A stretch of 64,000 bases of DNA, from the NCBI GenBank assembly GCA_016182655.1, contig JACPGB010000028.1, forward strand, positions 1-64,000, written 5' to 3'. Position 1 is the first letter of the stretch; each line of letters begins with the position of its first letter. The notes beneath the pieces are model-generated. The model had not been told where the DNA came from and ran no database searches. It saw only the letters and a list, made by a program, of their open reading frames with translations. Made by a program: the position numbers and the translations under genes. Shown piece after piece: positions 1 to 64,000 of the stretch. The stretch is from Deltaproteobacteria bacterium (lineage in GTDB: Bacteria; Desulfobacterota; GWC2-55-46).

Positions 1-108
1 GGGCCGCCCCTTCGCAACGGAGGCCACGAGCTTCTTTAAAAGGTCGCCTTCCGATATGATGCCGCTCGTGCCGCGCCTTATTATCTCTATCTGTTTACGA
101 GGGTCCAT
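1..108 (-). CDS. tyrS: Tyrosyl-tRNA synthetase, N-terminal fragment (cut by window edge)
   Basis: Only the first 36 codons are in the window, so the ORF track misses it. The minus strand from the ATG at 108 reads MDPRKQIEIIRRGTSGIISE then GDLLKKL, which matches the N-terminus of bacterial class I tyrosyl-tRNA synthetases (MDPxxQIELIxRG...II). The enzyme charges tRNA-Tyr in the cytoplasm. The catalytic HIGH and KMSKS motifs lie beyond the edge. It starts 35 nt after the small membrane protein and is probably the last visible member of the rny-ymdB transcription unit. The call rests on recognition of the N-terminus alone. Confidence 0.8.
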   Translation of the reverse strand, partial: MDPRKQIEIIRRGTSGIISEGDLLKKLVASVAKGRP

Positions 109-143
109 TTGAAATATCCGGGGAGTGGATTTGGGTCTGCCTG

Positions 144-353
144 CTAATATATCATCGCGTAAATATTGTACCCTATTACAAGGAGGCCGACGAGCAGGTT
201 CAGGGGCCTCGACCTGTCCGTGGCACCGGGTATGAAGAGTGTGTCTATCCTGAATGCCTCGGTCACCCTGTTCTTCACGAAGGCTGTGTAGATGAGCATT
301 ACGCCGTATGCTATGCCGCCGTATGTAAGGACCATTTCGAAGTTGCTCATCAC
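144..353 (-). CDS. Small two-helix membrane protein, unknown function
   Basis: A 69-residue protein with two hydrophobic stretches (about residues 7-25 and 51-68) joined by a short charged segment, so probably a small inner-membrane protein. Its ATG overlaps the stop of the upstream ymdB-like gene by 4 nt (ATGA), which supports translation and co-expression. tyrS starts 35 nt downstream. I recognise no family and propose no function. Confidence 0.7.
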   Translation of the reverse strand: MMSNFEMVLTYGGIAYGVMLIYTAFVKNRVTEAFRIDTLFIPGATDRSRPLNLLVGLLVIGYNIYAMIY

Positions 354-1138
354 TCTTTCTCCTTAAGCTCGACTTTTAACCTTTTGATGGATATCGCCCT
401 TCCGGACGACGACTCCACCTCCATGAACACGCCCTGGAGTTCCAGCTCGAACCGGACGGGCATCTGCGTAACGAACCTCTCGACGACGATCTCTTTTCTT
501 ATGCCTATGACAGACTCTGTCGGCCCGGTCATGCCGGCGTCGCTAATGAACGCCGTGCCGCCGGGCAACACCCTCTCGTCCGAGGTCTGCACGTGCGTGT
601 GCGTGCCTATTACCGCGCTCGCCATGCCGTCCAGGTGCCACGCGAGAGCAGTCTTTTCCGAGGTAGTCTCGGCGTGCATGTCGACCATGACAATCGGCGT
701 TTCGGATCTAAGCTTCTGGACGAGGGCCCTCCCGGCCCTGAAAGGGCAGTCGACCGACTCCATGAAGACGCGCCCGAGGAGGTTTACTATCCCCACCTTC
801 GCGCCTGAAGCGCACTCGAATAAGAGAGAGCCCGCGCCCGGCGCGCCCTCCGGATAGTTGGCCGGCCGGAGCAGTTTTTTTTGCGAGCGGATGTAATCGT
901 ATATCTCTTTTTTGTCCCAGATATGGTTGCCCGAGGTAATGACGTCCACGCCGAGCTTGAAGAGCTCCTCGGCTATCTCGGAGGTAATACCAAAGCCGCC
1001 AGCCGAGTTCTCGCCGTTGGCGACGACGATATCGGGCGAGAGCTCGCCGACAAGGCGCGGGAGGCACTCCCGTACCGCTATGCGGCCGGGCCTGCCCACA
1101 ATGTCGCCTATGAATAGTATTTTTACGAGGTCCTGCAT
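350..1138 (-). CDS. ymdB: YmdB-like metallophosphoesterase (TIGR00282 family)
   Basis: Calcineurin-fold phosphoesterase of the YmdB/TIGR00282 family. The characterised Bacillus homologue hydrolyses 2',3'-cyclic nucleotides. Visible motifs are ILFIGDIVGRPGR (metal-binding Asp), NGENSAGG, SGNHIWDKKE, a DMHAE segment and GTHTHVQTSDE, in family order and at usual length. The ORF opens at a TTG at 1156. The ATG at 1138 (MQDLVKILFIGD) is closer to the family start, though neither has a strong ribosome site. It lies downstream of rny, a common pairing, and overlaps the next gene by 4 nt. Confidence 0.9.
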   Translation of the reverse strand: MQDLVKILFIGDIVGRPGRIAVRECLPRLVGELSPDIVVANGENSAGGFGITSEIAEELFKLGVDVITSGNHIWDKKEIYDYIRSQKKLLRPANYPEGAPGAGSLLFECASGAKVGIVNLLGRVFMESVDCPFRAGRALVQKLRSETPIVMVDMHAETTSEKTALAWHLDGMASAVIGTHTHVQTSDERVLPGGTAFISDAGMTGPTESVIGIRKEIVVERFVTQMPVRFELELQGVFMEVESSSGRAISIKRLKVELKEKE

Positions 1139-1168
1139 CAAGAAAGGTTCTTTCAAAGACTCATTTTA

Positions 1169-1302
1169 GGCTACCTCTAAAAATTAGGAATTTTTTCTGA
1201 GGTCAAGGAAGGGCGGAAATAAAAAACGGAGCATATATGGTAATATGTGAGCATTTTTATTTCCGACCTGACGCCGAGATCAGGAAAAATAACAATTTTT
1301 AG
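1169..1302. repeat. Family C repeat: AT-rich imperfect palindrome
   Basis: Two arms pair across a short centre: GGCTACCTCTAAAAATT at the left and AACAATTTTTAG at the right, with inner arms that both read as variants of TTTATTTCCG and its complement. The transcript would fold into a long hairpin. The right-hand half (GAGCATTTTTATTT, then GACCTG, CGCCGAG and CAGGAAAAATAACAATTTTT) recurs near 54.2 kb, where a second repeat family interrupts it. It sits between rny and ymdB. Confidence 0.75.
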
Positions 1303-1342
1303 AAAAAACAATTGAGCGCCTCCGCCTTGCGGAGGCGCTCAA
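1303..1342 (-). terminator. Intrinsic terminator after rny
   Basis: On the minus strand TTGAGCGCCTCCGC pairs perfectly with GCGGAGGCGCTCAA across a short loop, followed by TTGTTTTTT. It starts 15 nt after the rny stop and probably limits, but may not abolish, readthrough into ymdB. Confidence 0.85.
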
Positions 1343-1356
1343 GGCTCGATCAAACC

Positions 1357-2946
1357 TTACTTCGCGTACTCAACGGCCCTCGACTCCCTTATGACCGTCA
1401 CCTTTATCTGTCCGGGGTAGCTGAGTTCCTTTTCTATCTTCCTTGCGATGTCCTTGGATAAGACGACAGCCGCGTCGTCCGATATCGACTGGTTCTCGAC
1501 AAGCACCCTGATCTCCCTGCCTGCCTGGAGCGCGTAGGTCTTCTCGACCCCCGGGAAGCCCTTGGCTATGTTCTCAAGGTCGTCGAGCCTCTTCACATAG
1601 GATTCGAGCATCTCTTTCCTCGCGCCTGGGCGCGCGGCGGACAATGTGTCCGCGGCCTGTACAAGCACGCCGAGGATGGAATCCGGACTGTCGTCGTGGT
1701 GCTGGCCTATGGCAGAGACTATCTTCGGGGCTTCCCCGTATTTTTTGGCGAGCTCCGCGCCTATGGCCGCGTGCGGCCCCTCGACCTCGTGGTCGACGGC
1801 CTTGCCTATGTCATGAAGCAGGCCGGCTCTCCGCGCAAGTTTCGTCGGAAGCCCCAATTCGGACGCCATTATGCCGCAGATGAAGGCGACCTCCATCGAG
1901 TGCGAGTATACGTTCTGAGCGTAGCTCGTCCTGAATTTGAGCCGTCCGATGAGCTTCTGTATCTCCTTGTGTATCCCGTGGAGGCCGGTGTCGAATATGG
2001 CCCTCTCGCCCGCCTCGTTGATCGCCTGAGCGACCTCGGCCTCGACCTTGGAGACGACCTCCTCTATGCGGGACGGGTGGATCCTGCCGTCCGTTATGAG
2101 CCTCTCAAGGGAGAGTTTGGCTATCTCTCTTCTCACCGGGTTATGCCCCGAGAGTATGACCGCCTCGGGGGTGTCGTCTATTATCACGTCTATGCCGGTA
2201 GCCGCCTCGATTGCGCGGATGTTCCTGCCTTCCCTGCCGATGATCCTGCCCTTCATCTCGTCGCTCGGGAGGTTGACGACCGAGACGGTCCTTTCGGCCA
2301 CGTACTCGCCCGAGTACCTCTGGATGGCGAGCGAGATTATCTCCTTCGCCTTCTTGTCGGCCTCGGCCTTGGTCTCTTCCTCTATCCTTTTAAGGAGCTT
2401 TCCGGCTTCGAGCTTCGCCTCGTTCTCCATATTCTCGACGAGCTGTCTCTTGGCCTCATCGGCGGAGATCCCCGCGATAGTCTCGAGCCTGGCCCTCTGC
2501 TGGACGATGATGGCGGCCGCCTCGGCCTCCATGTCGCTCGCCTTCTTCTCCTGGGCGACGACGGTCTTCTCCCTCTTCTGGTACTCGATCTCTTTCCTGT
2601 CTATGGACTCGAACTTCTTATCCAGGTTCTCTTCCTTCTGCTGTACCCTTTTTTCCAGCGCCTGGAGCTCTTTTCTACGCTCGCGGGTCTCCCTTTCAAA
2701 CTCGGTCTTGCCCTGGAATATTATGTCCTTCGCCTGGAGGTCGGCCTCCTTGCGCGTGTTCTCCGCGTCCTTCCTTACGTTCTCGGCCTCTCTCTTCGCG
2801 TCCGCTATTATCGCCTCAGCCGTTTTTTTACCGGCCTCGGCGTTGGAGTCTTCCATCTTCTTCTTTGTGATGAAACCGATCCCAACCCCGACAAGTATCG
2901 CTATTACAGCTACGGCCGCAACAATTACAATCGTCGATACTCCCAT
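1357..2946 (-). CDS. rny: Ribonuclease Y
   Basis: Membrane-anchored endoribonuclease that starts mRNA decay. The 529-residue protein has the full family layout: N-terminal transmembrane helix (about 5-26), a long Lys/Glu-rich coiled coil (about 30-200), a KH domain with [15 protein letters not shown] (about 230-290), and an HD domain with [10 protein letters not shown] and LLHDIGKA plus [11 protein letters not shown]. Metal-binding His and Asp residues are present. The length matches typical RNase Y. It is followed by a strong terminator and then ymdB, its usual neighbour. Confidence 0.97.
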
Positions 2947-3046
2947 GTCAACAACCCCTTTCTACCCGTTATTTATAAAGGCGGCGCCAGCTCCCGGAAG
3001 GACGCTCTTTTGTCCATTCCCCCCGTCGCCGCCAAACCTTTGAGGA

Positions 3047-3628
3047 CTATCCCGTTGCTATGAGCCTTTTCTCGGTCACTATGGCAGAGACCCTTACGTC
3101 ATGGGGCTCAACGGGTATTTCCTCTTTCAGAACCTGGAAGTCGTACGCGAGAGCCACTATCGGACAACCGACGCCCTGAAGCGCCCTGTCGTAGTAGCCC
3201 TTGCCGTACCCCAACCGGCCCCCCTTTTCATCGAACGCGACACCCGGGACGACGACGAGGTCGAAAGAACAGGCAAGCGCCCTCTCTTCCCCTTCAGCCG
3301 GTTCCGGTATGTCGTAAGAGCCGGGGGCGAGCTCTTTCAAGCTTTTGACCTTGAAAAACGCGAGGTGTCTTCCTCCGCCCCGGAGGACCCTCGGATAGGC
3401 CGCCTCCTTGCCGTCCCGTATCGCCCTCTCGAAGAGCTCGTCTGTCAGCGCCTCGTTGGAGAAGCTCGAATACAGCAGGAGCGCCTTTGCCCCGGCGTAG
3501 AAAGGAGAGTCGATGAGCCGTCTTTGTATAAGAGAGCTTTTCCTGTAAACATCCTCGAACGCCATTTCGCGGCGTCTCTCGAGGATGGCGCTCCTTAAGC
3601 GCTCCTTCAGGACGGAATTCTTCATCAA
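3047..3628 (-). CDS. ygfA: 5-formyltetrahydrofolate cyclo-ligase
   Basis: Converts 5-formyl-THF to 5,10-methenyl-THF with ATP in the cytoplasm. The 193-residue product has the family signatures VVVPGVAFDEKGGRLGYGKGYYDRAL (glycine-rich ATP/folate region) and the N-terminal basic helix LRSAILERRREM. It lies about 310 nt downstream of the candidate 6S RNA and zapA, the zapA-ssrS-ygfA order known from proteobacteria. The rny start is 100 nt downstream, so the genes may be co-transcribed. Confidence 0.93.
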   Translation of the reverse strand: MMKNSVLKERLRSAILERRREMAFEDVYRKSSLIQRRLIDSPFYAGAKALLLYSSFSNEALTDELFERAIRDGKEAAYPRVLRGGGRHLAFFKVKSLKELAPGSYDIPEPAEGEERALACSFDLVVVPGVAFDEKGGRLGYGKGYYDRALQGVGCPIVALAYDFQVLKEEIPVEPHDVRVSAIVTEKRLIATG

Positions 3629-3796
3629 CCTTTCGGCTTTGAAAGGAAAGAGGGATATCGGTAAGACTGAGGGAGAAGAGGGAGATGGAGCAGGGGCGTG
3701 AAAATGCCCCGATTTGCGACTATATTGCCTCGCTTCTGTTTACTTTTATCACAATCGGACCGAATCGGGAATATGTAAAGCCATATATGCTTGATC

Positions 3797-3840
3797 CGGG
3801 GGTTGCGCAGGGCGTCATATGACCTCAACCCTGCGCCCCG
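3797..3840 (-). other. Long GC-rich hairpin between 6S candidate and ygfA
   Basis: On the minus strand GCGCAGGG and CCCTGCGC pair, extended by outer GGGG/CCCC, enclosing a loop with the palindrome TCATATGA. No U-run follows, so it is not a standard terminator. It may be an RNA-processing or stability element of the zapA-6S-ygfA transcript. ORF 3625..3828 across this stretch has no family features and was not called. Confidence 0.45.
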
Positions 3841-3937
3841 TTTACGCGGCCCTTGTCTTTTAAGGCCGGTATTCCAATCCCGTTATTCACCGGGGCCTTT
3901 AGGGTCTTATGCGCCCTTTCAGGCCCGGATTTTTAAA

Positions 3938-4120
3938 CTCCTCCCCCGCGACATGCCGTGTCAGTAGTTTTTTGAACCTGCCGAAACAGGTGGGGCCTTA
4001 GTTTACTTGCATTCGACTTTCCCGCGAAGGGACATGCCGGCCGCGAGTCAGGGAAAGCCCCTGTTTTAGAATGTTGGTTCTAAAAACCCTACTAAAGCAC
4101 AAACACGGCAGGGGAGGAGA
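3938..4120 (-). ncRNA. ssrS: Candidate 6S RNA
   Basis: A 183-nt stretch directly after the zapA stop and before ygfA, where 6S RNA lies in proteobacteria, and close to the 184 nt of the E. coli RNA. The ends close into a long helix: CTCCTCCCC with GGGGAGGAG, TGCCGTG with CACGGCA, AGTAG with CTACT, and a near-complete match of GTTTTTAGAACC with GGTTCAAAAAAC. Inside are CTTTCCC/GGGAAAG and ACCTG/CAGGT hairpins. 6S RNA binds the sigma70 holoenzyme in stationary phase. Position and rod shape support the call. I did not demonstrate a symmetrical central bubble, so this is not certain. Confidence 0.62.
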
Positions 4121-4129
4121 TCGATTCAG

Positions 4130-4399
4130 CTACTCCAGTCTCCTGTCTATCAATTGAGCAAGCTCCTCAGACTTCCTCCCTAACCTTTCAAGCGTCTCCT
4201 TTGTCTTGATAACCTCGCCGGTAATGTTCAAAGCGGCTAATAGCGCCAGGTCCAAGGTCGAAACAGCCTTAGTGGTCTCCTTTACCTCCTCTATCTTGTG
4301 GTTTAGGTAATTTTCAACAGCCCGGATGTAATCCTCGCCCTCGTCGCTTTTGACGACGAGTTTGTGGCCGTAAATCTTGAGCTCGGCTATCTTTTTCAA
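4130..4399 (-). CDS. zapA: Cell division protein ZapA
   Basis: Small FtsZ-ring stabiliser. The core KIAELKIYGHKLVVKSDEG followed by IRAVENYLNHKIEEVK is the typical ZapA N-terminal globular domain, and a C-terminal helical tail (LERLGRKSEELAQLIDRRLE) makes the coiled-coil dimer. The ORF can open at a TTG at 4432, overlapping the upstream gene. I chose the TTG at 4399 (MKKIAELKIYG) because GAGGTGG lies just upstream and ZapA proteins usually begin there. The ZapB-like gene precedes it by 7 nt. Confidence 0.85.
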   Translation of the reverse strand: MKKIAELKIYGHKLVVKSDEGEDYIRAVENYLNHKIEEVKETTKAVSTLDLALLAALNITGEVIKTKETLERLGRKSEELAQLIDRRLE

Positions 4400-4406
4400 G
4401 CCCACC

Positions 4407-4637
4407 TCACGCGTTCTGGATGAGGCCGTCAAGCCTCGTAAGGAGGGTGTCGACCTTCTCCTTGACGAGGGCCTTTTCGGCTTCGAGCTTCCTTATCTTC
4501 TCCTTGAGCTCGTCTGTCCCGCGTTCTTTAAGCTCTAAAGAGTCCCTCAACGACCTGTTTTCAGCCTGAAGTAGCTCATTAGACTCCAGAAGACGCGAAA
4601 TTCCCGCTTCGAGCCTGTCGAATCTCTCAATTGCCAT
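4407..4637 (-). CDS. ZapB-like coiled-coil cell division protein
   Basis: A 76-residue, almost wholly heptad-patterned protein (MAIERFDRLEAGISRLLES..., then LRDSLELKERGTDELKEKIRKLE). Size, coiled coil and position just upstream of zapA fit the ZapB/DUF904 group, whose E. coli member binds ZapA and stabilises the Z-ring. Sequence alone cannot prove orthology because coiled coils look alike; the neighbour is the main argument. Confidence 0.72.
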   Translation of the reverse strand: MAIERFDRLEAGISRLLESNELLQAENRSLRDSLELKERGTDELKEKIRKLEAEKALVKEKVDTLLTRLDGLIQNA

Positions 4638-4805
4638 GAAAAAAATGCCTCCGCTTCATTTTCATATTACTTTTTTCAAGGTAAGAAGTCAAGGGAATAG
4701 CTTTGAGGGAGTGGGGTTATTCGCCCCGCTTTCCGACGCAAAAAAAAGCGGCGCTCCCCGGAAGGGGAGCGCCGCTAAAAGGTCCATTTCAGAAAAAAAC
4801 ATATC

Positions 4806-4930
4806 CAGGCTGTTCAAAAAGCTCCAGATGCGAGGCGTCGAGGAGCGAGACCGTGAGGCGTACTTTAGTATGTACGCCGCAACGGCGAGAGACGAAGACA
4901 ACAAAGCAGATGGACTTTTTGGGCAGCCTG
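4806..4930. repeat. Family A repeat, copy 1 (125-bp palindromic MITE-like element)
   Basis: Terminal inverted repeats start CAGGCTGTTCAAAAAGCTCC and end with GGACTTTTTGGGCAGCCTG. The inside holds GCGAGGCGTCGAGGAGCGAG and a GTAC-centred inner hairpin (GAGGCGTAC...GTACGCCGC). The element ends one base before the stop codon of gltB3. Matching copies lie at 7277..7397 and 27589..27712. No transposase is in the window. Confidence 0.85.
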
Positions 4931-5665
4931 CTAATAAGCGTAGAGGTTGCCGTACGGCCTTAGAGAGACCGGGATGAGCTTCTTGAACCCCTTTTTCATT
5001 ATCTCGTCGAGGGAGAGCCCCATGTCCTTGCAATACTCGGTAAGCGAGTCCTTGAGGACCTTCCTGTCCTCGTCGTCGAGGTCGAGTATGCCGACCTCTG
5101 CCCCGCAGTTCTTCTTATCGACCTCGCCCCTCACATATATGACGCCGCCGTGCATGCCGGTGCCGAGGTAGTCCCCGACTATCGGACGCCCGTCGTTGTT
5201 GAGCCCGAGGAGTATGAGCACGCCGCCTGCCATGTACTCGCCGAAGAAGTCCCCGGCCGTGCCCCCGACGATTATGGTCGGGGCCTGCTTCTTAACGCCC
5301 TTCATGTGTATGCCGACCCTGTAGCCGACGTCGCCCAATATGTGGAGCTTGCCGCCCCTCATGCCGTATCCGAGGACGTCGCCCGCGTTGCCGTGGATGA
5401 CGACCTTGCCGGTGTTCATGGTGTTGCTGATATTGTCCTGCGCGTTCGCCTTTATGACGAGCGTGGGGCCGTCCATGAAGGCCGCGAGGTCGTTGCCCGG
5501 AACGCCCTCTATCGTAATGGTCGCCTTGCCGCGAAGACCGTCGCCCATGTAATATTGGCCGTTGACGTTCTTGACGGTTATCTCCTTCTCGCCGTTATTG
5601 ACCGCGTCCCTTATCTTCTGGTTGAGTTCGCGGTAGTACAGCCCGCTTGCGTTGATCTCTAACAT
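4931..5665 (-). CDS. Glutamate synthase GXGXG-domain subunit (archaeal-type split GltB)
   Basis: Stand-alone version of the C-terminal beta-helix (GXGXG) domain of glutamate synthase, 244 residues. Repeating turns such as GDGLRGKATI, GYGMRGGKLHI, GEYMAGGVLIL and GTGMHGGVIYVRG are the family hallmark. In one-polypeptide GltB this domain braces the FMN and amidotransferase domains. It follows the FMN-domain gene by 53 nt, and together with the amidotransferase gene they make the three parts of GltB. The stop codon abuts a family A repeat. Confidence 0.9.
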   Translation of the reverse strand: MLEINASGLYYRELNQKIRDAVNNGEKEITVKNVNGQYYMGDGLRGKATITIEGVPGNDLAAFMDGPTLVIKANAQDNISNTMNTGKVVIHGNAGDVLGYGMRGGKLHILGDVGYRVGIHMKGVKKQAPTIIVGGTAGDFFGEYMAGGVLILLGLNNDGRPIVGDYLGTGMHGGVIYVRGEVDKKNCGAEVGILDLDDEDRKVLKDSLTEYCKDMGLSLDEIMKKGFKKLIPVSLRPYGNLYAY

Positions 5666-5718
5666 GTCGTCTCCTGAACGCTATCCAAAAATATTCTTAT
5701 CGGCAAAAGCACCGGCGT

Positions 5719-7227
5719 TTATCTGCCGGCAGGCTTTACTCCCAATATGTCGAGCGTCTGCGTGTCGAGCCCGACGCCGCGGAGTCTCTCTCTGTTGCCC
5801 CTGAGCGATTCGACCGCGTTGATGCCGAGCGCGCCGAGTATTTCTTTAAGTTCGTGCTCCCACGCGTGTATGAGGTTTATGAGCCTCTCCGCGTAGACCT
5901 CGGGGTCGAGGCGCGCGGTCAGCTCCGGCCTCTGGGTCGTAATGCCCCAGGAGCAGTTGCCGGTGTAGCACTTGCCGCAGGTAGTGCAGCCCATGGTTAT
6001 GAGGGCGGCTGTGGCTATTGCCACGGCGTCCGCGCCCAAGGCTATGGCCTTTGCCGCGTCCGCGCTCGACCTGATGCCACCGGCGGCGATTATCGAGGCC
6101 TCGTTCCTGATGCCTTCCTGGCGGAGCCTGTCGTCGACCGCCGCTATGGCGTGCTCGATCGGGATGCCGAGGTGGTCCCTGATGATGGACGGGGCCGCGC
6201 CCGTGCCTCCCCTGAAGCCGTCGAGGTAGACGATGTCCGCCCCGGCGCGGACTATGCCCGAGGCTATGGCCGCGACGTTGTGGACCGCGGCTATCTTTAC
6301 GGAGACCGGCTTGTAGTTCGTAGCTTCTTTTATGGCGTATATGAGCTGTCTTAAGTCTTCTATCGAGTATATGTCGTGCTGTGGCGCGGGAGAAATGGCG
6401 TCCGTGCCGACCGGTATCATGCGGGCGCGCGCGACCTCGAGCGGTATCTTTTCTCCGGGCAGATGCCCGCCTATGCCGGGCTTCGCGCCCTGGCCTATCT
6501 TTATTTCGACCGCCACACCGGCGTTAAGGTAGTCCGGGTTTACGCCGAAGCGGCCCGAGGCGACCTGCACGATGATGTTGTCCTTGTACGGGAAGAGGTC
6601 CTCGTGCAGCCCGCCCTCGCCGGTGTTCATGAGTATGCCGCACTCCTTTGCGGCCATGGCGAGGACCTTCTGCGCGTTAAGGCTTATGGAGCCGTAGGAC
6701 ATCGGAGAGAATACTATCGGGAGCGAGAGCTTAAGCTGGGGCGGCATCTTGGTCTTGAGTTTAAGCTTGCCGTCCTTGCCCTTCTCCAACTCCACGCTCG
6801 AAGGCTTCTTGCCGAGATAGGTGCGGAGCTCCATCGGCTCGCGAAGCGGGTCGATGGACGGGTTCGTCACCTGGCACGCGTCTATGAGGAGGTTGTCGAA
6901 GAGTATGGTATAGGGCAGGTCGCTTCCCATGCCTGTAAGCGGGATGCCGCCTGTCTCGGCCTGCCTCTTTATGTTCCTCAGGTGGTTGTATCCCCAGTAG
7001 GCGTTCTGCTTGAACCGTGTGGGGTTGTCCTTTATCTCTATCGCCTCTTCGGGGCAGTAGTGATAACAGCGGAGGCACTTTACGCACTTCGAGGTGTTTA
7101 TGAGGATCTTGTCCCCGCCCCAGGAATACACTCCCCATCCGCAGTTCTGTATGCACCTCTTGCACCGTATGCACTTTTCGCGGTCGATGGTCGCCAGGTA
7201 CTCGGGCGGCGCTAAACTCTTGAACAT
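5719..7227 (-). CDS. Glutamate synthase FMN-domain subunit with N-terminal ferredoxin domain
   Basis: 502-residue synthase subunit that makes glutamate from 2-oxoglutarate and ammonia. Residues about 10-70 form a two-cluster ferredoxin domain (CIRCKRCIQNCGW and CVKCLRCYHYCP). The remainder is the FMN-binding barrel, with FSPMSYGSIS, GTGEGG-type loop (NTGEGGLHED), GQGAKPGIGGHLPG, GFRGGTGAAP and the 3Fe-4S cysteine motif CTTCGKCYTGNCSWGI. No NADPH-dependent GltD partner is visible, so electrons probably come through ferredoxin or the Hdr-like proteins encoded upstream in the same operon. Confidence 0.93.
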   Translation of the reverse strand: MFKSLAPPEYLATIDREKCIRCKRCIQNCGWGVYSWGGDKILINTSKCVKCLRCYHYCPEEAIEIKDNPTRFKQNAYWGYNHLRNIKRQAETGGIPLTGMGSDLPYTILFDNLLIDACQVTNPSIDPLREPMELRTYLGKKPSSVELEKGKDGKLKLKTKMPPQLKLSLPIVFSPMSYGSISLNAQKVLAMAAKECGILMNTGEGGLHEDLFPYKDNIIVQVASGRFGVNPDYLNAGVAVEIKIGQGAKPGIGGHLPGEKIPLEVARARMIPVGTDAISPAPQHDIYSIEDLRQLIYAIKEATNYKPVSVKIAAVHNVAAIASGIVRAGADIVYLDGFRGGTGAAPSIIRDHLGIPIEHAIAAVDDRLRQEGIRNEASIIAAGGIRSSADAAKAIALGADAVAIATAALITMGCTTCGKCYTGNCSWGITTQRPELTARLDPEVYAERLINLIHAWEHELKEILGALGINAVESLRGNRERLRGVGLDTQTLDILGVKPAGR

Positions 7228-7276
7228 CTGTTCCTCCGAAAGTTACTCTTGTATAGATAAACTAAATGCGCCAATT

Positions 7277-7397
7277 CAGGCTTCAAATAAGCTCCAGATG
7301 CGAGGCGTCGAGGAGCGAGACGCGAGGCGTACTCAGTTTGTACGCCGCAACGGCTCGCTTTGAGGCCAACAAAGCAGATGGACTTATTTCAAGCCTG
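7277..7397. repeat. Family A repeat, copy 2
   Basis: A 121-bp copy in the same orientation as copy 1, starting CAGGCTTCAAATAAGCTCC and ending GGACTTATTTCAAGCCTG. Most changes on one arm are matched on the other, so the hairpin is conserved. It fills the gap between the amidotransferase and FMN-domain genes of the glutamate synthase operon. Confidence 0.85.
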
Positions 7398-7400
7398 CCA

Positions 7401-8477
7401 TCAGTCTTCGAGGTTGACGATCACAGGGTCTCCGGCTCTCGGCGCCCACACCTTGTCCGGCGCCGGGCATATAGCCCTTATGGCGGACTCTTCGCTCGCC
7501 ATGTAGGTGACATCGTCCTTCAGGGCCGCGACGAGCGGACGGAGCTTGATACGGTCGTTTATGCCTACGAGCCCTTTGGAGTGGCCGAATAATATCGAGA
7601 ACGGGCCGTTCAAAAGGGCGCTCCCATATGTCTGACGGAGCGCGGTCAAGGCCTCCCTCTCGCCATCCGGAAGCTCGTCGATCTTCTTCCAGAAGGGGGA
7701 CGCCAGCGCGAGGCACGCCGACGGGATATCGAGCCCCTGCCTCCTTATGAGGAGGTCGAGCATGTAGGCCGCGACCTCGGTATCGGTCAAAAGCGTGAGC
7801 TTGTAGCCGAACATCTCGAGGTATCTCTTGTTTATGCCGTATGACGATATCTCGCCGTTATGGACTATCGACCAGTCGAGGAGCGTAAACGGGTGCGCGC
7901 CGCCCCACCAGCCCGGGGTGTTCGTCGGGAAGCGCGTGTGCGCGGTCCAGGTCCAGCCCTCGTATTCCTCGATCCTGAAAAACTCGGCTATGTCGCACGG
8001 GTTTCCGACGCCCTTGAACGCCCCCATGTTCTTGCCGGAGGAGAAGATGTACGCGCCTTCTATCTCGGAATTGACCTTCATGACGGTATTGACCACGAAG
8101 TCCTCTTCCTGTATGTCCCCTACCATCTTGTCCTTCAAAGGCTTTACGAAATACCTTACGAGGAGCGGGGAGATGGGTATCGCCTTCACGGGCGCGGTCG
8201 GTATCTCCTCGATCTTCTCGATATGGTAGTTGTTCTTCAAGTATTCTTCGAGAGTCCATCTTACAGAGGGCTCGTCGAACATGATATGGAAGGCGTAGAA
8301 GTCCTTGAACTCCGGGTATATGCCGTAAGCGGCGTACCCTGCGCCTAACCCGTTGCCCCTGTCGGTCATGAGGCAGAGTGATTTTACGATGTCGGCGCCG
8401 CTTATCCTCCTCCTCTTCCTGCTGATGAGGCCGGTCAGTCCGCAGCCCGATATGTCCTTCTGATAGTCATGGTTCAC
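7401..8477 (-). CDS. Glutamate synthase amidotransferase subunit (class II GATase)
   Basis: 358-residue glutaminase part of split glutamate synthase. It releases ammonia from glutamine for the FMN-domain subunit. The catalytic cysteine is in CGLTGLI at residue 12, and the class II signatures HTRFPTN and WSIVHNGEISSYGIN (about residues 175-215) follow. Residues 1-11 may be a propeptide, because class II enzymes expose the cysteine at the mature N-terminus. It lies 63 nt downstream of hdrC and is separated from the FMN subunit by a family A repeat. Confidence 0.9.
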   Translation of the reverse strand: MNHDYQKDISGCGLTGLISRKRRRISGADIVKSLCLMTDRGNGLGAGYAAYGIYPEFKDFYAFHIMFDEPSVRWTLEEYLKNNYHIEKIEEIPTAPVKAIPISPLLVRYFVKPLKDKMVGDIQEEDFVVNTVMKVNSEIEGAYIFSSGKNMGAFKGVGNPCDIAEFFRIEEYEGWTWTAHTRFPTNTPGWWGGAHPFTLLDWSIVHNGEISSYGINKRYLEMFGYKLTLLTDTEVAAYMLDLLIRRQGLDIPSACLALASPFWKKIDELPDGEREALTALRQTYGSALLNGPFSILFGHSKGLVGINDRIKLRPLVAALKDDVTYMASEESAIRAICPAPDKVWAPRAGDPVIVNLED

Positions 8478-8540
8478 GATGCGTCACCTTTTATTAATAT
8501 GAATTTAGGCCACCTGAATGCGTCTTTATTTATGGCCGCC

Positions 8541-9011
8541 TTATTCCGAGCCCTTGCCTTCGGGGTTTTCCTTCTTCTCCCTCGCGGCCTTCAACATGGC
8601 GTAGAGCTTCTTGAACTCGTCGGCCCCGGAGGCCTTCGGCTCCGGGAGGCCGAGCTTCTTTCGCGCCGGGAGAGCGGGCTCGCCGAGCCTGCTCGTCTTT
8701 ACGAACATCTCCCAGCCCCTCTTTACCTGCGTCGGGTGGATGCCCTTCTTGGCGGCTATGGTGCGGAGCGCCGTCATGGCGTTCTCGAACCCGTAGTGCT
8801 GGTAGCAAATCTCGAGGCAGTGGTGGCACTCGAGGCACTGCCAGATGTGGCGCGACGAGAGCCACTTGTCATGGTTGCCGTCGAGTATGTCCCGTATGAC
8901 GGCCCTCGGGTCATAGCCCGGTATGTGCATGCACGACGGGCATATGGAAAAACACGCCCCGCATTTGGAGCACTGCTCAAGGAGCTTGAAATTCAGAGTG
9001 GCTTCGAGCAC
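8541..9011 (-). CDS. HdrC-like iron-sulfur protein
   Basis: About 156 residues with two 4Fe-4S cysteine motifs, CSKCGACFSICPSC and CLECHHCLEICYQ, as in the HdrC subunit of heterodisulfide reductase, which passes electrons to HdrB. I chose the GTG at 9011 (VLEATLNFKLLEQ) over the ATG at 9056: AAAGGAG lies 6 nt before the GTG, while the longer N-terminus runs into an intergenic palindrome. The C-terminal tail is charged. It sits between hdrB-like and glutamate synthase genes. Confidence 0.85.
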   Translation of the reverse strand: MLEATLNFKLLEQCSKCGACFSICPSCMHIPGYDPRAVIRDILDGNHDKWLSSRHIWQCLECHHCLEICYQHYGFENAMTALRTIAAKKGIHPTQVKRGWEMFVKTSRLGEPALPARKKLGLPEPKASGADEFKKLYAMLKAAREKKENPEGKGSE

Positions 9012-9069
9012 GAAAGACTCCTTTGTTTCAAAGCAGGCCTTCAGGCCTGCGGACAAGGTCGGTTCAGCG

Positions 9070-9172
9070 ATTCAAAATCCCCCTCTTTTTTAAAGACTGG
9101 GGTGAGGGGAGATTATCCGAAGGATCCATTCCATAATCCCCCTCTATCCCCCTTCAGAAAAGGGGGAAGACA
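9070..9172. repeat. Family E intergenic repeat (C/T-rich palindromes)
   Basis: Two successive imperfect palindromes built on CCCCCTCT and AAAGGGGGA, of the type seen again near 15.6, 43.1, 51.0, 51.2 and 55.05 kb. This copy occupies nearly the whole gap between the hdrB-like and hdrC-like genes. Confidence 0.65.
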
Positions 9173-9175
9173 ATA

Positions 9176-10120
9176 TCAGAGCTCTCCCGGCGCGTTAAGG
9201 CCGTCCTCGATGGCGTCTTCCCTCGGGGGCCTCTCCGAGAGAGACTCCCACTTCTTTATAAAAGGCGTGCAGTCTACCCTGTGGAGGTCCATGCCGAGAT
9301 CTTCGGGCTTGTATCCCATCGCGAGGCCCAGGAGCTCCGTAAAGTATATGACCGGTATCCCGAACTTCTCGCCTTCCTTCTCCATAAGGAACTGGTTGTT
9401 GTCGAACTGGAGGAAGCAAGACGGACAGCAGAGGACCAGCGCGTCGCAACCGAGCGACTTTAATTCCTTAAGCTTTATCCTCGCAAAGTGGAGCGCGCGG
9501 TCGTGCTCGTCTATCCTGTCGAGCCCCTGGCCGCAGCACATCATCTTTGTCATGAACTGGAGCGACTGCGCGCCGAGCGCCGTGATGAGCGTGTCGAACT
9601 TCCTGGGCTCAAGAGGGTCGTCGTTACGGAGCGCGTGCGAGGGCCTTATCATGTGGCACCCGTAGTGGATGCCTATCCTCATGCCGGTAAAGTCCTTCTT
9701 TATCTTCTGCTTTATGGCGTGCACGCCGACGGTGTCGTGGAAAAACGGGACGAGGTGCTGTAATTTCGAGGTCCCCTTGAACTCCCTGCCTACCTCTTTA
9801 AGGAGCTTGTTGACCTCGGCCTTTTCCCTCGGGTTCGCTCTTAGCTCGCCCTTGACGGTAGCGAGGTTGGAGACGCACCCGGTGCAGGGGCTCACAAGGT
9901 CGTAGTCGAGCTCGTCCACGAGCGCGACATTCCTCGCCGCTGTCACGACGAACGCGCCGTGGTCTATGTTGTTTACGAGGGATTTCTCGGGACAGCAGGT
10001 AAACCCGTCTATGTCCCTGTAGGGGAGTTTGAAGCTCTCCAGGACAATCCTGGTCGATTTCTCGATAAATGGAAAACGGGTCTGTATGGTGCAACCCCAG
10101 AATACGGCGAACTCTTTCAT
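9176..10120 (-). CDS. HdrB-like heterodisulfide reductase subunit (CCG domains)
   Basis: 314-residue protein with the two cysteine-rich CCG units typical of HdrB, which bind noncubane 4Fe-4S clusters: FTCCPEKS with CTGCVSN in the first half, and HYGCHM, MMCCGQG and LCCPSCF in the second. The GTG at 10129 almost overlaps its own Shine-Dalgarno, so the ATG at 10120 (MKEFAVFWGC, AAGGA upstream) is preferred. HdrB normally receives electrons from HdrC and reduces a disulfide. Here no HdrA is visible, and the genes lead into glutamate synthase. Confidence 0.87.
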   Translation of the reverse strand: MKEFAVFWGCTIQTRFPFIEKSTRIVLESFKLPYRDIDGFTCCPEKSLVNNIDHGAFVVTAARNVALVDELDYDLVSPCTGCVSNLATVKGELRANPREKAEVNKLLKEVGREFKGTSKLQHLVPFFHDTVGVHAIKQKIKKDFTGMRIGIHYGCHMIRPSHALRNDDPLEPRKFDTLITALGAQSLQFMTKMMCCGQGLDRIDEHDRALHFARIKLKELKSLGCDALVLCCPSCFLQFDNNQFLMEKEGEKFGIPVIYFTELLGLAMGYKPEDLGMDLHRVDCTPFIKKWESLSERPPREDAIEDGLNAPGEL

Positions 10121-10321
10121 CTCGAGCACTTCCTTATGACTATCGCATGCGGATCAAAATAGAGGCCAAAGGGAAAAAATCCCCGGATTTAGGCCCGGGG
10201 TTCTCGTTCTACGGTTCTGATTTTTTATGATCCCAGACTCGCCTCTTTAAGAAGGCGAGGCCGGAACCATTCGTTGCATTTTTAAAGACTCGACTGAAAA
10301 CCGGGCAAAGAAAACCCGCCC

Positions 10322-10507
10322 TTAGGCAGGCACGCAGGCATCGACCGGGCAGACCTCGGCGCACTTCGGGGAATCGTAATGCCCCTTGCACTCGACACAG
10401 GCGTTTGCGTCGATAACATAGATCTCGCCTTCAGAGATGGCATTCACAGGGCACTCGGGAAGACATACGCCGCAGGCTACGCAATCCTCAGTAATCTTAA
10501 GAGACAA
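10322..10507 (-). CDS. 2[4Fe-4S] ferredoxin
   Basis: About 61 residues with CVACGVCLPECPVNAI and CVECKGHYDSPKCAEVCPVD. The long insertion in the second cysteine motif is typical of YfhL/Allochromatium-type low-potential ferredoxins. GTG codons at 10519 and 10516 are possible, but the TTG at 10507 (MSLKITEDC) has GGTGGTGAT just upstream and fits the family start. It is the first gene before hdrB-like, hdrC-like and glutamate synthase and is a likely electron donor for them. Confidence 0.87.
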   Translation of the reverse strand: MSLKITEDCVACGVCLPECPVNAISEGEIYVIDANACVECKGHYDSPKCAEVCPVDACVPA

Positions 10508-10567
10508 ACAAATCACCACCCTTCCATTTTTTTGATTATTTTCAAAGCAGGTACGGCTATTCCTATT

Positions 10568-10605
10568 GTATACAGTATACTAACTTAGTCGAAAACAAAA
10601 GACAA
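10568..10605 (-). promoter_or_regulatory. Putative promoter and operator of the ferredoxin-Hdr-GOGAT operon
   Basis: On the minus strand TTGTCT and TAGTAT are separated by 17 nt. The -10 box overlaps the dyad GTATACTGTATAC, two palindromic GTATAC units one base apart. This resembles operators of GntR-type repressors, but no regulator gene lies nearby. It is about 60-100 nt upstream of the ferredoxin start. Confidence 0.5.
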
Positions 10606-10707
10606 GATTTTTTTTAGTCTTTCCATGTTTTTTTGGCCTCCAAAAAGGCCGAAAAGGCCGTGGCTCATCCGTAAGTAGGCCTGGATAAAAGGGTTTCCGG
10701 GTTTCCC

Positions 10708-11325
10708 CTATTTTCTCACCCAAATCGAAAAAAGGGCCTTCGGGAGCGCATCGAGCGTCCCCTGGTAGACGGTATCCTTTATGGAGACGGCCCTGAAGGC
10801 CCCTCCAAGGGCCTCTTTCAAGGCCTTTCTCGTGAACCTGTAGGGGCCGCCCTGCATCTTTGTCTCCCTAACGCTAAAGCACTTGAGTAAAAGGTACCCG
10901 CCCTCATTCAAAAGCCCCGCGACCGTATCCCTGTAGACCGCCCTCTTTTCCGGCGGCAACACATGGAAACAGCCACGGTCGAAGATGAAGTCGAATGCGC
11001 CGGAGAGCTTCGTTGCCAGCACGTCGTCCACGCGAAAGTCTATTTCGAGGCCCTTCTCCTTTGCCGCCTTCCTGGCCTTTCTTATCGCCGACTTCGATAT
11101 GTCGGTAGCCGTCACCTCGAAGCCCATCTCGGAGAGCCTGAACGCCTGCGTGCCCGGGCCGGTGCCGATATCGAGCGCGCGGCCTCCCTTTATGCGGAGG
11201 TCCTTTAACGCCCCGGAAAGGTCGCGGTCAAGCTCGGGGTTGAACCACGGCATCTTCTCTACAGGCTCCTCCTTGTAGAGTTTTTCCCAGTCGGGGAATG
11301 ACCGCCTCTTGTTTTTATCGCTCAT
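10708..11325 (-). CDS. Class I SAM-dependent methyltransferase
   Basis: About 205 residues. The SAM-binding motif I is ALDIGTGPGTQAFRLSE, then VTATDISKSAI (motif II) and FDFIFDRGCFHVLPPE. The last resembles small-molecule methyltransferases of the thiopurine/tellurite-resistance type, but the substrate cannot be told. The ATG at 11325 (MSDKNKRRSFPDWEKLYKEE) is preferred over the ORF start at 11388, whose extra residues look unlike the family. It lies 71 nt after the aldehyde dehydrogenase stop. Confidence 0.8.
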   Translation of the reverse strand: MSDKNKRRSFPDWEKLYKEEPVEKMPWFNPELDRDLSGALKDLRIKGGRALDIGTGPGTQAFRLSEMGFEVTATDISKSAIRKARKAAKEKGLEIDFRVDDVLATKLSGAFDFIFDRGCFHVLPPEKRAVYRDTVAGLLNEGGYLLLKCFSVRETKMQGGPYRFTRKALKEALGGAFRAVSIKDTVYQGTLDALPKALFSIWVRK

Positions 11326-11396
11326 CTCTATGCCTTTATCGCCAACAGTTTTAAATCCGTAATTACGCACAGGCACTCTGGCCTGCATAATTCCAG

Positions 11397-12818
11397 TTAT
11401 GTCTTTAACGCCAGGAGCTTCAACTCCGTCATCTCCTCTATCGCGTACCTGATGCCTTCCCTCCCGAAGCCGCTCATCTTAACGCCGCCGTAGGGCATGT
11501 TGTCTACCCTGTAGGTAGGGACATCGTTTATTATCACGCCGCCTACGTCGAGCGCGTCATAGGCGCGCATGATACGGCCTATGTCCCTCGTGAAGACCCC
11601 TGCCTGGAGGCCGTAGAGGCCGTGGTTGACCTCTGAGACCGCATCATCGAATGAGTCATACGGCTCAAGCGTTACTACCGGCGCAAAGGCCTCCTCGCCG
11701 CAGACCTTCATGGAGGGCTGAGTATTGGTAAGGACCGTCGGCTCGAGGTACGCGCCTTTCCTTTTGCCTCCGGCAAGCACCTTCGCGCCTTCAGCGATTG
11801 CCTCCTTTACCCACGCCTCTGTCCTGCCTGCCGCCGCCTCCTCTATCATCGGCCCTATGTCGGTCGTCTCATCGAGCGGGTCGCCGTATTTAAGCGCGGA
11901 TACATTCTTGAGATACAGCTCCTTGAACCTCTCGAATATCGCCCTCTGGACGAATATCCTCTGGACCGATATGCATATCTGACCGGCGAACGAGAACGCG
12001 CCGACCGTGCACCTCTTGGCCGCGTATTCGATATCCGCGTCGTCATGCACTATGACCCCGGCGTTGCCGCCGAGCTCAAGAGTGATCTTTCTCTGCCCGG
12101 CCTTTGATTTGAGCCTCCAGCCCACCGCCGCGGAGCCCGTGAATGTTATCTTCCTGATCCTCTCGTCGTCCAATAACTTCTCTGTATCGGCCCCGGATGC
12201 CGGGACGATGCTCACGCCCCCTGCGGGCCAGAGCGCTTCTGTTATTATCTCGCCGAGGATGAGCGCGGATAATGGGGTCTTTGAGGCGGGTTTAAGTATT
12301 ATCGGGTTGCCGCAGGCCATCGCAGGCGCGACCTTGTGGGCCACAAGGTTAAGCGGGAAGTTGAAGGGGGATATCCCGAGCACGATGCCGACAGGGAACC
12401 TCCTTACGAGGCCTGTCCTCCCCTCTGAGCCGGCGGATATGTCGAGCGGGAGTATCTCTCCGCCGAGCCTTTTGGCCTCCTCCGCCGCTATTTTAAAGGT
12501 CGTTTGCGCCCTCTTGACCTCAGAGCGCGCGTCACGAATGGGTTTACCCGCCTCAAGGGCGAGTGTGCGCGCAAGCTCCTCTTCCCTCGCCTTAAGTCCG
12601 GCAGACACGTCCTCTAGCGTCTTTGCCCTTGCATACGCCGGGAGCTTCTTCAATTCCCCGAAGGCCTTGTCCGCCGCGTCAACGGCAGAGCGAAGCTCTT
12701 TTTCTCCGGCAAGGCAAGTCACCCCGGCAAGCGAGTTATCATAAGGGCTCCTGACTTCGAGCTCTCTCGCGGTCTCTATCCATTCGCCGCCGACGAGTAT
12801 CTTATATCTTTTGGCCAT
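11397..12818 (-). CDS. Aldehyde dehydrogenase, NAD(P)-dependent
   Basis: 473-residue ALDH-superfamily enzyme. Visible are the cofactor region GISPFNFPLNL and LKPASKTP, the FTGSAAVGWRL loop, the general base in LELGGNAG, the nucleophilic cysteine in FAGQICISVQRI and the C-terminal PYGGVKMSGFGREG. It oxidises an aldehyde to the acid. The sequence is nearest in feel to the lactaldehyde / GapN-like group, so the substrate is uncertain. GGGGG lies a few nt before the ATG. It is divergent from the AT-rich ORF at 13066. Confidence 0.9.
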   Translation of the reverse strand: MAKRYKILVGGEWIETARELEVRSPYDNSLAGVTCLAGEKELRSAVDAADKAFGELKKLPAYARAKTLEDVSAGLKAREEELARTLALEAGKPIRDARSEVKRAQTTFKIAAEEAKRLGGEILPLDISAGSEGRTGLVRRFPVGIVLGISPFNFPLNLVAHKVAPAMACGNPIILKPASKTPLSALILGEIITEALWPAGGVSIVPASGADTEKLLDDERIRKITFTGSAAVGWRLKSKAGQRKITLELGGNAGVIVHDDADIEYAAKRCTVGAFSFAGQICISVQRIFVQRAIFERFKELYLKNVSALKYGDPLDETTDIGPMIEEAAAGRTEAWVKEAIAEGAKVLAGGKRKGAYLEPTVLTNTQPSMKVCGEEAFAPVVTLEPYDSFDDAVSEVNHGLYGLQAGVFTRDIGRIMRAYDALDVGGVIINDVPTYRVDNMPYGGVKMSGFGREGIRYAIEEMTELKLLALKT

Positions 12819-13065
12819 TCGCGCCCCCTTTGTCCCTGACTTGCCTCATGGAGATAATAAAGCAGAAACGGTGCTGGAGTCAACCGCCGGGGCTCAGCCC
12901 AATCGTGCCTGGCAGAAAAATCCGCGCCCCATGCTTTTCAACTTATCATACGGCCAATATGTTTTTTTATTTTTTCATTGAAAATTAATTTTTTTTATGT
13001 TGATTATGTAAGTATTCCTGATTTGAATCAATTGTGTAAAAAACTATTTTTAAAGGAGGCATTTT

Positions 13066-13917
13066 ATGCCAGTTTCGTCGTGTCGTTACCAGTTTCTAGA
13101 ATGCATTACCAATCGTCCACTTATAAGTGAGTTGGAAATCGTCCCCGGCAGTACAGTTGATATGCCACAAGTGGCAGTGGGACAGGATATTTATGATCTC
13201 GTTTTTAGGACAATGTCCGGAAGGATTTACAGGAATAGCGAGTCGATTTCGGGTAATGCTGGTGATATTTTGAAAGCCTGGTATGTCAAAAGGGGAGTGA
13301 ATGGTCTGCAAGGGCTTCATATCTGGCCTTTTCTTTTAGGTGAAAGTGATCGGTTCTTGGAAATAAACAATTTTGTTGACTTTGTGCCTGCTTCATCAAG
13401 CAGCCATGAATTGTTTGCCTCTTCTCCTGTAACTGCCACGGTGCGCCAGGAATTAGCAGAACTCCAAAGGATTGAGACCTCTTTAAAAGTTACGAGTTTT
13501 ACAATAAATACGACTACAAATACTATAGCTGTAAAATTCGACCACATTTTTCTGCTGAACCCGCAAGTGTCCGGTGTAACTGTCCGGGATAATACAATAG
13601 AACTCCAATCTAATACCTCTTGCATAGCTCAGGCCGTTTTCCGTGAAGAGATAATTACCGGCACATCAACTTCGAACAACATTCCAAAAGGGAAGATCCC
13701 TTGGTATGAATGGCAAAAGATACCGGAAATCATTTCTGATGCGCTCAAAGGCAATCCTGTAGAAATTTTTGAGCACCTGAATCTTAAAGAGATTGGAAAC
13801 ATAGAAAAGAAGTATTTTACGAAAGAGTTTCTTAAAGAGAGTGTCGGAGCAATTGATGCGAGAATCAAACATCTTAATATGGTAAAATCAATAATTCAGG
13901 AGATTGCATCTGTTTAA
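13066..13917 (+). CDS. AT-rich orphan ORF, unknown function
   Basis: 283-residue protein that I do not recognise. It is much richer in A/T than its neighbours, with Asn-, Ser- and Thr-rich beta-like stretches (TINTTTNTIAVKFDH) in the middle and a charged helical C-terminus. No signal peptide, membrane helix or catalytic motif stands out. AAAGGAGG precedes the ATG by 6 nt, so it is probably translated. The upstream 150 nt are also AT-rich. It ends 24 nt before hflX, on the same strand. Composition suggests recent acquisition. Confidence 0.7.
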   Translation: MPVSSCRYQFLECITNRPLISELEIVPGSTVDMPQVAVGQDIYDLVFRTMSGRIYRNSESISGNAGDILKAWYVKRGVNGLQGLHIWPFLLGESDRFLEINNFVDFVPASSSSHELFASSPVTATVRQELAELQRIETSLKVTSFTINTTTNTIAVKFDHIFLLNPQVSGVTVRDNTIELQSNTSCIAQAVFREEIITGTSTSNNIPKGKIPWYEWQKIPEIISDALKGNPVEIFEHLNLKEIGNIEKKYFTKEFLKESVGAIDARIKHLNMVKSIIQEIASV

Positions 13918-13941
13918 AACGTAATCGTTCGGAGGTAAGAC

Positions 13942-15576
13942 ATCGCACAGGTATACGGAAACCTTCTTGGGTTAAAACCCAGCCAGATAAAGGCCATAGA
14001 GAGGATATATAACCGCAGAGTCCCGGCAGACAGGCTCATCACTCCCGAGCTCGCCAGATACATCACCGAGATCTCAAGGGAGCTCCGGCGGCAGATCGGG
14101 CTCATCATAAACAGGAGGGGCGCGGTAGTCTCGGTCATCGTGGGGGATGAAAAAGAGATCATCATACCGGTGCTCGCCGACTACCCTCTGGGGAAAAGGC
14201 ACCTCCGGGGCGTCCGTTGCGTCCATACGCACCTCAAGGGCGAGGCGCTTTCGCAGGACGACCTCACCGACCTCGCGTTACTACGCCTCGACATCATGGC
14301 CGCGATAGGCGTGCTCGAAACGGGCCTCCCAGGCGACATCCACACCGCCCACCTCCTGCCCTACAATCCGGACGGAGAGACATACAAGGTCGAGCCTTCG
14401 GTGCCGTTCCACCGCTACGACCTCGAGATGGACTCATTCACCACATCCCTCGAAGAGGAGATGGGGCGCGCCATCATGCGGGATGTCGGCGACAACCGCG
14501 AGAGGGCCATATTGGTGAGCGTCTCGACCCGACACAAGGACGAGCAGATGGAGTCTCTCGAGGAACTAAAAGAGCTCGCGCGCACAAGCAGCGTCGTCGT
14601 CCTCGACTCCGTCTGCCAGAGGCCGCAGACCCTGAACCCCAAGTACCTCATGGGGACCGGAAAGATAAAGGAGCTTATCGTCAAGGCCCTCCAGAAGGAG
14701 GCGACGATGCTCATATTCGACCAGGAGCTCACGCCGACGCAAATAAGGGAGCTCGGCAACCTCACGGAGCTCAAGGTCATAGACAGGACACAGCTAATAC
14801 TCGACATATTCGCAAGGCGCGCGCACTCCCGGGACGGCAAGGTGCAGGTCGAGCTCGCGCAACTCAAGTACCTCCTCCCGAAGCTCACCGGAAAGGGCAC
14901 TTCTCTATCCCGCCTCATGGGCGGAATCGGAGGCAGAGGGCCAGGTGAAACGAAGCTCGAAGTCGACAGGCGACGGGTCGCGGACAGGATCGCCCACCTC
15001 GAAAAAGAACTACGCTCGCTTTCAAAGGGCAGGTTCGAGCGAAGGCGTAAGAGGGCGGACAGCGGCATCCCTATCATCTCGATAGCCGGTTACACGAACG
15101 CCGGAAAGTCCACGCTCCTAAACGCCCTTACGAAGAGCGGGACGCTCGTAGAGGACAAGCTCTTCGCCACACTCGACACAGCCTCGCGCCGCTTGCGCTT
15201 CCCGCGAGAGCGGGACGCCGTCATTACAGACACGGTCGGCTTCATAAAAGACCTCCCCGAAGACCTCCTCAAGGCCTTCAAGGGGACGCTTGAAGAGATG
15301 GAGGACGCGGACCTCCTCATACACCTTGTGGATGCGTCAAATGCGTCTTTTGAGAAGAGGATAGACACCGTGCGGAAGCTCCTTGATGAGATAGGGCTCT
15401 CGACCATACCGACGCTTCTGGTCTTCAACAAGGCCGACCTCATGGACCCGGTGGAGGCCGCTAACCTCGCAAGACGCTTCGAAGCGATACTCGTCTCGGC
15501 GTTGAAACCCGAGTCCCTTGCGCCGTTATTAAAGGAATTGGAAATGAGGCTCTGGCCGGGAGAGGAGAAGGTCTGA
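13942..15576 (+). CDS. hflX: GTPase HflX (apparent AUC start)
   Basis: Ribosome-associated GTPase that splits stalled or heat-damaged ribosomes. Motifs are GGIGGRGPGETKLEVDRRR, the G1 loop GYTNAGKSTLLN, DTVGFIKDLP (G3) and FNKADL (G4). The ORF track starts at a GTG at 14140, but the frame is open upstream to 13939 and encodes a conserved HflX N-terminus (VYGNLLGLKPSQIKAIERIY). No ATG, GTG or TTG lies in that stretch before it. The codon ATC at 13942 follows GGAGG by 6 nt and gives (M)AQVYGN, 544 residues. Start codon usage is therefore exceptional. Confidence 0.92.
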   Translation: MAQVYGNLLGLKPSQIKAIERIYNRRVPADRLITPELARYITEISRELRRQIGLIINRRGAVVSVIVGDEKEIIIPVLADYPLGKRHLRGVRCVHTHLKGEALSQDDLTDLALLRLDIMAAIGVLETGLPGDIHTAHLLPYNPDGETYKVEPSVPFHRYDLEMDSFTTSLEEEMGRAIMRDVGDNRERAILVSVSTRHKDEQMESLEELKELARTSSVVVLDSVCQRPQTLNPKYLMGTGKIKELIVKALQKEATMLIFDQELTPTQIRELGNLTELKVIDRTQLILDIFARRAHSRDGKVQVELAQLKYLLPKLTGKGTSLSRLMGGIGGRGPGETKLEVDRRRVADRIAHLEKELRSLSKGRFERRRKRADSGIPIISIAGYTNAGKSTLLNALTKSGTLVEDKLFATLDTASRRLRFPRERDAVITDTVGFIKDLPEDLLKAFKGTLEEMEDADLLIHLVDASNASFEKRIDTVRKLLDEIGLSTIPTLLVFNKADLMDPVEAANLARRFEAILVSALKPESLAPLLKELEMRLWPGEEKV

Positions 15577-15610
15577 GAACGCCTTCGTCATTGTTGTATT
15601 TAATTTGTAA

Positions 15611-15694
15611 TACGACCCCTCCCAGCCTCCCCTTGTAAAAAGGGGAGGAGTTTAAAAATCCCCTCTTGACAAGGAGGGGCCGGGGGAGGTCGTA
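15611..15694. repeat. Family E repeat after hflX
   Basis: Inverted ends TACGACCCCTCCC and GGGAGGTCGTA enclose inner CCCCTTG/AAGGGG and CCCCTC/GAGGGG hairpins. The same layout occurs at about 51.02-51.10 kb. It lies between the convergent genes hflX and the RibD-like reductase and could act as a weak two-way terminator. Confidence 0.7.
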
Positions 15695-15757
15695 TTTCCA
15701 TTGCGGGTTCAGGTGAACCTCAACCCTTCAGTCCGTAACCACGCGCCCCGGCGCGCT

Positions 15758-16276
15758 TCACGCTCTCTCATACAAAAGTTGAACCAATCCCTTATCGAAC
15801 GTCCTTGTCTCGCGTAGCGTTAGCTCAATGGGCGCGTCGGTTTTCCCGAACAGCCGGATTCCGTCTCCGAGGATCACTGGAACAACCGACAATACGATCT
15901 CATCAATGAGGCCTCGGCGAAGGAATTGCTGCGCCACATTAGCGCCGCCCTCGACCCATATGTTTTTTCCTGTCAGCCGTTTCGCTTCCTTTAGCACGTC
16001 TTCGATGTCTTCAGCGGTGAAGACGATGTCTTCGCGTTGGGGTTTGCGCTCCGGGAGACGGTGTGACAGGACAAAGGTGGGCACAGGGTAAGAATGGCCG
16101 TGTTGTATTTCGACGTCGTAGGCCCGTCTGCCCTGGATAATCGCGCCGATACCCGAAAAGAACTCATCGTATCCGTAATCAACGTCGTTGTATCGAAAGA
16201 GCCAGGAAATATCGTCATGCCGTCCTGCGATGAGACCATCTACCGACGTTGCGATATACAAAATAGTCTTACTCAT
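15758..16276 (-). CDS. Dihydrofolate reductase-like protein (RibD C-terminal family)
   Basis: 172 residues of the DHFR/RibD-C fold, which binds NADPH. It opens MSKTILYIATSVDGLIAG, then has IIQGRRAYDV, NIWVEGGANVAQQFL and VVPVILGDGIRLF, the usual family order. These proteins are often called dihydrofolate reductases, but most are of unknown substrate. It is in a loose cluster with no pathway context. Confidence 0.87.
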   Translation of the reverse strand: MSKTILYIATSVDGLIAGRHDDISWLFRYNDVDYGYDEFFSGIGAIIQGRRAYDVEIQHGHSYPVPTFVLSHRLPERKPQREDIVFTAEDIEDVLKEAKRLTGKNIWVEGGANVAQQFLRRGLIDEIVLSVVPVILGDGIRLFGKTDAPIELTLRETRTFDKGLVQLLYERA

Positions 16277-16331
16277 CTTGCTCGCTCCTGCTCGCGTTCA
16301 AAGCCTTGCGCTGCTATTGCTAAATGGGATG

Positions 16332-18527
16332 CTACCCCGCCCTCTTCAATGTGAAATAGAACGCCGCCCCCTCGCCAGGCCTCCCTTCGGCCCAGACCCT
16401 GCCTCCGTGCCTTGTGATAATCCTGTTGACGGTAGCAAGCCCCACGCCCGTGCCGGGGTACTCATCGGCCGAATGGAGGCGCTGGAAGGGTATGAAAAGC
16501 TTTGCCGCGTATTCCATGTCGAACCCCGCGCCGTTATCGCGGACGCAGATGATGACCCTGCCCTCCTCCTCCCCCATTGTGGCGAGCTCTATTATCGCCT
16601 TGTCCTCCTTCGCCGTGAATTTCCACGCGTTGCCAAGGAGGTTCTCAAGGACCGCACGAACGAGGACCGGGTCGCCGCTGACCCCGATATTCTCCTCGAT
16701 CACAAACTCCGCCTTTCTCTCAGGCGCGCCCTTCTGGAGCTCACCGGCTACCTCCCGGGCCATGGAGCTCAAGTCCACGTCTTCCACTATTATTTCGGCG
16801 CGCGTTACGTGCGCAAGCTCCAGTATGTCTTCGATGAGCATCGACATCCTCGTCGCCGCATCCTGTATCCTGCGGAGATAGTCCGCGGACGTCTCGTCAA
16901 GCCCCTTCGCTTTTTTCATCAACACCTGGCTGAAGCCGTCGATGAGCCGCAGCGGCGTGCGGAGGTCGTGGGCAACGGTATAGCTGAACGCCTCCAGCTC
17001 GCCGAGCTCGGTCGTAAGCTCCTCTGTCTTTCTGCGCTCCTCCTCCAGGCGCACCCTCTCCGTTATGTCCTGGACGGTCCCGGACATGCGCACCGGACTG
17101 CCGTTTCGGAATGTGACTTCCGCCTCCTCGTGGACGATCTTCCCGGTCCCGTCCGGGAGCGTTATCCTGTGGTCTATCGAATATGATGCAAGCCCTTTGA
17201 GCGCCTCGTCCACCGCCCTTTGCACCGCGTCCCTGTCCTCCGGAGGGACAATGCCGAGGAACGCCTCGTAGGTGGCCCCGAACGACTGCGGGTCCGCCCC
17301 GAATATCCTGTATATCTCGTCAGACCAGTGGAGCGTATTTTTGGCTATGTCCCAGTCCCAACTCCCTATCTTCGCTATCCTCTGCGCGTTTAGGAGGCCC
17401 GCCTCGCTTTTGATGAGGGCATCCGTCCGGTCCTTGACCCTTTTCGCCATATCGTTGAAACATTTCGTGAGGGTGCCGAGCTCGTCCCTGGCGGTCACGG
17501 GTATATTCACGTCGTATTTGCCCGCCGTCATCTCGCAAGCCCCCTTCTCGAGCCTCCTTATTTTGGCTATCATCGTCTTTCCGAAGAACGCGATGAGGGA
17601 GGCCATGACCAGTACCATGACACCGACCGTTGCGGCGGCGTACTTTATCGATTCCCTTACGGGCGTGTAGGCCTCTTTCCTGTCCAACTTGGCTACAAGG
17701 GTCCAGCCGAGGTCGGGAAAGCAGGCGGAGGCCCCAAGAACCTCGACGCCCCTGTAATCATCCCAGACGCCGATGGTCTTCAACTTCTTCTCGATGCAGG
17801 CCCTTACCGGGTCCGTACTCGCCCTGACCTTGAGGACTGCCCCTTTAATGAACCTCGATTCTGTCAGGAGAAACCTGTCCCGGTTGATTATGATTATCTC
17901 GAAGGTCTTCCGCCCGGAGAGCGTGCCGGGCTCGATGGACGAGAGCCAGAAGGCCTGCTCGCCCAAAAAGATATTCGCGAACTGCGTGAGCGGCACGAAC
18001 CCGCTCAATACCCCGACGACGCGTCCGTTCGAATATATCGGGGCAGAGACCGCCACCTCGGGGCCGCCGAGATAGCCATCGGTCCTCTCCGTCACTCTGA
18101 CGCCTTCCTTCCCATTGATGAAAAAAGGTTCCTGGGATACGTCCCTGCCGGCGGTCGACTCGTTAGTGGAGGCTATGACCATGCCGTTCAAGTCTATCGC
18201 CTCGAGCCTATAGATGTCCTTATGGAGCGGGAGCTTCACCATTTTGAGGTACTCGCTCAAGGCCGGGTCTGCCGCCACCCGCCCGCGCGAGAGCCTCCCG
18301 GTGACGAAACCGTCAGTGGAAAAGTCCTCGACCTTACCCTTGACCGTCTCGATGTACATGGAGAGGATCCCGGCGCGCCCGGCCATGAGGGCGTCAAGGC
18401 CGGCGATGATCTCGCGTTCAAGGTCCGTCCTGTAATTGTGTAAAGTGACGAGAAAGGCCGTTATAATAATGATGAGCGCAAGCGAAAAAGCAAGCGTCAC
18501 CTTATATAAGAGTGAGAGGTTTTTCAT
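16332..18527 (-). CDS. Membrane sensor histidine kinase (Cache-HAMP-PAS-HisKA-HATPase)
   Basis: 731 residues. Transmembrane helices at about 8-28 and 295-315 flank a periplasmic Cache-like sensor. A HAMP domain follows (about 316-370), then a PAS domain (about 380-495), the phosphoacceptor box FSYTVAHDLRTPLRLIDGF with His520, and the ATPase with GNAWKFTA (N box), DNGAGFDM (G1) and PGTGVGLATV (G2). The H box is of the phytochrome-like type. No response regulator is next to it, so it is an orphan kinase. Signal unknown. Confidence 0.92.
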   Translation of the reverse strand: MKNLSLLYKVTLAFSLALIIIITAFLVTLHNYRTDLEREIIAGLDALMAGRAGILSMYIETVKGKVEDFSTDGFVTGRLSRGRVAADPALSEYLKMVKLPLHKDIYRLEAIDLNGMVIASTNESTAGRDVSQEPFFINGKEGVRVTERTDGYLGGPEVAVSAPIYSNGRVVGVLSGFVPLTQFANIFLGEQAFWLSSIEPGTLSGRKTFEIIIINRDRFLLTESRFIKGAVLKVRASTDPVRACIEKKLKTIGVWDDYRGVEVLGASACFPDLGWTLVAKLDRKEAYTPVRESIKYAAATVGVMVLVMASLIAFFGKTMIAKIRRLEKGACEMTAGKYDVNIPVTARDELGTLTKCFNDMAKRVKDRTDALIKSEAGLLNAQRIAKIGSWDWDIAKNTLHWSDEIYRIFGADPQSFGATYEAFLGIVPPEDRDAVQRAVDEALKGLASYSIDHRITLPDGTGKIVHEEAEVTFRNGSPVRMSGTVQDITERVRLEEERRKTEELTTELGELEAFSYTVAHDLRTPLRLIDGFSQVLMKKAKGLDETSADYLRRIQDAATRMSMLIEDILELAHVTRAEIIVEDVDLSSMAREVAGELQKGAPERKAEFVIEENIGVSGDPVLVRAVLENLLGNAWKFTAKEDKAIIELATMGEEEGRVIICVRDNGAGFDMEYAAKLFIPFQRLHSADEYPGTGVGLATVNRIITRHGGRVWAEGRPGEGAAFYFTLKRAG

Positions 18528-18654
18528 GAGAATTTCCCGTGTAGTCCCGGTCGTCGGAGGCCATCCCGGGAATATTCTCAGTCTATATTAAGGGGGGCCG
18601 ATGTCAAACCGGCTCGGGGGTGCGGCTCTGAAGGCAGGATGGGGCCTATTTGGC

Positions 18655-19692
18655 TCAGGCGAGGTCAGTGACCCTTATGCCTATGAGCCGTAGCCCCCTC
18701 ACCATGTCAACGGACTCAAGGAGGGAGAGCGCCGTGGGGCGGATGTCGTTAAGCGAGTCAGTCACGGAGTCAAAGGTCTTTTCGCGGGTTATGGTCCTGA
18801 AATCGCTGAAACGGACCTTTATCGAGACCTTCCGGGCCTTGCGGCCTTCGGATTTGAGCCTCGCCGCGACGTCACCGGCAAGGGCAGAGAGCGTCTCTTT
18901 AATAATATAGAGGTCGGAGGTATCGGCCTCGAAGGTTACCTCTCTGCCGAAGGAACCCGGCTCGGAGAACGGGACGACCGGGCTCTCGTCTTTGCCATTG
19001 GCGTGCTCGTGGAGGGTCCTGCCTATAACAGGCCCGAAGTTCCTCTCCAGGTGTTGGACAGGGGTCCTCGCAAGCTCTCCTATGGTGCGGATGGAGAGGT
19101 CGTTGAGCCTCTTTTCCGTCTTGGGGCCGACGCCCCAGAGCTTACGGACCGGCAGGTCTTTCAGGAATGCACCCACCTCGCCGTCTCTTATGACAAAAAG
19201 CCCGTCAGGCTTGGCCGCATCGGACGCCATCTTGGCGATGAGCTTGTTCGGGCCTATGCCTGCGGAGGCAACGAGCTTCAATTCCCTTGTTACGCGCGAG
19301 CGTATCTCCCCGGTCATCTCAACGGCGAGCGGGACGGGGTCGATCGAAGACCTTATCTCGATGAACGCCTCGTCGAGGCCGAAGGTCTCGACCTCGGCCG
19401 TGAACGACCTGAGTATCTCCATGAACCGGTCGGACGCAGCCTCGTACGCGGCGAAGTCCACCGGGAGGAAGACCGCTCCGGGGCAGAGCTTCAAGGCCTT
19501 TTTCAAGGGCATGCCCGACGATACCCCCTTTGCGCGCGCCTCGTACGAGGCGGCCGATACGACACCCCTGCTTTTCGGGTCGCCATCTCCCCCGACTATC
19601 ACGACCCTGCCCTTCAACGACGGGTCCTTCTTGACCTCGACGGAGGCGAAGAACGCGTCGAGGTCTATATGTATTACCGAACGCCTTTCCAT
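18655..19692 (-). CDS. dinB: DNA polymerase IV (Y family)
   Basis: Translesion polymerase, about 345 residues. Visible are VIHIDLDAFFASVE (metal-binding Asp), SYEARAKGVSSGMPL, the catalytic pair in GLDEAFIEI, SAGIGPNKLIAKMASD and the helix-hairpin-helix LWGVGPKTEKRL, then the little-finger domain. The ORF is open to 19890, but the start at 19692 (MERRSVIHIDLDAFF) with AAAGGAG upstream is the family one; the extra 66 residues are low-complexity. No LexA box was found. Confidence 0.94.
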   Translation of the reverse strand: MERRSVIHIDLDAFFASVEVKKDPSLKGRVVIVGGDGDPKSRGVVSAASYEARAKGVSSGMPLKKALKLCPGAVFLPVDFAAYEAASDRFMEILRSFTAEVETFGLDEAFIEIRSSIDPVPLAVEMTGEIRSRVTRELKLVASAGIGPNKLIAKMASDAAKPDGLFVIRDGEVGAFLKDLPVRKLWGVGPKTEKRLNDLSIRTIGELARTPVQHLERNFGPVIGRTLHEHANGKDESPVVPFSEPGSFGREVTFEADTSDLYIIKETLSALAGDVAARLKSEGRKARKVSIKVRFSDFRTITREKTFDSVTDSLNDIRPTALSLLESVDMVRGLRLIGIRVTDLA

Positions 19693-19901
19693 CTTGAAAA
19701 AATCTCCTTTGAGAAACGACTCGCAAAGCGGGGATTGAGTATAGCACAGGAAGACGCGGAGAGAGGGGGTTATTTTTGGGGTTGAGGATGAGCGGGGCGT
19801 CGACTTTTTGTGCGCTGGGGACGTCTGGAAAAAGGTTTTCGCGATCGATTCGCGAAAAGATGAGATTGCTTCCGTCACTCGCAATGACAACGCAGTGGAG
19901 C

Positions 19902-20387
19902 TCAGGCGTATTTTTTGGCTGAGCGGATTATCTCGTCGGCGAAGTAGGGTTTCCTTATGAACTCGTCTATCATCCCCTCCTTAATCCCCTGCATAATGAC
20001 CTCTTCGGCGTCCCTGAAAAAACCGGTAAAGAGGATGACCCTCGTCTGCGGCCTTACCTTCTTTATCTCCCTGTACGCCTCAAGCCCGTTCATGCCCGGC
20101 ATTATCATGTCCATGAAGATGAGCGAGTACGGCTTTGTCCTCAGGGCCTCTACCGCGTCATTGCCGTTCAGCGCGTACGCGGCCTCAAACCCCTCGTCTT
20201 TCAGTATCTCGCTCATCCCGAGCCCGACGGCCTCTTCATCGTCCACTATCAGTATGGACGGCTTCGTCCTCTGGGTCTTAAGCCTTCCCTCGGAAGCAAT
20301 ACCGGATGCGAAAAGGGACACCTTTGTCGGGGTCCCGCCGGGCCCCAAACCGCACTCTATAGAGGAGATATCATTCGCCTGGGTCAT
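19902..20387 (-). CDS. Single-domain response regulator
   Basis: 161 residues: about 40 residues of variable N-terminus, then a CheY-like receiver (about 43-160). Acidic pocket ILIVDDEEA, phosphoacceptor LIFMDMIMPGMNG, conserved Thr/Lys in LFTGFF and IRKPYF. There is no output domain, so it probably relays phosphate or acts by protein contact. It is followed by dinB on the same strand but 209 nt away, so linkage is unclear. Confidence 0.88.
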   Translation of the reverse strand: MTQANDISSIECGLGPGGTPTKVSLFASGIASEGRLKTQRTKPSILIVDDEEAVGLGMSEILKDEGFEAAYALNGNDAVEALRTKPYSLIFMDMIMPGMNGLEAYREIKKVRPQTRVILFTGFFRDAEEVIMQGIKEGMIDEFIRKPYFADEIIRSAKKYA

Positions 20388-20635
20388 ACCCCACCTATTG
20401 CGCCGGATCGACGAAACGGCGTGTTCTGTCTCAAGAATGTGGAAAAGCAGTCAATGAACGCGTTCAGGCGCCTTGACCTGATGAGGGATGTGATACTTCA
20501 GAGATGAAGTGCCTGTGGGTTATTAGGGTCAGGGACGAGGTTGAGTAAAACGCGAAGGGTGCGGACCAAAACATATGAATTATATCTTGAAGTCTTAAGC
20601 TGTCAAGGGGAGGACGGGCAGATAAACGTGCCTGC

Positions 20636-21808
20636 CTACATCCTGACCATAGCCGGGGCAAGGAGGAGCGCGCCGAGGCACATGGCGAGCGATATGCCGA
20701 ATACAGCGGACCCGCCGGCAACGGCAAAGAGCGCGGTCCCGAGGAACGGGGCGGTAGCCCCCCTTATCCCCCCTATTGCGATGTTCGCGGCCGTGTACCG
20801 GGCGACCTCGCCTTCAGAGGCTATCCTCGTCACGACCACGTAATTCGTGAGTTCGAGCGCCGCGAAGGTGAACCCGGCCGCGGCCTGCGCCACGCCGAGG
20901 GCGTATATGTCCCTCGTAAAAAGATAAAGGAGCGGGGTCGCCGCGGCTATCGCGAATATAAGGACGAGTACCCTCCTTACCGGGCGCGCGTCCAACTGCC
21001 TGCCCCAGAAAAAGAAGCCGAGGAGCCACATCGACGAGAAGATCGAGCCGTAGACGCCGGTTGCGAGGTTTGAGATATTTACCTCGTCGACAAGCACGAG
21101 CGGGAAGACCGGGAGCGCCATCAAGAGCCCGAACTCGAAGAGGGAATAGACCGTGACGAAGCGCAGGAACGCCCCGTCCCTCAAGGGCCTCAAAAGATGG
21201 CTTGGACCGGCAAAGGAGACCCTCTCCCTTTTCTCGCGCCTCACCCTTATCGACCTGAACTGGAGGGCCGAAAGGGCCCCGAAGACCGCCGCCGCGGGGA
21301 ATATGTACCTGAAGTTGTACGTGTCCTTCTCAAGCACCCAGCCGGCGAGCGCCGAGGCGGCCACCCACGATACCGCGATACCGACCCGGACGTACGCCAT
21401 CAATCTCCCCCGGTGCTCGTCCGGGTAATTGGTCTTCATGATGGACGCGTAGGACGGGAAAGGTATGGCGGTCACTATCATGTACGCGAATATGACGACC
21501 GTGTACCATAGGGGGGCCGTCACATAGAACATCCCGAGCAGGATGAGCCTCCCGAGCGCCCCTGGCCAGACCACGTACCAGACCCTGCCCTTTCCGAAGA
21601 CGTCCTCGGTCCAGAGGAGCGTAAAGGTGTTGGCTATGTAAGGGGACGCGGCGAGGAGCGCCACCTGAAAGTCGCTCGCCCCTATCTTCCGCCCGATTAT
21701 CGGGATGAACGGCATCAGAAACCCGCCGAAAACGCCGATCAGAAGCCCGGACCTCAAGTCATAATAGAAGGTGTGCCTTGCGTGCAGAGGCAAATCCTTG
21801 AATCTCAT
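20636..21808 (-). CDS. MFS transporter
   Basis: About 390 residues with around 11-12 hydrophobic segments and MFS features, including the loop-2-like DVFGKGRVW, a PDEHRGRLMAYVRVG signature between helices, and a long central cytoplasmic loop (RSIRVRREKRERVSF). I use the ATG at 21808 (MRFKDLPLHARHTFYYDLRSG) instead of 21976, since the first 56 residues are unlike the family. Substrate cannot be predicted. No neighbour suggests one. Confidence 0.85.
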   Translation of the reverse strand: MRFKDLPLHARHTFYYDLRSGLLIGVFGGFLMPFIPIIGRKIGASDFQVALLAASPYIANTFTLLWTEDVFGKGRVWYVVWPGALGRLILLGMFYVTAPLWYTVVIFAYMIVTAIPFPSYASIMKTNYPDEHRGRLMAYVRVGIAVSWVAASALAGWVLEKDTYNFRYIFPAAAVFGALSALQFRSIRVRREKRERVSFAGPSHLLRPLRDGAFLRFVTVYSLFEFGLLMALPVFPLVLVDEVNISNLATGVYGSIFSSMWLLGFFFWGRQLDARPVRRVLVLIFAIAAATPLLYLFTRDIYALGVAQAAAGFTFAALELTNYVVVTRIASEGEVARYTAANIAIGGIRGATAPFLGTALFAVAGGSAVFGISLAMCLGALLLAPAMVRM

Positions 21809-22106
21809 GCGGTTTATTATAAGCGAAGTCGCCTTCCCTTTGAAGGGGAAAAGAAGGGCCCGAGACGCCGGTCTCGCCCGATTCATGCCGGGTCCGACTG
21901 CGCAAAGTCTGCAAGTTCCATTTTCTACGATTTTTGACCCCCAAGGTATATGCGATATAATGAAAACGAAATTCATTTTCGATTGAGGGGCGGAAGGGTT
22001 AGAGGGTCAGGGGGCTGGGAACAGGGGAAAGGGAGGCATGAAAACAGGCTTTCAATGGAAACCGGACAGATTTCAGCAAGACGCGACTTAAACAGGGAGG
22101 TGCCTT

Positions 22107-22736
22107 ATGGAACGCATCAACTGGTTCAAAAACATGAACGAAGCAACGGAAGACATCAAGGGAGGATCGAAGCTTTTGATGATGTTCTTCTACAGCCCCT
22201 CGTGCGATGGGTCGATGAAGACGATAAACGAAACGCTCGAAAACGAAGATGTCGCCAGCCTTATCGAGAGGGAGTGCGCCCCCATCAAGCTCAACATCGA
22301 GGATAAAAAAGAGCTCGCGAAGGAGAGGAACGTCGACTGGACGCCGACCTTCATACTCGCCGACGAGCACGGCAGGGAGCTTGAGAGGTGGGTTGGCTAT
22401 CTGCCCGCGAGGGACTTCATGGCGCAGTTGCTCCTCTCCAAGGGGCTCTCCGACTTCCATCTCGAGCGCCACACTGACGCCATAGCCGAGTTCGAGGAGA
22501 TCGTCGAGGAGTTCACGGACACCGACCTCGTCCCTGAGGCCGAATACTTCATTGGGGCCGCGAACTTCAAGCTCACCGGACAGAACGACACGCTCATCGA
22601 CGTCTGCCACATACTGACCTCCAGGTACCCGGAGAGCCAGTGGACCAAGAAGTGCTCGGTCTGGGCGCACCTAACCCACAGTGCGCCGTTCGTCGGGTAT
22701 GACGGCGGCGGGTCCATAGGCGGCGGCGCTTATTAG
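22107..22736 (+). CDS. Thioredoxin-fold protein with degenerate active site and TPR-like tail
   Basis: 209 residues. The first 110 have a thioredoxin-like pattern: LLMMFFYSPSCDGSMK (strand then active-site loop), VDWTPTFILADEHGRE with the cis-proline (TPT) and GYLPARDFMAQL. The active site reads SCDGS in place of CxxC, so only one Cys remains. Residues about 115-190 are helical, with a TPR-like FHLERHTDAIAEFEEIVEEF. The tail ends in a Gly-rich segment. It is preceded by GGGAGG and followed by a terminator. It may sense or carry rather than reduce; function unknown. Confidence 0.75.
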   Translation: MERINWFKNMNEATEDIKGGSKLLMMFFYSPSCDGSMKTINETLENEDVASLIERECAPIKLNIEDKKELAKERNVDWTPTFILADEHGRELERWVGYLPARDFMAQLLLSKGLSDFHLERHTDAIAEFEEIVEEFTDTDLVPEAEYFIGAANFKLTGQNDTLIDVCHILTSRYPESQWTKKCSVWAHLTHSAPFVGYDGGGSIGGGAY

Positions 22737-22750
22737 GCTTAGCCTCCCGG

Positions 22751-22792
22751 AACCCGGGCGGGGCGCTACATGCCTCGCCCGGGTTCTTTTTT
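22751..22792 (+). terminator. Intrinsic terminator after thioredoxin-like gene
   Basis: AACCCGGGCGGGGC pairs with GCCTCGCCCGGGTT around a short loop, followed by CTTTTTT. Confidence 0.88.
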
Positions 22793-22923
22793 GCCCGCTC
22801 CATAACCGCCGGATGACAGACGATATGAATGGTCTACCCGGTCATCCTCTCCCGGCCCCTTTCGCAATTGCTTTTCCCTGCCCCTTGTTATAAAATCAAC
22901 TCAACTTTGACGGGAGGTCCGTA

Positions 22924-23379
22924 ATGGATCAAAACCAGCAGGAACAGCGGAGAAGCGTCGTAATACCGTACATAAACAAGTTCCTCGCCGTCGTGGACGA
23001 CGTCATCCTCGTATGGGTGGCGATAGGCATCATCGGTGTCGCCGCGCTACTCATGCTGGAGGCGATAACCGACTTTGTCTTCTACACCCAGCACTCGATA
23101 TCGCATATCATAAGCGACCTCATGTTCGTCCTTATCATCATGGAGCTCTTCAGGCAGGTGATGAGGCAGATAAACCGCCACTCGTTTTCGCTTAACCCCT
23201 TCATCTTCATAGGCGTAATAGCCTCCATCAGGGGCATGCTCCTAACACAGATGAAACTCGGCATGGGCGAGGCCGACTGGGAGGGCGCGGTCCTACAGCT
23301 CGGCATACACGCCGGCATCGTCCTCATACTCGTATTCAGCCTCTATATCTATTCCAAGGGGAAGCCGAAGGAAGAATAA
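22924..23379 (+). CDS. PsiE-like phosphate-starvation-inducible membrane protein
   Basis: 151 residues with four hydrophobic helices (about 28-50, 58-80, 96-112, 125-145) and the PsiE-family core HIISDLMFVLIIMELFRQVM. Family members are small inner-membrane proteins of unknown mechanism, the E. coli one being induced by phosphate starvation. GGGAGG lies 6 nt before the ATG. It stands alone with its own terminator. No Pho box was identified. Confidence 0.82.
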   Translation: MDQNQQEQRRSVVIPYINKFLAVVDDVILVWVAIGIIGVAALLMLEAITDFVFYTQHSISHIISDLMFVLIIMELFRQVMRQINRHSFSLNPFIFIGVIASIRGMLLTQMKLGMGEADWEGAVLQLGIHAGIVLILVFSLYIYSKGKPKEE

Positions 23380-23398
23380 GGCTTACGATATAACCGAC

Positions 23399-23440
23399 AA
23401 AAAAAGGCTGTGGACGCCCTCGGCGTCCAGAGCCTTTTTT
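23399..23440 (+). terminator. Intrinsic terminator after psiE-like gene
   Basis: AAAAAAGGCT and GGACGCC pair with GGCGTCC and AGCCTTTTTT around a CTC loop; the flanking A and T tracts make it potentially bidirectional. Confidence 0.88.
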
Positions 23441-23539
23441 ATATTCTATCCGGACTCACTCCAAAAACCTCCCAATCGAAGGGAGGGGATTGCGGCCTTC
23501 TCACCGCCGGTAATCGGTCATCCGGCCCCTTGCCATCGC

Positions 23540-23893
23540 CTACTTGTTCAAATGATAAAACGCCCACTTCGCGCACTCGTAGTCGGTCTGGTAGCGGTAG
23601 ACGATATGGAACATCTCGTAGAGGACGAGCTGTTTTACGAACTTGAAGTCGTCCTCGAGTTTGGCGACCTCGTCAGGGAACTTCGCGAACAGGAATTCGA
23701 TGTTCGCCCCCTTGTCCTCGCGGGGTATCGACTTCTTTATGAGGATCCTCTTCTCTATTTTATAGACCCTTGAGGCCCTCCTGGGGTCGTTCGGTATCTC
23801 GTCGACGAACTCGAGGACCCCGGGCTCGATCCCGTGCTTCTGTATCGCCTTTACAAGCTCCTCCCTGTACTGCTCAGTCTCTATCGTATCCAA
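23540..23893 (-). CDS. Uncharacterised 117-residue protein, possibly zincin-like
   Basis: Unknown small soluble protein. The C-terminal helix pair KQLVLYEMFHIVYRY and YECAKWAFYHL has the spacing of the HExxH and E..A..FA motifs of ImmA/IrrE-type metallopeptidases, but the first His is Tyr (YEMFH), so activity is doubtful. This likeness is an inference from eye comparison only. It begins 22 nt after the PilZ gene stop, on the same strand, so the two are likely co-transcribed. Confidence 0.6.
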   Translation of the reverse strand: MDTIETEQYREELVKAIQKHGIEPGVLEFVDEIPNDPRRASRVYKIEKRILIKKSIPREDKGANIEFLFAKFPDEVAKLEDDFKFVKQLVLYEMFHIVYRYQTDYECAKWAFYHLNK

Positions 23894-23915
23894 AACGCCT
23901 CTCCTTGTACGCCGA

Positions 23916-24575
23916 TCACTTAAGGGCCGCGGTGAACTGCCCGAGCTTCGCTTTTGCCTCCCCCGTCATCTCTTCGAACTGCACGCCTATGGTGATGCTG
24001 TCCGAGTCCTTGCTCAAGTTCCTTATCTTGCCCCTGAGCGCGAACGATTCGTGCGTTCTGGGCAGTTGCATCCTTATCTCTATTATCTTGTTCACCTGTA
24101 TGAGGCTGAAGAGCGCCTCCCTCACCGACTTTATGACGGCGCGGCAGCCCTCGGGGCTTATGTCAGTAACAAAGAGGTCGACGAACTCGTTGCCGAACAT
24201 GGTCATGCCGGGGATGTTGCAGGCGCGCCTCTCGGTCGTGACGGTCTTGGATTCCACTATCGTCTTCGGGTACTTGAGGAATACTATCTTGGCCGGGGCG
24301 GAGACGATGTTCTGTATTTCGGTGTCGAACCCGTAGACGACGCCCTTATAAAGGAACCTTAATATTACCGGGCTCTCCCTTATAGTCTCGCTCCTGAAGG
24401 TGCCGAGGAGGTCGTTCGGCGAGAGGCGAACGATAAGGTACTGGCCGAACTCCATGCCGACGAACATGCTTTTTATGCGGAGGTTGAACTTGAGTATCTC
24501 TAAAAGCACATCTGCGCCGAGCTCGATGGGTATGGCCGGAAGCGAGAGGCTCGGGGCTTGCTTTATATTATCCAT
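23916..24575 (-). CDS. PilZ-domain c-di-GMP effector (YcgR-like)
   Basis: 219 residues. An N-terminal YcgR-like flagellar-brake domain (about 20-105) precedes a PilZ domain (about 108-215). The c-di-GMP-binding motif appears as ERRACNIP (RxxxR class, with the first part degenerate) and a later DISPEGCRAVI (D/NxSxxG). It would bind cyclic di-GMP, probably changing motility or surface behaviour. The GGDEF-EAL protein at 57.7 kb could make or remove the ligand. Confidence 0.85.
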   Translation of the reverse strand: MDNIKQAPSLSLPAIPIELGADVLLEILKFNLRIKSMFVGMEFGQYLIVRLSPNDLLGTFRSETIRESPVILRFLYKGVVYGFDTEIQNIVSAPAKIVFLKYPKTIVESKTVTTERRACNIPGMTMFGNEFVDLFVTDISPEGCRAVIKSVREALFSLIQVNKIIEIRMQLPRTHESFALRGKIRNLSKDSDSITIGVQFEEMTGEAKAKLGQFTAALK

Positions 24576-24661
24576 GATACGAAAATACTATAAAAAGAGG
24601 CGCTATGCAAACCTAAAAAAGGCCCTGCGCCCCGCCCCGGGGATTTGACTTTCAGATGTGA

Positions 24662-25630
24662 ATGACTTATCTTATCCGTACCGGAAAACACGCATTTTTC
24701 TGGAAGGAGGCCCCTATCCGTCCGCTCTCATACATATTAATTGCGGCCATCGCCATTTCTCTAACCGCGTCAGCGTATGCCGCGCCGAAAAATGCGAAAG
24801 TCCCGAAGGACATGGTCTTCGTCGAAGGCGGATGCTTCGAGATGGGCGACCCGTACCCGCAAAAGACCATACTCGACGGCGACCCGGACGAAAAACCCTT
24901 GCATAATGTCTGTGTCTCGGACTTTTACATCGGCAAATACGAGGTCACGCGAGGGGAATTCTCCAAATTCGTTGAAGAGACACAATACAAGACACAGGCC
25001 GAGACCGGGCAGGGCTGTTACATCATCTACGGCGGCAGGGTCTGGCAGAACCAGAAAGACCTTTATTGGGAGCGGCTAAAGCAGGAGGACAACCACCCCG
25101 TCGCGTGCGTCTCATGGAACGACGCAAACGAGTTCATAAAGTGGAAGACCAAAAAGACCGGGCTTAAATACCGCCTGCCGACAGAGGCCGAGTGGGAGTT
25201 CGCGGCTCGCGAGCGCGGAAAGATTATGAAGTACAGCTGGGGCGTGGATGGCGACAAGCCGCAGGGCAATGTGGCGGACGAATCCGCGCGCAGGGATCTC
25301 CCCGAGGTCTTCCCGGAGAAAACATACTGGAAAGGCTACGACGACGGGTATGTCTTCTCATCTCCGGTCGGGAGCTACAAGCCGAACGGGCTCGGTATTT
25401 ATGACATGTCGGGGAGCGTCTGGGAGTGGATGAACGATCTATACGATGTCGATTATTACAAGAAGAGCCCCAAGGACGACCCGAAGGGAAATAAGACCGA
25501 CGGCACGCATGTGAGGAAGGGCGGCTCCTGGGCCGACGACTGGCGCCACCAGCGGATAGCGAACAGGTCCAGGTCGTTCGACTTTAGGGCAAGGTTTGAC
25601 CTGGGGTTCAGACTGGCGATGGAGAAGTGA
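24662..25630 (+). CDS. Formylglycine-generating-enzyme (SUMF1) family exported protein
   Basis: Up to 322 residues. A signal peptide (RPLSYILIAAIAISLTASAYA) is followed by a SUMF1-fold domain: MVFVEGGCFEMGD, YIGKYEVTRGEF, HPVACVSWNDANEF, YRLPTEAEWEFAARERG, NGLGIYDMSGSVWEWMND, VRKGGSWADD and FRLAMEK. Most bacterial members are not true sulfatase activators, and the paired active-site cysteines of FGE are not evident. The ATG at 24662 has no ribosome site. GGAAGGAGG followed 5 nt later by an in-frame ATC at 24716 would start exactly at the signal peptide. Confidence 0.87.
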   Translation: MTYLIRTGKHAFFWKEAPIRPLSYILIAAIAISLTASAYAAPKNAKVPKDMVFVEGGCFEMGDPYPQKTILDGDPDEKPLHNVCVSDFYIGKYEVTRGEFSKFVEETQYKTQAETGQGCYIIYGGRVWQNQKDLYWERLKQEDNHPVACVSWNDANEFIKWKTKKTGLKYRLPTEAEWEFAARERGKIMKYSWGVDGDKPQGNVADESARRDLPEVFPEKTYWKGYDDGYVFSSPVGSYKPNGLGIYDMSGSVWEWMNDLYDVDYYKKSPKDDPKGNKTDGTHVRKGGSWADDWRHQRIANRSRSFDFRARFDLGFRLAMEK

Positions 25631-25639
25631 GGGCGGTTT

Positions 25640-25665
25640 GTTGGGTTACGCTACGCTAACCCAAC
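25640..25665. repeat. REP-like palindrome left of methyltransferase
   Basis: GTTGGGTTA and TAACCCAAC flank CGCTACGC. A variant with CGCTTCGC-type centre lies at 26548..26573 beyond the methyltransferase gene, and a further GTGGGCGGAGCCCAC hairpin lies at about 25748-25763. Confidence 0.7.
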
Positions 25666-25791
25666 AAAACTACAAAAATGGATTTTGGTAGTTTTGGTAA
25701 GGTGGCTATGCCCACCGTTTTACAAGCATACGAAACTGAAATCTTGGTGGGCGGAGCCCACCCTACAAAACTGATTCCGGGGAATATTGCA

Positions 25792-26523
25792 ATGCGCAAA
25801 GACTTCGTCTGGAAAAAAGAATCTGTCGTAAATACATTTTTAAAGGATGTACGGGGCGGCATACCCTTTGCCGTGGAGCAGATAGATGTCATGCTCAGGG
25901 TTTTAAGGTCCTCCGGGAAGCCCGTCAAGAGGTTCCTTGATCTCGGATGCGGAAGCGGCGTCCTTGCCGGTGCTGTTCTTTCGGCTTATCCGAAGGCAAA
26001 AGGCACACTGATCGATTTCTCAGAGCCGATGCTGAATGAAGCCATGCGCGGGCTCAAGGCCTTTCCACGGCGTCTGAGGTTCGTCCAGGCGGACCTCAAT
26101 TCAAAGGAGTGGCTTAAGGAGATAGGGAGAGAAGCCCCGTTTGACGCAGCTGTATCCGGTCTTGCCATCCACCACCTGACCGACAGGAGAAAAAAGAGCC
26201 TTTATGGGGAGATATTCTCGGTTTTGAAGCCCGGCGGCGTCTTTGTAAATATCGAGCATGTGTCATCGCCTTCCGAAAGGCTCCGCGTTTTATCAGACGA
26301 GACCTTCATCGACAGCATCTGGGAGTTCCAGAGGGAAAAAGGGGGCAGGATGACCCGCGCACAGATGGAAAAGAAGTTCTACAGCATGCACGACAAGGGC
26401 TCGAACATCCTCTCATCCGTCGAGGCCCAGTGCGGGTGGCTGAGGCGCATAGGGTTTGCGGATGCGGACTGTCACTTCAAGATATTCGAGATAGCCGTCT
26501 TCAGCGGCAGAAGACCAGATTGA
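25792..26523 (+). CDS. Class I SAM-dependent methyltransferase
   Basis: About 243 residues. SAM-binding motif FLDLGCGSGVLAGAVL, then GTLIDFSEPMLNEA, FDAAVSGLAIHHL and VLKPGGVFVNIEH, typical of type 11/12 methyltransferases. The substrate is unknown. The ORF opens at 25678, but the first 38 codons lie in REP-like palindromes; I prefer the ATG at 25792 (MRKDFVWKKESVVNTF) on grounds of family start, with only a weak ribosome site. The gene is isolated and bracketed by palindromic repeats. Confidence 0.82.
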   Translation: MRKDFVWKKESVVNTFLKDVRGGIPFAVEQIDVMLRVLRSSGKPVKRFLDLGCGSGVLAGAVLSAYPKAKGTLIDFSEPMLNEAMRGLKAFPRRLRFVQADLNSKEWLKEIGREAPFDAAVSGLAIHHLTDRRKKSLYGEIFSVLKPGGVFVNIEHVSSPSERLRVLSDETFIDSIWEFQREKGGRMTRAQMEKKFYSMHDKGSNILSSVEAQCGWLRRIGFADADCHFKIFEIAVFSGRRPD

Positions 26524-26547
26524 AATTTCGCGGGTTCAGTCGCGTAG

Positions 26548-26573
26548 GTCGGGTTAGCGAAGCGTAACCCGAC
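26548..26573. repeat. REP-like palindrome right of methyltransferase
   Basis: GTCGGGTTA and TAACCCGAC flank GCGAAGCG; counterpart of the palindrome at 25640. Confidence 0.7.
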
Positions 26574-26607
26574 AGCTTTTGTCCACACCTTCGAAAGCAC
26601 AAGGGGC

Positions 26608-26632
26608 TGCGAAACTTCGTAGCCCCTTGTCT
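26608..26632 (-). terminator. Hairpin after hepT
   Basis: A GGGGCT/AGCCCC stem extended by CAAG/CTTG flanks a short loop. It lies at the same distance from the 15-bp tRNA-like repeat as the true terminator lies from the tRNA-Ala 3' end, but lacks a long U-run. Confidence 0.5.
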
Positions 26633-26635
26633 TAT

Positions 26636-26650
26636 CTGGTGGAGGGTACC
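26636..26650 (-). repeat. Duplicated 3' end of tRNA-Ala (att-like direct repeat)
   Basis: CTGGTGGAGGGTACC is identical to 27399..27413, the 3' end of the tRNA-Ala gene (acceptor arm, CCA and part of the T stem). The HepT/MntA genes lie exactly between the two copies, as expected for a module inserted at a tRNA 3' end. Confidence 0.7.
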
Positions 26651-26653
26651 CGC

Positions 26654-27004
26654 TCACTTTTTGCCCTCGGGCCGTATTATCTTTTCAAGCTCCGCAATAA
26701 GAGGCGGGAGGTCTTCCGTAACGGTGCTCCATACGGTATCAATATTGATATCGTAATAGGCATGTATCAACCTGTTCCTCATGCCTATTATGTTCTTCCA
26801 CGGGATCTGCGGGAGTTCGGTCTGGCGTTCCTGGGATAATCTTGAGGCGGCTTCGCCTATAACCTCAATGCACCTCACAACTGCGTCCCGGCACTGGTTG
26901 TCTTTAAAAAACTCTTCTCTGGTCTTGCTCCCTACATAACCGCGTGCGGCCCTTGCGGCTTCAAGCATGTGGCGCAGGCGTACGCCGTCATCCTTACGCG
27001 GCAT
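26654..27004 (-). CDS. hepT: HepT-like toxin of a HepT/MntA (type VII) toxin-antitoxin pair
   Basis: About 116 residues of the HEPN/DUF86 family. The catalytic RNase motif RNRLIHAY (Rx4HxY) is intact. Family signatures EVIGEAASRLS and IPWKNIIGMRN are present. I use the ATG at 27004 (MPRKDDGVRL), which overlaps the mntA stop by 11 nt; the ORF opens at 27034. In characterised pairs HepT is an RNase neutralised when MntA adds AMP to a Tyr in this motif. The C-terminus stops 3 nt from the tRNA-like repeat. Confidence 0.9.
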   Translation of the reverse strand: MPRKDDGVRLRHMLEAARAARGYVGSKTREEFFKDNQCRDAVVRCIEVIGEAASRLSQERQTELPQIPWKNIIGMRNRLIHAYYDINIDTVWSTVTEDLPPLIAELEKIIRPEGKK

Positions 27005-27296
27005 ACTGCACCTCGGCAGACTCAAGAACCTCATCGCGGAAGTGTCTGCTTAAATCTTCCGGAGTCCTCAAATCGGCTTTACGCCCGATTATACCGCCGA
27101 GCTCTATCTCCATGCCCGAGAGCGTAATAAGCCCCGGCACATGCCCTTCCTTGAACTCAACGAGCATGTCCACATCACTTTCAGGCCCGAAATCGTCGCG
27201 TAATACCGAGCCAAAAAGCGAGAGCTTCCGGATATGATTCCGACGGCAGAACTCTGCAATTTTTTCTTTAGGGATATCTATATGAGCTTTTCCCAT
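26994..27296 (-). CDS. mntA: MntA-like nucleotidyltransferase antitoxin
   Basis: 100-residue minimal nucleotidyltransferase. The active-site signature is GSVLRDDFGPESDVDMLVEF (GSx10DxD), with the further acidic residue in KADLRTPEDLS. It would AMPylate and block the HepT toxin encoded directly after it. Antitoxin first, with overlap, is the usual order. It lies 103 nt from the tRNA-Ala gene with no other gene between. Confidence 0.9.
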   Translation of the reverse strand: MGKAHIDIPKEKIAEFCRRNHIRKLSLFGSVLRDDFGPESDVDMLVEFKEGHVPGLITLSGMEIELGGIIGRKADLRTPEDLSRHFRDEVLESAEVQYAA

Positions 27297-27355
27297 AATG
27301 TGGCTCCTCCGGCATTCTGAAGCTGTTTTTTCGCGGGTTATTGCTTAGTCCATCT

Positions 27356-27394
27356 CACAAAAAAGGGTTTGCGGCTTTAAGCCGCAAACCCTTA
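27356..27394 (-). terminator. Intrinsic terminator of tRNA-Ala
   Basis: Minus strand AAGGGTTTGCGGC pairs with GCCGCAAACCCTT around TTAAA, followed by a run of T. It lies 6 nt beyond the CCA end of the tRNA. Confidence 0.88.
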
Positions 27395-27399
27395 TATGC

Positions 27400-27475
27400 T
27401 GGTGGAGGGTACCGGGATCGAACCGGTGGCCTGCTGATTGCGAACCAGCCGCTCTCCCATCTGAGCTAACCCCCC
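27400..27475 (-). tRNA. tRNA-Ala (anticodon CGC)
   Basis: A 76-nt cloverleaf with encoded CCA. Acceptor GGGGGGT pairs with ACCCTCC and contains the G3-U70 wobble that identifies alanine tRNAs. D arm TAGCTCAGATGGGAGAGC; anticodon stem-loop GCTGG-TTCGCAA-TCAGC with anticodon CGC; T arm ACCGGTTCGATCCCGGT. It reads GCG codons. A terminator follows. The last 15 nt are duplicated at 26636. Confidence 0.96.
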
Positions 27476-27588
27476 TCTATGGAACGGCCTGAAAAACGGC
27501 CGGTATTGCCCGATTAAGAAACCCCGCCTTCACGGGCGGGGTCTGAATATATTTAGCAGAAAAAAGGGCTCCGCGCAAGCGGATAATT

Positions 27589-27712
27589 CAGGCTGCTGAA
27601 AAAGTCCATCTGCTTCGTTGTCTTCGGCGCTCGTAACTGCGGCGTACATACAAAAGTACGCCTCGTTCCTCGCTTCTCGACGCCTCGCATCTGGAGCTTT
27701 TTGAGCAGCCTG
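27589..27712. repeat. Family A repeat, copy 3 (inverted)
   Basis: A 124-bp copy in the opposite orientation to the two copies in the glutamate synthase region, starting CAGGCTGCTGAAAAAGTCC and ending GGAGCTTTTTGAGCAGCCTG. It lies between tRNA-Ala and the epimerase-like gene and could fold into a terminator-like hairpin. Confidence 0.85.
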
Positions 27713-27733
27713 AACAAAATTCTGTATCCCTGA

Positions 27734-28618
27734 TCAGCGCAGGTACGTCCTCATCCCCTCGGAAAGCGCAGTCGGCCTTATGCCGAAGACTTCCGGCAGA
27801 GCGTTCCTATCCGTCACATTGTCCTCTTCGAGCATGAGGAGCGCGTCCCTCGTAAGGGGCGGGTGGGATAAAAACTTTTCCATGAATGCCGCTCCAATGC
27901 ACATGAGCGGCATGGGCACATGGACCTTCAACCTCTTCCTCCCGATCGCCCCAGCTATTGCGTCTATTATCTCATCGAACGAGAGCGCGACTGGCCCGGC
28001 TATCTCGTATGTCTGCCGCTTCGCCTCTTCCATCCCGACTGTGGCCGCCAGGGCCTTAGCGACGTCCTTTACGAATACCGGCTGCATCCTGTTTTTTCCG
28101 TTCCCCGGCACGACGACGAACGGAGAAAGCCTCATGGCCGCGGCAAAGGTGTTCGTGAATTTGTCTCCCTCGCCGAACATGACCGAGGGCCGGAAAATCG
28201 TGTAATCGAGGCCGCTTGACCTGACTATCTCCTCGGCCTCCCACTTTGTCTTATGGTATTCGCTCACAGCGTCCTTCCGGGTGCCGAGCGCGCTTATGTG
28301 GATGTAGCGCTTCACGCCCGCGCTTTTGCAGGCCTCGACGATATTCCTCGTGCCCTCGACGTGGACGCGCCTGTATGTTGCGCCTTTTGATTCGACGAGT
28401 ATGCCTACGAGGTGGATGACGGTTGTGACGCCTTTGAAAGCGGGGGGAAGCGTTGCCGGGTCGGTTACGTCTCCCTTTACGAAGGAGACGCCTTTTTTTG
28501 CGAGTGGGGCGGCTTTTTTGGGGTCTCTCGCGAGACAGACGGCTTTGTACGACCTTGATGCGAGCTCGATTGAGAGGTGTCTGCCGACGAATCCGGTTCC
28601 GCCGGTCAAGAGTATCAT
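27734..28618 (-). CDS. NAD(P)-binding epimerase-like protein (NDUFA9-like SDR)
   Basis: About 294 residues of the atypical short-chain dehydrogenase group. Rossmann motif ILLTGGTGFVGRHLSIEL at the N-terminus, VTTVIHLVGI, then YxxxK-like EYHKTKWEAEEIV and FRPSVMFGEGDKF. The likeness is to complex I NDUFA9-type and NmrA-like proteins, which bind NAD(P)H; substrate unknown. The ATG at 28618 overlaps the upstream response regulator stop by 4 nt. The longer ORF (to 28765) is only the antisense of that gene. Confidence 0.85.
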   Translation of the reverse strand: MILLTGGTGFVGRHLSIELASRSYKAVCLARDPKKAAPLAKKGVSFVKGDVTDPATLPPAFKGVTTVIHLVGILVESKGATYRRVHVEGTRNIVEACKSAGVKRYIHISALGTRKDAVSEYHKTKWEAEEIVRSSGLDYTIFRPSVMFGEGDKFTNTFAAAMRLSPFVVVPGNGKNRMQPVFVKDVAKALAATVGMEEAKRQTYEIAGPVALSFDEIIDAIAGAIGRKRLKVHVPMPLMCIGAAFMEKFLSHPPLTRDALLMLEEDNVTDRNALPEVFGIRPTALSEGMRTYLR

Positions 28619-28977
28619 TGCCGTTTGCCGAGTATATCCTTTATGGTCTGCTTGAGCTCGGTCAGGTCCGACGACTTTATCACATAGGCGTCGGAGGCCC
28701 ATGTGCCGAACTCGTGCTTGTAGTGCGGGTACGCGGTGCAGAGTATGACGGGGAGGTCCTTCCACCTCTCCTTCACCCTCCTTAAGACCTCTACGCCGTC
28801 CATGCCCGGCATCTTTATGTCGAGTAGGACGAGGTCGATGGCGTCGCCTTCGAGTTTTTCAAGCGATTCCTCGCCCGAGGCGGCGAGCTCCACGTCCCAG
28901 CCTTCGTCCTCGAGCTCCTCTTTATAAAGGAGCCGAAGACCCTCTTCGTCGTCGACTACCAGAATCCTTTTTTTCAT
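28615..28977 (-). CDS. CheY-like response regulator
   Basis: 120-residue receiver domain: RILVVDDEEGLR (acidic pair), LVLLDIKMPGMDGVEVL (phosphoacceptor Asp), ILCTAYP (switch Thr) and VIKSSDL (Lys). No output domain. It follows the histidine kinase gene at 29129..30346 on the same strand (about 150 nt) and overlaps the epimerase-like gene by 4 nt. It is likely to be the kinase's partner. Confidence 0.9.
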   Translation of the reverse strand: MKKRILVVDDEEGLRLLYKEELEDEGWDVELAASGEESLEKLEGDAIDLVLLDIKMPGMDGVEVLRRVKERWKDLPVILCTAYPHYKHEFGTWASDAYVIKSSDLTELKQTIKDILGKRQ

Positions 28978-29128
28978 AAAAAGACCCCTGATATTCTTTT
29001 GCCGGGACAGACCCGGTCTTCAAACTGAGGTTGAACTGCCTATGTTTCCAAACTTTAAGACGGCCGCGCATCCGTCCGCCTGATTACAACTCCGACAATC
29101 CCGTCCACCCTCCTAATCCCGCTCCCCT

Positions 29129-30346
29129 TCAACCCGCGGAGCGGAACTGTCTCAAGTATGGGAGGATCACCCTGAATGTGACGCCTACGCCGGGTTTGTT
29201 CTCGACCTCTATAGTCCCCTTGTGGCGGAGGATTATGGAGTTGGTTATCGGCAACCCGAGCCCGGTGCCGTGCGTCTTGGTCGTGAAGAACGGGTTGAAT
29301 ATGTACCCGAGGTTCCTGGGCTCTATCCCGCCGCCGCTGTCGGCTATGGAGACGGCGGCCATGCCGCCTTCGAGCGAGGTGGAAAGCCTCAAAACTCCGC
29401 CGTGTTCCATCGACTGTATCGCATTGACAATCAGGTTGTCAAAAGCAATCTTGAGCTGTTCGCGGTCGACTTCCACGCCTATCGAAACCTCTGAAAAAGC
29501 CTTTTTCACCTGGATGCCGTGGGCCGCGAACTCGTCCTCGAAAAGCTGTAATACCTCTTCGACTATCCCGTTCAGGTCGTCGGGCCTAAGATTTACGGCG
29601 CTGTCTTTGACGAAGCTCGTGACGCCGTTCATGAGCTTTTCAAGCCTGCCGACCTCTTTCAATACCTGCTCGACGTAAGGGATGCCCGGAGAGCCGGGGC
29701 CGAGGTGCTTTTTGAGCCTCCCCGCGAACCCGCCGATGCTTATGAGAGGGTTCCTTATCTCGTGCGCAAGGGTCGCGGCCATGTCGCCGAGCGCCATGAG
29801 CTTTTCGGAGCTTGCGAGCCTCTCTTCTATCTCTCTAAGCTCCCTGTGTATCCTTTCGTGGCTCTCCGCCATGTCGGCGCACTTTATGAATGAAGATGCC
29901 TGGAGCGCCATTATCCCGAGGGCCCGCATCTTCATCTTCGAGACCTCGGCCTTCCTCGCGGATTTAAGGTAGATGACCCCGAAAAACCTCTCCTTGTCCC
30001 TTAGGGGACATACGAGCGCGGACTTGTATCCCTTGAGTCCCGCGTCATCGACGCCTTCCCAGACCGTGGACGCCGGGTCTTTCTTGTATACTTCGATTGC
30101 CGCCTTTTTCTTTTTCACGAGCCCGGGGAGCCCCTGGTCCCCGCCGTAAGACTCTACAAGAGTTATCTCCTCGCCCGCGAAGGCCTTTTTCTCAAAGACA
30201 TTCTTTTCAGGGTCGAGGATGTAAAATACGCATTGCTCAAACGGTACGGCGTCAAGGAGGAGCCGCGCCGCGCGCTCGAGCTTCGCGTCGAGCCGTAGGC
30301 CCGAAAGCGAAAGTTCCGTCACTTTTTCTATTATATCATATTCCAT
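29129..30346 (-). CDS. GAF-domain sensor histidine kinase
   Basis: About 405 residues, no membrane helix. A GAF-type sensor (about 15-160, with LLLDAVPFEQCVFYILD) is followed by a coiled coil and kinase core: H box MAATLAHEIRNPLISIGGFAG, N box NLIVNAIQSM, G1 DSGGGIEPR, and G2 GTGLGLPI. The frame opens at 30550, inside galT, but the ATG at 30346 (MEYDIIEKVTELSLSG) suits the fold. It precedes the response regulator gene and probably phosphorylates it. Confidence 0.9.
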   Translation of the reverse strand: MEYDIIEKVTELSLSGLRLDAKLERAARLLLDAVPFEQCVFYILDPEKNVFEKKAFAGEEITLVESYGGDQGLPGLVKKKKAAIEVYKKDPASTVWEGVDDAGLKGYKSALVCPLRDKERFFGVIYLKSARKAEVSKMKMRALGIMALQASSFIKCADMAESHERIHRELREIEERLASSEKLMALGDMAATLAHEIRNPLISIGGFAGRLKKHLGPGSPGIPYVEQVLKEVGRLEKLMNGVTSFVKDSAVNLRPDDLNGIVEEVLQLFEDEFAAHGIQVKKAFSEVSIGVEVDREQLKIAFDNLIVNAIQSMEHGGVLRLSTSLEGGMAAVSIADSGGGIEPRNLGYIFNPFFTTKTHGTGLGLPITNSIILRHKGTIEVENKPGVGVTFRVILPYLRQFRSAG

Positions 30347-30474
30347 ACGCAACCCCGGGACCTCAAGGCATGAGCGTCCGGAAACGGCTTTCAGGACACG
30401 CCCTTCTCTGCCGGGGACCTCTTTGGCAAAGGCGTGCGCGGGGCCGGGACCGGACCGGTCCGCCCCTCCCCCGA

Positions 30475-31473
30475 TCAAACCTTGGCGTCCCGAAGGAACT
30501 TTGCCGCCTCTTCCGGCGGCGTCGGGTTTATGTAGAACCCGGACCCCCATTCGAACCCCGCCACCTTGGTGAGCTTGGGTATAAGCTCGAAGTGCCAGTG
30601 GTAGAACTGGGTGGCGCCGTCTTTAACGGGGGCCGCATGGAGGATGAAGTTGTAAGGCGGATAGTTGAGGACCTTGTCCATCCTCTTCAAAACGTCGGAG
30701 AAGATGGTGGAGAGGTTCTCGTAGTGGTGTTTCTGGCAGTTCTCGAAGTTGGACTCGTGGACCTTCGGGAGTATCCATATCTCGAACGGTGCCTTGGGCG
30801 CGTAAGGGGTCATGGCGATAAAATCCCTGTTCTCGGCCACTACCCTTATTCCCTGCATTATCTCCTGCCTTATGATGTCGCAGAAGACGCACCGTTCCTT
30901 GAAGTTGTAGTACTCGAGCGCGCCGTCGAGCTCCTCGGCGACCCTCTTGGGGATGATCGGGAGCGCGATGAGCTGGGAGTGGGTGTGCTCGAGGGAGGCC
31001 CCGGCGGCCTCTCCGTGGTTCTTGAATATGAGGATGTACCGGAGGCGCGTGTCTTTCTTCAAGTCTATTATCCTGTCCCTGTAGGCCCAGAGGACCTCCT
31101 CGAACTGCCTGGACGTGAGCTTCGAGAGCGTGTCCTTGTGGTCCGGGGACTCGATTATGACCTCGTGCGCGCCGACCCCGTTCATCTTGTCGTAGACGCC
31201 GTCGCCTTCGCGGTTGAGCTCGCCTTCTACCTTCAAGGCCGGGTACTTGTTCGGCACGACCCTTATGTGCCAGCCCGATGAGTTGGGGCCTCCGCCGTTT
31301 TTCCTGTAAGCGAGGACCTCGGGCGGGGTCTTGGATTCGTTCCCCGGGCAGAACGGGCAAAAGCCCGCCTTGGTCGTAGGCTGTGTGAACTCGAACTCGG
31401 AGGGGCGTTTGCCCCGCTCCGTCGAGATGATCACCCATCTTCCAACTATCGGGTCTTTTCTGAGTTCAGGCAT
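30475..31473 (-). CDS. galT: Galactose-1-phosphate uridylyltransferase
   Basis: 332-residue HIT-superfamily enzyme that swaps UMP between UDP-glucose and galactose-1-phosphate (Leloir pathway) or acts on related sugar phosphates. Signatures: DPIVGRWVIIS, the zinc-type CPFCPG, VVPNKYPAL, the catalytic EHTHSQLIALP (nucleophile His), a second CVFCD pair and HWHFELIP near the C-terminus. Length is normal. No galK or galE is nearby, so the pathway role is inferred from family only. Confidence 0.92.
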   Translation of the reverse strand: MPELRKDPIVGRWVIISTERGKRPSEFEFTQPTTKAGFCPFCPGNESKTPPEVLAYRKNGGGPNSSGWHIRVVPNKYPALKVEGELNREGDGVYDKMNGVGAHEVIIESPDHKDTLSKLTSRQFEEVLWAYRDRIIDLKKDTRLRYILIFKNHGEAAGASLEHTHSQLIALPIIPKRVAEELDGALEYYNFKERCVFCDIIRQEIMQGIRVVAENRDFIAMTPYAPKAPFEIWILPKVHESNFENCQKHHYENLSTIFSDVLKRMDKVLNYPPYNFILHAAPVKDGATQFYHWHFELIPKLTKVAGFEWGSGFYINPTPPEEAAKFLRDAKV

Positions 31474-31618
31474 ATTTTACCTATCAAAGGGAGTGAGCGT
31501 CCGGGGGGTTGCGCCCGCGGCGCCTGGTTTATAGATATTATCGCATCCGGCGCGGGATCCTTGAATTTTGCGCCGTTGGTTCCGAGGGCTATGTGAGGTG
31601 TCCGTGTGCGGTGTGTGA

Positions 31619-31685
31619 AGCCAGGCTGGCTCCCAAGCCCATCTGCCTTGTCGGCATCAAAGCATCCGGAGCTTTTCAAGCAGAC
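31619..31685. repeat. Degenerate, core-deleted family A repeat
   Basis: CAGGCTGGCTCCCAAGCCC then ATCTGCC and GGAGCTTTTCAAGCAGAC keep the two arms of family A with the middle mostly lost. The rest of the gap 31474..31713 shows no gene. Confidence 0.45.
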
Positions 31686-31713
31686 TGGGAATTCTGAGCT
31701 TTTCAGTTGTTCG

Positions 31714-32082
31714 TCAAGGGGCGCCCCTGCCCTTTTCCTGCTCTTCTTCCTCTTTCTTGCACTCTATGCAACAGGTAGTGACCGGCCGTGCCTCGAGCCT
31801 TTTTTCGGAGATCGGCTCCCCGCAGATGTCGCAGATGCCGTAAGAGCCGTCGTCGATCCTTTGTATGGCCTCGTTTATCTTGGTGATGAGCTTCCTCTCG
31901 CGGTCCTTGACGCGCAGAAGAAAATTCCTGTCCGTCTCGTGGCTCGCCCTGTCCGTCGGGTCCGGGAAGTTGTCGTCTTTCGCTTCGCTCATCCCGTTGA
32001 CGGCGCGCTCGGCCCCGCTCAGGAGCTCATCGAGTTTGCCCTGGAGAAGATTTCTAAAGTACTCGAGCTTCTCTTTTTCCAT
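31714..32082 (-). CDS. dksA: DksA/TraR-family zinc-finger transcription regulator
   Basis: About 122 residues. An N-terminal coiled coil (EYFRNLLQGKLDELLSGAERA) ends with DPTDRAS, equivalent to the acidic DxxDxA tip of DksA that reaches into the RNA polymerase secondary channel. The C4 zinc finger is CDICGEPISEKRLEARPVTTCCIEC. DksA works with ppGpp on rRNA and amino-acid promoters. The ATG at 32082 is the second of two close starts. The orthologue assignment within the family is tentative. Confidence 0.88.
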   Translation of the reverse strand: MEKEKLEYFRNLLQGKLDELLSGAERAVNGMSEAKDDNFPDPTDRASHETDRNFLLRVKDRERKLITKINEAIQRIDDGSYGICDICGEPISEKRLEARPVTTCCIECKKEEEEQEKGRGAP

Positions 32083-32130
32083 AATCAAAAAGTATAACCG
32101 AAAAACGCCCCCCCTGTAAATAGCTAAGTT

Positions 32131-32311
32131 GTCCTGGCCGGACGGGCTAAGTCCGTATCGAGATAATCCGGCTACCCCTGCCTCTATAGCTCCCGAAGGA
32201 CATTGCCCCCGCGCCGAGCGGGTCCTCGCCGGACGGGCAAATCCGTATCGGATGGCTGTACTTCAGGCAGGCTTAAGAGACCCGATTTGAAATTGGCCCC
32301 GCGCCGAGCGG
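32131..32311. repeat. Family B repeat, two tandem units
   Basis: Two units each containing a GTCCTsGCCGGACGGGC box followed by CCGTATCG, with CCCCGCGCCGAGCG boxes between and after them. The last box overlaps the end of moaC. The same boxes occur at 42.7, 54.25 and 57.4-57.65 kb. Confidence 0.8.
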
Positions 32312-32785
32312 CTATTCCCTCGTAAACTCCCCGCTCTTGCCGCCTGTTTTTTTGACGAGCCGGATGTCTGTGAGCGTCATGCCTTTGTCCGCCGCCTTGC
32401 ACATGTCGTAGATGGTGAGCGCCGCGACCGAGACCGCCGTTATCGCCTCCATCTCTACGCCCGTCTTTGACGAGACCTTCGCGGTCGCCGTTATATCTAT
32501 GCCGGGCAGATCCTTATTCGGCGTAAAATCGACGATGACGCTCGTGATGTTCAAGGGGTGGCATAGCGGGATCAGCTCCCCGGTCTTTTTCGCGGCCATG
32601 ATGCCCGCCACCCTCGCGACCCCGAGGACGTCGCCCTTTTTCACTTCATTGGCGAGTATGAGGTCGAGGGTCTCCTTTTTCATCACTACGGAGCCCTTGG
32701 CAATGGCCACCCTCTCGGTAATATCCTTGGAGGTGACGTCCACCATCCGCGCCTTGCCCCGTTCGTCTATATGCGTAAGCGTCAT
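32312..32785 (-). CDS. moaC: Cyclic pyranopterin monophosphate synthase MoaC
   Basis: 157-residue enzyme of molybdenum cofactor synthesis that closes the cyclic phosphate after MoaA. Conserved are [14 protein letters not shown], the Lys in [26 protein letters not shown] (catalytic His region), [23 protein letters not shown] and the C-terminal [13 protein letters not shown]. It lies 13 nt after the LpoA-like gene. No other moa gene is in the window. Confidence 0.95.
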
Positions 32786-32798
32786 CTCAGACCCCTTT

Positions 32799-34382
32799 TC
32801 AATTCACTTCGACTATATGCCCGTCCTTTACGGTCAGGAGGAAGAGCCTCTTCTTGGCCTCTCCACGCTCGTCGAACGAGAGCGCGCCAGCCGCGCCCCT
32901 GGACTTAAGCGCCTTGAGGCGCGCCTTTATCGCTTCCCTGTCGAGTGTGACCCCGTCGCCTTCGAGGCCGTCCTTTTTATCGGGTATCGCATTGATGAGC
33001 ATCATCGCCGCGTCAAATGCGTGCGCCTCGAGCACCCCGGGCTTTTTCCCGTAGGCCTCGGTGAACCTCTTTACAAACTCCTCTGTCCCGGGCCTCGTGC
33101 TCCCCGGAAAGAACCCGTCCACGAAGACCGCGCCTTCGACATTCGCGCCGCCGAGCTCTACGAGCTTCTCGGAGTTCCAGCCGTTGGCCCCGAGGAGCTG
33201 GACGCCTTCTATATTGAAGTAATGGAGATATGGCGTTATAAGCGCGGCTGTAGCGTAGGAGTCCGGGATGTAGAGCGCCTCTATCCGGGCCGTCGGCTTG
33301 TACTCCTTTATCTGCCTCCTGCCTTCCTTCCGCTCCTTTTCCTGCACGACGAAGAGCCTCTTTAATTCCGCGCTAAAATCAGTGTGCCCCTCGGCGTACG
33401 AGCCTGTCCTGACGGATTCCGCCCCCAAAGCCTTTACGTTCATCTCGAAGAGCCTGGCAAGCTCCATACCGTAGTTGTTCTGCGGGTGGAGGATCGCGAA
33501 CCTCTTAAGCCCTAAAGTCTTGACCGCGTGGGCGGCGATCGTCGCGGCCTGTTGGGCCGGGGTCATGAAGTTCCTGAAGACATAGTCCCCGGCGTCCGTC
33601 ACGCCTTCCTTCTGGGAGAGCGTCACGACCGGTATCCTCCTCACCTGGGCGTGCCTGGCGGCCTCTATCGCAGTCGATGAAAGGAGCGGCCCCACGAGCC
33701 CCGCGACCCTGCCGTCATGGGCAAGGTCCGAGACCGCCGTCTCGACGGAAGCGGGGTCTGACCCGACGTCCTTTACAATGACCTCAACGCCCGCGCCGTC
33801 GGCTTTCCCGAAGACCTCTGCGGCGAGGAGGACCCCGTTAAGCGCGTCCTCGGCGTAGGCCGCGTACTGGCCTTTGAGCGGCAGTATCACGCCTATGGCC
33901 GGTGTGGCCGGCGCGCCGAAGTTGCCGTTCTCAATCGCGGGGGAGTCGATCTCCCTCAATAGCCGCAACGCTTTTGCCCTCAGGTCCAACGACGAGTCCT
34001 GCCCCTCGGCCACCGGCAGAAGGAGTGCTTTAGCCTCCTTTACGCGGCCGGTCCGGGCCCGGAGGACCCCGAGCTCGTAGAGGGCGTCGAACTTGTACCT
34101 GGACTCCGGGTGCGACTCAAGGAGCTTCTGATAAATGGCGGAGGCCCTCTCAAACTCCTTCCGTTCGACGTATATGCGCGCGAGGCGCAACAACGCCTCG
34201 TCTATGGCCGGGGCCCTGGAGTTCTCCTGGACGAATTTCTCGAGCTCCTCTATTATGTCCGCCTTGGTCCCGCTCGTCTCCAGCGCCTCGAATATCTCGG
34301 GGAGGTTCCTTGCCGGGACCGTGGCGGGCATCAGCACGAGAAGGGAGAGGAGCATGGAAAGGATGAGGCGTTTGAGTTTCAT
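32799..34382 (-). CDS. LpoA-like periplasmic protein: TPR plus type I periplasmic-binding fold
   Basis: 527 residues. A signal peptide (about 1-24, [19 protein letters not shown]) is followed by TPR-like helices (about 28-145) and a Leu/Ile/Val-binding-protein fold ([53 protein letters not shown]). This TPR plus LivK layout matches LpoA/LppC-type activators of penicillin-binding proteins, but a lipobox cysteine is not evident, so it may be soluble. It overlaps the dnaJ stop by 4 nt (ATGA) and is in the hrcA operon. Confidence 0.82.
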
Positions 34383-35500
34383 TCAAAGATTTCCTTGACC
34401 TTGGAGAAGAAGTTCTTCCGGAGCGGCGTCGTATCCTCCCCGCTTATCTCGGCGAACTCCTCGAGGAGGTCTTTCTGCCTCTTGTTGAGCTTCGTCGGGG
34501 TCTCGACCTTTATTATCACCTGTTGGTCGCCGCGTCTTCCGGTATGGACCGACGCAATACCCTTGTTCTTGAGCCTCAATACCTTGCCGGACTGCGTGCC
34601 CGCCGGGATCTTGAGCTTTACTGGGCCTTCGAGCGTCGGCACCTCGATGTCAGCTCCGAGCGCGGCCTGGGTGAAGCTTATCGGCACCTCGCAGATGCAG
34701 TCGTCGTTCTCTCTCCTGAATATCTGGTGCGGGAGGACCGACATCACGATGTAGAGGTCGCCTGGAGGGCCGTTCCTCTCTCCGTATTCGCCCTCGCCGG
34801 AAAGGCGCAGTCTCGACCCGGTATCCACCCCCGCCGGGACCTTTACCGTAAGCGACCCGGCTGTCCTCACTTTGCCCGCGCCCCTGCACTCGTTGCACGG
34901 GTCTTTTATTACGGAGCCGGCTCCGTTGCACGCGGAGCACGGCCTTGAGATGCTGAAAAAGCCCTGCTGGAACCTTACCTGCCCGGCGCCCCTGCATGTC
35001 GAGCACTGGGTCGGATAGGTGCCGGGCCTTGCGCCGGACCCGTGGCATGTCGAGCAGTCGGCGGTCCTCGGTATGTTTATCGTCTTCTCGGTCCCGAAGG
35101 CCGCCTCCTCGAACGATATCTCGAGGTCGTATCTTAAGTCCGCGCCGCGCTCTGGCCCGGGTCTTCTCCTGCCGCCGCCACCGAAGAAGTCGGAGAAGAC
35201 CTCTCCGAATATGTCCTGGAAGTCCGCGCCGAAACCCGCGTCCCTGTAGCCGCCGGGGCCGGGGCCCGCGCCCGGACCGGTGCCCACGTAGCCGAACCTG
35301 TCGTACTGGGCCCGCTTGTCCTGGTCCTTAAGGACCTCGTAGGCCTCGTTTATCTTTTTGAAATGCTCTTCCTTGTCCTTGTCGCCGCTGTGCTTGTCCG
35401 GGTGGAACTCGTGCGCGAGCCTCCGGTAGGCCTTTTTTATCTCCTCGTCGCTCGCGCCCCGGTCGACGCCGAGGACCTTGTAATAATCCTTCTCATCCAT
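34379..35500 (-). CDS. dnaJ: Chaperone DnaJ
   Basis: 373-residue type I J protein. J domain with YYKVLGVDRGASDEEIKKAYRRLA and the HPD motif (HEFHPDKH), a Gly/Phe-rich linker, four CxxCxGxG zinc repeats (CSTCHGSGA, CSTCRGAGQ, CSACNGAGS, CNECRGAGK) and the client-binding C-terminus. It stimulates DnaK ATPase. It follows grpE by 38 nt with no dnaK between, unlike the common hrcA-grpE-dnaK-dnaJ order. Confidence 0.97.
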   Translation of the reverse strand: MDEKDYYKVLGVDRGASDEEIKKAYRRLAHEFHPDKHSGDKDKEEHFKKINEAYEVLKDQDKRAQYDRFGYVGTGPGAGPGPGGYRDAGFGADFQDIFGEVFSDFFGGGGRRRPGPERGADLRYDLEISFEEAAFGTEKTINIPRTADCSTCHGSGARPGTYPTQCSTCRGAGQVRFQQGFFSISRPCSACNGAGSVIKDPCNECRGAGKVRTAGSLTVKVPAGVDTGSRLRLSGEGEYGERNGPPGDLYIVMSVLPHQIFRRENDDCICEVPISFTQAALGADIEVPTLEGPVKLKIPAGTQSGKVLRLKNKGIASVHTGRRGDQQVIIKVETPTKLNKRQKDLLEEFAEISGEDTTPLRKNFFSKVKEIFE

Positions 35501-35538
35501 TTAATGATTATCCGCCTCTCGTTATTAAAACCATGATG

Positions 35539-36090
35539 TCAGTGTATGGCCGGGGCCTTTGAGACCGCCACCATCGCGGGCCTGAGCAACCTGCCCTTGA
35601 GCGTGTAGCCTCTCTGGAACTCCTTTACGACCGTCCCCGGCTCCCCGGACTCTTCCTCGGTTATGGCGTGGTGGATGGCCGGGTCGAACCTCTCTCCAAC
35701 TGACTTTATCTCCTGGAGGCCGTTCTTCTTGAGTACCGCGAGCATCTGGTCGATCGTGAGCTTTACGCCCTGCCGGAGCGATTCGAGGTTCTCTTCCCCG
35801 TTCGCGTGGGAAAGCGCCCTCTCGAAGTTGTCGACGACCGGGAGTATCTCGGAGATAAGGCATTCGTTCGCAAAGCTTATGGCGTCCTGTTTCTCCTTTT
35901 CGGACCTCTTCCTGTAATTGTCGAGGTCGGCGACGGAGCGGAGATACCTGTTATAGTTCTCCTCGGCCTCTTTCGCCTTTGCCTCGAGCTCCGACTTCAG
36001 GCGGGAGACCGCCTCCTCCGGGGCCTCCTGTATCTCGGACGGCCCTTCGGCCATCTCCTCTTCCTGTAAAAAATCTTCGTTTTCTTTCAT
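35539..36090 (-). CDS. grpE: Nucleotide exchange factor GrpE
   Basis: 183 residues: acidic N-terminus, long coiled coil (ELEAKAKEAEENYNRYLRSVADLDNYRKRSEKEK) and the C-terminal beta domain with GERFDPAIHHAI, VVKEFQRGYTLKGRLLRPAMV. It releases ADP from DnaK. It sits between hrcA (75 nt) and dnaJ (38 nt) in one operon. Confidence 0.96.
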   Translation of the reverse strand: MKENEDFLQEEEMAEGPSEIQEAPEEAVSRLKSELEAKAKEAEENYNRYLRSVADLDNYRKRSEKEKQDAISFANECLISEILPVVDNFERALSHANGEENLESLRQGVKLTIDQMLAVLKKNGLQEIKSVGERFDPAIHHAITEEESGEPGTVVKEFQRGYTLKGRLLRPAMVAVSKAPAIH

Positions 36091-36165
36091 GTACGCACCT
36101 TAAAAAAGATTTTTCCCCGACGAGGGGAAATATAGACCTGCTTGCATACGACGCCGGAGCGTCCC

Positions 36166-37191
36166 TTACTGGAATACCTTGCAGAGGAGCCCGGCGGTGT
36201 AATCGACGAGGGGGATGATCCTCGCGTAATCCATCCTTACGGGGCCTACGACGCCGAGCGCGCCGATGGTCTCGCCGCCCCTCGCGTACGGGGCGGTCAC
36301 AAAGCTCAAGCCCTCGAACTCGCTCACGAGCGACTCGGACCCGAGATAGATGTGGATGCCGCTATCCTCGACCGACTTGTCCAGCACCTTAAGGAGGAGG
36401 TTCTTCTCCTCGAAGGCCGAGAAGAGCTTTTTCATGCGCTCGAAATCGGCCCGGAACTCGGGCTGTTCGAAAATATTGACCTTGCCCTCCACGTAGAGCC
36501 CGTCCTCGGCCGTCTCTCCCGCGGCCATGGCCCCGAGCTTCAAGGCCCCGGCGAGGAGCTCGTCGTAGAGGTTCTTCACATTTCTCATCTCCTCTACGAT
36601 TTTCGCCCTCAATTCCCGCATAGTCAAGCCGCCGGCTATGGAGTTCAGGTAATTGGAGGCGGACTCGAGGTTGAGCGTCGAGGAACCCGCGTCGAGCCTT
36701 ATTGTGCGCGTCTGGACGAGGCCGCGCGTCGAGACGAATACGGCCATGATGGACGTCCTGTCGACCGGGAGCATGCTTATCTGTTTTATGACGAAGCTCT
36801 CCCTCTTGGGAATGAACATGAGCCCGGCGCAGTTGGTAAGAATGGATAAGGCGCGCGCGGTGTCCATGAGGGCGTCCTCTATATTGGCCGGGGTCTCATA
36901 GCTCTTCCTTATGAGCTCCTTCTGGTCGTTCCGGGGCTCGTCGAGCGCGCCGAGGCTGTCGATGTAGAGCCTGAAGCCCTTGTCCGTCGGGACGCGCCCG
37001 GCCGAGGTGTGGGGCTGTACGAGGTAGCCCTGGTCCTCGAGCTCGGCCATGATGTTCCTGATGGTGGCCGGGGAGAGCCCCATAGGGTACTTGACGGCTA
37101 TGGCCTTGGAGGAGACCGGCTCGGCCGTCTGGATGTAGTCCTGTACTATGGCGTTGAGGATCTTTTTTAAACGGTCGTGCGTCTGGTTCAT
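36166..37191 (-). CDS. hrcA: Heat-inducible transcription repressor HrcA
   Basis: 341 residues. N-terminal winged helix (RLKKILNAIVQDYIQTAEPVSSKAI, GLSPATIRNIMAELEDQGYL, HTSAGRVPTDKGFRLYID), a GAF-like core and the C-terminal IGALGVVGPVRMDYARIIPLVDYTA signature. It represses chaperone operons by binding CIRCE. I did not find the TTAGCACTC inverted repeat upstream, so autoregulation at this promoter is not shown. First gene of hrcA-grpE-dnaJ-lpoA-like-moaC. Confidence 0.96.
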   Translation of the reverse strand: MNQTHDRLKKILNAIVQDYIQTAEPVSSKAIAVKYPMGLSPATIRNIMAELEDQGYLVQPHTSAGRVPTDKGFRLYIDSLGALDEPRNDQKELIRKSYETPANIEDALMDTARALSILTNCAGLMFIPKRESFVIKQISMLPVDRTSIMAVFVSTRGLVQTRTIRLDAGSSTLNLESASNYLNSIAGGLTMRELRAKIVEEMRNVKNLYDELLAGALKLGAMAAGETAEDGLYVEGKVNIFEQPEFRADFERMKKLFSAFEEKNLLLKVLDKSVEDSGIHIYLGSESLVSEFEGLSFVTAPYARGGETIGALGVVGPVRMDYARIIPLVDYTAGLLCKVFQ

Positions 37192-37235
37192 TATTGTATC
37201 CCGGCTCTTTTACGCCTGTAAAAACAGCATATTAA

Positions 37236-37264
37236 AAGATACCAACGGCAAAAATCATTGTCAA
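37236..37264 (-). promoter_or_regulatory. Sigma70-type promoter of hrcA operon
   Basis: Minus strand TTGACA, 17-nt spacer, TATCTT, about 45 nt upstream of the hrcA ATG. No CIRCE element overlaps it. Confidence 0.72.
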
Positions 37265-37304
37265 GCTGGAAAGAAGTTTATGACTCCGCGCTTTTCAAGC
37301 CGCC

Positions 37305-38483
37305 TCAGAGCATCCTTAAAAAAACCGAATCCGAGAGGACCGCGCCTTTATGCGTCAGGACAAGGTCCTCGCCGCTCGACGCTACAAGCCCTTCGCTGAT
37401 CAGCGCCTCCGAGGCCGGGAAGGCCTCCTTGGGAAAGAGGCCGAACCGTGCCCGAAAACAGCCGCCCTTGATGCCTCTTTCAAGCATCCGCAACCCCAGG
37501 ACCATGGACTCGAGCATGGATTCGTTTCTCGCAAGCGTCTCATCCCCTTTTATCGCAGAGCCTTTCGCGGAGACGCCTTCGATATACTCCTCAAGAGAGG
37601 GCGTGTTCCACCATCTCCTGCCCCACTCAGGGAAGGAGAGGAACGAATGCGCGGCCACGCCGCACCCTATGTAGTCATCGCTACGCCAGTACCGGCTGTT
37701 GTGGACGGCTTCCATTCCTGGCCTGGCCCAGTTCGATATCCCGTAATGGCGATATCCCGCGTCCTTTAAGGCGCGGACGGCGTGCTCGTACATCTCCGCC
37801 ACATCGTCTTCGGTCGGGAGCCTCTTCGTATCTTTATATTGTTTAAAGAACCCGGTCCCTTCCTCGAGCGTAAGACCGTAGAGCGATATATGCTCCGGGT
37901 CGAGCGCGAGCAGGCCTGCCACACTTTTCTCCCAGTCCTCGACCGACTGGCCCGGGACGCCGAATATGAGGTCGAGCCCGATGTTCTCAAAGCCCGCAGC
38001 GCGCGCCTCCTTGAAGGCTTTGACGGCGCGCTCCGCCGTGTGCGTCCTCCCGAGCGTGCCGAGTATCCTGTCGTCGAGGGACTGCACGCCTATGCTTATC
38101 CTCGTGACCCCGGCCTCGTAAAAGCCCTTGAGCCTTTCAAGCGAGACGGCATCCGGGTTCGCCTCTATAGTAACCTCTATCGGCTTTCCATGGACGGCGA
38201 ACGCATCCCTTACGGAACCTACGAGTCTTTTTACGACGGGGGGTGAGAGGAGCGCAGGCGTGCCTCCGCCGAAGTATATCGTCTCAAGCGGCCTCTTCGA
38301 GAGCCCCTCTCTTTCAATGACAGAGGAAAGCTCCTTTATAAGGGCGTCGGCGTACGCGCCCTCCTCGGCGTGGGTAAGCCCCGGCTTGGCGATTGACTTG
38401 AAGTCGCAGTACGGGCATTTACGGAGACAGAAGGGGATGTGCAGATATACCCCTATCGTCCTTTCCTCTCCCTGTACTCCCAT
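37305..38483 (-). CDS. hemW: Radical SAM protein HemW
   Basis: 392 residues, radical SAM. Cluster motif CLRKCPYCDFKS (Cx3CxxC plus the fourth CDF-type extension), then IYFGGGTPALL, VTIEANPD, GVTRISIGVQS, FGVPGQSVEDW and HYGISNWARPG with the C-terminal HemW domain. The family was long misnamed coproporphyrinogen oxidase; characterised members bind heme and may insert it into proteins. The ATG at 38483, preceded by GGAGAGG, overlaps the CBS gene end by 31 nt, implying coupled translation. Confidence 0.93.
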   Translation of the reverse strand: MGVQGEERTIGVYLHIPFCLRKCPYCDFKSIAKPGLTHAEEGAYADALIKELSSVIEREGLSKRPLETIYFGGGTPALLSPPVVKRLVGSVRDAFAVHGKPIEVTIEANPDAVSLERLKGFYEAGVTRISIGVQSLDDRILGTLGRTHTAERAVKAFKEARAAGFENIGLDLIFGVPGQSVEDWEKSVAGLLALDPEHISLYGLTLEEGTGFFKQYKDTKRLPTEDDVAEMYEHAVRALKDAGYRHYGISNWARPGMEAVHNSRYWRSDDYIGCGVAAHSFLSFPEWGRRWWNTPSLEEYIEGVSAKGSAIKGDETLARNESMLESMVLGLRMLERGIKGGCFRARFGLFPKEAFPASEALISEGLVASSGEDLVLTHKGAVLSDSVFLRML

Positions 38484-38875
38484 ATCCTCTCCAACATATC
38501 TTTCGGCGTGATCCTGCCCAAAAGCCTCATCCCGTCGTCGACGACGAATACGGAAAGCGCCTTTTTACCTTCCATCAACGCCATGACCGACGAAGCCTCG
38601 GCCTCGGGGCCTGTGTGGACAAAGGCCCTCTCCATGAGGTCCTCGACCTTCCTGCCTTCGAGCCCGGCAACGCCGTCGCTTAAGTTTAACGCCCCGTCTG
38701 ATTCGAGGACGGAGAGGCCTTTCAAGAGGTCCCTTGCCTCTATCTGCCCGACGAGCCTCCCTTCGCCGTCGACCACGGGGGCGACTTCCGAGTCCTTCAA
38801 TGCCTTAAGCGCATCGGCTATCGTCGAGCCGACGCGGAGCGCCTCCGCCATACCCATTATGTTCGCCGCTACCAT
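38453..38875 (-). CDS. CBS-domain protein
   Basis: 140 residues with two CBS motifs: ALRVGSTIADALKALKDSEVAPVVDGEGRLVGQIEARDLLKG and AFVHTGPEAEASSVMALMEGKKALSVFVVDDGMRLLGRITPKDML. Paired CBS domains usually bind adenosine nucleotides and regulate a partner. No catalytic domain is attached. It is co-transcribed with hemW, whose start lies inside its end. Confidence 0.88.
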   Translation of the reverse strand: MVAANIMGMAEALRVGSTIADALKALKDSEVAPVVDGEGRLVGQIEARDLLKGLSVLESDGALNLSDGVAGLEGRKVEDLMERAFVHTGPEAEASSVMALMEGKKALSVFVVDDGMRLLGRITPKDMLERIWEYRERKGR

Positions 38876-38960
38876 TGAACGCTCCGGGAAGGTGTTTATC
38901 CATTTATGATAACAGATAATGGGGTGTTAACCCAATCTAATCTCACAGCCTAAAAACCCC

Positions 38961-38989
38961 TTGACAAAATAAGACCGCGACATTATTAT
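38961..38989 (+). promoter_or_regulatory. Sigma70-type promoter of the ZTP-riboswitch transcript
   Basis: TTGACA, 17-nt spacer, TATTAT: a near-consensus promoter about 25-30 nt upstream of the aptamer. Transcription would begin near 38996. Confidence 0.82.
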
Positions 38990-39014
38990 AGGGCCTCTAC
39001 CTGAAAATTGAAGC

Positions 39015-39147
39015 CTTACCGCAACTGACGGAATCAAGATGGGGGACCATCGGGGAGCGGGGGGGCGGGGTTTAATGTCGACCGTCTGGGCACTCGAACC
39101 AGCTCTATGAAAAGAGCCGAAAAGGGCGCGCCCGGGCGGTTTTTTTG
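39015..39147 (+). promoter_or_regulatory. ZTP (pfl-type) riboswitch with overlapping intrinsic terminator
   Basis: The 5' half has AACTGACGGAA, the hairpin GATGG/CCATC and the conserved CGGGGAGCGG; the 3' half has the signature GACCGTCTGGGCA at 39080-39092. These are the hallmark parts of the pfl motif that senses ZMP/ZTP. The same ACCGTCTGGGC (39081-39091) can pair over 11 bp, with G-U pairs, with GCCCGGGCGGT (39130-39140), which is followed by a T-run. So ligand binding should block the terminator and let transcription reach the antiporter gene. Confidence 0.88.
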
Positions 39148-39238
39148 TTTTCGGCCTGCTCCGGGCAAAAAAGATTGACAAATCAAGGGGATGAGACGGA
39201 AAATATCCCGTTATCCCCTGAAAATAAGGAGAAGGGTC

Positions 39239-40657
39239 ATGTACTGGGTCAATCTATTCAGGCAACGAAAGATCTTGAACCTGTTTTTATACGGCATCGC
39301 CTTTGCGCTGGTATTTTCACCTGCGGGCCTCTTTGCGAATGAGGCGGCGACGGAAGGCGGCGCGGCGCACGCGGCCGCGTCATTCCCGCTCATATTCCTC
39401 TGGATAGCGATAATCCTCATGCTCGCGAAGGTCTCTGCCCTTATCGAGCGCGTCGGTCAGCCGGCGGTCCTGGGAGAGCTCCTTATAGGCGTCGTCCTCG
39501 GCTCCCTCTACCTCTTCGGCATAAACTTCTTCGAAGACATTAAGACCAACGAGATAATCCACTTCCTCGCCGAGCTCGGCGTCGTCATACTCCTTTTCCA
39601 GATAGGGATTGAATCAAGCGTTAAGACGATGATGAAGGTCGGCGTCCCGTCCTTCCTCGTCGCCTGCGTCGGAGTCATACTCCCATTTGTCGCTGTCTAC
39701 TTCGGCGGCCCCTGGCTCGCTCCGGGGCTTAGCAGTGTGGCCTACATGTTCCTCGGCGCGACCATGACCGCGACTTCCGTCGGGATCACCGCCCGCGTGC
39801 TCCAGGACCTCGGCAAGGCCCACACCGCCGAGGCGAGGACGATCATAGGCGCGGCGGTCATAGACGACGTACTCGGCCTCATAATACTCGCGGTGGTATC
39901 GGCCATCGTCATACAGGGCTCGATAGACGCGAAGACGCTCACGATCATAATCCTTAAGGCCGTAGCCTTCCTCGGCGGCGGCATAATCATAGGCGGCTGG
40001 CTCGCCCCCAGGTTCAGCAAGTTCTTCTCCAAGGTCCACACCGGCGTAGGGATGAAGTTCGCGGTCGTCATATTCTTCGGACTCGTGTTCGCCTACCTCG
40101 CCGCGCTCGTCGGGCTCGCGCCCATCGTCGGCGCGTTCGCGGGCGGCTTGATACTCACCCCCGTATACTTCGACGAATTCACGGACCCCGGGTTCGTAAC
40201 GGACCTTAAGACCGCGATGCGGGAGGAGCATGTCAACGGCGCGCTCTCCGAGAAGCTCGACAACATCATACACACCCATTCGCACAGGCATATAGAGGAG
40301 TTCGTCCAGCATCTCGGTCACTTCTTCATCCCCATCTTCTTCGTTTTGACCGGCATGCAGGTCAAGGTCTCGGCGCTCATGGACATGAAGGTCGTGATGA
40401 TGGCGGTCCTTATCCTGATAGTTGCGTTGATCACCAAGGTGCTCGCCGGATGGGCCGCCGGAAAGGGCATGAACAAGCTCGCCGTTGGCGTGGGCATGAT
40501 ACCCCGCGGAGAGGTCGGGCTCATATTCGCCAACATGGGAAAGACGATGGGGGTCATGGACGACGCCGTATTCTCGGCGATGGTCATAGTCATCATGGGC
40601 ACGACCCTTGTAACGCCGCCGATGCTTGCCGCGGTCTTCAGACGTATTCAGGCATAA
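39239..40657 (+). CDS. CPA2-family cation/proton antiporter (Kef/NapA-like)
   Basis: About 472 residues with around 12-13 hydrophobic helices after an N-terminal signal-like segment. Family motifs: VGQPAVLGELLIGVVLG, GVVILLFQIGIESS, TATSVGITARVLQDLG, GAAVIDDVLGLIIL (the paired Asp of the ion site), VGLAPIVGAFAGGLIL and GMIPRGEVGLIFANMG. It exchanges Na+ or K+ for protons. A His-rich loop (HTHSHRHIEE) lies between late helices. I prefer the ATG at 39239 with AAGGAGAAGG upstream over 39191. Expression is under a ZTP riboswitch. Confidence 0.9.
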   Translation: MYWVNLFRQRKILNLFLYGIAFALVFSPAGLFANEAATEGGAAHAAASFPLIFLWIAIILMLAKVSALIERVGQPAVLGELLIGVVLGSLYLFGINFFEDIKTNEIIHFLAELGVVILLFQIGIESSVKTMMKVGVPSFLVACVGVILPFVAVYFGGPWLAPGLSSVAYMFLGATMTATSVGITARVLQDLGKAHTAEARTIIGAAVIDDVLGLIILAVVSAIVIQGSIDAKTLTIIILKAVAFLGGGIIIGGWLAPRFSKFFSKVHTGVGMKFAVVIFFGLVFAYLAALVGLAPIVGAFAGGLILTPVYFDEFTDPGFVTDLKTAMREEHVNGALSEKLDNIIHTHSHRHIEEFVQHLGHFFIPIFFVLTGMQVKVSALMDMKVVMMAVLILIVALITKVLAGWAAGKGMNKLAVGVGMIPRGEVGLIFANMGKTMGVMDDAVFSAMVIVIMGTTLVTPPMLAAVFRRIQA

Positions 40658-40677
40658 GTACGGGCGACTCATACAAA

Positions 40678-40710
40678 ATAAAAAGGGGGCCTTCGAGCCC
40701 CCTTTTTTAT
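40678..40710. terminator. Bidirectional intrinsic terminator
   Basis: AAAAGGGGGC TTCG-type loop GCCCCCTTTTTT between the convergent antiporter and DUF2156 genes, with A and T tracts on both sides. Confidence 0.9.
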
Positions 40711-40735
40711 TGCCTTTTCTCCCGCCTGTCCGCGC

Positions 40736-41599
40736 CTATCCCGGCATCCTCGCCCGGAACTTCCTTACGAACCCCACAGGCTTATAGCTCTCCTTCGCCT
40801 GCCTTAAGCCCTCGTCCCCCAGGTCCTGCTCGCGGTTTATAAGCGCGTACTTATCAGGCAGTATGGCGGCAAAGGACTGGTTCACGAACTGCAGGAGCCC
40901 CTTGTAGTCCCCTACCCCCTTCTCGAAGTGGATGACGAAAGTCGAGGGGTTCAGCTCCTCTCCAAGAGTGAAGGCGGCGGGCTTGCCCTCGACGTAATAT
41001 ATCCCTCCGCAGAGCTGGAGAGAGTCCATGTTCTGGAGCGCCTCTTTAGCGGCCTCGTAGTCGCCAGGGACCCTTGAGCCCTTTTTCCACTCCTCGTTCA
41101 CAAAAAGGGCGTCGTCCATGTATTCGGCGAGGAGGGGCCTGCCTTCGAACCTGTATTTTCCGACAAAGGCGTTCACGAGGTTCTTCTTCCTGTGGAACTT
41201 CCTGCCCGAGAGCTTCGAGAGCTCTTCCCGGCTATAGAGATAGTCGAAGTTGTCCCTGTCCTCGGATATCTCGTAACCTCGGCCCTGAAGCTCCCTTGCC
41301 TGTTCGGCGGCCGCCGCCTTCATTTGTCCGAAGCTTTGAAAGAGCCTTTTAAGGAGGGCATCCCCGGGCAACCCGAAAGGGAGCATGAAAAAAGGCGTCC
41401 CAAAGTCGTTGCCGGTTATCGCGAGGAGCCCTCCTTCGAGAGAGGTGGCGGCGTAGTTGTGCACATTCCTGAACAGGTAGAGGTTCGCGAAGGAGAGCTC
41501 CGAGATTTCCGGCGAAAGCGCCTGGAAAAGGGGGTGCAGGACAGGCCGCATTTCGATGGTAACCGGCGATATCTCAGGGAATTCAGGGATATTCTTCAT
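40736..41599 (-). CDS. DUF2156 (phosphatidylglycerol lysyltransferase C-terminal-like) protein
   Basis: 287 residues of a GNAT-like fold. Features include FANLYLFRNVHNY, the basic FHRKKNLVNAFVGKY, YYVEGKPAAFTLGEEL, VIHFEKGVGDYKGLLQFVNQ and the closing EQDLGDEGLRQAKESYKPVGFVRKF. The family is related to MprF and Fem-type aminoacyl/acyl transferases. The membrane half of MprF is absent. Substrate unknown. Confidence 0.82.
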   Translation of the reverse strand: MKNIPEFPEISPVTIEMRPVLHPLFQALSPEISELSFANLYLFRNVHNYAATSLEGGLLAITGNDFGTPFFMLPFGLPGDALLKRLFQSFGQMKAAAAEQARELQGRGYEISEDRDNFDYLYSREELSKLSGRKFHRKKNLVNAFVGKYRFEGRPLLAEYMDDALFVNEEWKKGSRVPGDYEAAKEALQNMDSLQLCGGIYYVEGKPAAFTLGEELNPSTFVIHFEKGVGDYKGLLQFVNQSFAAILPDKYALINREQDLGDEGLRQAKESYKPVGFVRKFRARMPG

Positions 41600-41858
41600 T
41601 AAATACGGCTCCTTGGCACATACTCTCTGGATTATACCAGAAGGACTGTTGCTAAAAAGAGAAAAGCCGCCCCATGAGCCCGGCTCTGAGAAAACCCGAC
41701 CACACTATATTTAAAAAAACTTTAAAAATCAACTACTTGGTAATTCAAGGTGCCGTGACCGTCCCTTTTCACGTAACTTATGTCACTGTGCGTTTTCAGG
41801 CCCTCTGCTATATACAGGGTGCGTCAAAATACGCATTTCCTGCACAGGAGGGAAAATC

Positions 41859-42293
41859 ATGAAGAGGTCGATAGCTGTTATATCCGCGATTTTATTCCTG
41901 GCCGCGGCAGGCGCCGCGGAAGCTGAGATGACTACGATATACGGACCTGTCTATGTGACAAAGGCCAAGAAAGAGCACGGCCGCCACGAGGATAAGACAA
42001 AGCTTACATTCACCGCGCCCGTGCCTGGGAGCGGCAAGATAGTCATTAAGAACGGCGGCGACGGAGGCAAGAAGTCCCGTGCGGCAAGCGCCGAGGTGGA
42101 GTTGAACGGCGTGGAGGTCGCTGACGAATCCGACTTCAACAAGAACGTCACCGAGCTTACCTATGATGTCACGCTCCTTGCCGACAACGAGATGGAAGTC
42201 GAGGTAAAGTCCTGCAAGGAATGCGAGATCCAGATAACGGTAATGGGCGAGAAGGTAGCCGAACCGGCCCCTGTTGTACTGCCCACGAGATAG
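41859..42293 (+). CDS. Small secreted protein, unknown function
   Basis: 144 residues with a clear signal peptide (MKRSIAVISAILFLAAAGAAEAE). The mature part is a charged beta-rich domain (TKLTFTAPVPGSGKIVIKNGGDGG, VELNGVEVADESDFN) with one cysteine pair in KSCKECEI near the end. It may bind metal or form a disulfide. No family recognised. AGGAGGG lies 6 nt before the ATG. Followed by a 15-bp perfect hairpin. Confidence 0.78.
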   Translation: MKRSIAVISAILFLAAAGAAEAEMTTIYGPVYVTKAKKEHGRHEDKTKLTFTAPVPGSGKIVIKNGGDGGKKSRAASAEVELNGVEVADESDFNKNVTELTYDVTLLADNEMEVEVKSCKECEIQITVMGEKVAEPAPVVLPTR

Positions 42294-42386
42294 ATTAAAA
42301 GTTCCGCAGCATGTCCCGTCCGTTTCGTCCCGCATTTTCCGGCGCTGATGGAGGCCCGGGCCCCGTTGGATAATGTCCCCCCGCTC

Positions 42387-42420
42387 AGGTCCCGCCGCCC
42401 CAGGAGGGGCGGCGGGACCT
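42387..42420. other. Perfect 15-bp GC hairpin after secreted-protein gene
   Basis: AGGTCCCGCCGCCCC and GGGGCGGCGGGACCT flank AGGA. There is no T-run, so it may be a 3'-end stabiliser or a factor-dependent stop rather than an intrinsic terminator. Confidence 0.6.
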
Positions 42421-42725
42421 GACCTCCCCTCCTAACCGGTATTTTTTCCGCACCCTTGCTCTTTTGTTTATCCGCTTTGTCGACACCGCCCTGTACGGTC
42501 GTAAGCTTATATGTAACTCGATACGCTTTGCGGGTTCAGTTTTGTAAACTGAACCCATTAATTCGTAACTCGATATACGCCCGTCCGGCTTTATTCGAAC
42601 CCTCTGCCAAAAGCCTTTTGCGTTCAGCGTATGTATGCGCCTTTTTGGGGTGTATTGTACTGTTTTCATTTTCGCCCTGCCGGGCTTTTTTTCGGCATGG
42701 GGCTTCGCTCCCTCCGCCCTCCCCC

Positions 42726-42830
42726 TCCCCGCTCGGCGCGGGGCCAGAGTTCTTCGGAAGCTATTGAGGTTAGGGTACGAATCGCCTTCGATACGAACTT
42801 TGCCAGTCCGGCGAGGACCGCTCGCCTCCC
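42726..42830. repeat. Family B repeat, inverted unit
   Basis: CGCTCGGCGCGGGGCC, then GATACGAACTTTGCC and AGTCCGGCGAGGACCGCTC: the reverse complement of the box order at 32.1 and 57.4 kb. Confidence 0.7.
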
Positions 42831-43109
42831 CTGAGCGCGCTTCGCGCGTCTATCCCCCTCCGGCTCGCGCGTCACTTCCTACCTTAAGATCGCTCACCCC
42901 ATGCCTGGGGAGTTTTTGTAAAAACAAAAAAACAGCATGTAGTTTCCCCCTCTCCCCTTGTGGGAGCGGGTTGGGGTGAGGGGGCCCTCGCCGGGCAAGC
43001 AAATTTGTAACGGACGGCAGGGGAATCGATTACCCCGGAGACTCCGTACCGGCTTTGTCCTTGGCCGAAGTCACCCTCCCCTCGATCCCCTCCCATCAAG
43101 GGAGGGGAA

Positions 43110-43345
43110 GTTAAGGCAAGTTTTTGTTCTCTTCTTTACAAACACACGGGCGCATGGCGGAGAGCGCATAGGGGAGGGAGAGGCGAGCGCACCGGGGTAG
43201 ATTAGACGCTTGCGCTCGGCGCGTTAACAACCGGGGAATCTGCGCGCAAGGGGTGCGCGAGCGGGCGGGGGAGGAAGGAAGCGCTTGGAGCCATCGCCGA
43301 AAGCGCGCGGAGCGCGCAAAAGGGCTTCAGGCAGAGGATTCGAAT
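43110..43345. repeat. Family D repeat, copy 1
   Basis: ACAAACACACGGGCGCATGG, CGGAGAGCGC, later GAGGAAGGAAGCGC, AGCGCGCGGAGCGCGCAAAA and GATTCGAATAA. The reverse complement is found, in matching order, at 51955..52140. Confidence 0.65.
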
Positions 43346-43551
43346 AAAGCAAGACGAGTGCATATCGAGTTAGACGGAAAACACGAAATCCGTTTCGGCT
43401 TCCATCCGGTCGGAATTCTCGACCTGAGGCTTGGGGGAGTCAGGCCTAAGTTAACCAAAATGTAACCTATGTCCATAGGTTAAAATGTAACCCATGTGCA
43501 TGTTGCACAAAAAACGCGACAAGCCGCGGGATATTAGGCCCTGAGAGAGAA

Positions 43552-43587
43552 AATAAAAAGCCCCCGTCGCTTGCGCAACGGGGGCCG
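43552..43587 (-). terminator. Intrinsic terminator after TPR gene
   Basis: Minus strand GCCCCCGTTGCGC pairs with GCGACGGGGGC, then TTTTTATTTT, 17 nt after the stop codon. Confidence 0.88.
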
Positions 43588-43604
43588 GAACATTCTTTAA
43601 TAAA

Positions 43605-44039
43605 TCAATGCGCGAGCCGTACCGCCAACATCCCAAGGAACCTGTTTACAGAGCTCTGTCTCGGGAGGAACCCTATTACAGGTTTCCTTCTGAGCCCCAG
43701 CCCCTTCATCTCCTGAAGGAGGGCTCTGTTGTCGTTGTCGAACTTCAGCCCCTTCCTGAAGGCCCGGACCGCAACGGATTTCTGTCCGTTAAGGATGAAT
43801 ATCCTTCCCAGGTTCAGGTATATCTCCGGGTTGTAAAACTCCCTTTCAGCCGCCATGAGGCAGAGGGATATTGCCTTGTCGTAGTTTCCCTCTTCTGTTG
43901 CGAGGCACAAAGCGTAATAAGACATCGCCGTAGGGTGTTGCGTGAAGCAGAGGTCCTCGTCGAATACCCCGAGCGCTTCCCGATAGCGCCCGTCTCTTGC
44001 CAGCCCCATCCCCTTTTCGATCAAATCGCTTGTCTCCAT
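43605..44039 (-). CDS. TPR-repeat protein
   Basis: 144 residues with about three tetratricopeptide repeats: LIEKGMGLARDGRYREALGVFDEDL, SYYALCLATEEGNYDKAISLCLMA, IYLNLGRIFILNGQKSVAVRAFRKGLKFD. The C-terminus is basic (LRRKPVIGFLPRQSS). TPRs bind proteins. It lies 264 nt downstream of the Hsp70-like gene on the same strand, so it might be an accessory of that operon, though the gap argues for independent expression. Confidence 0.8.
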   Translation of the reverse strand: METSDLIEKGMGLARDGRYREALGVFDEDLCFTQHPTAMSYYALCLATEEGNYDKAISLCLMAAEREFYNPEIYLNLGRIFILNGQKSVAVRAFRKGLKFDNDNRALLQEMKGLGLRRKPVIGFLPRQSSVNRFLGMLAVRLAH

Positions 44040-44303
44040 GAACCGCCCTCCTCGCCTGGTTTGCCTGGTTTTTTCGCCTGTTTTCGTGGAACGCCCTGAC
44101 TATCAAGACCAAATAAATCAAATAAAACAAAGGCTTGCATAGAGAAGCTGGAAATGCGTGGTGCGGGAGCAAGGTAAAGGCGCGCAGGGTACCCAAGGTA
44201 CTCAGGATTTTGCCTCAAACCCGGGTACAGTATACCCGAAGGGGCCTCGTTTTTAATGTGATGGATGTCACTGCAACGAAAAGAGGAGGGATAAAAAAGG
44301 GGG

Positions 44304-46973
44304 TTACTGGAGTCTTATATCGGTCTCAAGTGCCTTGTTTTCAGGGCCGTAGACTACTTTCAAGCGCCCGCCCTCGTCGACTGAAAGGGTTACCTCGGTC
44401 GAGCCCTGTATCGGATTATTAAACGGGAGCGAGACCGTCCGCATGCCCTCGAGACCCAAGCCCGCGATCTCCCTTATCTCCTGCTTGAGGAACTCGATGC
44501 CGCCTTCCAGTGTCCACCTCCTGGCGATGAGCCCCTCGGGGACCTCGAAAAGCTCGAGCGTCATCTCGCTCTGCTCACCCAACTTCCTCGCCGGGGCGAC
44601 CGAGAAAGTCTTCTCCAGCGGAAGGGTCTCCCCCTTCTCGAGGACTATGCAGTAGGAGTGCGTCTCTTCCTTGCCCGCGGGCGCGTACCTTACGGCGTAG
44701 GCCAGACCCAGGTGCCTGTCGGTTATGTCCTTCGTCGCGTAGAGCGCCGCGCCGGAGGCCACGGCTGACAGGGGGCTATGGTCGTATATGGCGTTCTCTT
44801 TCCTCAACCTGGGGAAGAGGTCCCCTATCTTGGCCTTGAAGGACGGTATCTGCGAGGAACCCCCTGTAAGGAGGACCGCCTCAAGCCTCTCCTTTTTGAC
44901 GCCGACCTTCTCGGCCCTTCTGAGCACGTACGAGACCGTCCTGTCTATGAACTTATAGAACTCGTTCCTCTCGAGCACCTCTTCGAATTCGGTCCTCGTT
45001 ACGCGCGCGACCTCTCGCCCCTCCCACTCGAACGGGACCTCGTCCTTGTCCGACAACGCTATCTTTATGTGCTCGGCCTTGTGTATGAGCCTGTACGGCA
45101 GGTTCTCGGCCTCAAGGCCGATCATGCCGGCAAGGTGGCGCGCGAGCCAGATGTCGATATCATGCCCGCCAAGCAACTGCGCTCGCTCGGGCTTCGATAC
45201 GACATGGACCTCCTTGAGGTTCAGCCTTAAGACCATCGTGTTCAGGGTCGAGCCGCCGAAGTCTATGAGCATGACGACCTTGTCCCTCTCCTCCACGACC
45301 TGGTAGCCGACGGCCGCGGCAAGGGGCTCCTCTATGAACTCGACCTTCGAGCCCTTCATGTGGCGCGCGGCGATTCCCGAGAGCGCGGCCTTGTAGTCCT
45401 GATAGCCGATCGGCACCGTGATGTAGATCGTCTCGGCGACGCTCTTCGTCCCGAACGGGAGCCAGCCGCCGGGGACCGTGGCCTTACGCAGGTGCTGGGA
45501 GAGGAGTTTCAGGAACCTCTCCATGTAGTCCCTGCCCCTGGCGTTGCCCTCAAGGAGCATCTGCTTTATGTTGACTATCGGGTTCTCCTCGGCGACCTCC
45601 GTCCCGATGTTGTTCGTCTCGGCGCTTAAGACCGTAGGCACGACGAGCGTGCCGTCGCTGTAGCGCCTCGTTATCATCGGGAGCGGCAGGAACTCCGGGT
45701 CGGCCCCCCTGCCGCCGGCCCTCCTCCTCATGATGACGGTGTTAGTCGCGCCGAGGTCTATGGCGATGGTGTCGCCGGCGGACTCCGTCTTCCTCTGTAT
45801 GTAGCGCCCCTGCCCGTCCGGGTTCCGCTCCTTTACGAAGAGCGGCCTTTCTATCTCCCGGCCGTGGTAAGTCTTCTCGAGCGTGACGAGGCGGTCGACG
45901 ACTTTCCTTACCGCATCGCGGAGCCCCTTCGGCTGTACCCATACGTGGGTATACGGCTTCAAAATCTCTATGAACCGCGTGTCGTTGAGTTTTGTCCCGA
46001 ACTTCTCGATCTCGGTTGCGAGTGTCGTCGCGTACTTCTCCCTGGTGAACCGCTTCTGCTTCGACTCCTTCATCCCGAGCTCCTCGGCCGAAAGGATGAA
46101 GTCGACGACGTCGAGCACCTCGACGTCGCCCATCCACTTCTTTACGGTAAAAAATGAGAGCGCCTGCTCGACGGCTTCCTTGAGAATGGGGAAGAACTCG
46201 GGGGTCTTGGGCAGGACCTGTATCATCTCGATGAGGTTGTACTCCCTGGCGAACGGGTCTGTCGAGTCCGTAGCGGCCTTGAATGCGCCCCTCATGGCCT
46301 CGACGCGGAGCTCCGCGCAGCCCTCGACCGCCTTCAGCTCCTCGGCAATGAAAAGCATGGCGTACTTCCTGTAATAGGGCTCGGTAAGTATGCCTATGGC
46401 CTCCATCGCCCGCCTGACGCCATCTTTGTAGACGTCGAGGAACGCTCCGTCCTTGGGCATCGCCTTCGCGATCCCGAGCAGAGTGTACCTCCTGTAGAAG
46501 TCCTCGTCGCTCGCCTTCGGGAGGTCCTTGGCGACGAGCTCTATCGCCCTGTCCTTAAGCCTCGGCTTGTCGGCGAGCCCGAGCGCGAGCCTCCACGCGC
46601 GGACCCTCGACGGCAGAAACTCCGCGGTCTTCGGCATCTCGTTTGCGAGCTTCATGAGCTCGGTCGTCCTGTACTGGTGCTCATCGAGGGAGTCGGCGGC
46701 GTTTATGGCCTCGTCGACGGCGTCGGCGTAAAAGGGGCGGAAGAGCTCGGTATTGGGGAGTTCCTTTATATAGTCGAGGACGGCCTTCCTCTTTTCAGAC
46801 GGGTCGCCGACCTTGTCGATCAGTTCGTAGGCGAGCTTGAAGAGCACGAGAGCGTCGGCGCTCTTCGGGAGTTCCCGGACCGCCTTCATGAGGACGCCCC
46901 TTAACGGCTCGTCAAAGGCCGAGCCGTCCCTAACTGCGTAGAGCGCCTGTCTTGCCTTTTCCAGATCCGTCAT
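44304..46973 (-). CDS. Hsp70-like ATPase with N-terminal helical-repeat region
   Basis: 889 residues. The first about 280 form five or six helical repeats of about 48 residues, several marked by a LPKT/LPKS/MPKT turn (VRELPKSAD, NEMPKTAEF, VLPKTPEF). An Hsp70 ATPase follows from about 402: TIAIDLGATNTVIMRRR (phosphate 1), FIEEPLAAAVGYQ, LIDFGGSTLNTMVL (phosphate 2) and LLTGGSSQIPSFK (adenosine). The C-terminal client-like part is short. It is too divergent to be DnaK. The start overlaps the radical SAM stop by 4 nt, in an operon with the AAA-M41 protease. Confidence 0.87.
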   Translation of the reverse strand: MTDLEKARQALYAVRDGSAFDEPLRGVLMKAVRELPKSADALVLFKLAYELIDKVGDPSEKRKAVLDYIKELPNTELFRPFYADAVDEAINAADSLDEHQYRTTELMKLANEMPKTAEFLPSRVRAWRLALGLADKPRLKDRAIELVAKDLPKASDEDFYRRYTLLGIAKAMPKDGAFLDVYKDGVRRAMEAIGILTEPYYRKYAMLFIAEELKAVEGCAELRVEAMRGAFKAATDSTDPFAREYNLIEMIQVLPKTPEFFPILKEAVEQALSFFTVKKWMGDVEVLDVVDFILSAEELGMKESKQKRFTREKYATTLATEIEKFGTKLNDTRFIEILKPYTHVWVQPKGLRDAVRKVVDRLVTLEKTYHGREIERPLFVKERNPDGQGRYIQRKTESAGDTIAIDLGATNTVIMRRRAGGRGADPEFLPLPMITRRYSDGTLVVPTVLSAETNNIGTEVAEENPIVNIKQMLLEGNARGRDYMERFLKLLSQHLRKATVPGGWLPFGTKSVAETIYITVPIGYQDYKAALSGIAARHMKGSKVEFIEEPLAAAVGYQVVEERDKVVMLIDFGGSTLNTMVLRLNLKEVHVVSKPERAQLLGGHDIDIWLARHLAGMIGLEAENLPYRLIHKAEHIKIALSDKDEVPFEWEGREVARVTRTEFEEVLERNEFYKFIDRTVSYVLRRAEKVGVKKERLEAVLLTGGSSQIPSFKAKIGDLFPRLRKENAIYDHSPLSAVASGAALYATKDITDRHLGLAYAVRYAPAGKEETHSYCIVLEKGETLPLEKTFSVAPARKLGEQSEMTLELFEVPEGLIARRWTLEGGIEFLKQEIREIAGLGLEGMRTVSLPFNNPIQGSTEVTLSVDEGGRLKVVYGPENKALETDIRLQ

Positions 46974-47542
46974 CTGCCGAAACCCGCCCTGAAGGGGACC
47001 CTGCTGAACCCCGTCTCGACTATCGACCCGTCCTTCTTTATCGTCACTTCGACCTTGCCGTCCATGATGAAGTCTTCTTTGGAATATCTATTGGTGAGAA
47101 AGTGGAATCCCTGGTTGCTCGAGCCCCGCGCAAGGAGCGTGGGTTCTTTCTCGGTTTCGATGAACGGCCCGTCCACGAGGACGTCTATGTATTTCAACGC
47201 TTCTCGCGCGGCCTCTATCTTATTCAACTCCTCTATCGTGTAGCCGGTGTATACGATGGTGGAAAGAGAGCGCTCTCTCGCGGCTTTCAGGAGAAGGATG
47301 AGCCCTTCGGTCTGGGCGAACGGCTCACCGCCGCTTACGGTAATGCCCTCGACCGGGGTCTGTATCCGTTCGAATATCCCATCGATCGGGAGGAACTCCT
47401 TTATCCCGAACGAATGCGTCTCCGGGTTGAAGCACCCGCCGCACAGGCGCGCGCACCCCTGGAAAAATACGACGAGGCGCGCGCCGGGGCCGTTCACTCG
47501 CGACGACGGTATTACGGCGTGTATGTTCAACTGTGTCTTCAT
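46970..47542 (-). CDS. NrdG-like radical SAM protein
   Basis: 190 residues, a compact radical SAM enzyme. It opens LNIHAVIPSSRVNGPGARLVVFFQGC; the cluster motif is CARLCGGC (Cx3CxxC), with GITVSGGEPFAQ (SAM-binding GGE), TIVYTGYTIEEL and VDGPFIETEKEP. The pattern is of activating enzymes such as NrdG, which put a glycyl radical on a partner. No ribonucleotide reductase or glycyl-radical enzyme is near, so the partner may be a product of this operon. It ends over the Hsp70-like start. Confidence 0.88.
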   Translation of the reverse strand: MKTQLNIHAVIPSSRVNGPGARLVVFFQGCARLCGGCFNPETHSFGIKEFLPIDGIFERIQTPVEGITVSGGEPFAQTEGLILLLKAARERSLSTIVYTGYTIEELNKIEAAREALKYIDVLVDGPFIETEKEPTLLARGSSNQGFHFLTNRYSKEDFIMDGKVEVTIKKDGSIVETGFSRVPFRAGFGR

Positions 47543-47585
47543 TGTATTATGGTCTTCGGATAGGCCGTGAAGGGCTGGAGAGTAG

Positions 47586-47768
47586 TCAGTCGGAATCCAC
47601 CTTGAGCTTTATCTCCCTCTCGAAGACCTCGTCCTTCTCGGTAAAACTCTCCATCTCTCCCAATACCTTCGTCAGGTGGTCGGCGACATCCTTGCAGTCC
47701 TTGTAGATAGTGGAGTCTATCTCGACCCTGCCGTCGGCTGTGATCCTTATCTTTATCTGTCTGTCCAT
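47586..47768 (-). CDS. DUF2997-family small protein
   Basis: 60 residues: IKIRITADGRVEIDSTIYKDCKDVADHLTKVLGEMESF. This is the short beta-beta-alpha pattern of DUF2997, usually met beside DUF1257 proteins. The single cysteine (KDCKD) is a family feature. Function unknown. It lies 24 nt after the DUF1257 gene and 43 nt before the radical SAM gene. Assignment from memory of the family pattern. Confidence 0.75.
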   Translation of the reverse strand: MDRQIKIRITADGRVEIDSTIYKDCKDVADHLTKVLGEMESFTEKDEVFEREIKLKVDSD

Positions 47769-47792
47769 CGGGGCGCTCTCCTTTCGGCGGCC

Positions 47793-48131
47793 TTAACCCT
47801 TGAGCAGTATCTGTATCTCGCCTGAGGTCTCCGTCTCCTTCGATATCTCGAAGTCGAGCGGCAGGTTGTCCTTTATCGACTCGTAGGCGTAAATCTGTTT
47901 TAATCTGTCCGAGAACCTGTTTACGACCCTATTGTCTCCGCCGACCTGGTAATTGCCGGACTTCTCCTGCGAGAGCGTTATCATGTCGCCGTCCCTGTCG
48001 ACCTCTATCTCCTCTTTCCTGTCGTTCTTGACGAAGTTCGTTATCTCGCCGCGCTTCTTTAACTCCTCGAGCGCCGCGATCAGGTATTTCTTGCTGGAGA
48101 GCTGTGTCTTTATTACCGTATAGAAGGACAT
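47793..48131 (-). CDS. DUF1257 (Ycf35-like) protein
   Basis: 112 residues: MSFYTVIKTQLSSKKYLIAALEELK at the start, then IEVDRDGDMITLSQEKSGNYQVGGD and FSDRLKQIYAYESIKDNL, ending in a beta strand (TSGEIQILLKG). This layout is that of DUF1257, known as Ycf35 in cyanobacteria and plastids and of unknown function. It follows the Ycf46-like AAA gene by 92 nt. Linkage of Ycf35- and Ycf46-type proteins strengthens both calls. Confidence 0.78.
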   Translation of the reverse strand: MSFYTVIKTQLSSKKYLIAALEELKKRGEITNFVKNDRKEEIEVDRDGDMITLSQEKSGNYQVGGDNRVVNRFSDRLKQIYAYESIKDNLPLDFEISKETETSGEIQILLKG

Positions 48132-48223
48132 TGAGACCTCCTTGATGGCTCCGCGCCGGATTATAATGACAGCCCCGGGCGGGTACCTGTTACGCTACGC
48201 CTGGACCCAAACAGCCCCGGCCC

Positions 48224-50359
48224 CTACTCTACCGGGTTCTCCTTGAAAAACTTCATGATGGCGTCGCCGTTCATCAGGACCTCTTTCGAGAGCCTCTCCA
48301 CGAAGGACATGAGGACGTCCTTGTTCCTCGAGATTATCCCGGCAGAGACCTCCTTGGCGGAGTCCAGTATCTTCTGGATGTCGTCCAGGACTTCGCTGCC
48401 GGAAGTCAACGCGAAGTCCTGTAGCACCACGAGGGATTTGTTCCTCATTATATCGCCGAAGCCGTACTCGACGACCATCCTCTTGGCTATATGGGTCGCC
48501 TGTATGAGGTCGTGGGACGCGCCTACGGTCTTGGAGTCGCCGCCTATGAGCTCGTCCTCGGCTACCATGCCCCCGAGTATCACGCCTATTTCCTTTTCGA
48601 GGTCCTTTTTCGTGAACGTCGTCCTTATGGCCTCATCCACCGGTATGTAGGCGCTGAAGTTCTTATAGTTGTCCACGGAGACGAAGGCCGGGGTCTTGTT
48701 GAAGTGTATCTTCATGAGTATGCAGTGGCCCGCCTCGTGTATGGCGATGTTCTTCTTCTCGTAGTCGGTAAGGGACTCCGCCCTCTGGAGGAAGAGGGAC
48801 TTGGAAGCCGGACGCGCCCTCTGGTGGCTCCAGGTGCGGAGCTCCTCTATCTCCTCTTTTTTCAAGACCGAAAGGGGCGTTATGTGCCTTATCGCGGAAA
48901 GGAGCGCATCCTGCGTGACATCGAGGGCAAGTAGCCCGTCGATCATGTCCTCGACCTCCTTGGAGGACTCTCCGCCGTGGAGGTTGTTGAAGGTGGTGAC
49001 GACGGCGTCCTTTACCGCCTGCTCGATCTCTGCGCCGGTGAAGCCCTGGCTGTTCTGCGCGAGCTCGCGGAGGTTGAGCCTGTTCATGTTCTGGATGCGC
49101 CTTTCGAGGTGGATCCTGTATATCTCCTCCCGCTCTTCCTGGCTGGGGAGATCGACGAAGAAGACCTCGTCGTACCTGCCCTTTCTCCAGAGCTCGGGCG
49201 GGAGGTTCTTGGGCTCGTTGGCGGTCGATATGACGAAGACCGGGTTCTCTTTTTCCTGCAACCATGTAATGAAAGTGCCGAAGACCCTCATCTGCGTGCC
49301 GGAGTCGCCCTGATAGCCGCCGATGCCGCCGAATGCCTTGTCTATCTCGTCTATCCAGAGTATGCAGGGGCTCACCGCCTCCGCAAGCTGTATGCACCTT
49401 CTGATGTTTTTCTCGGATTCACCGACCGTTGAGCCGAAGAGGCGGCCCACGTCGAGCCTGAGTAACGGCAGGTTCCAGATGCCCGCGAGCGCCTTGCAAC
49501 ATAAGCTCTTGCCGGAACCTGGCACGCCTATCAGAAGGAGGCCCTTGGGGATGTCGAGCCCGAGGGTCGATATCTTGTCCTTTGAGAGGCGGAAGACGTG
49601 CTCCCTTTCGACGAACCACTTCTTTATTTCAGAGAGTCCGCCGATGTTCTCGATGGTCTCCCTGTGCGGGTAGTAGTCGAGTATCCTCTGCTTCTTTATT
49701 ATCTGCTGTTTTTCGTCCTGTATGTAGGAGATGCAGTCTTCGTTAAGGAAGCCGTTGTTGAGGCTTATGGCCTTCCTTATGACCCTCCTTACGTTGTCCA
49801 TGGAAAGGCCCTGGAGTGACTTGTACAGGATGGAGCGGGTCGCGGCGTGCCATTTCTCGGGGATCAAGTGGCCGTAGGTCGTGGAGACCATCTCGGCTAT
49901 CTCGTCGTAGTCGGGCAGAGATAGTTCAAGGACGACCATGTCCTCTTCGAGCTCCGGCGGTATCTCGCTTAAGGTCGGAGAGAGTATGCAGACGGTGTTG
50001 AGGGTGTGGCGCTCGTCCATGATCGTTGGCAAATCCCTGAATTTTCTAAGGAATTCGTGGGAGTTGAAGTAGCTGGCAATGTCTTTTAAAAGGAATATGT
50101 TATTGGTGTTCTCGCCTTTGGTTATCTTCTCTTCGATGGTGGAGAGTATCTTCTCCTTCCCCATCTGCTCCCGTTTCTTCTTCTCGCCCCCATATAAGCC
50201 CCTCGATACGGACCAGGACCAGAAGGTGAACTTCATCGACTCGGAAAGGGACTCGATTATCCGCTCGACCCTTCTTTCCTCGAAAGAGACGAGCCAGAGG
50301 ATAGGATACCTCGCCTCCATGTGTATCCTTATCTCGTTTTCGAAGTCTTTGGTCTTCAT
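48224..50359 (-). CDS. Ycf46-like AAA+ ATPase fused to FtsH-type (M41) zinc protease domain
   Basis: 711 residues. Residues 1-230 resemble the Ycf46 N-terminal region (EIRIHMEARYPILWLVSFEE). The AAA+ core (about 235-430) has Walker A GVPGSGKS (278-285), Walker B ILWIDEID (333-340) and an arginine-finger-like WRKGRYDEVFFVDLP. The C-terminal part (about 530-705) has the zinc site HEAGH (541-545) and GGDSKTVGASHDLIQATHIAKRM, matching the FtsH third-ligand region. No transmembrane helix is visible, so it should be a soluble ATP-dependent protease, unlike FtsH. First gene of a five-gene operon. Confidence 0.9.
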   Translation of the reverse strand: MKTKDFENEIRIHMEARYPILWLVSFEERRVERIIESLSESMKFTFWSWSVSRGLYGGEKKKREQMGKEKILSTIEEKITKGENTNNIFLLKDIASYFNSHEFLRKFRDLPTIMDERHTLNTVCILSPTLSEIPPELEEDMVVLELSLPDYDEIAEMVSTTYGHLIPEKWHAATRSILYKSLQGLSMDNVRRVIRKAISLNNGFLNEDCISYIQDEKQQIIKKQRILDYYPHRETIENIGGLSEIKKWFVEREHVFRLSKDKISTLGLDIPKGLLLIGVPGSGKSLCCKALAGIWNLPLLRLDVGRLFGSTVGESEKNIRRCIQLAEAVSPCILWIDEIDKAFGGIGGYQGDSGTQMRVFGTFITWLQEKENPVFVISTANEPKNLPPELWRKGRYDEVFFVDLPSQEEREEIYRIHLERRIQNMNRLNLRELAQNSQGFTGAEIEQAVKDAVVTTFNNLHGGESSKEVEDMIDGLLALDVTQDALLSAIRHITPLSVLKKEEIEELRTWSHQRARPASKSLFLQRAESLTDYEKKNIAIHEAGHCILMKIHFNKTPAFVSVDNYKNFSAYIPVDEAIRTTFTKKDLEKEIGVILGGMVAEDELIGGDSKTVGASHDLIQATHIAKRMVVEYGFGDIMRNKSLVVLQDFALTSGSEVLDDIQKILDSAKEVSAGIISRNKDVLMSFVERLSKEVLMNGDAIMKFFKENPVE

Positions 50360-50388
50360 CTGACACCCTTTAGGCTGCCTCTATTTTG

Positions 50389-50419
50389 ATTATATCATAA
50401 CATACTATGCGATTGTCTT
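50389..50419 (-). promoter_or_regulatory. Promoter of the AAA-M41/Hsp70 operon
   Basis: Minus strand TGATATAAT, an extended -10 with perfect TATAAT, and AAGACA 19 nt upstream as a weak -35. About 30 nt before the ATG. No heat-shock sigma32 pattern was seen. Confidence 0.65.
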
Positions 50420-50505
50420 GGAACCTGAAAACCTCTTGTATTAAGGCTGGATACGCTATATTTGGGGGATAAGCCGGATTTTAGCATACTTCAGTTGAAA
50501 TCCAA

Positions 50506-50538
50506 CAAAAAAAGAGGCGCATCTCTCGCGCCTCTTTA
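50506..50538 (-). terminator. Intrinsic terminator after DUF1328 gene
   Basis: Minus strand AAAGAGGCGC pairs with GCGCCTCTTT around GAGAGAT, followed by TTTTG. Confidence 0.85.
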
Positions 50539-50607
50539 ACCGTCAAAAAACGGCTTTAAAGGGCCTTAAGGCCCCCGTTATTCATCCGTTGTAAGCGGGG
50601 TCGTGCC

Positions 50608-50775
50608 TTAGACGGCAGGTCTCCCGCGGCCGACCACGAGTGAGACGACGAAGAGTATGACGAAAATGACGAAGAGGAGTTTCGCAATCCATGCCGCGGT
50701 TCCCGCTATGCCGCCAAAACCCAAGACCGCCGCGATGATCGCTACGATCAGAAAAGTCACTGCCCATGAAAGCAT
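50608..50775 (-). CDS. DUF1328 (YtjA-like) small membrane protein
   Basis: A 55-residue protein too short for the ORF track: [20 protein letters not shown], then [20 protein letters not shown] and [15 protein letters not shown]. It has two membrane helices and the GFGGIAG turn typical of DUF1328/YtjA peptides, common stress-associated membrane peptides of unknown role. AGAGGTGAT lies about 9 nt before the ATG and a terminator follows. The overlapping 85-residue ORF at 50582 is an out-of-frame shadow. Confidence 0.9.
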
Positions 50776-50889
50776 GACGACATATCACCTCTTTCCTTGC
50801 AAGGAACATGCTCATTGACCTCCTGTTTTTAGTATACAACCGGCGGAAGAGTAGTCAAATTGCATGAAGGAGCCCTATCCTATGCCGTC

Positions 50890-51105
50890 ATTCCCGCGTG
50901 CTTAAAGCGGGGATCCAGCGTCTTACGCAAAGGTCTCCTTTCCCAAGGGGGACAAAGGGGGAATAAAAGCGAACCATAATCTCCCCCCACCCCTCTTTAG
51001 AAAAGAGGGGCTTGCAGACCACCCCTCCCTACCTCCACTTGTTAAGGGAAGGAGTTTTAACTTCCCCTCCTTACCAAGGAGGGGCCAGGGGAGGTCGTTT
51101 TGTCA
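50890..51105. repeat. Cluster of REP-like repeats upstream of dedA
   Basis: Includes GTCATTCCCGCGTGCTT with AAAGCGGGGATCCAG (a widespread REP-type hairpin), CCCCTCTTTAGAAAAGAGGGG, and a full family E element from about 51020 ending in GGGAGGTCGTTTT. The 489-nt gap 50776..51264 contains no gene. Confidence 0.65.
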
Positions 51106-51132
51106 TTACCCTCCCATCCTCAAAAGCTGTAA

Positions 51133-51161
51133 TTGACTTGCGGCACACACTAAATTAATAT
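51133..51161 (+). promoter_or_regulatory. Sigma70-type promoter of dedA
   Basis: TTGACT, 17-nt spacer, TAATAT, about 100 nt before the dedA ATG. The leader carries a CCCCCTTT/AAAGGGGG hairpin. Confidence 0.68.
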
Positions 51162-51264
51162 GTTGTGTCTTGTTTTTATCTTCCCCCTTTCCTAAAGGGG
51201 GATTTAGGGGGATTATTCGAAGGTAATCTCCCATGCATTCGACATAAGGCACGAAAGGAAAACG

Positions 51265-51912
51265 ATGGAATTCATAAAGGAGTTCATAGACATCTTCCTG
51301 CACCTCGACAGGCACCTGAACCTCATCATCCAGGACTACGGCGTATACACCTACGCGATACTCTTCCTCATCATTTTCTGCGAGACCGGGCTCGTGGTGA
51401 CGCCGATACTGCCAGGCGACTCGCTCCTCTTCGCCATCGGCAACTTCGCGGCAATGGGGTCGCTCCGCATAGAGTATGTCCTTATCGGGCTCTCCGTCGC
51501 CGCGATACTCGGAGACACCGTCAACTACGCCATAGGCCACTACATGGGACCCCGGGTCTTTCAGAAGACAAACAGCCGCATCTTCAAGAAGGAGTATCTG
51601 GAGAAGACCCACAAATTCTACGAGAAGTACGGCGGCAAGACCATCATCTTCGCGCGGTTCGTGCCTATCGTCCGCACCTTTGCGCCGTTCGTCGCGGGAG
51701 TCGGCGCGATGAGCTACGGCAAGTTCATCACATATAACATCGTGGGCGGGGTCCTCTGGATATGCTCGTTCGTGCTCGCGGGATACTTCTTCGGCGGGCT
51801 CCCGGCGGTAAAAAAGAACTTCACGCTCGTGATACTCGCCATCATCGTACTCTCGATATTGCCGGGGGTCATCGAGTACATAAGGCATAAGAGGAAGGGG
51901 TCGGGTAGATAG
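51265..51912 (+). CDS. DedA-family membrane protein
   Basis: 215 residues with about five membrane helices. DedA signatures: [24 protein letters not shown], the [13 protein letters not shown] helix, and [23 protein letters not shown] with the conserved Arg residues, then the C-terminal GYFFGG. DedA proteins are half-transporters, some acting as undecaprenyl-phosphate or lipid flippases and needed for proton-motive-force and envelope balance. AAAGGAAA lies before the ATG. Confidence 0.93.
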
Positions 51913-51954
51913 GCTGCGCGTAGCGAACCAATCAAAACCAAACGGCCTGGACGA

Positions 51955-52140
51955 CGATATTCGAGTCTTTTGCTTGAGGCCTTTTTGCGCGCTCCGCGCG
52001 CTTCCTTCCTCCCCCACCAGTTCGCGTGCCCCTTAAGTCGCTACGCTCCTCGCGCCTCAGCGCGCTCGCCCCTGCCTCCCGGAGGCGCTCTCCGCCATGC
52101 GCCCGTGTGTTTGTTAGAGACAGAACAAAAAATATTTTTA
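51955..52140. repeat. Family D repeat, copy 2 (inverted relative to copy 1)
   Basis: ATTCGAGTCTTTTGC, TTTTTGCGCGCTCCGCGCG, CTTCCTTCCTCC and GCGCTCTCCGCCATGCGCCC then GTGTGTTTGTTAGAGA: reverse complement of the words at 43110..43345. The rest of the gap up to 52378 is AT-richer and has no gene. Confidence 0.65.
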
Positions 52141-52387
52141 CTTGAAAGTACGCATTCATCCGGACCCCGAGCCGGGTTTGGGGTATTTGCCATTTGCAGG
52201 GTCCTCGGTTGAACCGGCTTTTTTGTTTAAAAATCACTTCATCTCAGCTTCCCGTCGACAAGCCTTCAACACATCCAATTAAGCATATCTGATTGAAAAA
52301 GCTCATAAGGAATGATAAATATAGCAATCAGCCCCATATCATAAAATAATCCATTAAATCCCTGCCACACGCGCACAGTTGATCGAG

Positions 52388-54124
52388 ATGAACGCTAAGA
52401 CGGCAAGACACTGGTTTCCCCAAATCATCATCCTCCTGTCAGCGACCTTTGCCATTTATTCCGGCACCATCAATTACCCGTTCTGCTTTGACGACTTCAT
52501 GTATGTGACGGAGAACTATTTCATAAGAGACCTTTCCAATTTCTGGCCTCCCTCGGGCACGAGGTATTTCGGATACCTTTCGTTTGCCCTGAATTACAGG
52601 CTCGGCGGGCTTGAGACCTCAGGCTATCACGCCGTTAATATTTTGATACACGGCGCCAACTCCATCATGGCATTCATGCTGATGAGGTCGCTTTTCAAAT
52701 CGAACCTGTTCAAAAGATGCGCGGATTGCAATGGCGCTCCGTTTTTCTTTATACCTTTCGCGGCATCGCTCCTGTTTGCGGCCCACCCGGTGCAGACCGA
52801 GGCGGTCACCTATATAACCCAGCGTTTTGCCTCGCTCGCAACGCTCTTCTATTTGCTGACGCTTGTCCTGTATTTCAGATGGCGCTCCAGCCTTGAAAGC
52901 GGACGGTTCCGTATTGCCGCATACGCATTGATGCCGGTCCTTGCCGTCTTTGCGCAGATGACAAAGGAGATAAGCTTTACCCTGCCTTTCATGGCCGTTT
53001 TTTTCGAGTTGCTGCTTTTCAAGGGAACAACGTTGCCGTTTAAAAAGCGCGTCATCTATATGCTCCCCATGCTCGCCTCCGCGCTTACGATCCCCATGTT
53101 CCTCCTTGCGTGGCAGGAGTCCGGCGAGATAGCCGAGATGATCCGCGCCCTGCAGGTCAAGGAGCTCTCCACTCTTTCACGGCACGACTATCTTTTGACC
53201 CAGTTGGCGGTGATGGTGACCTACTTGCGGCTTCTTGTAATGCCTATAAACCAGAATTTCGATTATGAATATCCTATTTATGATTCGTTCACTCATCCGC
53301 ACGTGTTCCTGTCTTTCATTTTCATCATCGGTATATTCATTTCAGGAATAGCCCTGCTGTATTCCGGATACAGGAAGCCGTCTCTCAGCAGGCTTGCCGC
53401 CGGAATAGGGATCATCTGGTTTTTCGCGACCATCTCGGTCGAATCTTCCGTCATCCCGATACAGCACGTCATCTTCGAGCACAGGCTGTATCTGCCGAGC
53501 GCTGGCGCGGCCCTTTTTTTCAGCACGGCCTTTTTTTCCCTATACGGCATTTTGAGGACCAGAACCTCTTTTACATTGAAGCCCTTCCATTTTTCGATGG
53601 CAATCCTCCTTGCGGCGGCTCCATTGGGTAGTGCGGCCATATATAGGAACGCGGTATGGAAAGACCCTGTTACGCTCTACGAAGACCTTGTGAAGAAAAG
53701 CCCGGGCAAAGTGCCCGGCCATGTTTTCCTCGCAAGGGCTTACGCCGGGCGTGGAGAGTTCGACAAGGCCATAGCTGAATTTCAAATGGCTTTGAGAATA
53801 GACCCGAAAGACGCAGACGCGCGCGTGGAGCTTGGAAACGCTTACAATGACGCGGGGATGGTCGATGAAGCGATGCAGGAATACAGACATGCCATAGAGA
53901 TCAGGCCTGGACATGTATTCGCGAGGAATAACCTTGGGTCATCTTATCTTGTGCAGGGCAGGCCTGATGAAGCGATAGCGGAGTACCTTCAAGCGCTGCG
54001 GCTCGACAACGCCAATGCTGAGACCCATTATAACCTATGGGTCGCGTACACGAATAAGGGAAAGCCGTTAAAGGCTCAGGCGCATTATCAGCGCTATCTG
54101 GCTGTGAAGGACAAGCGGAAGTGA
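52388..54124 (+). CDS. GT-C-like multi-spanning membrane protein with C-terminal TPRs
   Basis: About 578 residues. Around 10-12 membrane helices fill residues 10-425. The first external loop has FCFDDFMYVTEN, the acidic pair placed as in GT-C glycosyltransferases and TMTC proteins, with VQTEAVTYITQRFASLA and FEHRLYLPSAG further on. Three TPRs end the protein (VFLARAYAGRGEFDKAIAEF, VELGNAYNDAGMVDEAMQEY, NLGSSYLVQGRPDEAIAEY). It may be a lipid-linked-sugar transferase for proteins, but this is inference. ORF opens at TTG 52379; ATG 52388 preferred. Slightly more AT-rich than neighbours. Confidence 0.82.
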   Translation: MNAKTARHWFPQIIILLSATFAIYSGTINYPFCFDDFMYVTENYFIRDLSNFWPPSGTRYFGYLSFALNYRLGGLETSGYHAVNILIHGANSIMAFMLMRSLFKSNLFKRCADCNGAPFFFIPFAASLLFAAHPVQTEAVTYITQRFASLATLFYLLTLVLYFRWRSSLESGRFRIAAYALMPVLAVFAQMTKEISFTLPFMAVFFELLLFKGTTLPFKKRVIYMLPMLASALTIPMFLLAWQESGEIAEMIRALQVKELSTLSRHDYLLTQLAVMVTYLRLLVMPINQNFDYEYPIYDSFTHPHVFLSFIFIIGIFISGIALLYSGYRKPSLSRLAAGIGIIWFFATISVESSVIPIQHVIFEHRLYLPSAGAALFFSTAFFSLYGILRTRTSFTLKPFHFSMAILLAAAPLGSAAIYRNAVWKDPVTLYEDLVKKSPGKVPGHVFLARAYAGRGEFDKAIAEFQMALRIDPKDADARVELGNAYNDAGMVDEAMQEYRHAIEIRPGHVFARNNLGSSYLVQGRPDEAIAEYLQALRLDNANAETHYNLWVAYTNKGKPLKAQAHYQRYLAVKDKRK

Positions 54125-54195
54125 GGCATAAAAAATTAATGCGGATAAGGTTTTGTTGCCACGGCGTGGTGCACAGGAGCGGATTCCCTGACCAG

Positions 54196-54365
54196 GCACC
54201 ATATGTGGTTAATATGAGCATTTTTATTTTCGACCTGCGCAGTCCTGCCGGACGGGCAACTCCGTATCAAAAGGCTGAAATCTCATTTACCCCAAAAGTT
54301 CCGTTCGAGACTTTGGCCCTGCGCCGAGCAGTCAGGAAAAATAACAATTTTTAGAGGTAGCCTTC
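54196..54365. repeat. Family C repeat interrupted by a family B unit
   Basis: Left: ATATGAGCATTTTTATTTTC and GACCTG; right: CAGGAAAAATAACAATTTTT and AGAGGTAGCCT. Between them, from about 54239 to 54331, lie family B boxes (TCCTGCCGGACGGGCA, CCGTATC, CCCTGCGCCGAGC). At 1.2 kb the corresponding place has only GACGCCGAGAT. So one repeat is nested in another. Confidence 0.75.
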
Positions 54366-54987
54366 ATTTAATCTCCTCAAACCTGTTCGTCCCCGGCGCA
54401 TACGCATACATCTCCCCCGTCGCTATGTCGAAGTACCACCCGTGGAGGAATAATTTTCCCGCCTTTATCGCCGCATCCACGAACGGGTATGTCTCGATGT
54501 TCTCAATCTGTTCGAGGATGTTTTCTTTTTCGGTGTATCCCTGGATGACCTCGGATTCGGAGTCCCCGAAGACCCCGAGGACATGCTCCCTCACGGGTCC
54601 GGCGAGTTTAAGCCAGTCCCTTAAGTGCGGCATCCCTTCAAGCTCCGACTCGTCCCGAAGGAGTGCCTTCATCGCCCCGCAGTTCGAATGTCCGCAGACG
54701 ATGATGTCAGTCACATTAAGCACCTGCACCGCGTACTCTATCGCCGCGGCCGTCGAGTTCTTGTCCTTCAGCGCGTCAAAAGGCGGGATGATGTTCCCGA
54801 TGTTCCTCAATATGAAGAGCTCCCCGGGGCCGGACTGCGTGACGAGGTGCGGGTCCACGCGGGAGTCCGAACATGTTATGAAGAGCACCTCCGGGTCCTG
54901 TCCCTTCGAGAGCCTTTTGAAGAACTCTTCTTCCTTCTTGAAATATGATTCCTGGAACTTCAATACGCCTTTATAAAGCCTCTCCAT
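54364..54987 (-). CDS. Beta-carbonic anhydrase
   Basis: 207 residues. Interconverts CO2 and bicarbonate. The zinc ligands and catalytic dyad are in LFITCSDSRVDP (Cys, Asp-Arg) and CGHSNCGAMKAL (His, Cys), with FILRNIGNIIPP and AAIEYAVQVLNV between. Length is typical of the plant-type beta class. It stands alone, convergent with the GT-C/TPR gene across a repeat cluster. Confidence 0.95.
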   Translation of the reverse strand: MERLYKGVLKFQESYFKKEEEFFKRLSKGQDPEVLFITCSDSRVDPHLVTQSGPGELFILRNIGNIIPPFDALKDKNSTAAAIEYAVQVLNVTDIIVCGHSNCGAMKALLRDESELEGMPHLRDWLKLAGPVREHVLGVFGDSESEVIQGYTEKENILEQIENIETYPFVDAAIKAGKLFLHGWYFDIATGEMYAYAPGTNRFEEIK

Positions 54988-55050
54988 CGCGCGCCTCCGT
55001 GCTTATTCGTCCCCGATAAAGGATACAAGAGGAAAAAAACACTCTCTTGA

Positions 55051-55095
55051 TAATCTCCCCCAACCCCTCTTTAGTAAAGAGGGGGGATTCAAGAC
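55051..55095. repeat. Family E palindrome
   Basis: AATCTCCCCCAACCCCTC and CTTTAGTAAAG with GAGGGGGGATT in the gap between carbonic anhydrase and the pyrophosphatase terminator. Confidence 0.6.
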
Positions 55096-55113
55096 TCTTT
55101 CTTGACCAAAATA

Positions 55114-55152
55114 CCAAAAAAAAGGCCGGGCCAACTCCGTTGGCCCGGCCTT
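55114..55152 (-). terminator. Intrinsic terminator after hppA
   Basis: Minus strand AAGGCCGGGCCAAC pairs with GTTGGCCCGGCCTT around GGA, followed by TTTTTT; 28 nt after the stop. Confidence 0.92.
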
Positions 55153-55179
55153 GATGATCACATTACCAAACACCCCGTC

Positions 55180-57225
55180 CTACGAGAAGAGCAGTACGCC
55201 GAAGAGGACCGCGACAAGGTTTATGACCTTGATCATCGGGTTGATGCCGGGGCCCGCGGTGTCCTTGTACGGGTCGCCGACGGTGTCTCCGGTGACGGCC
55301 GCCTGGTGCGCGGGCTTGTGCTTGCCGCCGTGCTTGCCTTCTTCAATATACTTCTTCGCGTTGTCCCAGGCCGCGCCGCCCGAGGTCATCTTGATGGCTA
55401 CGAACAACCCGGTTACGATTGCGCCCACGAGCACGCCGCCTAGGGCCTTCGGTCCGAGGACAAGGCCTACGACTATCGGGGCTACGACCGGGATGAGCGA
55501 CGGGACTATCATCCTCCGGATCGCCGCGGTCGTGACGATATCGACGCACTTGCCGTACTCGGGCTTGCCGCTCCCGTCCATGATGCCCTTTATTTCCCTG
55601 AACTGCCTCCTCACCTCTTCGACGATGGAACCCGCCGCGTCTCCCACCGCCTTCATGAGGAAGGACGCGAAGAGGAACGGGAGCATGCCGCCGATAAATA
55701 GGCCGACGAGGACGAGCGGGTCGGAAAGGTCGAATACCATCTGCACGCCGCCGACCGAGACCGACCTCGTGTACTCCGAGAAGAGGACGATGGCGGCAAG
55801 GGCCGCCGAACCTATGGCATAACCCTTGGTGACGGCCTTGGTGGTGTTGCCTACGGCGTCGAGCGGGTCGGTGACGTCCCTTACGGACGAGCCCATGTTC
55901 GCCATCTCGGCTATGCCGCCGGCGTTGTCAGTGATGGGGCCGAACGAGTCTATGGCGACGACTATACCGGCCATCGTGAGCATCGCTTCAGCCGCTATGG
56001 CCACGCCGAAGAGGCCGGCAAGCGAGTAACTGCCGAGTATCGCGGCCGCAATGACCAGCACCGGGGGGGCGGTAGATTGCTTGCCGACCGCGAGCCCCGC
56101 TATGATGTTTGTCCCGTGCCCCGAAACCGAGGCCTCGGCTATCTCGCGCACCGGCGCGTAGTGCTTCGCCGTGTAGTAGTCGGTTATGGCGACAAGCGTA
56201 ATGGTCACGGCGAGGCCGATCAATGCCGTAAAGTAGTAATTCATGGCGGATACCCCGCCTATCCCGTCCATGAGGTAATAGGTTATGGGATAGAAGGCTA
56301 TCGCGGACAATACGCTTGTTGCTATGAAGCCCTTGTAAAGGGCGGGCATGATGCCGCCGCCCGAGCCGATCCTTACGAACCAGCTGCCGATTATCGTCAT
56401 TATTATCGCAGCGCCCCCCAAAACGAGCGGGAAGAGCATGGCTATGCGGGATTCGGGATAAAGGAGGTGCGCAAGGGCCATCGTGGCGACTGTCGTGACC
56501 GCGTAGGTCTCGAAGAGGTCGGCGGCCATACCGGCGCAATCGCCGACGTTGTCGCCGACATTGTCCGCTATGACGGCCGGGTTCCTCGGGTCGTCCTCGG
56601 GTATCCCCGCCTCGACCTTTCCGACGAGGTCGGCGCCCACATCCGCCGCCTTGGTGTATATGCCGCCGCCGACCCTCGCGAAGAGCGATATGAGCGAGCC
56701 GCCGAGTCCGAGGGAAAGGAGCGATGCTACCGCCTTACCCTCACCCGCCACACTTATCGCGACCGCGAAGAAGCCCGTGACGGCGAGGAGGCCTAAGCTT
56801 ATAAGGAGGAGCCCGGTGACGGCCCCGCCCCTGAAGGCGACCTGGAGAGCGGCGTTAAGGCCGTTATGCGCGGCCTGCGCGGTCTTGGCGTTCGCCCTTA
56901 CCGCGACCATCATGCCGACATAGCCGGAGATGGCAGAGGCCACGCCTCCGACGACGAAGCCGCAGGCGGTGAGTAATCCGAAGTGCTCGGACCAGTAACC
57001 TGCGGCCCAGAGGAGGATGAATATGATGACGCCGACATAGGCGACGGTCTTGTACTGGCGGGCCATGTAGGCCGAGGCGCCTTCGTGTATCGCCGCCTGT
57101 ATCCTTTTCATCTCAGGGGTCCCGCCGTCGAGCCCCTTTACCCAGAATGCGAGCCATGCCGCGTATGCTATGCCGATGCCCGCTGTAACCAGAGCGAAGA
57201 GAATTGTAAGCCCAGAGATGTCCAT
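55180..57225 (-). CDS. hppA: Membrane-bound proton-pumping pyrophosphatase
   Basis: 681 residues with about 16 membrane helices. Couples PPi hydrolysis to ion pumping. Signatures: [49 protein letters not shown] (substrate and Mg sites), and [11 protein letters not shown]. The segment [16 protein letters not shown] has Lys where K+-dependent enzymes have Ala, so the K+-independent H+-pumping class is predicted. It probably recovers energy from biosynthetic PPi. Single-gene unit with a strong terminator. Confidence 0.96.
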
Positions 57226-57437
57226 CTTACACCATGTCTCCTTTTCAAAAGTTCAGATCACACCGCATTGATGCAAACGGACACACCTTCGCCTTGAGTC
57301 TAAAGACCCTTAAAGGCCCGTCCGATTCAGAAAGCTCGAATTTTCCGGTTTTTACCCGATGAGCGGGGGGGTGCGGCCTTTAAAAATCAAGACCGCAGTT
57401 TACCTTTTTGGGAGGTTTGTTGTCAAGCCCATAAAAG

Positions 57438-57655
57438 GGTCCTCGCCGGACGGGCAGACCCGTATCCGGCGGCTTTGCCTCATGGAGTTGGAGTAGCCTG
57501 GTTTGAAATTGGGCCCCGCGCCGAGCGGTCCTCGCCGGACGGGCAGACCTCAGATCTGACGATGATGGGATCAATATGTCAAAGGGCTCCGTTTCTGAAA
57601 ACTGGCCCCGCGCCGAGCGGTCCTCGCCGGACGGGCAGACCAGTATCCGGCGGTA
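57438..57655. repeat. Family B repeat, three tandem units
   Basis: GGTCCTCGCCGGACGGGCAG box at 57438, 57527 and 57619, spaced 89 and 92 nt. GGCCCCGCGCCGAGC directly precedes the second and third. The sequence between boxes differs. The gap 57226..57708 contains no gene. Confidence 0.85.
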
Positions 57656-57708
57656 TTGTATTGGAAAGGTGGGGAACGAAAGAAGAGCGGAGAGCCGGAA
57701 ACCGGCCT

Positions 57709-60336
57709 TTACGGGGACAGGAAAGGCGCGGGCTTCCCTACGTGGTATCCCTGGGCATAGTCCACCCCGATGGACCGGAGTATATCCATTATCCCGTCCG
57801 TCTCCACGAACTCTGCTATTGTCTGTATGGACATGCCGCGAGCGACGTCCGTGATCGCCTTTACGAAGAGCCGGTCGTTCAGGTTCTTGTCAAGCCCCTT
57901 TATGAACGACCCGGCTATCTTTATGTAGTCGACATGCAGTTCCTTTAGGTACTGGAAGGATGTGAACCCTATGCCGAAGTCGTCAAGCGATATCCTGCAG
58001 CCGAGGGATTTGAGCTCCTTTATGAACGAGAGCGCCGCGTCGAGGTCGGGTATGGAAGAAGTCTCGGTTATCTCGAAGACGAACAGCGACGGGTCGGCCC
58101 CGGTCTCGGCCATCTTGGTCTTGAGGAAGTTGAGTAGGTCCCTGTCGCCGAGCTCCTTGCCCGAGAGGTTCAGGCAAAACGAGAGGGGCCTGCCTTTTGA
58201 GATGTTCTCGGCCTGGAGTATCATCGCCTTCTCGAAAATGACCTTGGAGATCGAGCTTACTATCCCGAACCTCTCGGCTATGTCGATGAACGGGCCAGGC
58301 AGTATTATCTTGCCGTCCCTGTCCCGCATCCTCGCCAGCACCTCGAACTTCCTTACGGTCCCGTCCCCGAGGTGGAGTATCGGCTGATACCACGGCTCGA
58401 ACCTGTCCTCCATGACCGCCGCGATGATATCCTCTTTCCATTTGAGCCTGAAGTGCATCTGCTCTATCTCGAGTTCCTCGGGCGTGTATAGATGCGTTCG
58501 GTTCCTGCCGAGCTCCTTGGCCCTGTACATTGCGGCGTCGGCCTTTGTGAGGAGCTCTGATGCCGTGGAGCCGTGGTCGGGATACAAGGATACCCCGACG
58601 CTCACCGTAAGGTGGCACGGGACATCCGATTGGTAGAAACTCTCAAGCCCGGCCCTCAAGTGCTCGGCGACCTTCCCGGCGTCCTCCCTGCAGGTATTCG
58701 GCAGGAATACCGCGAACTCGTCGCCCGAGAGCCTGCAGAGGAACGACTCCTTCGCGGGGTCGCCGAAGAGCCTTGAGGTCGCGTACCGGAGCGTCACCGT
58801 AAGGAGGCGCGCGACCTTGCGGAGGAACTCGTCCCCCATGCCGTGTCCGTAGGCGTCGCTTATGAACTTGAACTGGTCTATGTCGAGGAGGAAGAGCGCC
58901 CCTGAAGATCCGTCCCTGGACGTGCATATCCATGACGTCAGGAGCTCGATAAACCGGGACCTGTTGATGAGGCCGGTAAGCCCGTCGTAATGCGAGAGGA
59001 ATTTTATCTGCTCCCTCGACACCTTCTGCTCGGTTATGTCCTCGTGGACCGCGAGGAAGTGCGTTATCCGCCCTTCTTCCCCGAAGATGGGCGAGATGAC
59101 GGCGCTCACCCAGAACGGCTCGCCGTCCTTCCTCTTGTTCCTGAAGGTCCCTTTCCAGACATTGCCGGAGAGTATGGTGGCCCAGAGCTCGTCGTATGTC
59201 TCCTTGGGCGTTGTGCCGGAGGCGATGACGCGCGGGTTCTGTCCCAGCGCCTCTTCCTTCTTCCAGCCGGTCGTCTTTTCGAACGTCGGGTTGACGTACT
59301 CTATGACGCCGTTCACGTCCGTTATGCAGACGAGGTTCGCGCTCTGCTCTATCGCCTTGGTGAGCTTAAGGAGGTCCTGCTCGGCCTTTTTTCTCGTGCC
59401 TATCTCTTCCTTAAGCCTCTCGTTCGCCTCTTCGAGCTCGGCGGTCCTCGACCCGACTATCCCCTCGAGCCCGTCCCAGTACTGTTTGAGCTCCTCTTCG
59501 GCGCGCTTTAGCTCCGTGATATCGTCCCCGGAGCTCAAGACGGCGACGACCCTTCCATCGTCGTCGGCCAGGAGAGCGTTATGCCATGCTATGACCCTCT
59601 CCCCGCCGTCTCTTCTGACGACTATCCCCTCGAAGCACTCGGGCGGCGGGGTCTCGCCTGAGGCCACTTTTTTGAAACACTCGGCCGCGCCCTCCTTAAG
59701 CCTCTCTGGTATGAAGTCGAACCAGTCCCTGCCGATTATCTCGTCCTCGCTGTAACCGAGGAGCTCTCTCCCCTTCCTGTTGATGAGCTCGACCTTACGG
59801 TCGGCGCCTATGACGACGAATATCACGTTGGCAAGGTCCAGGTATCTCTGGTTCCTGTCCCTTTCGCTCTTTATCGCCTCTTCGGCGCGCTCGAGGTCGT
59901 TTATGTCCCTGCCGATGCCGACTACACCCGTGATCGCCCCGTCCCCGTCCATCAGAGGCATGTTCCTCGACTCACACAGGACGCCGGTCTTGCTGAATAG
60001 GAACTCGGCCCTCGGGCAATTTCCCTGTAGCGTCTCCCTGAAGGCCGCCTCGGCATCGGCGACGGTCCGGCCCTCGACAAGGGTGACGAACCCCGTCCCG
60101 ATGAGGACCGCGGGCTCGGACCCTGCGAACTTCACTGAAGCCTTGTTTATGTAGATTATCTTCCCGTCCGCGTCACAGACGTAGGCGAGGTCGCTCAGAT
60201 TTGAGAATAGCGTCTTGTACCTGGAGAGGCAGTCGCCCGGGTGCCTGTTGCAGGCGCCAAAGCTTACGCCGCTTTCGTCCGATCCCTTTCCGTGCAAAAA
60301 GGGACCGCTACCCGGGCCATTTTTTGACTTCAGCAT
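57709..60336 (-). CDS. PAS-PAS-PAS-GGDEF-EAL cyclic-di-GMP turnover protein
   Basis: 875 residues, no clear membrane helix. Three PAS sensors (about 38-150, 162-280, 325-445), GGDEF (about 450-625) and EAL (about 635-870). The cyclase motif is SGDEF rather than GGDEF, with about 15 extra residues before it, and no RxxD inhibitory site. The EAL domain reads EVLAR and keeps LNLSG, FEITET, LDDFGIGF, IKIAG and AEFVET, so phosphodiesterase activity is likely. Redox or ligand sensing by the PAS domains is plausible. It may feed the PilZ protein at 23.9 kb. Confidence 0.93.
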   Translation of the reverse strand: MLKSKNGPGSGPFLHGKGSDESGVSFGACNRHPGDCLSRYKTLFSNLSDLAYVCDADGKIIYINKASVKFAGSEPAVLIGTGFVTLVEGRTVADAEAAFRETLQGNCPRAEFLFSKTGVLCESRNMPLMDGDGAITGVVGIGRDINDLERAEEAIKSERDRNQRYLDLANVIFVVIGADRKVELINRKGRELLGYSEDEIIGRDWFDFIPERLKEGAAECFKKVASGETPPPECFEGIVVRRDGGERVIAWHNALLADDDGRVVAVLSSGDDITELKRAEEELKQYWDGLEGIVGSRTAELEEANERLKEEIGTRKKAEQDLLKLTKAIEQSANLVCITDVNGVIEYVNPTFEKTTGWKKEEALGQNPRVIASGTTPKETYDELWATILSGNVWKGTFRNKRKDGEPFWVSAVISPIFGEEGRITHFLAVHEDITEQKVSREQIKFLSHYDGLTGLINRSRFIELLTSWICTSRDGSSGALFLLDIDQFKFISDAYGHGMGDEFLRKVARLLTVTLRYATSRLFGDPAKESFLCRLSGDEFAVFLPNTCREDAGKVAEHLRAGLESFYQSDVPCHLTVSVGVSLYPDHGSTASELLTKADAAMYRAKELGRNRTHLYTPEELEIEQMHFRLKWKEDIIAAVMEDRFEPWYQPILHLGDGTVRKFEVLARMRDRDGKIILPGPFIDIAERFGIVSSISKVIFEKAMILQAENISKGRPLSFCLNLSGKELGDRDLLNFLKTKMAETGADPSLFVFEITETSSIPDLDAALSFIKELKSLGCRISLDDFGIGFTSFQYLKELHVDYIKIAGSFIKGLDKNLNDRLFVKAITDVARGMSIQTIAEFVETDGIMDILRSIGVDYAQGYHVGKPAPFLSP

Positions 60337-60603
60337 GCGGTCCTCGTCGAGTTGCCTGACGCTTTAAAACCCTACAGAAGAGAGTAAACCGTTAACTGCC
60401 TATCACAGGTTCTTTTCGGATATTCTGGAAAAAGCTTTAAATTATCGATTTAAGAATGGCCTCAATTGACACCCCGGATTCAGGGTATAGACTCTATGTA
60501 GACACTTTCCCCTTACAGAAACAAGTAAAAACCTGCCGTAATTCGCGGAGATGCGTAAACTTGCCGGTCTGCGTCAACCTCCGTTTTTACGAGGCGTCGA
60601 AAC

Positions 60604-62433
60604 ATGAAAATAGGAGCGAGGTACCTCGATGGAGAGACCGAGTTTACGGTCTGGGCCCCGCTGAGGGAGAGGGTGACGGTCGAGTATTCGGCGCCGGGCA
60701 AGCGGGTCCCAAGGCAACTCGACCTTGAACGAGAGGGGTCCGGGTACTGGAGGGCGCTTGTCGAGGGCGCCGGGCCAGGCACGCTTTATTCTTTCATCCT
60801 CGACGGCAAGGAGCGCAGACCCGACCCCGCTTCCCGCTCCCAGCCCAAAGGGGTGAACGGCCCCTCCGAGGTCGTGGACCACGCATACCAATGGCGGGAC
60901 TCTTCCTGGAAAGGGATAACGCCCGCCGGGATGGTCATCTACGAGATACACACAGGCTCATTCACCCCCGAAGGCACTTTTGAGGCAATGATCCCGAGGC
61001 TCGGGGAGTTGAGCGCCCTTGGCGTCAACGCAATCGAGCTCATGCCGGTCGCCCAGTTCCCCGGGACAAGGAACTGGGGCTATGACGGGGTATTCCCGTT
61101 TGCCGCCCAGGACTCATACGGGGGGCCGGGAGGACTCAAGCGCCTCGTGGACGAGTGCCACATGGCAGGCATCGCAATCATACTCGACGTCGTATACAAC
61201 CACCTCGGCCCCGAGGGGAACTGCCTCCACTCGTTCGGCCCGTATTTTACGGACAGGTATAAAACGCCATGGGGGCAGGCCGTAAACTTCGACGGTCCGT
61301 TTAGCGATGAGGTGCGGAACTTCTTCATCGAGAACGCCATGCACTGGTTCGAGGACTGCCATGTGGACGCGCTCCGGCTCGACGCCGTCCACGCCATATA
61401 TGATTTCAGCGCGACGACCTTTCTCGTCGCGCTCGGCAGGCGCGTAAGGGCGTTCTCGAAAGAGGCCGGGAGGCCCTTTTACATCTTCGCCGAGAGCGAC
61501 CGGAACGACCCCTCGCTCGTCAGGGACGAACGCCTCGGCGGAGCGGGCCTCGACGGGCTCTGGTGCGACGACTTCCACCACTCGCTCCACGCGCTCGTTA
61601 CAGGCGAGCGGGACGGGTACTACGAGGACTTCGGGGAGATCGGCCAGCTCGAGCGCGCATTCAAGGAAGGGTTCGTCTACTCGGGCCAGTACTCGAAGTA
61701 CCGGAAAAAGTCCTTCGGGGCGCCTTTGACCGATGTAGAGCCCTCGCGGCTCGTCGTATTTTCAGAGAACCACGACCAGGCAGGCAACCGCATGCTCGGC
61801 GAGAGGCTCTCCAGCCTCGTCTCGTTCGAGGCCCTGAAACTCGTTGCCGGGGCCGTCATCCTCTCGCCGTTCATCCCGCTCCTTTTCATGGGCGAGGAAT
61901 ACGGCGAGGACGCGCCGTTCCTTTATTTCACGAGCCATGCCGGCAGAGAGCTCGCGGAGGCCGCCGCGCGCGGCAGGGCCGAGGAGTTCCGTGCATTCCA
62001 ATGGAAAGGCGCTCCCCCGGACCCCAACAGCGAAGATACATTTCTTAAGACGAGACTCGACTGGAAAAAGGGAGAGACGGGCAGAGGCCGGATGCTCAGG
62101 GAGTTCTACAGGGCCCTGATAGAGATCAGGAAGACCGCTCCGGCCCTTGCCGGAGCGTCATGGGACTCGGTCGAGGCCGCCTCCGAAAAAACGCTCCTCT
62201 ATCTCCATAGGCGGAGCAATGACGCAAAAGCGCTCGCTGTCTTCAACTTCGGCAAAGAGGCCTCGACGGCAAGCATACCGCCTGTCTCCGGGAGGTGGCT
62301 TCGCGCGATCGCTTCCTCCGACCCTCTGTGGGGAGGGACAAGCGAGGGGCTCATGACCCCGCCGTGGATAGACGGCCCCGGGGCCTTAATGCTCTCCCCC
62401 GAGTCCTTCGTCCTTTACATAAAGGAGGGCTGA
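60604..62433 (+). CDS. treZ: Malto-oligosyltrehalose trehalohydrolase TreZ
   Basis: 609 residues of GH13. It releases trehalose from maltooligosyl-trehalose made by TreY. N-terminal CBM48-like domain (YLDGETEFTVWAPLRERVTVEY), then the barrel: YEIHTGSFTPEGTF, DVVYNHLGPEGN, ALRLDAVHAIYD (nucleophile Asp), YIFAESDRND (acid Glu) and VVFSENHDQAGNR (transition-state Asp). The end overlaps the GH57 gene start by 1 nt (TGATG), so both are co-translated. TreY is not in the window. Confidence 0.94.
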   Translation: MKIGARYLDGETEFTVWAPLRERVTVEYSAPGKRVPRQLDLEREGSGYWRALVEGAGPGTLYSFILDGKERRPDPASRSQPKGVNGPSEVVDHAYQWRDSSWKGITPAGMVIYEIHTGSFTPEGTFEAMIPRLGELSALGVNAIELMPVAQFPGTRNWGYDGVFPFAAQDSYGGPGGLKRLVDECHMAGIAIILDVVYNHLGPEGNCLHSFGPYFTDRYKTPWGQAVNFDGPFSDEVRNFFIENAMHWFEDCHVDALRLDAVHAIYDFSATTFLVALGRRVRAFSKEAGRPFYIFAESDRNDPSLVRDERLGGAGLDGLWCDDFHHSLHALVTGERDGYYEDFGEIGQLERAFKEGFVYSGQYSKYRKKSFGAPLTDVEPSRLVVFSENHDQAGNRMLGERLSSLVSFEALKLVAGAVILSPFIPLLFMGEEYGEDAPFLYFTSHAGRELAEAAARGRAEEFRAFQWKGAPPDPNSEDTFLKTRLDWKKGETGRGRMLREFYRALIEIRKTAPALAGASWDSVEAASEKTLLYLHRRSNDAKALAVFNFGKEASTASIPPVSGRWLRAIASSDPLWGGTSEGLMTPPWIDGPGALMLSPESFVLYIKEG

Positions 62434-64000
62434 TGGACAAATACGTATGCATACACGGCCACTTCTACCAGCCGCCGAGGGAGAACCCGTGGCTCGAGGA
62501 GATAGAACTGCAGGACTCGGCCTACCCGTATCACGACTGGAACGAGAGGATATCGGTCGAGTGCTACGGCCCGAACGCCAGGGCGCGCATATTGGGCGAG
62601 GGGCTCGTCGTCATCGACATCATAAACAACTACTCGAAGATAAGCTTCAACTTCGGCCCGACACTCCTCTCAGACCTCGAAAAAAGGCGGCCCGACGTCT
62701 ACAGGTCGGTCATAGAGGCCGACAGGCTGAGCATGGCAAACTTCTCGGGCCACGGCTCGGCCATCGCCCAGGTCTATAACCACATGATAATGCCGCTCGC
62801 GAACAAAAGGGACAAGGAGACGCAGGTCCGCTGGGGGATAGAGGACTTCAGAAAAAGGTTCGGAAGGGACCCCGAGGGCATGTGGCTCCCCGAGACGGCC
62901 GTGGACCCCGAGACACTCGACATACTCGTCTCTCACGGAATAAAATTCACGGTGCTCGCTCCCAGGCAGGCGAAGAGGACGAAGAAGCCCGCCAAGGGCG
63001 CGCGGTGGAAGGAGTCCGAGGTCGACACGCGCCTCCCCTACCTCGTGGAGCTCCCGTCGGGCAAGAACATCGCGGTATTCTTCTACGACGGAGAGATCGC
63101 CCACGAGGTGAGCTTCGGCGGGCTCCTCTATAACGGCGAGGCGTTCGCGAGGCGCATGACCTCCCCTGCCCATCAGGACGGGACGCCCTACTGCGTCTCC
63201 ATAGCCACCGACGGAGAGACCTTCGGCCATCACCACAAGTACGGGGAGATGGCGCTCGCCTACTGCCTCCACTCGATCGAATCGAACAAGCTCGCCAGTC
63301 TCACGAACTTCGGAGCGTTCCTGGAGAAACATCCGCCTGAGCACCTCGCCGAGGTCCACGAGAACTCGTCATGGAGCTGCGCCCACGGCGTGGAGAGGTG
63401 GAGGGACGACTGCGGCTGCAACTCCGGGACGCGCGGCGGCTGGAACCAGCAATGGAGGAAGCCGCTCAGGGAGGCGCTCGACTGGCTACGTGACTCGCTC
63501 TCTCCTGTTTACGAGGAGGAGGGGGCGAAGTACCTGAAAGACCCGTGGGGAGCGAGAGACGCGTACATCGGCGTCATCCTCGACAGGTCGAGGGAGAGCG
63601 TTGACGCATTTTTCGGCTCCCACGCCTCCCGGGAGCTTTCGGAGCCCGAGAGGATAGAGGCGATAAAGCTCCTCGAGATGCAGAGGAACGCGCTCCTCAT
63701 GTACACGAGTTGCGGCTGGTTCTTCGACGAGGTCTCGGGGATAGAGACCGTGCAGGTCATGCAGTACGCCGCGCGCGCCATACAGCTCGCCGAGGAGGCC
63801 AGGGGGGTCGCGCTCGAAAATGAATTCATGAAGAGGCTCGAATCCGCGCCATCGAACGTCTACGCCAACGGTAGATCGGCCTACGAGATGTTCGCCGCGA
63901 ACGCGCGCATCGATCTTGAGCGGGTCGGGATGCACTACGCCATATCTTCCCTATTCGACGAATACGGCAAGAGCGCGCCCATCTACTGCTACGACACGGA
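62433..64000 (+). CDS. GH57-family glycoside hydrolase (DUF3536), 3' end beyond window
   Basis: Open from the ATG at 62433 to the window edge (522 codons), absent from the ORF track because it has no stop here. It begins MDKYVCIHGHFYQPPRENPW, the GH57 HxH start. MWLPETAVD carries the expected nucleophile Glu and ATDGETFGHHHK the acid Asp. Then HENSSWSCAHGVERWRDDCG and GWNQQWRKPL, typical of DUF3536 proteins. These act on alpha-glucans. AAAGGAGGG precedes the start inside treZ, suggesting a shared role in glycogen/trehalose metabolism. Confidence 0.93.
   Translation, partial: MDKYVCIHGHFYQPPRENPWLEEIELQDSAYPYHDWNERISVECYGPNARARILGEGLVVIDIINNYSKISFNFGPTLLSDLEKRRPDVYRSVIEADRLSMANFSGHGSAIAQVYNHMIMPLANKRDKETQVRWGIEDFRKRFGRDPEGMWLPETAVDPETLDILVSHGIKFTVLAPRQAKRTKKPAKGARWKESEVDTRLPYLVELPSGKNIAVFFYDGEIAHEVSFGGLLYNGEAFARRMTSPAHQDGTPYCVSIATDGETFGHHHKYGEMALAYCLHSIESNKLASLTNFGAFLEKHPPEHLAEVHENSSWSCAHGVERWRDDCGCNSGTRGGWNQQWRKPLREALDWLRDSLSPVYEEEGAKYLKDPWGARDAYIGVILDRSRESVDAFFGSHASRELSEPERIEAIKLLEMQRNALLMYTSCGWFFDEVSGIETVQVMQYAARAIQLAEEARGVALENEFMKRLESAPSNVYANGRSAYEMFAANARIDLERVGMHYAISSLFDEYGKSAPIYCYDT

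Follow-up and report, generated by a model that had tools for sequence, protein, structure and literature searches.

The open reading frame at positions 48,224-50,359 (minus strand) of the window, the 64,000-nucleotide stretch of deltaproteobacterial DNA that was analysed, is confirmed as a true chimera, in which a complete Ycf46 protein (residues 1-520) and an M41 peptidase domain of the FtsH type are joined in a chain of 711 amino acids. The gene begins with ATG, runs in one frame and contains no internal stops. In our judgement, the product is probably a cytosolic, self-compartmentalised AAA+ metalloprotease, which arose by one fusion event that attached M41 to the C-terminus of Ycf46, after the RARPAS motif.

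An earlier note, made from the sequence alone, had described a single 711-residue chain with an ATPase and a C-terminal M41 part, and both Pfam models match it: AAA over residues 274-403 (9.7e-31) and Peptidase_M41 (PF01434) over residues 530-696 (3.0e-19, 70.1 bits vs a cut-off of 29.9). The gene call is also supported by related genomes and by the family alignment. Matches to the fusion protein were present in 44 of 59 related genomes, nearly all of them whole-length, with 70-99% identity and a single open frame; the exceptions were a few matches that were split or cut by contig ends and one genome (G058) with an unfused Ycf46. As most of the 59 related genomes have it, the fusion is not an assembly artefact. 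A chimeric assembly is ruled out by the identical fusion in many independent assemblies, and two genes or a frame break by the uninterrupted frame together with the whole-length matches. In one MAG (L044 / L024), the first 16 residues are in another frame and the N-terminal part is a separate ORF, which is probably a sequencing error or frameshift. Ordinary FtsHs coexist with the fusion in related genomes, and the source genome has two.

The Ycf46 part consists of a degenerate AAA+ domain without a P-loop (residues 1-229; 49,673-50,359, with all features of the gene on the minus strand) followed by an AAA+ domain of active type (residues 236-470; 48,950-49,654). These are 31% and 55% identical, respectively, to Ycf46 of Nostoc and of a Deferrisomatales member, and in the ATPase-domain tree the fused proteins join Ycf46, away from FtsH (100/100), which bears out the Ycf46-type N-terminal and ATPase parts that had been claimed. 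The AAA domain is 27-32% identical to the FtsHs of its own genome, and an ordinary FtsH minus its anchor is ruled out by these identities and by the tree. Walker A (GVPGSGKS, residues 278-285; 49,505-49,528) was found in 44 of the 45 distinct fused sequences, with GVPGGGKS in the other one, while Walker B (ILWIDEID, residues 333-340; 49,340-49,363) keeps WIDEID in 45 of 45, and the WRKGR arginine-finger motif was likewise found in all of them.

For the N-terminal domain, in which the invariant residues include E27, E28, R30, G54, D93, R105 and R108, the AF2 model had a pLDDT of 89.4, and the best PDB matches in Foldseek were all AAA+ ATPases (TRIP13, Vps4, RFC and PAN; E about 1e-6 to 1e-5, TM 0.5-0.6). 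The earlier note had seen a special substrate-recognition domain here; instead, the model points to a nucleotide-dead AAA+ module common to every Ycf46. As this modelled domain is an AAA+ fold without a P-loop, the domain order is dead AAA+, live AAA+ and M41, for which no description among FtsH-type enzymes was found in the open literature examined. In Ycf46 of cyanobacteria and red-algal plastids (slr0374 of Synechocystis) the same succession of a degenerate and an active AAA+ domain runs throughout residues 1-520, with WIDEIDKAF, RKGRxDE and a C-terminal RARxAS end. The fusion differs from these by its added M41, a lid insertion of about 20 residues and a pore with STVG instead of (G/S)LVG. 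We take Ycf46 to be the proper name for the cyanobacterial 500-aa proteins, of which the retrieved records were unannotated or called 'AAA family ATPase'.

In the alignment, Ycf46 homology stops at the conserved RARPAS at about residue 519, and M41 begins directly after it. A family-profile scan of GTDB genomes, which relied on two short peptide patterns, gave 530 matches. The best 80 of these included 27 fused-family loci, some of them cut at contig ends, in MAGs named Deltaproteobacteria, Nitrospirae/Nitrospiria, Desulfuromonadales or plain bacterium; the other 53, from cyanobacteria, planctomycetes and others, were unfused Ycf46 ending near query residue 520. The full-length fusion was found in 12 of 297 genomes of its own phylum, where the remaining matches stop at around residue 520 or before it. 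For unfused matches, both the 53 among the best 80 and those of the phylum, the alignment never passes about residue 548. The claim that other Ycf46 proteins have no peptidase therefore holds across these GTDB and phylum matches. No report of Ycf46 joined to M41 was found in the open literature, subscription papers being largely outside the search.

The M41 domain (residues 530-711; 48,227-48,772) contains the HEAGH zinc/catalytic motif (residues 541-545; 48,725-48,739) and, 76 residues past H541, D617 (48,509-48,511), which aligns with FtsH TGAxxD and is the expected third ligand of a putative zinc site. Both, like the Walker motifs, lie at the residues given in the earlier note. HExxH and the distal Asp (GASxDL) were present in all 45 distinct sequences of the family, and the spacing of 76 was found in all 43 sequences measured by script, with the remaining two read by eye. 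Mean pairwise identity within these 45 sequences is 64% for M41 (minimum 49%), 77% for the N-domain and 84% for AAA. M41 is the least conserved structured part, and its retained catalytic residues are therefore informative. They bear on whether M41 could be a silent pseudo-protease and a hexameric scaffold only, as in plastid FtsHi, a known precedent (PMC8197885). Foldseek also matches the Ycf2-FtsHi motors, but the retention of HExxH and the Asp at +76 in every sequence, despite the low minimum and mean identity of M41, makes such a silent domain very unlikely.

Compared with the M41 of its own FtsHs, the domain is 26-27% identical, and in the M41 tree the fused domains form a single clade on a long branch, away from the FtsHs of their own class (100/100). 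In the full-length AF2 model HEAGH is located in a helix (532-553) and D617 in another (612-630), both at usable confidence, although the overall model is moderate (pLDDT 76.5, pTM 0.55, with much of the AAA region at 40-77). This was counted against a protease, as were the lower conservation of M41 and its lack of a loop of about 13 residues found in FtsH. The best Foldseek matches of the full-length model were FtsH crystal structures, then Ycf2-FtsHi and p97.

The lack of a membrane anchor claimed for the protein was upheld: no transmembrane segment is predicted, and the peak 19-residue Kyte-Doolittle value is 1.27, while the two FtsHs of this genome reach 2.45 and 2.65. A divergent neighbouring gene at 51,265-51,912 (plus strand) encodes a VTT/DedA membrane protein and adjoins the fusion in many members of its own family, so the fusion could be imagined as a membrane-associated machine recruited by a partner of this kind. 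However, this gene is on the other strand, no VTT match was found in the outer fused loci examined, and the fusion has no hydrophobic segment; we regard membrane recruitment as highly improbable. Like FtsH and the m-AAA and i-AAA proteases, the fusion combines in one chain an AAA+ domain and, behind it, an M41 domain that has HExxH and the third-ligand Asp, but it differs from them in having no transmembrane region and no FVG pore motif, a Ycf46-type ATPase and an extra dead AAA+ domain. With the NCBIfam FtsH model TIGR01241 it scores 171.8 bits, far under the cut-off of 600, and it is therefore not an FtsH and should not be filed as one.

The fusion is most likely a soluble ATP-dependent protease with a stress- or redox-linked client. 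The domain architecture, the retained catalytic residues, the lack of an anchor and the conservation of the operon are shown, whereas the hexamer, proteolysis driven by ATP, the clients and the roles of the partners are what we infer. Its subunits would form a hexamer with a dead first AAA+ layer and a catalytic second AAA+ layer over an M41 ring, and ATP hydrolysis would thread the substrate into the chamber of the zinc protease. The dead layer may take the assembly role of the transmembrane helices in mitochondrial FtsH relatives. YME1L, which is also an M41 AAA protease, functions as a soluble protein when another module hexamerises it (PMC5095350), and the cytosolic domains of FtsH alone can form hexamers (PMC9020784). 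The engineered soluble i-AAA protease hexYME1L (PMC5095350) resembles the fusion as an anchor-less M41 AAA+ protease with a soluble N-terminal assembly module, which is an engineered coiled coil there and would be a natural AAA+ domain here. The Ycf2-FtsHi plastid import motor is also an M41-related AAA+ with a link to a plastid ycf gene and similarity in Foldseek, but it involves another ycf protein and is envelope-bound, and FtsHi is regarded as proteolytically inactive.

A main weakness of the protease interpretation is the pore, where the alignment places T311 (49,427-49,429) opposite the Phe that FtsH has in its pore motif (FVG). This Thr is invariant in the fused family, and Ycf46 has Leu; the grip on the substrate may therefore be weak or different. 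The replacement would suit a narrow processing peptidase, in which M41 would cleave a single partner, such as a product of the operon, without threading and degrading clients, and the ATPase would serve as a remodeller or switch. Strictly conserved operon partners and the long, divergent branch of M41 are also consistent with this. However, the Walker A, Walker B and arginine-finger motifs are all intact, so the ATPase is not decaying, and we consider a processing peptidase unlikely.

Most of the biology is carried by the operon, which the earlier note missed. The fusion is the first gene of an operon-like row on the minus strand, followed by a DUF1257 (Ycf35)-like protein of 112 aa (47,793-48,131), a DUF2997-like protein of 60 aa (47,586-47,768), an NrdG-like radical-SAM protein of 190 aa with CxxxCxxC (46,970-47,542), an Hsp70-like ATPase of 889 aa with a long N-terminal extension (44,304-46,973) and a TPR protein of 144 aa (43,605-44,039). 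The DUF1257-like protein has no direct Pfam match, but an iterated profile joins it to a Deferrisomatales neighbour, and DUF1257 in Pfam is matched by four such neighbour proteins (best 3.5e-24). The DUF2997-like protein matches DUF2997 under the curated cut-off (E=0.002), while its counterparts at other loci match with up to 2.7e-17. The radical-SAM protein is under the NrdG cut-off, the Hsp70-like protein matches Pfam HSP70 over 515-745 (3e-20), and the TPR protein is in the same place in seven longer fused loci. The order from the fusion through DUF1257, DUF2997 and radical-SAM to Hsp70 holds in nearly all fused loci that have sufficient flanking sequence.

Unfused members of the same phylum have the order Ycf46, DUF1257, DUF2997, HEAT-like and Hsp70, or have Hsp70 in front; no M41 was found in these loci, and the radical-SAM profile was unmatched there. 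In three unfused loci (L071, L148 and L153), a shorter Hsp70-like protein comes after a separate repeat-like one, which suggests that the Hsp70-like protein with its long N-terminal extension is another fusion within the operon. The DUF1257 and DUF2997 neighbours are also shared with planctomycetes, where they are kept together with Ycf46. Because the operon, minus M41, persists in unfused sister lineages, the peptidase is probably a later addition to an older module. In the simplest scenario, M41 and the radical-SAM gene joined an old module of Ycf46, DUF1257, DUF2997 and Hsp70 in one lineage, the direction being taken from the distribution and not from a rooted tree.

Clients would probably be delivered by the DUF1257/Ycf35-like, DUF2997-like and Hsp70-like partners. 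They are likely to be tied to an Fe-S or redox process, given the radical-SAM partner here and the ferredoxin Fed7, which is clustered with DUF2997 and Ycf35 in cyanobacteria (PMC4284462). The radical-SAM protein is activase-like, though Gly_radical and NRDD both gave zero matches in the source genome with positive controls; a glycyl-radical client is ruled out on this ground, and the protein is therefore probably not a ribonucleotide-reductase activase. The genes ycf35 and ycf46 have been lost from red-algal plastids in similar patterns, which are linked to habitat (PMC5940233). PMC7496141 describes the Synechocystis Ycf46 operon as responding to shortage of iron, sulfur and nitrogen, high light and oxidative stress, and loss of Ycf46 as lowering the activity of the carbonic anhydrase EcaB (citing Jiang 2015). 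This stress response, together with the Hsp70-like and Fe-S neighbours, speaks for a role in the quality control or remodelling of a client with a link to redox processes. The EcaB link also raised the idea of a carbonic anhydrase as a conserved partner, which was rejected: a beta-carbonic anhydrase gene lies 4 kb from the fusion (54,364-54,987, minus strand), in a neighbourhood kept in the same genus only.

Unfused Ycf46-like ATPases were also found in Corndog-like mycobacteriophages and in a streptococcal satellite phage, with 28% identity over residues 9-520 (Mycobacterium phage Firecracker gp100, L114). The PHROG families include the Ycf46-like phrog_8638, which matches residues 4-531 (7e-127), and the DUF1257-like phrog_20456. 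A phage operon of the same kind was not retained, as the neighbours of the Firecracker AAA gene are unlike DUF1257 and DUF2997, judged by eye. Such phage proteins would suit an ATPase of the IetA/SgiA kind that carries its own protease and works in defence or in a toxin-antitoxin system. The match of the AAA region to IetA models (4e-31) would also suit this, as would the description of SgiA as an antitoxin from the SpoVK/Ycf46/Vps4 superfamily of AAA+ proteins that has a subtilisin-like protease as its partner (PMC10954446). However, the IetA match is limited to the ATPase core and is not full-length for the profile, no single place in a phage or plasmid record reaches 80% coverage of the fusion query, and the fusion is single-copy in one conserved operon across a class, which leaves this explanation extremely improbable. 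No subtilisin-like gene (the IetAS partner) was found among the operon genes searched.

To summarise, M41 AAA+ proteases have been described as membrane-anchored, and this rule would change with a natural member that has a dead AAA+ layer and no anchor, which would also be tractable as a soluble enzyme. The fusion acts as a Rosetta stone for Ycf46, of which the biochemical role is unsettled: as an M41 chamber is of use chiefly where a motor feeds it, the fusion implies that Ycf46 can unfold proteins, and Ycf46 may be a protein-unfolding motor. More tentatively, Ycf46, Ycf35 (DUF1257) and DUF2997 could form an ancient unfoldase module with Hsp70/HEAT partners and a slot for an Fe-S protein (ferredoxin in cyanobacteria, radical-SAM here), which in most lineages would remodel or hand on its clients and in the fused clade would have become a one-chain soluble tandem-AAA+ M41 protease. 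By tying Ycf46 to Ycf35/DUF2997 and Hsp70, the operon allows the function of two plastid ycf genes to be tested.
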